Part shown: positions 1 through 22,215 of the stretch, piece after piece | Layout of the letters: every line of letters begins with the position of its first letter | Position numbering within the stretch: position 1 is the first letter of the stretch | Origin: a virus | DNA: 22,215 nucleotides | Virus record (IMG/VR): IMGVR_UViG_3300042924_001976 | Span: 1-22,215 of that record | Reading direction: 5' to 3' (one strand) | Program-made: the position numbers and the translations under genes | Notes under the pieces: generated by a model | Databases searched by the model: none | What the model was told of the DNA's origin: nothing | The model's input: the letters and a program-made list of their open reading frames with translations, nothing else

Positions 1-738
1 ATCATCTGTTGTTGTAACTGTATCTTGTGTATTAAATATGTAGTCGGAAAATATATTTATTTGATCTGTTATACTTGTTTGATCTATAACTATTGGTTCT
101 ATATAGAAGTATGCACTATCATTACTAGTTACAATATCAGATGTATTTTTTATGACTGATGTTGCTACACTATCAGTTGTACTTAAATTATCTATACTAT
201 TAACAATAAATGAACTTGATGTATCTATACTATCTGCAATGTCGACAGTATCTATATTACTACGTGAGTAAAGTTTTAGCGTATTTACAACATCAGTTAT
301 AAAAAATGCATCTGATGTATTCAAGTAATACTGATTTTCTGCTGATACCAAATCGTCAAGTGTAGCTACATTATCTATAACTTCACGATTGTAGCTGTTT
401 AATACTGATACAGAATCACCTATCAAGGCCGTATCAGTAAATACTGTAGTATAGTTACTAATAGTATTTATACTATCTGTAATACTGACGGTATCAAATA
501 CATTATTACCTATTAGCGCTACTTGATCGTCATCTACACTGGTTATGCCATCAAAATCATCTGTAGGAGTTATAAAGTCTGTAGTATTATAGTTATAACC
601 AGAAGTAATAGATACTGACTCAAATATATAACTAGTATCATTTATTCTTGATCCGGCTATTATTGATACGGAGTCAGAAGTAATTGTACTATCTATAGTT
701 ACTCTATCGTAACCAGATAGTACGTCTATTCTATCTGA
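1..738 (-). repeat. Degenerate 60-base tandem coding repeats (20-residue protein repeat)
   Basis: Codons for residues 192-437 of the partial fibre-like gene fall in units of about 60 bases. Clear unit starts include SDRIDVLSGYDR, TDSINTISNY, GDSVSVLNSYNR, TDVVNTLKLYSR, ADSIDTSSSF and TDQINIFSDY. About twelve units fit in the window. One or two are out of register by one or two residues, and units 3-4 (around the TDDFDGI stretch) are the least regular. At DNA level the units are strongly diverged, so this is an old duplication and not a recent slippage repeat. Confidence 0.7.
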
Positions 739-1311
739 TACACCTACTTCCTCACCAAGATTTTTGGCGAATTGCAGTATTATTCTTTCTACTGCTAAAA
801 CTGCGTCTTGTTGTATTCTGCCCCAAGCTATTATAAAGGCTCCAAGAATATAGGTTGCTTTTAGCTTACTTAAATAATTAAATTCTAGTGCAGTTTTACG
901 AGTACTAATATCTAGTACAGTTTTCTTATATGATAGTTGTAATACTGCTTTTCCAGGCTGTACTATATTGAATAGTTTTGTTTGTTTTACGTAATCTACT
1001 GCTGCAGCTAATTTACTTCTAGCAATAGCCTTGATGGCTATTTTGTTAGTTTCAGTAAAAAATACACCAAGAGAATAAGCTGTTTTTAATTTGGTAGTTT
1101 GTACTAAATCACTTAATTTTGTTTTATTACTTGCCAAGGTTACCAAACTACTACTAATAGTTGTTTGTAGCTTTGTCCTACTTTTATATGCTAAATCGTC
1201 TAATTTTAGTTTTGTAGTATTTGTGTTAGATACAGCCAGTTTAGAAATATTTATAACACTGGTTTTAATACTAGAAACTGCATTAACTAATACCCTTGTA
1301 ACTGTTGCCAT
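1..1311 (-). CDS. Repeat-containing tail fibre-like protein, partial (3' end outside window)
   Basis: An open frame of 437 codons runs off the left edge with no stop. The ATG (1309-1311) has an AAGGAG ribosome site at 1318-1323, six bases upstream. Residues 1-157 are Lys-rich (21 Lys) and look largely helical; a hydrophobic patch (YILGAFIIAWG) lies at about 153-163. From about residue 192 onward the protein is Asp-rich repeats of about 20 residues with pattern [ST]-D-x-[IV]-x5-[YF]-x4-[IV]-D-x-[VL]; I count 36 Asp and only 2 Lys in 246 residues. It follows a BppU-like adaptor gene in the same transcript, so I infer an adhesin or fibre whose basic N-terminal part docks on the baseplate and whose acidic repeats form an extended beta-rich shaft. 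I do not recognise a named family. It could also be a virion decoration protein. Confidence 0.72.
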   Translation of the reverse strand, partial: MATVTRVLVNAVSSIKTSVINISKLAVSNTNTTKLKLDDLAYKSRTKLQTTISSSLVTLASNKTKLSDLVQTTKLKTAYSLGVFFTETNKIAIKAIARSKLAAAVDYVKQTKLFNIVQPGKAVLQLSYKKTVLDISTRKTALEFNYLSKLKATYILGAFIIAWGRIQQDAVLAVERIILQFAKNLGEEVGVSDRIDVLSGYDRVTIDSTITSDSVSIIAGSRINDTSYIFESVSITSGYNYNTTDFITPTDDFDGITSVDDDQVALIGNNVFDTVSITDSINTISNYTTVFTDTALIGDSVSVLNSYNREVIDNVATLDDLVSAENQYYLNTSDAFFITDVVNTLKLYSRSNIDTVDIADSIDTSSSFIVNSIDNLSTTDSVATSVIKNTSDIVTSNDSAYFYIEPIVIDQTSITDQINIFSDYIFNTQDTVTTTDD

Positions 1312-1335
1312 TGACAACTCCTTGGCCTGCTCCAC

Positions 1336-1352
1336 CACCTTTTAGTAAGGTG
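1336..1352 (-). other. Hairpin just upstream of the repeat-fibre ribosome site
   Basis: CACCTT (1336-1341) and AAGGTG (1347-1352) form a 6-bp stem with a 5-base loop, 12 bases upstream of the AAGGAG site. No T-run follows on the minus strand, so it is not an intrinsic terminator. It may affect translation initiation or RNA stability, or be chance. Confidence 0.3.
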
Positions 1353-1421
1353 AGTAACATAATTTAATCCTACCAGTATGTTAACACAACACTGCTAATA
1401 CAGTACCATGGATCAGTATTA

Positions 1422-1844
1422 TTAACTACCGTTGCCTCCGTCATAAGGTGGAGTTGAGGGTGCAGGTGCAGGGTATGGCGATCCAATGTCTGCAATATCT
1501 TCGCGAATTACAATTGTAAATACTTCGTATACAGTTTCGCGAGTTGGTGGAGACACAGAGCTATCATAAATCTCTATTTCTGCTGTATATGTTCCAGCTG
1601 GACGATTTAAGTCTCCGTCTAACCACTGTATATAGGCAATGCCACCCAGCTTGTCGGCAACAGCCGTGGCGGAAGGCCAAGTTGCCTGTCTTGAAAATTT
1701 AATACCAGTACCAGTACTGGGTTTAGCATGTAGCGACACAGTCTTATTTGTTAAATCTTTTGGAGCGTTGGTTACTTCGTCTGTGAGAGTTAACTTGATC
1801 TGTGGTAGTGTATCTGACTGCACAAAGTAGAGTGTGGTTGCCAT
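1422..1844 (-). CDS. BppU-like baseplate/receptor-binding adaptor protein
   Basis: 140 residues. The ATG at 1842-1844 has AAGGAG at 1851-1856, and the stop is TAA. The opening (LYFVQSDTLPQIKLTLTDE, then DLTNKTVSLHAK, then AGTYTAEIEIYD) has the look of the N-terminal Ig-like beta-sandwich of BppU-type baseplate proteins, which attach receptor-binding proteins to the tail tip: a Q-x-D near the start, a D-L-T-x-x-x-V strand, and a closing strand (YEVFTIVIREDI). The last 20 or so residues are Pro/Gly/Ser-rich and probably disordered. It lacks the coiled or receptor-binding part of a full BppU, so it is probably only the docking domain. It is the first gene after a promoter and is followed by the repeat-fibre gene, which fits an adaptor plus adhesin pair. 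Family call is from pattern recognition only. Confidence 0.6.
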   Translation of the reverse strand: MATTLYFVQSDTLPQIKLTLTDEVTNAPKDLTNKTVSLHAKPSTGTGIKFSRQATWPSATAVADKLGGIAYIQWLDGDLNRPAGTYTAEIEIYDSSVSPPTRETVYEVFTIVIREDIADIGSPYPAPAPSTPPYDGGNGS

Positions 1845-1867
1845 GGAGTACTCCTTATTGATAAATA

Positions 1868-1882
1868 CATTACCCAGTAATG
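1868..1882. other. Short perfect inverted repeat in the 5' leader of the adaptor transcript
   Basis: CATTAC, 3-base spacer, GTAATG. It lies between the promoter -10 (1901-1906) and the ribosome site (1851-1856), within the predicted 50-base leader. It could be an RNA hairpin or a small operator. The arms are only 6 bp. Confidence 0.3.
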
Positions 1883-1900
1883 CATTTTTATTTTGTACCC

Positions 1901-1929
1901 ATTATATCATAAGGGCAGGGTTATTGCAA
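1901..1929 (-). promoter_or_regulatory. Sigma-70 promoter with extended -10, for the adaptor and repeat-fibre genes
   Basis: On the minus strand, -35 TTGCAA (1929-1924), a 17-base spacer, then -10 TATAAT (1906-1901) preceded by TG and one base (TGATATAAT), which is the extended -10 form. The predicted start near 1894 gives a leader of about 50 bases to the ATG at 1844. It sits just after the terminator of the upstream transcript, as expected for a new transcription unit. Confidence 0.7.
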
Positions 1930-1932
1930 GTG

Positions 1933-1965
1933 AAAAAATACCCACCTTGTGGGTGGGTATTTTTT
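1933..1965 (-). terminator. Strong intrinsic terminator closing the tape measure-fibre transcript
   Basis: Perfect 14-bp stem: AAAAAATACCCACC (1933-1946) pairs with GGTGGGTATTTTTT (1952-1965) around a 5-base loop. Read on the minus strand it ends in a run of six T. It overlaps the TAA stop of the 313-residue gene. The mirror-image A-run makes it potentially bidirectional, though no plus-strand gene is seen. Confidence 0.9.
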
Positions 1966-2905
1966 ATACTTCCTCTAATTCTAGAGGTATTGAATACATG
2001 AATGGATTGTTATAGGTTATCTGTGAAAGTTGAGATAGTTTACCATATATTTGATGTGCTCGTTCTCTTTCATATTCTTCTGTGGTAGTACCGTCTGGAA
2101 ATAGGCTGATTAACAGTGGTCTACTCATGCCATTGATGGTTAGTATTTTAGCCATTTCTTGTCTATCACTATCACTTAACCACTCCAGATTAAAGTTGAC
2201 ACACTGGTACATAGGGCCACGAGTTGTAAGCAGGTCTCCACTCTGGGTTCTGGTGTGCTCACTCATATCTTTTATACCAGCAGATACTCCGTATCCAGCA
2301 TTATACTTGGGACTCCAGTATTTACCAATAATTAGCTTGGAAACTTCTATATATCTGCCAGTGCTACTGGTAGTGTAATAATCGGTTACTTCTATACTCA
2401 AGTATCTAACAAGTGTGGCGGCTTGAGCTGTGTTTAACCATACTCTGGCATATGTGCCACCACCATAACTGTAGTTTGAAGAGCCCACCGGATTAGTGCC
2501 CCAGTCCGAGATATCCATAGTGTTCCAAGGGCAGCAAACAATATTACCTGTATCAACTACGCTAGTACCATTTACAATTGGGAAATTAATACTGTCGGAG
2601 CCTGATGAACTACTGTGTGCTGGTGGCGATGTGTATCCTCTTACCCTTATAGTAGCACTACTACTATTCAGGTTGGTAAACGCTAAGACTACTCCTCCCA
2701 CTGTTTTTAAAGAACCTAAATCCACTATTAAGTCACCTTTTACCTGTGTACTACTAATAGTGGTTGGAGAGGTTCTCCAAACCTGACTTTTAGTATCCAA
2801 CTTTAGATTGCTAACAGTGGTTGATGCAGATTGATTAGTTGAAGAAGTTATTGTGGTTGTGGACAAGTCCGCCTGATTTTGATAGATTATTCTCAGAGTG
2901 GGCAT
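1964..2905 (-). CDS. Tail tip accessory protein with galactose-binding-like N-terminal fold
   Basis: 313 residues. ATG at 2903-2905; AGAGG at 2911-2915 lies inside the end of the preceding gene, with one base between that gene's stop and this start. Residues about 40-195 look like an F5/8C (discoidin-like) beta-sandwich: a W near 43, DLIVDLGSLKTVGGVVLAF at 58-76, then NLNSSSATIRVRG, ending in YIEVSKLIIG. Such folds commonly bind sugars. Residues about 196-313 (YWSPKYNAGYG ... FNLEWLSDSDRQEM ... PLLISLFPDG ... YSIPLELEEV) resemble the C-terminal half of minor tail proteins in other siphoviruses and may be the attachment domain. It is the last gene before a strong terminator. I infer a tail tip protein with a possible carbohydrate-binding role; no ligand residues can be assigned. 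A distal-tail (Dit-like) role is an alternative. Confidence 0.55.
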   Translation of the reverse strand: MPTLRIIYQNQADLSTTTITSSTNQSASTTVSNLKLDTKSQVWRTSPTTISSTQVKGDLIVDLGSLKTVGGVVLAFTNLNSSSATIRVRGYTSPPAHSSSSGSDSINFPIVNGTSVVDTGNIVCCPWNTMDISDWGTNPVGSSNYSYGGGTYARVWLNTAQAATLVRYLSIEVTDYYTTSSTGRYIEVSKLIIGKYWSPKYNAGYGVSAGIKDMSEHTRTQSGDLLTTRGPMYQCVNFNLEWLSDSDRQEMAKILTINGMSRPLLISLFPDGTTTEEYERERAHQIYGKLSQLSQITYNNPFMYSIPLELEEV

Positions 2906-2906
2906 A

Positions 2907-3233
2907 CTAACCTCTGGATCTGATTAAGTCAACAAAGTACCACAAGTCATCTTTTCGAAAAACTCCAACAGGTTTTGTGGGAGCCCAAGCGGGGTTTGCG
3001 CTCATTAATTCTGTGTAGTCCGTTATATCAGTCCTGGTGCCGTCTTCGTTGACGATGCCGCCTGGTATGTCTGCTATAACGACTGTTTCAAGATTTTGAC
3101 TTGGTAGTAGTTCGAACTTTCCATCGGTTACGGTTCCATTTCCTATCATTAACCTAACAAAACCACCTAAATTGTGGTCTATGTTTACAATGTCCTCTAC
3201 AACAGTCTGTTGTGGAATTGTTTGTGTTCTCAT
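2907..3233 (-). CDS. Small tail-region protein, function unknown
   Basis: 108 residues from the ATG at 3231-3233 (MRTQTIPQQ), which has AAAGGA at 3238-3243, four bases upstream. The frame stays open further upstream to a GTG at 3323, but that start lies inside the fibre gene and is not needed. The gap to the fibre stop (3247) is 13 bases, and the stop is one base before the next gene, so it is co-translated with its neighbours. The composition is mixed and soluble, with no signal peptide or membrane segment (VNIDHNLGGFVRLMIGNG near 17-34; VFRKDDLWYFVDLI near 91-104). I do not recognise a family. By position it may be a minor tip component or a fibre chaperone. Confidence 0.6.
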   Translation of the reverse strand: MRTQTIPQQTVVEDIVNIDHNLGGFVRLMIGNGTVTDGKFELLPSQNLETVVIADIPGGIVNEDGTRTDITDYTELMSANPAWAPTKPVGVFRKDDLWYFVDLIRSRG

Positions 3234-3246
3234 GTCGTCCTTTCGA

Positions 3247-6200
3247 TTATGCTGGCCAGATTGGTATATACCAGTCAGCACCATTAATACGTATTTGTAA
3301 CCAACTATTTGTAGTTGCAGCACCTGGTTTGACCCCCGAATACGTTGCAGTAGCTGTTCCTGTTACTGCTGCATTAACAAAAGCATACTTGTTGGTGCCC
3401 CAACCAAGCTGTCCTGCTATTAAACCAGGATTGAGAATGTCGTTGTTAATAGGTATTTGGTTAGTGCCTGTGCCTACATGTCGGCCATCTACCATGTCTG
3501 CATTCAGATTAGTGACCAGGTTAGTACTGGTAATTGCCATTGAACCGCCGACATACAGTGCAGTAGCAGTACCTGCAGACTGCGTACGTATAGCTATATA
3601 GGTATTACTATATGCATCTATACCAATTCCGCTTGTGCCCGGAGTAGCAAACCCGTATACACCTACTGAGTTTACTCCCCCATTTGAACTTCCAGTGACG
3701 CCGTAGCCAGTAGACGTGCTGTTAGAAGTTCCTCTTACTCCCGTTCCACCGTTGCTTGTAGTACTTCCCACAATTGCAAAAATGGTAGCATCTCCTCCAA
3801 CATTTAAACCCCAAGTAGCACTACTATTGGCACTAATTTGCATTACTGAACCAAATATAGAACCTGCGCCTGTTTGTACAATACCGAAAGAATTACTAGA
3901 TGAAAGATTTCCTCGGATAGTTAGTGAGGAATTGTTCCATACAATATTATTGGTAGTATTTCCGACTGCAAAGTTACCTGTACTAGTAATTAAGGCACCT
4001 GCTCCGCTTGAAATGGTTGTTCCAGTAATTGTTGGAATTGTACTGCCAACACTCACTGTACCACTAAAAGTGGCATCACCCCCAGTGGTTATCTGAAAAG
4101 TTGTTGCACCGCTCTTTTTGGCCAAAAGTCCGTTAGCAGCACTAAGATAAACCCCATCATTTGCGGTTCCTACTAAAAGTGTTCCTGCTGTTTGTAGTGT
4201 AATTGTAGAAATCAATGTATCGTTTGCGGCTCTACTTAGCTTGGCACTCAGCCCAGTACTGGCGTTGTTTACAGCACTTAGTGCGCTAGCACCATCTGCT
4301 GCTCCAGACTGAACAGTACTGGCTGCAACGTTATTAATATTACCAGTATAGTTAGCTGTATTGGTAGTTATTGAACTGCTAGTTGTTATTGCAGTACCTA
4401 CCAGTCCACTCTCTGTTCTTCTTACTGCTTGAATACCAAAAGTGTAGGTAGTGTTTGGTTTTAGTGTAAATGTAATATAACCACCAACAGCATTGGTAAT
4501 AAAAGCCGGATCTGCTGCTACTACAGTACCGCCACCTTCTCTGTAGAACAGTATCAGAGAGTCGGCTATATTAGCACCCTGAGTATAGGTATAGTTTACT
4601 GTTACTACAACATTACCATCAGCAGTATTGGCTTGAGTTATACTACCAAAAACTCCATTATTAGTAGGAGCACTATTAGTTCTGTAAGCAGTTGTACCTG
4701 TAAAAGCTGTAGCACCGTTACCTGCATTAGTAACTACAGTACCTACAGGACTGCTATTAAGTGTACCAGTAACATCGCCACTGTGAGTTACGGTGGACGG
4801 TATAGTTCCGGTTATATTAACAGCAGGCACAGTTAGTGTAGTTCCATCAAATCTTAGTGAATTTGGACCAGTACCAACACTAAAACTTCCACTACTGCCT
4901 AAAAAGAATCCTGTTCCAGTATTATAAGCTGTTTGACCTCCTAAAATGTCAACACCTTTTATTTGAGCATTTCCTCCTGAATCAAACTGAAAAAGTTTGC
5001 TTCTATCACTATTACTTAATTCAAATTTATAAGCAGTACTGTCATATCCTAAAAAGAAACCTGCAGATGTGTCTCCGTAATTTCTACTAAGAGTTTTAAC
5101 ATATCCCAAACTACTACCCGAAGCTCCTATGTTAACCAACCCCAAGTTGGAGTTGATTGCACTGAGATTTGTGGTAGTAATTCGATTTGCGTTTACAGTA
5201 CCTGTGGTAATATTTGCCCCATCAATTGTAGTACTACCTGGAGTACTTAAACTGGTAAAGGTTACCAAATTAGTAAAACTGGTTCCCAGTAACGTGGTAC
5301 CTAAAGTTACTACTTGTGTACCCGTGTCACTTTGGGAAATTGTTATCAGTTTGTACCAGTAATTATTTGAGCTAGTACCTGCTTGATAGGTTGGTGGCGT
5401 TTGAGCCCAACCATTTGCAGATAAGAATGTAAGAGCACCAGTACTAAAATTGTAAGGACTAGAAGAACTCAGGGTAAAAGTGGGGTCACTAATCCCGGTA
5501 CTTGTTGCTTGGGCTGTTTGGTAGTATATATAAGTGGTGGCATTTTTTACACTTGTACCTATAGTACCATCTTGTCTAAATCCTATTGAATTAGATGCTG
5601 CTCCACTAAATGTTATTCCTGTTGTTTGTGTTGCTTCGCCATTTGACTCAGTTACTAATTTAACTATTTCATACAGGGTTTGATTATTTGCACTTGGCGC
5701 AATGGCAGTAAAACTCCAGTTATTGTTTAAACTTGAGGGATTTTTTGTGCCGTTGCTCCAAGTATAATCAAAACTAGTTGTTGGTAGAGTGGGCAATCCT
5801 GTGCTAGACCACTGGTATGCACTTATTTGAACTGTTTTAGCTCCAGTACTGCCTGTTCTATTTATAGCAATAGGAATTGTACGAGTAACACTAACGCCTG
5901 CATAAACCGTTGTACACTGTACAAAAGTATTACTATTAGCTACAAATGCACCAGCTACTGTAGGTGTAAAGGTAGCTCCGGCACCAGTACTAGTGAGTTG
6001 GCCCCCAGTAGTCCAAGTATAGCTACTAGGGGTTACTGCAACACCATCTTCTGTTAGTGTAACTGAGTAGGAGGTTGCTGATGGAGAAGGATTAGCTCCT
6101 GCTTGATCATAAGTAAAGGACCTTATACCGCCCGTAATAGTTAACTCATAAGTTTTTCCATTATTACCATTAGTACCACCAATACCAATTACAGCAGCAG

Positions 6201-8592
6201 TTGAAAAACTTGTTGCTGTTATAGTAGTTTGGGAAGTATTACTTGATGCTGTAGCATACCTAGCCCACAAATACTCACCATTGGTAATAGCAGGAGCACT
6301 AGTACTCCAGCCATTAAGTGTACCACCACTAAGGGTGGAATTAGTAAAGTCATAAGTAAATGTTCCTGAAAAAGCACTAGGAGCAACAGATGAACTTGTA
6401 TTTTTAGCATAGAGTGCAACCGTGGCAGTATTGATACCAGCGGTACCTGTGTCGCCTTTACGGCTCAAACTATAGCTTATTCTTCTAGTAATAGTACTGG
6501 CCAGTGCTACTCCTGCTGCATCTCTTATTGTTAACGTAACATCAGTGTATGCAGTATCAGTACTCATAGCAGTGGGTGCTGGTACAGAGTAACTATTAAC
6601 ACCAGCAGTACCCGTAGCTACTGTAGCTCCTGTAGCTAACTGGGAAACACTAAAGGTGTTAGCTCCTGTAGTGTTATAGGTAAGCTGCACAGTGCCTAGA
6701 TAGGCTGTAACTGTACAGTCACCACCTGTAAATATAATACCACTATAACCACTCAGGGGGCTAGGAAATGTTACATTTTCATTACTCAATACGACCGTTG
6801 GAGAGTTGGTACCATCGTCCAACCTGGGAATTGTTATAGAGTCGGTAAGTGTTTGACCTGCTACTCCATTAATAGTTCCTGTAACAGTACAGACATATGT
6901 GTTAGTATTAACAGAACTGTAATCACTTGTTGGTACTACATAGCTCTCACTAGTGGCACCACTTATAACATTACCATTTTTTCGCCACACATAGCTGCTG
7001 CCGGTAAAGTTACTTGTACTAGTAGTTAGTGTTATACCACCACTAGGAGATATAACTCCTGCTTTGTCTTTAGCAAAAGTTACGGCTGCGTTGTCAATAC
7101 TAAATCTAGTGGCTGAGTTACCCTTAAATACAACTCTTGCTTGTTCTGTGTCTAGTATAGCTGTTGCATCAATGCGCGCTTGATTAAATGAAGGATTAGT
7201 ATCATCCATCAAATTTACTACATAGTACTCTGCGTCAGAGGCTGCGTTTGGCGTCTGGTCGTACTGTTGATACATATACCCAGGAGTACCAGCCGTAGCA
7301 CCTATATATGGAGTTATTCTTAACCAACCATATAGAGACTTAGTATCTCCAACATACTTATAACCACTTACTTTTATAGGTGATGTAGTACCGGGTATAG
7401 ATCTATTTGCAGAATCTTTATATACTACTGGAGTACTTATTTCTACGCCGTACCAACCAGCGGAAACTCCACCATTATTTCTACTAAAAGTCTGAGTTTT
7501 TACAACTGTAAAACTGTTGTTACTTAAACTTCTTCCAGTAATTGTAAAAGTAATGCTTCCAGTGGGTGCAGTCATTCCAGTAAGATTACTCAATCTGGCA
7601 AATGTACCCTGATCAGTAAAACTGCCTGCTGTTACACCTGATGTACCTGTTATAGAAATGGCCCAAGTACCAGTTGAATTACCTACTCCATTATACTCAA
7701 GCTGTGTGCTGCCATCATAAACATAAATATCTGTACCGCTACCTGTTAAAACAGGATTGGATCCGTCGCTATCTGCTGGTACTGCATGAGTGTCGTTTGT
7801 TAACTCTACACTTAAACCTGCAAAACCTGGTCTATTTTTAACAAACTTTTGAGTGGTATTAACCACAGACCTGGCTGTACCATTGGCATTACGCATAGTT
7901 ATTGGAAATGTAACCAATACCTCGTCCGCAGTAATAGCTGTAATATTAGCGTAGCTGTAGGATAACCCATCTCCCGAAGCGCTGCCAGTTCCCAAGGTAA
8001 GACTATTTGGACTTATTGTAGGTGTTCCTATGCTCCATGTATTGGCTCCCGTAGTACCATAGGTTAAAACTTTGCCGTTTCTGGTTACCTGCAGTTTAAT
8101 AGAAGTATTAGCAAGTGTGTTAGGAGTACCATCAACACTACACCCAATTATTACATTGGGCGAAGAGTTGGAGATAATAATACTGTCTGCTGTTTCATCG
8201 CTGTAAGTAATTACCTGAGTAGCAGTGCTAGTTAGTACATCTACATTTATACTATCTTTGCACGTTACTCTAAAACTTACCTGAGTAGCCACTGAACCTC
8301 TATATGTACTAAAGGCAGTACTGGTTATATTTAAAGAACTGTTGGTTCCTCCGCTTACTGCTGTCCAACTAGTAACACTTGGATCGTTATTTTTATATTC
8401 CCATAGATAAGTGGGATTAATAATATTGTAAGCTATCGCATCTAAAGTAATTGAAGCTGGCGCTATATTTCCAGTTGCTTCTAGTTTGATAAACTCAGTA
8501 CTTGCAGGAGTATTTATAACTACCTCTGAGACAGTAGTTCTAAAAATACTACTCTCCAACATTAACTGTCTTGTATGGATAGTTTGTGCCAT
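3247..8592 (-). CDS. Large modular central tail fibre / host-specificity protein
   Basis: 1781 residues. The ATG shares its A with the stop of the preceding gene (TAATG); AGAGG at 8603-8607. Ser/Thr/Gly/Asn-rich and beta-rich. In order: N-terminal segment with Ig-like features (about 35-135); two copies of a domain of about 115 residues (about 138-256 and 258-375) and a third at 598-714; Ig-like stretches (about 512-590 and 812-912); three copies of an 85-100-residue fibre module (about 720-800, 918-1005, 1015-1115) with lY..., ...W(s/a).t.P and a closing Ile/Thr strand. Then TTIDGANITTGTVNANRI (1121-1138), a motif typical of the C-terminal part of lambda gpJ-like central fibres; a fibronectin III-like domain (about 1303-1400); and Gly-rich GVxG repeats (about 1617-1650). 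The C-terminus carries LNADMVDGRHV (1696-1706) and IRINGADWYIPIW, common in phage fibres. It probably trimerises below the hub and contacts the host. The gpJ enzyme-like N-terminal hub domains are absent, so the 594-residue protein may supply the hub. Confidence 0.85.
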   Translation of the reverse strand: MAQTIHTRQLMLESSIFRTTVSEVVINTPASTEFIKLEATGNIAPASITLDAIAYNIINPTYLWEYKNNDPSVTSWTAVSGGTNSSLNITSTAFSTYRGSVATQVSFRVTCKDSINVDVLTSTATQVITYSDETADSIIISNSSPNVIIGCSVDGTPNTLANTSIKLQVTRNGKVLTYGTTGANTWSIGTPTISPNSLTLGTGSASGDGLSYSYANITAITADEVLVTFPITMRNANGTARSVVNTTQKFVKNRPGFAGLSVELTNDTHAVPADSDGSNPVLTGSGTDIYVYDGSTQLEYNGVGNSTGTWAISITGTSGVTAGSFTDQGTFARLSNLTGMTAPTGSITFTITGRSLSNNSFTVVKTQTFSRNNGGVSAGWYGVEISTPVVYKDSANRSIPGTTSPIKVSGYKYVGDTKSLYGWLRITPYIGATAGTPGYMYQQYDQTPNAASDAEYYVVNLMDDTNPSFNQARIDATAILDTEQARVVFKGNSATRFSIDNAAVTFAKDKAGVISPSGGITLTTSTSNFTGSSYVWRKNGNVISGATSESYVVPTSDYSSVNTNTYVCTVTGTINGVAGQTLTDSITIPRLDDGTNSPTVVLSNENVTFPSPLSGYSGIIFTGGDCTVTAYLGTVQLTYNTTGANTFSVSQLATGATVATGTAGVNSYSVPAPTAMSTDTAYTDVTLTIRDAAGVALASTITRRISYSLSRKGDTGTAGINTATVALYAKNTSSSVAPSAFSGTFTYDFTNSTLSGGTLNGWSTSAPAITNGEYLWARYATASSNTSQTTITATSFSTAAVIGIGGTNGNNGKTYELTITGGIRSFTYDQAGANPSPSATSYSVTLTEDGVAVTPSSYTWTTGGQLTSTGAGATFTPTVAGAFVANSNTFVQCTTVYAGVSVTRTIPIAINRTGSTGAKTVQISAYQWSSTGLPTLPTTSFDYTWSNGTKNPSSLNNNWSFTAIAPSANNQTLYEIVKLVTESNGEATQTTGITFSGAASNSIGFRQDGTIGTSVKNATTYIYYQTAQATSTGISDPTFTLSSSSPYNFSTGALTFLSANGWAQTPPTYQAGTSSNNYWYKLITISQSDTGTQVVTLGTTLLGTSFTNLVTFTSLSTPGSTTIDGANITTGTVNANRITTTNLSAINSNLGLVNIGASGSSLGYVKTLSRNYGDTSAGFFLGYDSTAYKFELSNSDRSKLFQFDSGGNAQIKGVDILGGQTAYNTGTGFFLGSSGSFSVGTGPNSLRFDGTTLTVPAVNITGTIPSTVTHSGDVTGTLNSSPVGTVVTNAGNGATAFTGTTAYRTNSAPTNNGVFGSITQANTADGNVVVTVNYTYTQGANIADSLILFYREGGGTVVAADPAFITNAVGGYITFTLKPNTTYTFGIQAVRRTESGLVGTAITTSSSITTNTANYTGNINNVAASTVQSGAADGASALSAVNNASTGLSAKLSRAANDTLISTITLQTAGTLLVGTANDGVYLSAANGLLAKKSGATTFQITTGGDATFSGTVSVGSTIPTITGTTISSGAGALITSTGNFAVGNTTNNIVWNNSSLTIRGNLSSSNSFGIVQTGAGSIFGSVMQISANSSATWGLNVGGDATIFAIVGSTTSNGGTGVRGTSNSTSTGYGVTGSSNGGVNSVGVYGFATPGTSGIGIDAYSNTYIAIRTQSAGTATALYVGGSMAITSTNLVTNLNADMVDGRHVGTGTNQIPINNDILNPGLIAGQLGWGTNKYAFVNAAVTGTATATYSGVKPGAATTNSWLQIRINGADWYIPIWPA

Positions 8593-10376
8593 TATACAAT
8601 AACCTCTACTTCAACTGTTCCAGACAACCAGTCTGGAGTTAGGGATATTACTTGACCGAATTTACTTATACCAAGATCAAATCTGGGATAAGTTAATTTT
8701 ATAGTACTACCCAGGTTAAGACCAAGCAATTTAGACTTACCAGTAAACCTGTACACCATTCTCACAGACTTGTAATAAGTCAATAATCTGCCCGCCTCGG
8801 TAGTGGCGTCGGTATCGCTAATAAACAGTGTTTCTTTTTGTAATGGGTCACTGTCTAGCTTATAGTTGGTTTTAACTGTACCATCAACTGCAGTAACAGT
8901 CAGCCACTCAGTAGATAAATTGTCTTTGTTATTATTAGGTATAGCAGTTAATAAATTTGCTTGTACTGTGTAATTTTTAGCAAAGGCCAACTTTACACCG
9001 GCCTGAGCAGTATACCTGTTGCTGATACTCAAACTGTTAAAAATAATATCGTCCGGTCCCACTTCTGTAAACACGGACTGTGAGGTGGTTCCAAATTTAT
9101 AAATTTGTAGCTTGCCAGTTCTAGACATTACTATTTGGCTACCAATACTACTGGCTAATTGCTGACAGGCTATTAACACATTTTCTTGGGTGTCCAAGTA
9201 CAGCCCAACTTCTTGGGTGTTGTTCGCAGTATTAAAACTGTTGAAATTGGTCCAGTCCACATCTGAGGCACCCAACCGTGTTGAGGTTTTTCCAAACTGT
9301 GTGACAATGGTGGCTATAATATTGGCTACAGTATTGACATAGGTTGTTTGAGCTGCACCAGTGGTTAGGTCAGTAGACTTTTTTACACCCTGTACGCTGG
9401 CAGTTATAACTCCAGCCGGTGGTGCTTTTAGTTTAAAGGTTCCTGTGTTTGTGGGATCAACCACTGGGGTTGAAGACACAACTCCTGAGGTAGCAATTGT
9501 ATCAACAATGGTTGCTGTACCAGTACCACTGCTGTTGCCTGTGGCTTTGAATGACACACCCACAGTGTTAGAACTTGCGCCAATAGCAGTCCAATTTGTG
9601 GTTCCTACAGTCAATATCTTATAACTTGCACCTTTTATTATACTGGGGGCACCAACGATTCCATAAATAGGTATACCATTGTCACGAATTTCTATGATTC
9701 TTTCACAAATGTCACCCTCACCAGTTAAACCGGTGAGTTGAGTGGCTGAGCCTGTGGTAACCATGTATTCCTGAGTTATAGGATCAATTAACAGTGGTGT
9801 AACGTTGAACACTTCTCCAAAGATAATCGGACGCATCTGGTCTTGATTTTTTTGACCAGCAGTACCCCAACTACTGGTGGCATAAACGCCCAGCTTGTTT
9901 TCACTGATGGGGGCGTTGAGTCTCTCCAACTTATCTCTCAACTTTAGGTTGAACGACCTTAAGTTTCTGCTATCTGCATCGTCGACTATACCATCAAATA
10001 TGGTTAAGAATTCTGTGGACAGGTTACTTAAAGTAGAAGTCCAGCCTGGATCCCCGTAGTATATCTTTATGCTCTTATTGCTCCAGATATAACGGGTACT
10101 GTCCAAGTAAGGATCCATTTCACCATTTAGGTTATGTACCTCAATATCACCAAAGGTCATACCCACAGAACCCCCGTCTTTTGACAGGGATTCTGTGAGA
10201 GTTAGTTTGTTGGCAATAATTGGAAGAAAGGTCGCAGCACCGTCTGTGGTAACGTATCCACCTGTTGATAGATACAGATTAATATCTTGACTAGCCACAA
10301 TGTCATAGACAGTTGCGACTACAAGAATTACTCTCATTGCAGATGGATTTTCTAACCAAGATTGGCTATACGGCAT
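8592..10376 (-). CDS. Tail tip / baseplate hub-like protein
   Basis: 594 residues. ATG at 10374-10376 with AAAAGGAG at 10381-10388, 21 bases after the tape measure stop; its own stop overlaps the next start. The first 160 residues (LTLTESLSKDGG, FGDIEVHNLNGEMDPYLDS, FLTIFDGIVDDADSRN, FNLKLRDKLERL) have the pattern of a hub or distal tail domain: beta strands, an F.G.V element, and a closing R-D strand. An insertion of about 40 residues (250-289: YKILTVGTTNWTAIGASSN, then GVSFKATG and GTGTATI) matches a small module that recurs in many unrelated phage tail proteins. The C-terminal half (about 345-594) is mixed alpha/beta and ends with strands (LGSTIKLTYPRFDLG, GTVEVEVIV) resembling hub rings. 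By position, right after the tape measure and before the central fibre, it should cap the tube and nucleate tail assembly. Equivalent to the distal tail/hub of other siphoviruses by inference only. Confidence 0.65.
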   Translation of the reverse strand: MPYSQSWLENPSAMRVILVVATVYDIVASQDINLYLSTGGYVTTDGAATFLPIIANKLTLTESLSKDGGSVGMTFGDIEVHNLNGEMDPYLDSTRYIWSNKSIKIYYGDPGWTSTLSNLSTEFLTIFDGIVDDADSRNLRSFNLKLRDKLERLNAPISENKLGVYATSSWGTAGQKNQDQMRPIIFGEVFNVTPLLIDPITQEYMVTTGSATQLTGLTGEGDICERIIEIRDNGIPIYGIVGAPSIIKGASYKILTVGTTNWTAIGASSNTVGVSFKATGNSSGTGTATIVDTIATSGVVSSTPVVDPTNTGTFKLKAPPAGVITASVQGVKKSTDLTTGAAQTTYVNTVANIIATIVTQFGKTSTRLGASDVDWTNFNSFNTANNTQEVGLYLDTQENVLIACQQLASSIGSQIVMSRTGKLQIYKFGTTSQSVFTEVGPDDIIFNSLSISNRYTAQAGVKLAFAKNYTVQANLLTAIPNNNKDNLSTEWLTVTAVDGTVKTNYKLDSDPLQKETLFISDTDATTEAGRLLTYYKSVRMVYRFTGKSKLLGLNLGSTIKLTYPRFDLGISKFGQVISLTPDWLSGTVEVEVIV

Positions 10377-10397
10377 TTTCTCTCCTTTTGTTTGTGG

Positions 10398-13300
10398 TTA
10401 GAGCTGCGCGGTAAGCGGAGCAGTGTTATTATTGAATATAGTAATAATTTGAGATGTTTTGGCAGCGATCCAATCATCTCGCGATACCTGAGTTGAAACT
10501 CTGTTTACGGCTCCCTCTACTGTTGCACTGCCTGTAAGAGTTGCTGATACAAGTGCGGCGGTTTGGGCAGCCACAACTGTATTTCCGTTATTTACAGCAG
10601 TTGTGGTAGCACCAACAGCAGTTGTGGTAGCACCAACAGCAGCGATTAGAGTAGTAGTGCTTGGAGCGTTTTCTCCCACTAGTGCTGTTTTGATACTGGG
10701 AATACCGTCTCTGCCCATCATGGCGTCCTTGAAGTCCTTGAACTCTCTTGCCATAGTTTCAAGGGCTTGCTTTACGTCACCAGTTTGAGCGGCGGTATTT
10801 TGAGCTATTCTATCAAAAGCAGTATTTCTGTTTGTTTGAGCAGTATTAAAGTCCTTTATTAGATCGGCTGTAGATCTGGAGCTATCGGCTATATCTTCTA
10901 GAGCTATGCCATTTTCTTTAAGGACGTCCAACTGATGAACTTGAATGTCTTCCCGAACTTCTTTTAGTTTGTCTGCGCTTTGGTCTAGTGCTTTACTAAC
11001 AGCTTGGAAGTCGCTAACATAAGCACCGCTGCTTGCATTAACCACTCTAGAAGCTTGTAAGTAGGCGTCTGCTACTTGAGGTAGCTTGCTGACTGCCTCC
11101 AACTGTGCTTTTGCTTGTGCTTCTGTTTCAGGATTTATGTTAATAGCAGTTAATAATTCTTCAAACTGTGTTTTGGCTAGGTTGTATTTATCTATTGGTA
11201 GTAGTGTAGACAGATCTCCGGCTAACAGAGTGTTCTTGTAGTTAGTTAGGTTATCTATGGCTTTAGTGAAATCATTGAAAACCGACTTCAGTAAATCTCT
11301 GCGTTTAATCAGCTTATCTTTTGCTGAAAGTTCGTCCTCTAGAGCGTATAGGTATCTTTGGTTTGAAACTAATATATCCTTTTGAACTCCTGAATATTTA
11401 TCAAACTCTTTTAGTTCTTTGGCTCGCTGTGCATCTCGTACTGCTGCAGTCATTGTTTCTGATCGCGTGATTTCAGCATATAGCTGTAATGCCCTAATTC
11501 GTGTGTCATTAATTTTAGCAACAAACTCATCTGTGGTTAGGGAAACTATTTTTTCGGCTTCTTTGTATACCATAGCAAAAGCTGGAGCTAGCTCCATAAG
11601 AGACGTATAAAGCTCTCTGCCTGCTGGAGTGGTAATGTCAAGTGCATTGACAATGTTTTTAAACTCGCCACGAGTTTTTATTAAGGCCAAGTCTGTTTTA
11701 CCGTGTTCAATGGCTAGGTCACCCAGTCGCTTAGTAACTGACTCCTGTATAGGAGTCAATCTCTCGGCTTCAGTTAAAAAGTTATCTGCATAAAACTTCT
11801 GGTTGTCTAGGAATTTGTCCAGTCCTCCGGCTAGAGTGGCTAGTGCTTCTGTAATTTCTATGCTTTTTTCTTTTAACTCTGCGTCTGTGGCTGCTCTGGT
11901 TACAGTTCTTGTACTACCATACCAAGTTCTGACAGTTTCCGTAATAGTGCCAAAACTTTCTTTTACAAGCTGATTAATGGTTTTTCCGCCCTGAGCTAGA
12001 AATGACTGAGAAATTTTTTCATTTGTATCTAAAACACGAACAACAGTCTCTGCCATTCCTTCGCCAAAATTACGGAACTTTTCTAAGCTTTTAAAAGCAA
12101 TAGTGGCCGCATCATCTAAAGCGCTAGAAATTACATTTCCTAACTCCTTTTGTAACTCTTCGCCTTGTAGACCTCTCAATGAAGCAAATTTTCCTGTTAG
12201 GTCAACTTGAGCCAGAGATGCAAATATGTCGTCTTGGGTTTTACCCAAATTGCCACCCAGTTCAACAAATAAGGCACCCGCATTACTAAATATTTTAGTA
12301 ATTTCTGCAGCAGCTTTTTGATCAACACTAGCCAAGTCTCTTTCAAGAGTTGCGTCTGTAGTCCTTGTGCTTCCACCAATACCTAAAAATCCGCTACTTT
12401 TCTTTGTGGTTCTAGTAGTTTCATACTGTTGAACAGATCCTGCTTTGCCTGATAGTACATCCAGGAATGAACCCGCAAACTTTATACCAGAGTCTATTAT
12501 TTCTTTAGTTGTCCTACTGCCAAATAGTCCTTGTATACCACTGCTGGTTGTACCCTCTTTGGTACCAAATCCAGTGCCCATGCGTAGGCCTAGTACACCG
12601 TATAAAGATTTTGCCGCTCCGCCTATAGAACGATCAATGCTCTCCAACAATTTAACAGTTCTGTTTTGATAGGTTAAACCTTCAACACTGGTATTACCTA
12701 TTAGATTTAAAGAATTTTTAATGCTGTCTGATTTTGCCTCTGAGTCTCCAAAAACTCCACCACCAGTTTCTACTTTCTTGCCATCTTTCCAAGTCATACC
12801 AGTTCCCTGGGTTTCTTGACGTTCTGAGGCTGTAGAACCTGCTACGGGTGCTGAGCTCTTTTTACCAAAAACACTTAAACCTATTGCTGCAACTATAGCT
12901 GCTGCGACTGGTGGTCCAAAGATACCAAGTTGTGCAGATATTTTAGCAAATATTTCTGTTACGTATAGTCCGGCTCTAGCAAAGAAACCTGCCCCAGTTG
13001 CGGCTGTTTGTGCTGTTTCACCTGCAACGCTTCCAGCAACCTTTGCTTTGTCTACGAATAGTGAAGTTGCTAACTCTTTAAAGTCCATTGCAATTCTGGC
13101 AATGTGTAGAGCTTTTTCTACACCGCTCAAAATTTTGTAAGCAGCTGTTTTCTCTTTGAATAAGGTTTTAGCGCTGCCCATTAATCTGGCATTATCTGAA
13201 ATCTCATCCTTTGCCTTCTTCCGCTCCAAATCACCCAAGTCTTTGGTTGCCTTTGTTCTTTTTTGTATTTGGTCGTATGTAAGGTCACCAGTACCCTCTT

Positions 13301-16300
13301 CAGCTTTTTTAATGTCAGCCAAGATACCTACATACTTGGCTTTATCAGTGTTATACTTTTCTTGGCCTGCAGATATATCTCCAAAAGTTTTTACAAGATT
13401 ACCTAAAACAGCACCTGTTTTACCAAATGCTTGGGCTAGAGTGTCTGCAATGCCTTCGAAAAGTCCTAGGATCTCTGCTTGCTTTTTGAGTTCTTCATTT
13501 TGTTTGGCTGTTTCTATAGCTTGTGATCTAGTCAATTGAATTGCAGTTACTCTTGAAGAATTAGCCCTATCTTGAGCTAAAGCTTGTGCGTCAAAAGCAC
13601 TTGCAAGATCCATCATTTGTTTAATAGTAGCTGAATTGTCTTCTCCACGCATCGCTTGTCGATTTGCTTTTGCGGCTAATTCACCTATTGCTGTGCTTCT
13701 TTGATTAGTTAAGTTTTGACGCTCTTTTTCAAATGATAATTCTTGTTTGGTTAATTCAATTTGTGCTCGGCTATTTGCTATAAATTCTTCACTAAATATT
13801 TTTTGCTGTTCAGCAATACTTAACCTGGTTTCTGCTAATCCAAGTTCTGATTCTTTTATAGACAGCGTAGCGTTTTTTCTAGTTTGCTCATTTTGTCTTT
13901 CAGAGTCTGCTATTTCTTTTAACTTTGACTGTTGTCTGTCATAAACGGACAATCTCTCTTTTGCAATATTGGTTTCTATCTGCGATCTTCTATTAAATTC
14001 TTCTCTGGTAGCCAGCTGCTCGGCTTGAAGCCTATTGGACTCGGCATTTTGATAAACCATTTCGGCATCTTGTGCACTACCTAAAGCTACCAATCCATTA
14101 CGAATAACTAACTGTTTATTGTAATCACTTTTTGCCTTTAGTTTTTTATCTTCAAACTCTAAAGATGCTTGTTCGATCTGTGCTATTCTTAGTTTTTCAA
14201 GTGTTTCAATTTCGGTTTCTTTATTAGAGGGTAGCTGAAGTTGTAAACTTTCTCTTGTAGCGCTATTTTCTCTAATTTTAGCATCTAATATATCTTTTTC
14301 TTTTTTATAGCGCGAGTCTTCTTCTGCTAAAGGCTTTTCTATTTTTTTGATCAATTCTTGTTGCTGAGCTATATCTTGTAAGGACTTTATGAAACCAGCA
14401 TTTGATTGAGCAGCATTTACTATTTCTTGAGCGTAACCACTAGCACCCTCTGCATTGCTTACTAAAGCCTTATTTAGATCTGCGAGTGCTGCTAGTGGAT
14501 TTATAGCAGCCCGTCTCAATAACTTTAACTTTTCTTCTGCATTTTGTACATCTTTATCTGTAGTAGCGACTCTTTGGCCTGCTGTTTCTGCTTCTCTTAA
14601 TGTTTTAGCGGAACCTAGTTGTTCTCTTGCAGACTTATTAGACTCTAAGGCATTGCTTAATGCGGTTTCGGCTGTTAGTAACGTTATTCTGTTTGCTAAT
14701 TCTTGCTGAATTCTTATTAATCTTGCCTGTCCGTCTAATTCTTTGATCTTTAAATCAAATTGACGTCCTGCTAGCTCAGGAATATTATCTATTCTTGAGT
14801 ACAGAGACTGAAGTAGCTGTGTTGAACCTTTGGCTAGTTCTGCCTGAATACGGCCGGCTATTAAACCTACAGACTCAGACAGTCCTGTATTAATACTATT
14901 TCTAATCTTTAGCGCGGCACCTTCTGCTGTAGACTCTGCCTGAGCTCTGGCATTTCTAGCTCTATCTATTTCAGATTTCAGTCGTGCAATTTCTTTGTTT
15001 ACAATTTCTTTTTCTACGCCCGGTCTATCTCTGGCTGTTGTACTATCAATACTTCCTGCGGCTGCAAATAAATCTTTTTCTGCCAGCTTTTGTAAATCTT
15101 TTAGCTTCTGTTCTAGATTTTGTGCGTCTTGTTCACTTTGTACCATTAATTTTTGAGCCTTATTTAACTCAATATTTAATTTGGCTACTTCTATTGAACT
15201 AGAGCCAAATATAGGTGACTTGTTTAGTTCGTCGGAAGCCTTGATCAAGTTTGATATAGACTCACTGATAGGGCCACTTAAATTTTTATCAAGAGCAGTT
15301 AAAGCTGCTATACTGGTATTGGCCCATTTAACTGTGCTATCACTTACTTCAAATTCTTTGGATACCTGTCTAAAAGCTTCCTTTGAAGCTTCAAAAGCAG
15401 AAACAAACTCTCTGGCTCTGCTGGCGGCTATACCAGCATCATTGGAAGCTCCTTTAATAGCTCTTCGGATTTCTTCTACTATACCAGAAGTAGGGGCTAG
15501 TCCTTTTAAGGCTTTTTCTACCTGTTTAAAGTTTGTTACATCTTCTATATTTAACAAACCACCAAGTTTACTCTTTAATTCGTCAGCAATCTTTTTATTA
15601 TCTATGCCCTCAACAGCTGCAACTATACCTTGGCCAAAACTTTCTGAAAAACTAGATTGAACGTCTAAATTAAAAATTCCTTTTATAGTATTCTTGAACT
15701 TGTCCCATCCAGAGTCCTGTAGTGCTCTCAATGCTTTTTGAGCATTTTTTGCTAACTCGTCCATGCTGCTAGAAAACTCTAACAAGGCATTGGACTGTGC
15801 TTCCATGCTCTGTACACTAAAAGGATTTGTTTGACGTATTGTATCAAATGTATTTGTTAGGTTTTTTGTAGAACCCTCGACACGACCAACACTACCACTA
15901 AAAGCATCAATTTCTTTTGAAGCTTTTGAAAATATGCCATCTATTAAGGACACAGATGCGGCTACTAGGCCTATTACCATGAAGAAACCATTCAAGGCAT
16001 TCATGGCGGTACTTATCATACCACCAAATGCTGCTATTGCTCCACGAGCAGTTAACATTGCCGCACTAAAGCCTGTGATATTATTACGTGCTATTTCTTC
16101 TCTTAGTAAGGCAAAAGATCCCCTTAGTCCTATAAGACTACCATTGTATGCTGCATTACTTATAATTGAAGATCTAATAGCTGCGTCTTGTGCTCTCTGT
16201 CCTGCTCTTACAGACAGGCCATAAGTACCCCAACTTTGTGCATCTCTTTCTACTTGTTCAGTAAGTCTCTGTCTAGTAGCTATTAGATCTGTTTCTGCTG

Positions 16301-17675
16301 TAATTTGAGAACGTATTGCTGTTACTACATCTCTGTACGCAGAGGCTTCTGCACTGCGACCACGTCTTTCCATGGCTCCAGCTGCTCTTTCTACTCTTTG
16401 TAGATCTTGCTCTGTTATGTCTTGTAAATCTCGGGATAGTAGTCGGAAAGCAGCACTTCTTCTATTTAAATTACCTTGCTGTAATTGTTGTATTCTAGCT
16501 TCTGCGGCTTCTACAGCTCTTAGTTCTCTGTCTGCACGGGATTCTACTTCATCAATTATTCTTTGATTTATAAGTTGTCTGGCCTGCTGTGCTTCTTGTG
16601 CTTTTTGTTGGGCCAATTGTCCTGCTCTTTGGGCAGTCTGTTCTAAACCCTGTCTAAATTCACCTATAGCTGGAAGAGCTTGTTTAACTAATATAGCTGC
16701 TAATGCTCCAATACCTGTTAACAAGGCAGTAGGGCTCTGACTAAAAAAGTTAGCCACTGGTGCTACGACCTTGTTTACAAACTCTAAAATGTTTTGTGAG
16801 GCGTCGCGAATAGAGGCAGACAATTTTGTGTAGGGATTTGCGTCAATTTTGATACTGCTAAACTTTTGTTCGCCCTCTGCTAACACAGCATTAGCAAATG
16901 CGGCTCTTCTTTCAAAATCTGTTAGTTCGCTGACGCTCTTATTAACAGATTTAGCATATTCTTTTACTGCTGGATCAAGTTTGGTAAATATACCCAGTTC
17001 GTCCAATAGTTCGGGTTCTAGCTTAGTAATACCACGAGTTAGGCGACTGATGGCATCCCCCATATCCACACCGAGAGCTTGAGATGCTTGTTTTGCTACA
17101 TTTCCAAGCCTTAATACATCTTGGCTGTTCATACCACTAGATACAGCTTTAGTGGTTGCTTCCATGGCTTCGCGCAGACTGATGGCTCCGTCTGTTGCAG
17201 CTACAAGTCTCTTGCTTAAACTACCCAGTGCTACACCACTTGCAGCCCCCAACTGATCAAGACCTTTGACCATATTGGTAGTATCCATGGCACGGCTTAA
17301 AGCGCCAAACGCAGCTGTTAGTGCAAAGGTATTAGCTGCAACAGTTGCATACAGACGTACCAACCCGCCAAGCCCACGAGCTTGGTCTGCAAAGTCACGA
17401 GCGGTACCGCCTGCAGCACCGGACGCACCTCTGGCCCGATTGTAGTTTTCTACCTCTTGGCCAGTAAAAACTCCAGCAGATGCTCCTGCGTTGCCGGTAG
17501 GCCGAGCTGCTGCGCTACTGGCAAATCTACGACTACTACCACTGCCACTGACATTTTGTGCCGCTTGTTGTGCTTGTTGTAAGTTGTCTCTTATTGTCTG
17601 ACTCTGTTGTTGAGCCTGATCCATACCCTGAGTTCTAAGTCTCAGGGTAAATGTACTTGTATTATTAGCTGCCAT
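10398..17675 (-). CDS. Tape measure protein
   Basis: 2425 residues from the ATG at 17673-17675, with AGGAG at 17681-17685, five bases upstream. The frame is open 14 codons further to a TTG at 17717, but that codon lies at the predicted transcription start. Domains: Gln/Ala-rich N-terminus (1-45); a tape-measure core at about 150-280 (ITKLEPELLDELGIF, VKEYAKSVNKSVSELTDFE, FANAVLAEGEQKF); long coiled-coil regions rich in Gln, Glu, Lys and Ala over most of about 340-520 and 640-1500; hydrophobic segments at about 108-128, 316-337, 545-582 (GFFMVIGLVAASVSLI) and about 1570-1605 (PPVAAAIVAAIGLSVFG). Such segments are thought to help the tape insert in the host membrane at DNA ejection. At the usual 1.5 angstrom per residue the tail would be roughly 350 nm long (inference). 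No lysozyme or peptidase motif was recognised. Led by its own consensus promoter. Confidence 0.93.
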   Translation of the reverse strand: MAANNTSTFTLRLRTQGMDQAQQQSQTIRDNLQQAQQAAQNVSGSGSSRRFASSAAARPTGNAGASAGVFTGQEVENYNRARGASGAAGGTARDFADQARGLGGLVRLYATVAANTFALTAAFGALSRAMDTTNMVKGLDQLGAASGVALGSLSKRLVAATDGAISLREAMEATTKAVSSGMNSQDVLRLGNVAKQASQALGVDMGDAISRLTRGITKLEPELLDELGIFTKLDPAVKEYAKSVNKSVSELTDFERRAAFANAVLAEGEQKFSSIKIDANPYTKLSASIRDASQNILEFVNKVVAPVANFFSQSPTALLTGIGALAAILVKQALPAIGEFRQGLEQTAQRAGQLAQQKAQEAQQARQLINQRIIDEVESRADRELRAVEAAEARIQQLQQGNLNRRSAAFRLLSRDLQDITEQDLQRVERAAGAMERRGRSAEASAYRDVVTAIRSQITAETDLIATRQRLTEQVERDAQSWGTYGLSVRAGQRAQDAAIRSSIISNAAYNGSLIGLRGSFALLREEIARNNITGFSAAMLTARGAIAAFGGMISTAMNALNGFFMVIGLVAASVSLIDGIFSKASKEIDAFSGSVGRVEGSTKNLTNTFDTIRQTNPFSVQSMEAQSNALLEFSSSMDELAKNAQKALRALQDSGWDKFKNTIKGIFNLDVQSSFSESFGQGIVAAVEGIDNKKIADELKSKLGGLLNIEDVTNFKQVEKALKGLAPTSGIVEEIRRAIKGASNDAGIAASRAREFVSAFEASKEAFRQVSKEFEVSDSTVKWANTSIAALTALDKNLSGPISESISNLIKASDELNKSPIFGSSSIEVAKLNIELNKAQKLMVQSEQDAQNLEQKLKDLQKLAEKDLFAAAGSIDSTTARDRPGVEKEIVNKEIARLKSEIDRARNARAQAESTAEGAALKIRNSINTGLSESVGLIAGRIQAELAKGSTQLLQSLYSRIDNIPELAGRQFDLKIKELDGQARLIRIQQELANRITLLTAETALSNALESNKSAREQLGSAKTLREAETAGQRVATTDKDVQNAEEKLKLLRRAAINPLAALADLNKALVSNAEGASGYAQEIVNAAQSNAGFIKSLQDIAQQQELIKKIEKPLAEEDSRYKKEKDILDAKIRENSATRESLQLQLPSNKETEIETLEKLRIAQIEQASLEFEDKKLKAKSDYNKQLVIRNGLVALGSAQDAEMVYQNAESNRLQAEQLATREEFNRRSQIETNIAKERLSVYDRQQSKLKEIADSERQNEQTRKNATLSIKESELGLAETRLSIAEQQKIFSEEFIANSRAQIELTKQELSFEKERQNLTNQRSTAIGELAAKANRQAMRGEDNSATIKQMMDLASAFDAQALAQDRANSSRVTAIQLTRSQAIETAKQNEELKKQAEILGLFEGIADTLAQAFGKTGAVLGNLVKTFGDISAGQEKYNTDKAKYVGILADIKKAEEGTGDLTYDQIQKRTKATKDLGDLERKKAKDEISDNARLMGSAKTLFKEKTAAYKILSGVEKALHIARIAMDFKELATSLFVDKAKVAGSVAGETAQTAATGAGFFARAGLYVTEIFAKISAQLGIFGPPVAAAIVAAIGLSVFGKKSSAPVAGSTASERQETQGTGMTWKDGKKVETGGGVFGDSEAKSDSIKNSLNLIGNTSVEGLTYQNRTVKLLESIDRSIGGAAKSLYGVLGLRMGTGFGTKEGTTSSGIQGLFGSRTTKEIIDSGIKFAGSFLDVLSGKAGSVQQYETTRTTKKSSGFLGIGGSTRTTDATLERDLASVDQKAAAEITKIFSNAGALFVELGGNLGKTQDDIFASLAQVDLTGKFASLRGLQGEELQKELGNVISSALDDAATIAFKSLEKFRNFGEGMAETVVRVLDTNEKISQSFLAQGGKTINQLVKESFGTITETVRTWYGSTRTVTRAATDAELKEKSIEITEALATLAGGLDKFLDNQKFYADNFLTEAERLTPIQESVTKRLGDLAIEHGKTDLALIKTRGEFKNIVNALDITTPAGRELYTSLMELAPAFAMVYKEAEKIVSLTTDEFVAKINDTRIRALQLYAEITRSETMTAAVRDAQRAKELKEFDKYSGVQKDILVSNQRYLYALEDELSAKDKLIKRRDLLKSVFNDFTKAIDNLTNYKNTLLAGDLSTLLPIDKYNLAKTQFEELLTAININPETEAQAKAQLEAVSKLPQVADAYLQASRVVNASSGAYVSDFQAVSKALDQSADKLKEVREDIQVHQLDVLKENGIALEDIADSSRSTADLIKDFNTAQTNRNTAFDRIAQNTAAQTGDVKQALETMAREFKDFKDAMMGRDGIPSIKTALVGENAPSTTTLIAAVGATTTAVGATTTAVNNGNTVVAAQTAALVSATLTGSATVEGAVNRVSTQVSRDDWIAAKTSQIITIFNNNTAPLTAQL
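10594..10642 (-). repeat. Perfect 21-base tandem duplication near the 3' end of the tape measure gene
   Basis: The unit GCAGTTGTGGTAGCACCAACA, written here as two parts GCAGTTGTGGT and AGCACCAACA, occurs twice in perfect form (10597-10617 and 10618-10638), with partial flanking copies. It encodes two copies of the seven-residue string VGATTTA and keeps the frame. Identical third bases point to a recent event. Confidence 0.85.
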
Positions 17676-17680
17676 AAGTT

Positions 17681-17685
17681 CTCCT
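17681..17685 (-). promoter_or_regulatory. Ribosome binding site that fixes the tape measure start
   Basis: AGGAG on the minus strand, five bases before the ATG at 17675. The alternative TTG start at 17717 has no such site and would lie about three bases from the predicted 5' end of the transcript. Confidence 0.85.
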
Positions 17686-17726
17686 GGCAATAAAAAATTT
17701 GAGCGCTCTATACTCAAGACCTACAA

Positions 17727-17755
17727 ATTATACCACTGTGGGGGTCTTTTGTCAA
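17727..17755 (-). promoter_or_regulatory. Perfect consensus sigma-70 promoter for the tape measure transcript
   Basis: On the minus strand: TTGACA (17755-17750), a spacer of exactly 17 bases (17749-17733), TATAAT (17732-17727). Both hexamers are full consensus. The predicted start is near 17720, giving a leader of about 45 bases to the ATG at 17675. The leader contains the palindrome GAGCGCTC (17701-17708). It lies directly after the terminator of the chaperone genes. Confidence 0.9.
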
Positions 17756-17778
17756 GCAGTAATTTTTTCTATGCAAAC

Positions 17779-17803
17779 AAAAAAGCCCGCTATGGGCGGG
17801 CTT
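17779..17803 (-). terminator. Intrinsic terminator after the tail chaperone genes
   Basis: GC-rich 8-bp stem: AAGCCCGC (17783-17790) pairs with GCGGGCTT (17796-17803) around a 5-base loop; on the minus strand the stem runs into six T (17784-17779). The TAA stop of the chaperone second frame (17802-17804) overlaps the stem. Confidence 0.88.
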
Positions 17804-18119
17804 AATTGGTCTTTGGTTTGCTATCTTGTATCTTTTTAGATCTGATGCTGTCTATCAACAACAATAGGTCCAGGTAGACTTTGTGTAATTCTGGTTCGAT
17901 GTTGTTTATACGAAACACAGTTTCTATATAGTTAAAATTTTTTCCTATATAGTTGCCACCCATATAATCCCAACAATCTTGCAGGGTGTTATATATCTGA
18001 AACGCTTCCTGAACCTCCAACACTAAATCAGAGAACTCTAACGGTATTTCAGACTCCAGTGGCTCTGTGTTCATCATGTCGCACATGTCCAAGTAGTGTT
18101 CCTTGGTCATGCCCAACAT
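17802..18119 (-). CDS. Downstream (T-like) frame of the tail assembly chaperone
   Basis: 105 codons from the first ATG of the frame (18117-18119) to TAA. No ribosome site precedes that ATG (the upstream bases read TTTGAAAACTCC), and the frame stays open upstream to the slippery site. It is therefore probably expressed only as the C-terminal part of the frameshift fusion, not on its own. Helix-rich and acidic (YLDMCDMMNTEPLESEIPLE, then EVQEAFQIYNTLQD, MGGNYIGKNF, LLLLIDSIRSKK). Similar small proteins with an EIP and a GK-N/D motif occur before tape measure genes in other phages. Confidence 0.6.
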   Translation of the reverse strand: MLGMTKEHYLDMCDMMNTEPLESEIPLEFSDLVLEVQEAFQIYNTLQDCWDYMGGNYIGKNFNYIETVFRINNIEPELHKVYLDLLLLIDSIRSKKIQDSKPKTN

Positions 18120-18595
18120 GGAGTTTTCAAAGTACCGACCAATACTATCTTTTACTTCTTCGTACTGGCGCTCTGAAAGTTTCCCAGGTCACTTACTGTT
18201 TCTGAAACCCAAGCATCAAAATTTGAACTGTTTCTCATCAAGAAAAGCGCATTTTCTTCACTGAATCCCAACTCACTGTTCATGTCTTGACCACTGAGTT
18301 CTACGGGTGCTAGTTGCTCTAGGTAGGTAAGTTTAAAACCGGTCCAGCCCTTGACAGCCGATTGTACATAGAGTTGTAAAAATAGGTCGTCATTGAGCTC
18401 TTCGGATGCTTGACGATTCTTAAAAACATTCTTTGTAGCCTTTTTACGGATAGAGACTAGGGTTTCTCTGCTTAAAAAGCCCAGAGTAACTTTAAATCCT
18501 GCGTATCCGGGCATTTCAGCTTCTACGGTTTTACTAGGTACCAATAGGCTCTTTAGTGATAGGTTTACTTGAGAACCACTTGCGTTTTCTGTCAT
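17802..18595 (-). CDS. Tail assembly chaperone fusion (G-T type) made by -1 frameshift
   Basis: Predicted join: residues 1-139 are read in the first frame (18595 down to 18179), then the ribosome slips back one base on GGGAAAC and continues from 18179 to the TAA at 17802-17804. This adds 125 residues for a total of 264. The -1 frame is open across the whole junction, and the new segment starts LSERQYEEVKDSIGRYFENS. Lambda gpG (140 residues) and gpGT (279 residues) are very close in length and organisation. In that family the G part coats the tape measure and the T part recruits tube subunits; neither is kept in the virion. Position between the tube and tape measure genes is the classic one. 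The slip is inferred from sequence, not measured. Confidence 0.88.
18152..18595 (-). CDS. Tail assembly chaperone (G-like, unshifted product)
   Basis: 147 residues. ATG at 18593-18595 with AAGGA at 18602-18606; TAA stop at 18152-18154. Soluble, with basic and acidic patches; key stretches are FKVTLGFLSRETLVSIRKKA (about 29-48), KGWTGFKLTYLEQL (82-95) and FDAWVSETVSDLGN (126-139). The K-G-W plus late N-S-x-x-F-x-x-W pattern is typical of siphovirus tail assembly chaperones. It is the major product; a fraction of ribosomes should shift at codons 138-139 to make the 264-residue fusion. It follows the tail tube gene after 54 bases that hold a strong hairpin. Confidence 0.85.
   Translation of the reverse strand: MTENASGSQVNLSLKSLLVPSKTVEAEMPGYAGFKVTLGFLSRETLVSIRKKATKNVFKNRQASEELNDDLFLQLYVQSAVKGWTGFKLTYLEQLAPVELSGQDMNSELGFSEENALFLMRNSSNFDAWVSETVSDLGNFQSASTKK
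18179..18185 (-). promoter_or_regulatory. Programmed -1 frameshift slippery site GGGAAAC
   Basis: Read on the minus strand in the chaperone frame as CTG GGA AAC, so the heptamer sits in the required X XXY YYZ register. The lambda G/GT site is GGGAAAG, differing only in the last base. No strong downstream stem is visible: only a 5-bp AGTAC/GTACT pairing (18166-18162 with 18135-18131), which is unconvincing. Only codons 140-147 and the stop follow in the zero frame. Confidence 0.88.
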
Positions 18596-18614
18596 GAATT
18601 GTCCTTGTTGTAGT

Positions 18615-18640
18615 GAGTAGGGTGGATCACCACCCTACTC
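18615..18640. other. Strong intergenic hairpin between tail tube and chaperone genes
   Basis: Perfect 11-bp stem GAGTAGGGTGG (18615-18625) with CCACCCTACTC (18630-18640), loop ATCA. No T-run follows on either strand, so it is not a normal intrinsic terminator. It starts 10 bases after the tube stop codon and ends 9 bases before the chaperone ribosome site. Possible roles: protecting the 3' end of the abundant tube message, an RNA processing site, or lowering chaperone output. Confidence 0.75.
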
Positions 18641-18649
18641 TGTTAGAGA

Positions 18650-19915
18650 TTAAACTGCGGGAGAAGAGTAGTAAGTAATAGTAGCTTCGTTGTTTTGCTC
18701 AATATCATAGGTTCCGGAGGCTGCGCCTTGAGCTGTAAAGTTGATGCTAGTAGAAATTACTTGCTCTGTACTGATCTGAGGAATCTGCAACATGGCTGAT
18801 GGTAGTTCAAAGATTACCTTGTTTTCCATGGTTGTAGAAGTAGGAACTGCCACACTTCCGCCCATACCGAGTTTGACGTTAAACTGGTTTTGGTCATAGG
18901 TGTTGGCCTGTGTAAGCAGAGTACTCAATAGTTGCGCGGTGTTTGTACTACCGGTTCTCAGATACGCTGTTAAACTGCCGCTCACAGCTCTGGTACCTAC
19001 GAAATAGTCAATAGGCTTGTTAACTGTGCCCATTACTGCTGGTGTTAGATAAGTAACGTTGTTGGCAAAAGTAATATTACCACCAGTAATAGCAAAGGTA
19101 TAAGTAACAGCACTTTGACCGTACTTGGCAGCTGTAGATGCCAATTCTACAGTACTCAAACGGTTTGTGATGTACTTACATGTGGCATCTTTGGGCTTGT
19201 AGGCACCACTTAGTAGGCCGCCAAAGCTACCTGATAAAGTGGGACTGGTACCAGTGGTTGTTGCTGTTGTTGTGGTTGTAGAAACTTCAATTTCTGCAAC
19301 TTTGCCTGTCCAAGCAATAGTACCAATTTGATCGATACCAAAGTCAACTGAGGCTTGGTCAATAACACAGTTGTGTAGCAACACAGTTGTGTCGTCAAAC
19401 ACAATAATCAAGCCAAAACGTAGCAATTGATTTCTGTTACTCTGTGTTAGACGGACTTGAGCTGAAGGAACAGTAGTGCCGTTTGGCGCAGCTGTTTCGG
19501 TATATGCTTGTCCAGCTGTAGTTGTAAGAGCGGAAGCACTGCTCAAGTCTACGTTGGTATAACCAAACATAGCATTCCACAGGCAGGCTTCTTCGGGTCG
19601 CACAAAGTCACCAATGTCAAGTCCGGCAGCTACTGCTCCGCCTTCAAACATCTTGGGACGTACATAGGTAGAAATACTCCAATCACCTGCTTCTAGAGCA
19701 GTTGCAAAGCTTCTCTGGCCGCGGCTAGGTGTGCTGCCAGCCTCATTTAAAGTAACTGTGTCTAGAGTGGTATTTTGGCTAAAGCTCATACCGTCTAGAG
19801 GTTGTAGTTCGAATGTGTCAGCGGCAGAGCGGGCTGTAGCTGGGGCGATTCTGTTGTCTCCGTCTAGTGCTGTAGTAAAGAATACTCTAGCACCTCTAAT
19901 TAAATTAACTGCCAT
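18650..19915 (-). CDS. Major tail tube protein, probably with duplicated tube domain
   Basis: 421 residues. ATG at 19913-19915, AAAGGA at 19923-19928, TAA stop. It occupies the tube position between tail terminator and chaperones, and no sheath gene is present. Residues 1-210 form a first beta-rich domain (FELQPLDGMSFSQNTTLDTV at 35-54; GDWSISTYVRP at 77-87; ASVDFGIDQIGTIAWTGKVA at 188-207). A Thr-rich linker follows (about 211-224). Residues about 246-421 repeat the same order of elements (TFAITGGNITFANNVTYLTP at 273-292; SGSLTAYLRTG at 312-322; ISTEQVISTSINFTAQG at 381-397). Tube proteins of usual length are about 150-250 residues, so this is about twice that. T5 pb6 is a known duplicated tube protein that forms trimeric rings. 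Alternative: a single tube domain with a C-terminal Ig-like decoration, as in lambda gpV. Confidence 0.87.
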   Translation of the reverse strand: MAVNLIRGARVFFTTALDGDNRIAPATARSAADTFELQPLDGMSFSQNTTLDTVTLNEAGSTPSRGQRSFATALEAGDWSISTYVRPKMFEGGAVAAGLDIGDFVRPEEACLWNAMFGYTNVDLSSASALTTTAGQAYTETAAPNGTTVPSAQVRLTQSNRNQLLRFGLIIVFDDTTVLLHNCVIDQASVDFGIDQIGTIAWTGKVAEIEVSTTTTTATTTGTSPTLSGSFGGLLSGAYKPKDATCKYITNRLSTVELASTAAKYGQSAVTYTFAITGGNITFANNVTYLTPAVMGTVNKPIDYFVGTRAVSGSLTAYLRTGSTNTAQLLSTLLTQANTYDQNQFNVKLGMGGSVAVPTSTTMENKVIFELPSAMLQIPQISTEQVISTSINFTAQGAASGTYDIEQNNEATITYYSSPAV

Positions 19916-19993
19916 AATTTTTTCCTTTAAGGCTGTGTGTTGTTATCACCTTAACTAGATCTTTATCTGTTGTTGGTGAATAGAACACTGATT

Positions 19994-20422
19994 CTACACG
20001 ACCTGGTACCGGACTTGTAGATTGATTTCTCCGACTGCGTACGGAGCTAGCAAACCTTCGTCTGTGGTTATACTAGTGATTAGGATCTCTGTGGTCTCGC
20101 TCAAACCTTCGTATATTAACTGACGATTGAGGTCAATACAGAGTTCAACATCTTCTAAAAGCTTCTCCAACTGGTCTTGGCTATCATCGCCCTTGCAGTA
20201 CAGTTTGATGGAGACGGATAAGTAGCCCCACTTGAACTCTCCTGGTAAGTACTCACGAACCTCTGAACCGGGTGTAAGGTAGATGCAAGGAAAGTCTGTG
20301 ACCTCATCCCAGAACTTGAGATAGGGATAACTGTTGTCGAATATGTTTATCTGGTAGGGTGCAGCACCGTTGATGAGCTTGAACTTGTCTGCAAGAGCTG
20401 TAACTATTGATTTTCTACTCAT
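19994..20422 (-). CDS. Tail terminator protein
   Basis: 142 residues. Its ATG overlaps the stop of the preceding gene by four bases (ATGA), indicating translational coupling; a GAGG lies about 11 bases upstream. TAG stop. Small alpha/beta protein: an N-terminal helix (IVTALADKFKLI), FPCIYLTPGSEVREYLPGEF (44-63), WGYLSVSIKLYCKGDD (65-80), an acidic helix (QLEKLLEDVELCID, 84-97) and closing strands after TTDEGLLAPYA. This order and the position just before the tube gene fit tail terminators (lambda gpU-like role), which cap the finished tube and provide the surface for the head. Family call rests on pattern and synteny. Confidence 0.7.
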   Translation of the reverse strand: MSRKSIVTALADKFKLINGAAPYQINIFDNSYPYLKFWDEVTDFPCIYLTPGSEVREYLPGEFKWGYLSVSIKLYCKGDDSQDQLEKLLEDVELCIDLNRQLIYEGLSETTEILITSITTDEGLLAPYAVGEINLQVRYQVV

Positions 20423-22092
20423 ACTAATACAGCCCTCATACGATTGGCCACTTGAGCTCCCGCAAGTTCGCGGATACTTTTGGAAATCAACAATTTAGGA
20501 TCGCGGGTGTAGGGTCTATCCTGACGTCCGCCGCGGCTAAAAGTTGCATAGGGATTTTTCATGTAACTGTAGAATGCAGTTATCATACCTTGACGGCTTT
20601 CGCTGAGTCGTTCTACTTTTGCGGATTCAGCAAATCTACCAGAGCGGTAGTTCAATACATCTTTGCGAGTGCCTGTACCCATGTTTTTCTTGATTTGATC
20701 ATGCAGATTAGCATTGATTAAATTCTGTAGAGATATAATGCTAGATACTTTTGTAATAGCTCCTTGAGAAGCCCTTACTTGAACTTGCTTTTTCTTTATT
20801 GGGGCTATTACTACAGTTTGCTTAGGCCTACCTTTTGCTTTTACCTGAGAAACAGCTTTATCTTTGGATCCAGATACTTGTTTATTTGGTATTTTTTTAC
20901 CATCAAATATACTGCCAATAGTTTTAATTATAGAAGTCAGTGCAGGGTCAGAACCTTCTGTAGATAACAACCTTTGTACAGTAATATTATCGCTTAGAAT
21001 ATCATCAACTACTTTTTGCACATTAGCAGGGATCTGTACATCTGAGTTTTTTAAAGTTTGAGCTAAGATATTAACTTCGTCTGCTAGAGGTTTTAAGGAA
21101 GTTAAAAACTTTTGCATCTCTTTACCAGCAGTAACGGCATCGGCTCTAACTGCTGTAGTTTTTGCTGCATCTAATAACTGATTAAGATATCTGGAACTTG
21201 CTGCTAGTTTTCTACCTATTTCTTGATTTGACAAAGACAGTTGGGTTTCAACTGAGACTTTTGGTCCGTCTTTGTCATATATTATTTTCGTAGTATTTGA
21301 AAATAATTCCAAATTTAACTTTATATTACTAGATAGATAATCTGCATCTGATATCAAAGTTACTATCTTTTGAAATATATCGTTTAATTCTTCGTTTGTG
21401 TCGCTGAAAGTTACTGCCATAGATCTGTAATTAGATCTATTGGTCTGTTGTACTTTTAATCCGAATATTCTTTGTAGTCTGATATTAAAAACACCACTAA
21501 GGTGTCCGGTGTCTATATTTTCTTTAATGAAGTCTACTAGTTCTGTTGTAGCTGTGGTTTGTGTTCTCAAAAACTCTACAAAGTATTCATTAAATTTTCC
21601 GTGACTGATATTATTTACTAGAACTACGTCTTTGAAACTTTCTTCTCGGTTTTTGGCAGTTGCCAATTTAGCCGTAGTATCTATTTCATTTTCTCTTACG
21701 CCAGTATATTTAAAAGCACCGCTTCTACTTCGTATACTTGCCGCGTTTTCTTGTTTATTTACTTTTTGTAAAAGAAAATTACTTAATTCGTCAAATATAT
21801 TATCTCTACCCAATAAAGCTACTGCATCTGCTGCTAAAACACTTTTTTCAGTTAGTAACTTAAAAGTATTTGCTAGCTGCTTTAAACCGCCTCTGCTTAC
21901 GCTGGCCTCTTGATTGAGGTTAGTTTCTTTACGTATTTGTTCTAGAGAAAATCCAACTTCTGGATTAAATATTTCTTTTCCTTTTTTGTCAAAAATTTTC
22001 AGTTTGGTACCACTTAGGAACTTATCTGCCTGACTACGAACTCTTTTTAAAATGTGTGCTTGTACAGTTGCACTAAGGGCTGATTTACTCAT
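20419..22092 (-). CDS. Head-tail connector/neck candidate with long N-terminal extension
   Basis: 557 residues. ATG at 22090-22092, one base after the stop of the upstream gene (TGATATG); there is no clear Shine-Dalgarno site, so translation is probably coupled to the gene before it. Residues about 463-557 form a compact basic domain (LNYRSGRFAESAKVERL, MITAFYSYMKNPYATFS, RDPKLLISKSIREL) like those of neck or HK97 gp10-like proteins, which are usually only 100-180 residues in all. The first 400 residues are helical and rich in Lys, Asn, Leu and Ser, without a recognised domain. A basic linker (about 408-445) contains KGRPK, which resembles an AT-hook core, and IKKKQVQV. Position before the tail terminator supports a head-tail joining role. 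The extension could instead be internal scaffold, DNA-binding or decoration; this is unknown. Confidence 0.6.
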   Translation of the reverse strand: MSKSALSATVQAHILKRVRSQADKFLSGTKLKIFDKKGKEIFNPEVGFSLEQIRKETNLNQEASVSRGGLKQLANTFKLLTEKSVLAADAVALLGRDNIFDELSNFLLQKVNKQENAASIRSRSGAFKYTGVRENEIDTTAKLATAKNREESFKDVVLVNNISHGKFNEYFVEFLRTQTTATTELVDFIKENIDTGHLSGVFNIRLQRIFGLKVQQTNRSNYRSMAVTFSDTNEELNDIFQKIVTLISDADYLSSNIKLNLELFSNTTKIIYDKDGPKVSVETQLSLSNQEIGRKLAASSRYLNQLLDAAKTTAVRADAVTAGKEMQKFLTSLKPLADEVNILAQTLKNSDVQIPANVQKVVDDILSDNITVQRLLSTEGSDPALTSIIKTIGSIFDGKKIPNKQVSGSKDKAVSQVKAKGRPKQTVVIAPIKKKQVQVRASQGAITKVSSIISLQNLINANLHDQIKKNMGTGTRKDVLNYRSGRFAESAKVERLSESRQGMITAFYSYMKNPYATFSRGGRQDRPYTRDPKLLISKSIRELAGAQVANRMRAVLV

Positions 22093-22093
22093 A

Positions 22094-22215
22094 TCAGTTG
22101 TAGTTCAAAACATAGAGGTCCAGGACCCGTTTAATATGCCCAGGCAGGTTGCTCTGGTTGAGGTACTGAACTTGAGCATTTCCTGTGGTAACCGCAATTT
22201 GACTCTGTACAGCAC
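22094..22215 (-). CDS. 3' end of an upstream gene, probably head or head-tail joining (partial)
   Basis: The last 39 codons (ending NLPGHIKRVLDLYVLNYN) and a TGA at 22094-22096 are visible; the start lies beyond the right edge. Of the three minus-strand frames this is the only one open up to the next gene start, and its stop is one base from that ATG, as in the other tight junctions here. Function cannot be assigned from this piece; synteny suggests a head completion or connector protein. Confidence 0.65.
   Translation of the reverse strand, partial: AVQSQIAVTTGNAQVQYLNQSNLPGHIKRVLDLYVLNYN

Follow-up and report, generated by a model that had tools for sequence, protein, structure and literature searches.

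A Putative −1 Frameshift in a T5-Type Tail Assembly Chaperone Pair and an Apparent Change of Signal and Direction across Its Family

Introduction

Two overlapping reading frames precede the tape measure gene in the viral DNA analyzed here (IMG/VR virus record IMGVR_UViG_3300042924_001976, positions 1 to 22,215; hereafter the window), and they raise the question of whether the second frame is a gene in its own right or an extension that ribosomes reach from the first by a programmed frameshift. Coordinates below refer to the window, and all features described lie on its minus strand.

Results

Layout of the Gene Pair

The first frame, a G-like tail assembly chaperone ORF (18595..18152, minus), is preceded by AAGGA and encodes 147 aa in the zero frame, ending at TAA. 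The T-like extension (18188..17802, minus) lies in the −1 frame, which is open from just after a TGA (18191-18189) to a TAA (17804-17802) and provides 125 aa past the junction. Because the −1-frame TGA and the G stop bound the overlap, a shift must fall at about 18188-18152. The fusion would contain 139 + 125 = 264 aa, with the junction ...SDLGN|LSERQYE. The overlapping ORFs are placed between the major tail protein gene (19915..18650, minus), which is directly upstream of G and gives matches to Demerecviridae and to PHROG 3575 (E 3.9e-49), and the gene for a tape measure protein of about 2425 aa (17675..10398, minus; PHROG 3779, E 3.4e-48). Thus, the arrangement described by the first-pass annotation, with overlapping frames before the tape measure gene, a −1 frame open across the junction and products of 147 and 264 aa, is reproduced from the coordinates. 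The contig is a 22-kb metagenomic sequence, itself unverified, and in principle the frames could overlap by chance, be remnants of a decayed gene or result from an error in sequencing. However, identical G and T are present in three IMG/VR contigs and the architecture recurs at about 160 homologous loci, making an accidental origin extremely improbable.

Several elements flank the pair. A perfect inverted repeat, GAGTAGGGTGG-TGAT-CCACCCTACTC, with no T-run after it, occupies the gap between the major tail gene and G (18640-18615, minus), and a terminator-like stem-loop with a U-run (17803..17783, minus) directly follows the T stop. Between this terminator and the tape measure gene is a perfect σ70 promoter-like site (17755-17727, minus; TTGACA-N17-TATAAT, with TG before the −10), which suggests that the tape measure gene may have its own transcript. 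The tape measure ORF was listed from TTG 17717; with AGGAGA as its ribosome site, ATG 17675 is the more likely start.

Profile searches matched the G half to PHROG 313 (Tail assembly chaperone, E 2.5e-15) and the T half to PHROG 3914 (tail assembly chaperone, E 2.4e-12). The G half shares 34% identity with the T5.143 homologue of DT57C, and the closest isolates are Demerecviridae, the T5-like phages. By these similarities the pair is homologous to T5.143/T5.142 and belongs to the T5-type chaperone families, being lambda-like only in its logic. Searches of the G protein against Pfam gave no family at E<0.1, and its profile had no significant match among solved structures. The earlier description of the pair as lambda-style thus holds for the −1 shift logic, the GGGAAA-type heptamer and the similar product sizes, but not for the protein families.

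The Slippery Heptamer and Its Conservation

The overlap contains a single in-register slippery heptamer, G_GGA_AAC (18185-18179, minus), spanning Gly138-Asn139 in the codon context CTG GGA AAC TTT, as had been proposed for the joining of the two frames. No other in-register GGGAAA(N) is found in the 6638 codons of the window's ten genes, and X_XXY_YYZ motifs of any kind occur in register in those genes at 0.0048 per codon, so that about 0.05 would be expected in the 11-codon overlap. The final C, where lambda has G, had been flagged as a reason for doubt. The C is indeed present, but such an ending is not unusual, since GGGAAAC has been reported as the g-t site of HCTV-1, KL1 and Colossus (PMC5009743, PMC3483164, PMC3556154). 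Constructs in E. coli show poor shifting at A-site codons of mixed purine and pyrimidine content, of which AAC is one (PMC4066793); the AAC A site should be weak in E. coli, which may not be the host of the window phage.

We compared the site across homologues in IMG/VR and GenBank, where 162 loci contained both halves, 107 of them distinct, with 45 representatives less than 90% identical. The collections were scanned with single query sequences, the 15 rows of the full G alignment being too diverse for this purpose. At 117 loci T falls in the −1 frame, and these harbor either G_GGA_AAC (45 loci) or A_AAT_TTT (72 loci) at the same site, in register within the overlap and with no exceptions. 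The comparison had been suggested with the first-pass annotation, which took loss of the heptamer from homologues that keep both frames as evidence against a shift; none of the 117 loci shows such a loss.

Codon choice within the heptamer is equally strict. Among the 12 representatives of the G_GGA_AAC class, Gly is always GGA (12/12, vs 26% elsewhere in the same genes) and Asn always AAC (12/12, vs 43%), both counts ignoring shared ancestry, while the Phe codon just outside the heptamer varies between TTT and TTC. In the A_AAT_TTT class, Asn is AAT and Phe is TTT in 20/20 representatives, again with shared ancestry ignored; the codon ahead of them, which may stand for E, Q or A, has A as its last base in every one (20/20). 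Synonymous codons within the heptamer show no variation in either −1 class. This codon usage shows selection on the heptamer. At least three changes of signal type are needed to explain the tree of the fused proteins.

These data also bear on whether the frames might be joined in another way, by transcriptional slippage or by a shift elsewhere in the overlap. The layout strictly requires only that joining take place within the 37-nt stretch from the −1-frame TGA to the G stop. However, the overlap has no long homopolymer on which a polymerase could slip, and its sole conserved element is the heptamer, which alternates between two textbook slippery types. We regard joining by such other means as very improbable.

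Downstream RNA Structure

Although no clear downstream stem had been recognized at first, one is predicted in the window (18178..18124, minus), its inner part formed by pairing of GCCAGUAC with GUAUUGGU at a spacing of about 6-8 nt from the heptamer. A 60-nt segment from the heptamer onward has a predicted folding energy of −15.8 kcal/mol, with z −3.4 vs dinucleotide shuffles and p 0.03 vs synonymous-codon randomisation. The window's nearest relatives lack this stem, and three other loci (L014, L016 and L142) have one at the same place. By the synonymous randomisation, the G_GGA_AAC class shows modest extra structure (4/12 at p≤0.05); a stem common to all its members was sought, and stems were present in some members only. 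The A_AAT_TTT class has strong hairpins 4-10 nt downstream, which carry compensatory changes (by the same randomisation, mean z −2.4; 15/20 at p≤0.05). A search of the window against Rfam gave no family.

Entry into the T Frame

To reach T without a shift, ribosomes would have to start internally, at ATG 18119 or at the Met of a GMTK motif, or be coupled to the G stop, with T a separate gene. Both codons are in place, the GMTK Met is conserved in close relatives, and annotators of T5-like phages usually begin T at such a downstream codon. Yet a Shine-Dalgarno sequence was looked for ahead of ATG 18119, the first in the T frame, and is absent, as had been noted at the outset, and no usable ribosome site was found ahead of the conserved Met in close relatives.

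The linker from the G stop to the first conserved Met (GMTK) provides a further test. Among ten close relatives its −1 frame has pS 0.66 and pN 0.25, a dN/dS of about 0.2 that reflects purifying selection, while pN exceeds pS in the two control frames of the same linker; both frames of the pair are under selection. Moreover, 5/10 close homologues have no ATG, GTG or TTG upstream of the conserved Met, and the Met itself is missing in KEY, Eos, pVp-1 and L022. Because the linker evolves as −1-frame protein and often lacks any start codon, it is evidently translated by ribosomes arriving from upstream; T relies on entry from G. A separate T gene would in addition leave the invariant heptamers unexplained, and we consider it quite unlikely.

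We therefore favor, with high confidence, a −1 frameshifted tail assembly chaperone that would be made as a 147-aa G protein and, in the minority, as a 264-aa GT protein via GGGAAAC. As we infer the process and its efficiency, most ribosomes would finish at the G stop and release G. A minority, having GGA and AAC in the P and A sites, would slip back one base and re-pair on GGG and AAA, helped by the stem directly downstream, and would continue to the end of the GT fusion. If lambda is a guide, the tape measure protein would be coated by G, and GT would bring in the major tail protein through its T part, so the G:GT ratio should matter for tail assembly.

A +1 Frame at the Homologous Site of T5-Like Phages

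In Demerecviridae, T lies in the +1 frame in 45/45 loci, plus one stop-recoded phage. The overlap in all of these loci contains TTT_CGT or TTT_CGA, i.e. an invariant UUU_CG(U/A), and the Phe codon is TTT in 13/13 representatives vs 46% elsewhere, a count that ignores ancestry. My1 and 70E34 leave just 11 nt for the shift, which must therefore lie at TTT CGT. This conserved Phe aligns with the Phe adjoining the heptamer of the window, where T is −1 rather than +1 at UUU_CG(U/A). Thus, frameshift direction has apparently switched, −1 vs +1, at a homologous site. In the T frame, the linker of the T5 group shows purifying selection (pN/pS 0.29, with controls above 1.5), several members have no start codon in it, and the +1 class shows little downstream structure (3/13 at p≤0.05).

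Other shifts were considered for these phages. CCCAAAA or CCCAAAG occurs in some T5-like overlaps; we rejected these heptamers as −1 sites, since they are not conserved and T is +1 in these phages. We likewise rejected a −2 shift at the T5 site, because the codon it leads to (ACT from AAC TTT, CCT from TCC TTT) would not allow the tRNA to re-pair.

The Aeromonas phages AhSzq-1 and TS3 (Shenzhenvirus) have many in-frame TAG codons in their tail genes, and G and T are restored in both (L044 and L047) when TAG is read as sense; the AhSzq-1 record has no CDS annotated over the two genes. These tail genes look like a case of TAG reassignment in T5-like phages. AhSzq-1 keeps TTT CGA despite apparently reading TAG as sense.

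The +1 idea is not wholly new, since the Shivani record contains a joined CDS spanning 832 nt whose length fits a +1 shift. On the other side, a passage in the Sugarland announcement describes T5 and Sugarland as being without a predicted frameshift signal (PMC6256483, citing Zivanovic 2014). We consider it probable that within one chaperone family the −1 heptamer has switched several times, that −1 and +1 shifting have switched at the Phe codon, and that T5 makes its GT by a +1 shift on UUU_CGU.

Discussion

Taken alone, the window adds one more example of a phage frameshift strategy that has been known for a long time. More interesting is the change of signal and direction that the family as a whole appears to have undergone at one site, a bioinformatic result. 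The family would form a natural series that keeps protein function and shift position fixed and differs in slippery sequence, stimulatory stem and direction, and it yields a testable site in the model phage T5, where the signal was reported missing.

Comparison with known systems places the pair closest to T5.143/T5.142, with which it shares homologous proteins, the order of genes leading up to the tape measure gene and a change of frame at the same conserved Phe. In contrast to the window, the T5 pair has T in the +1 frame at UUU_CG(U/A) and shows no consistent structure downstream; in T5-like phages an additional gene separates the major tail gene from G, and most records annotate the pair as two separate genes. 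Lambda G/GT resembles the window in its similar product sizes, in its GGGAAA-type −1 heptamer, which ends in G rather than C, and in lying between the genes for the major tail and tape measure proteins; the Pfam search (E<0.1) gave no recognizable homology to the lambda gpG family. Finally, the g-t pairs of HCTV-1, KL1 and Colossus, which belong to other phage groups and are likened to the window by heptamer and role only, have the same GGGAAAC, predicted or used for tail chaperones (PMC5009743, PMC3483164, PMC3556154).
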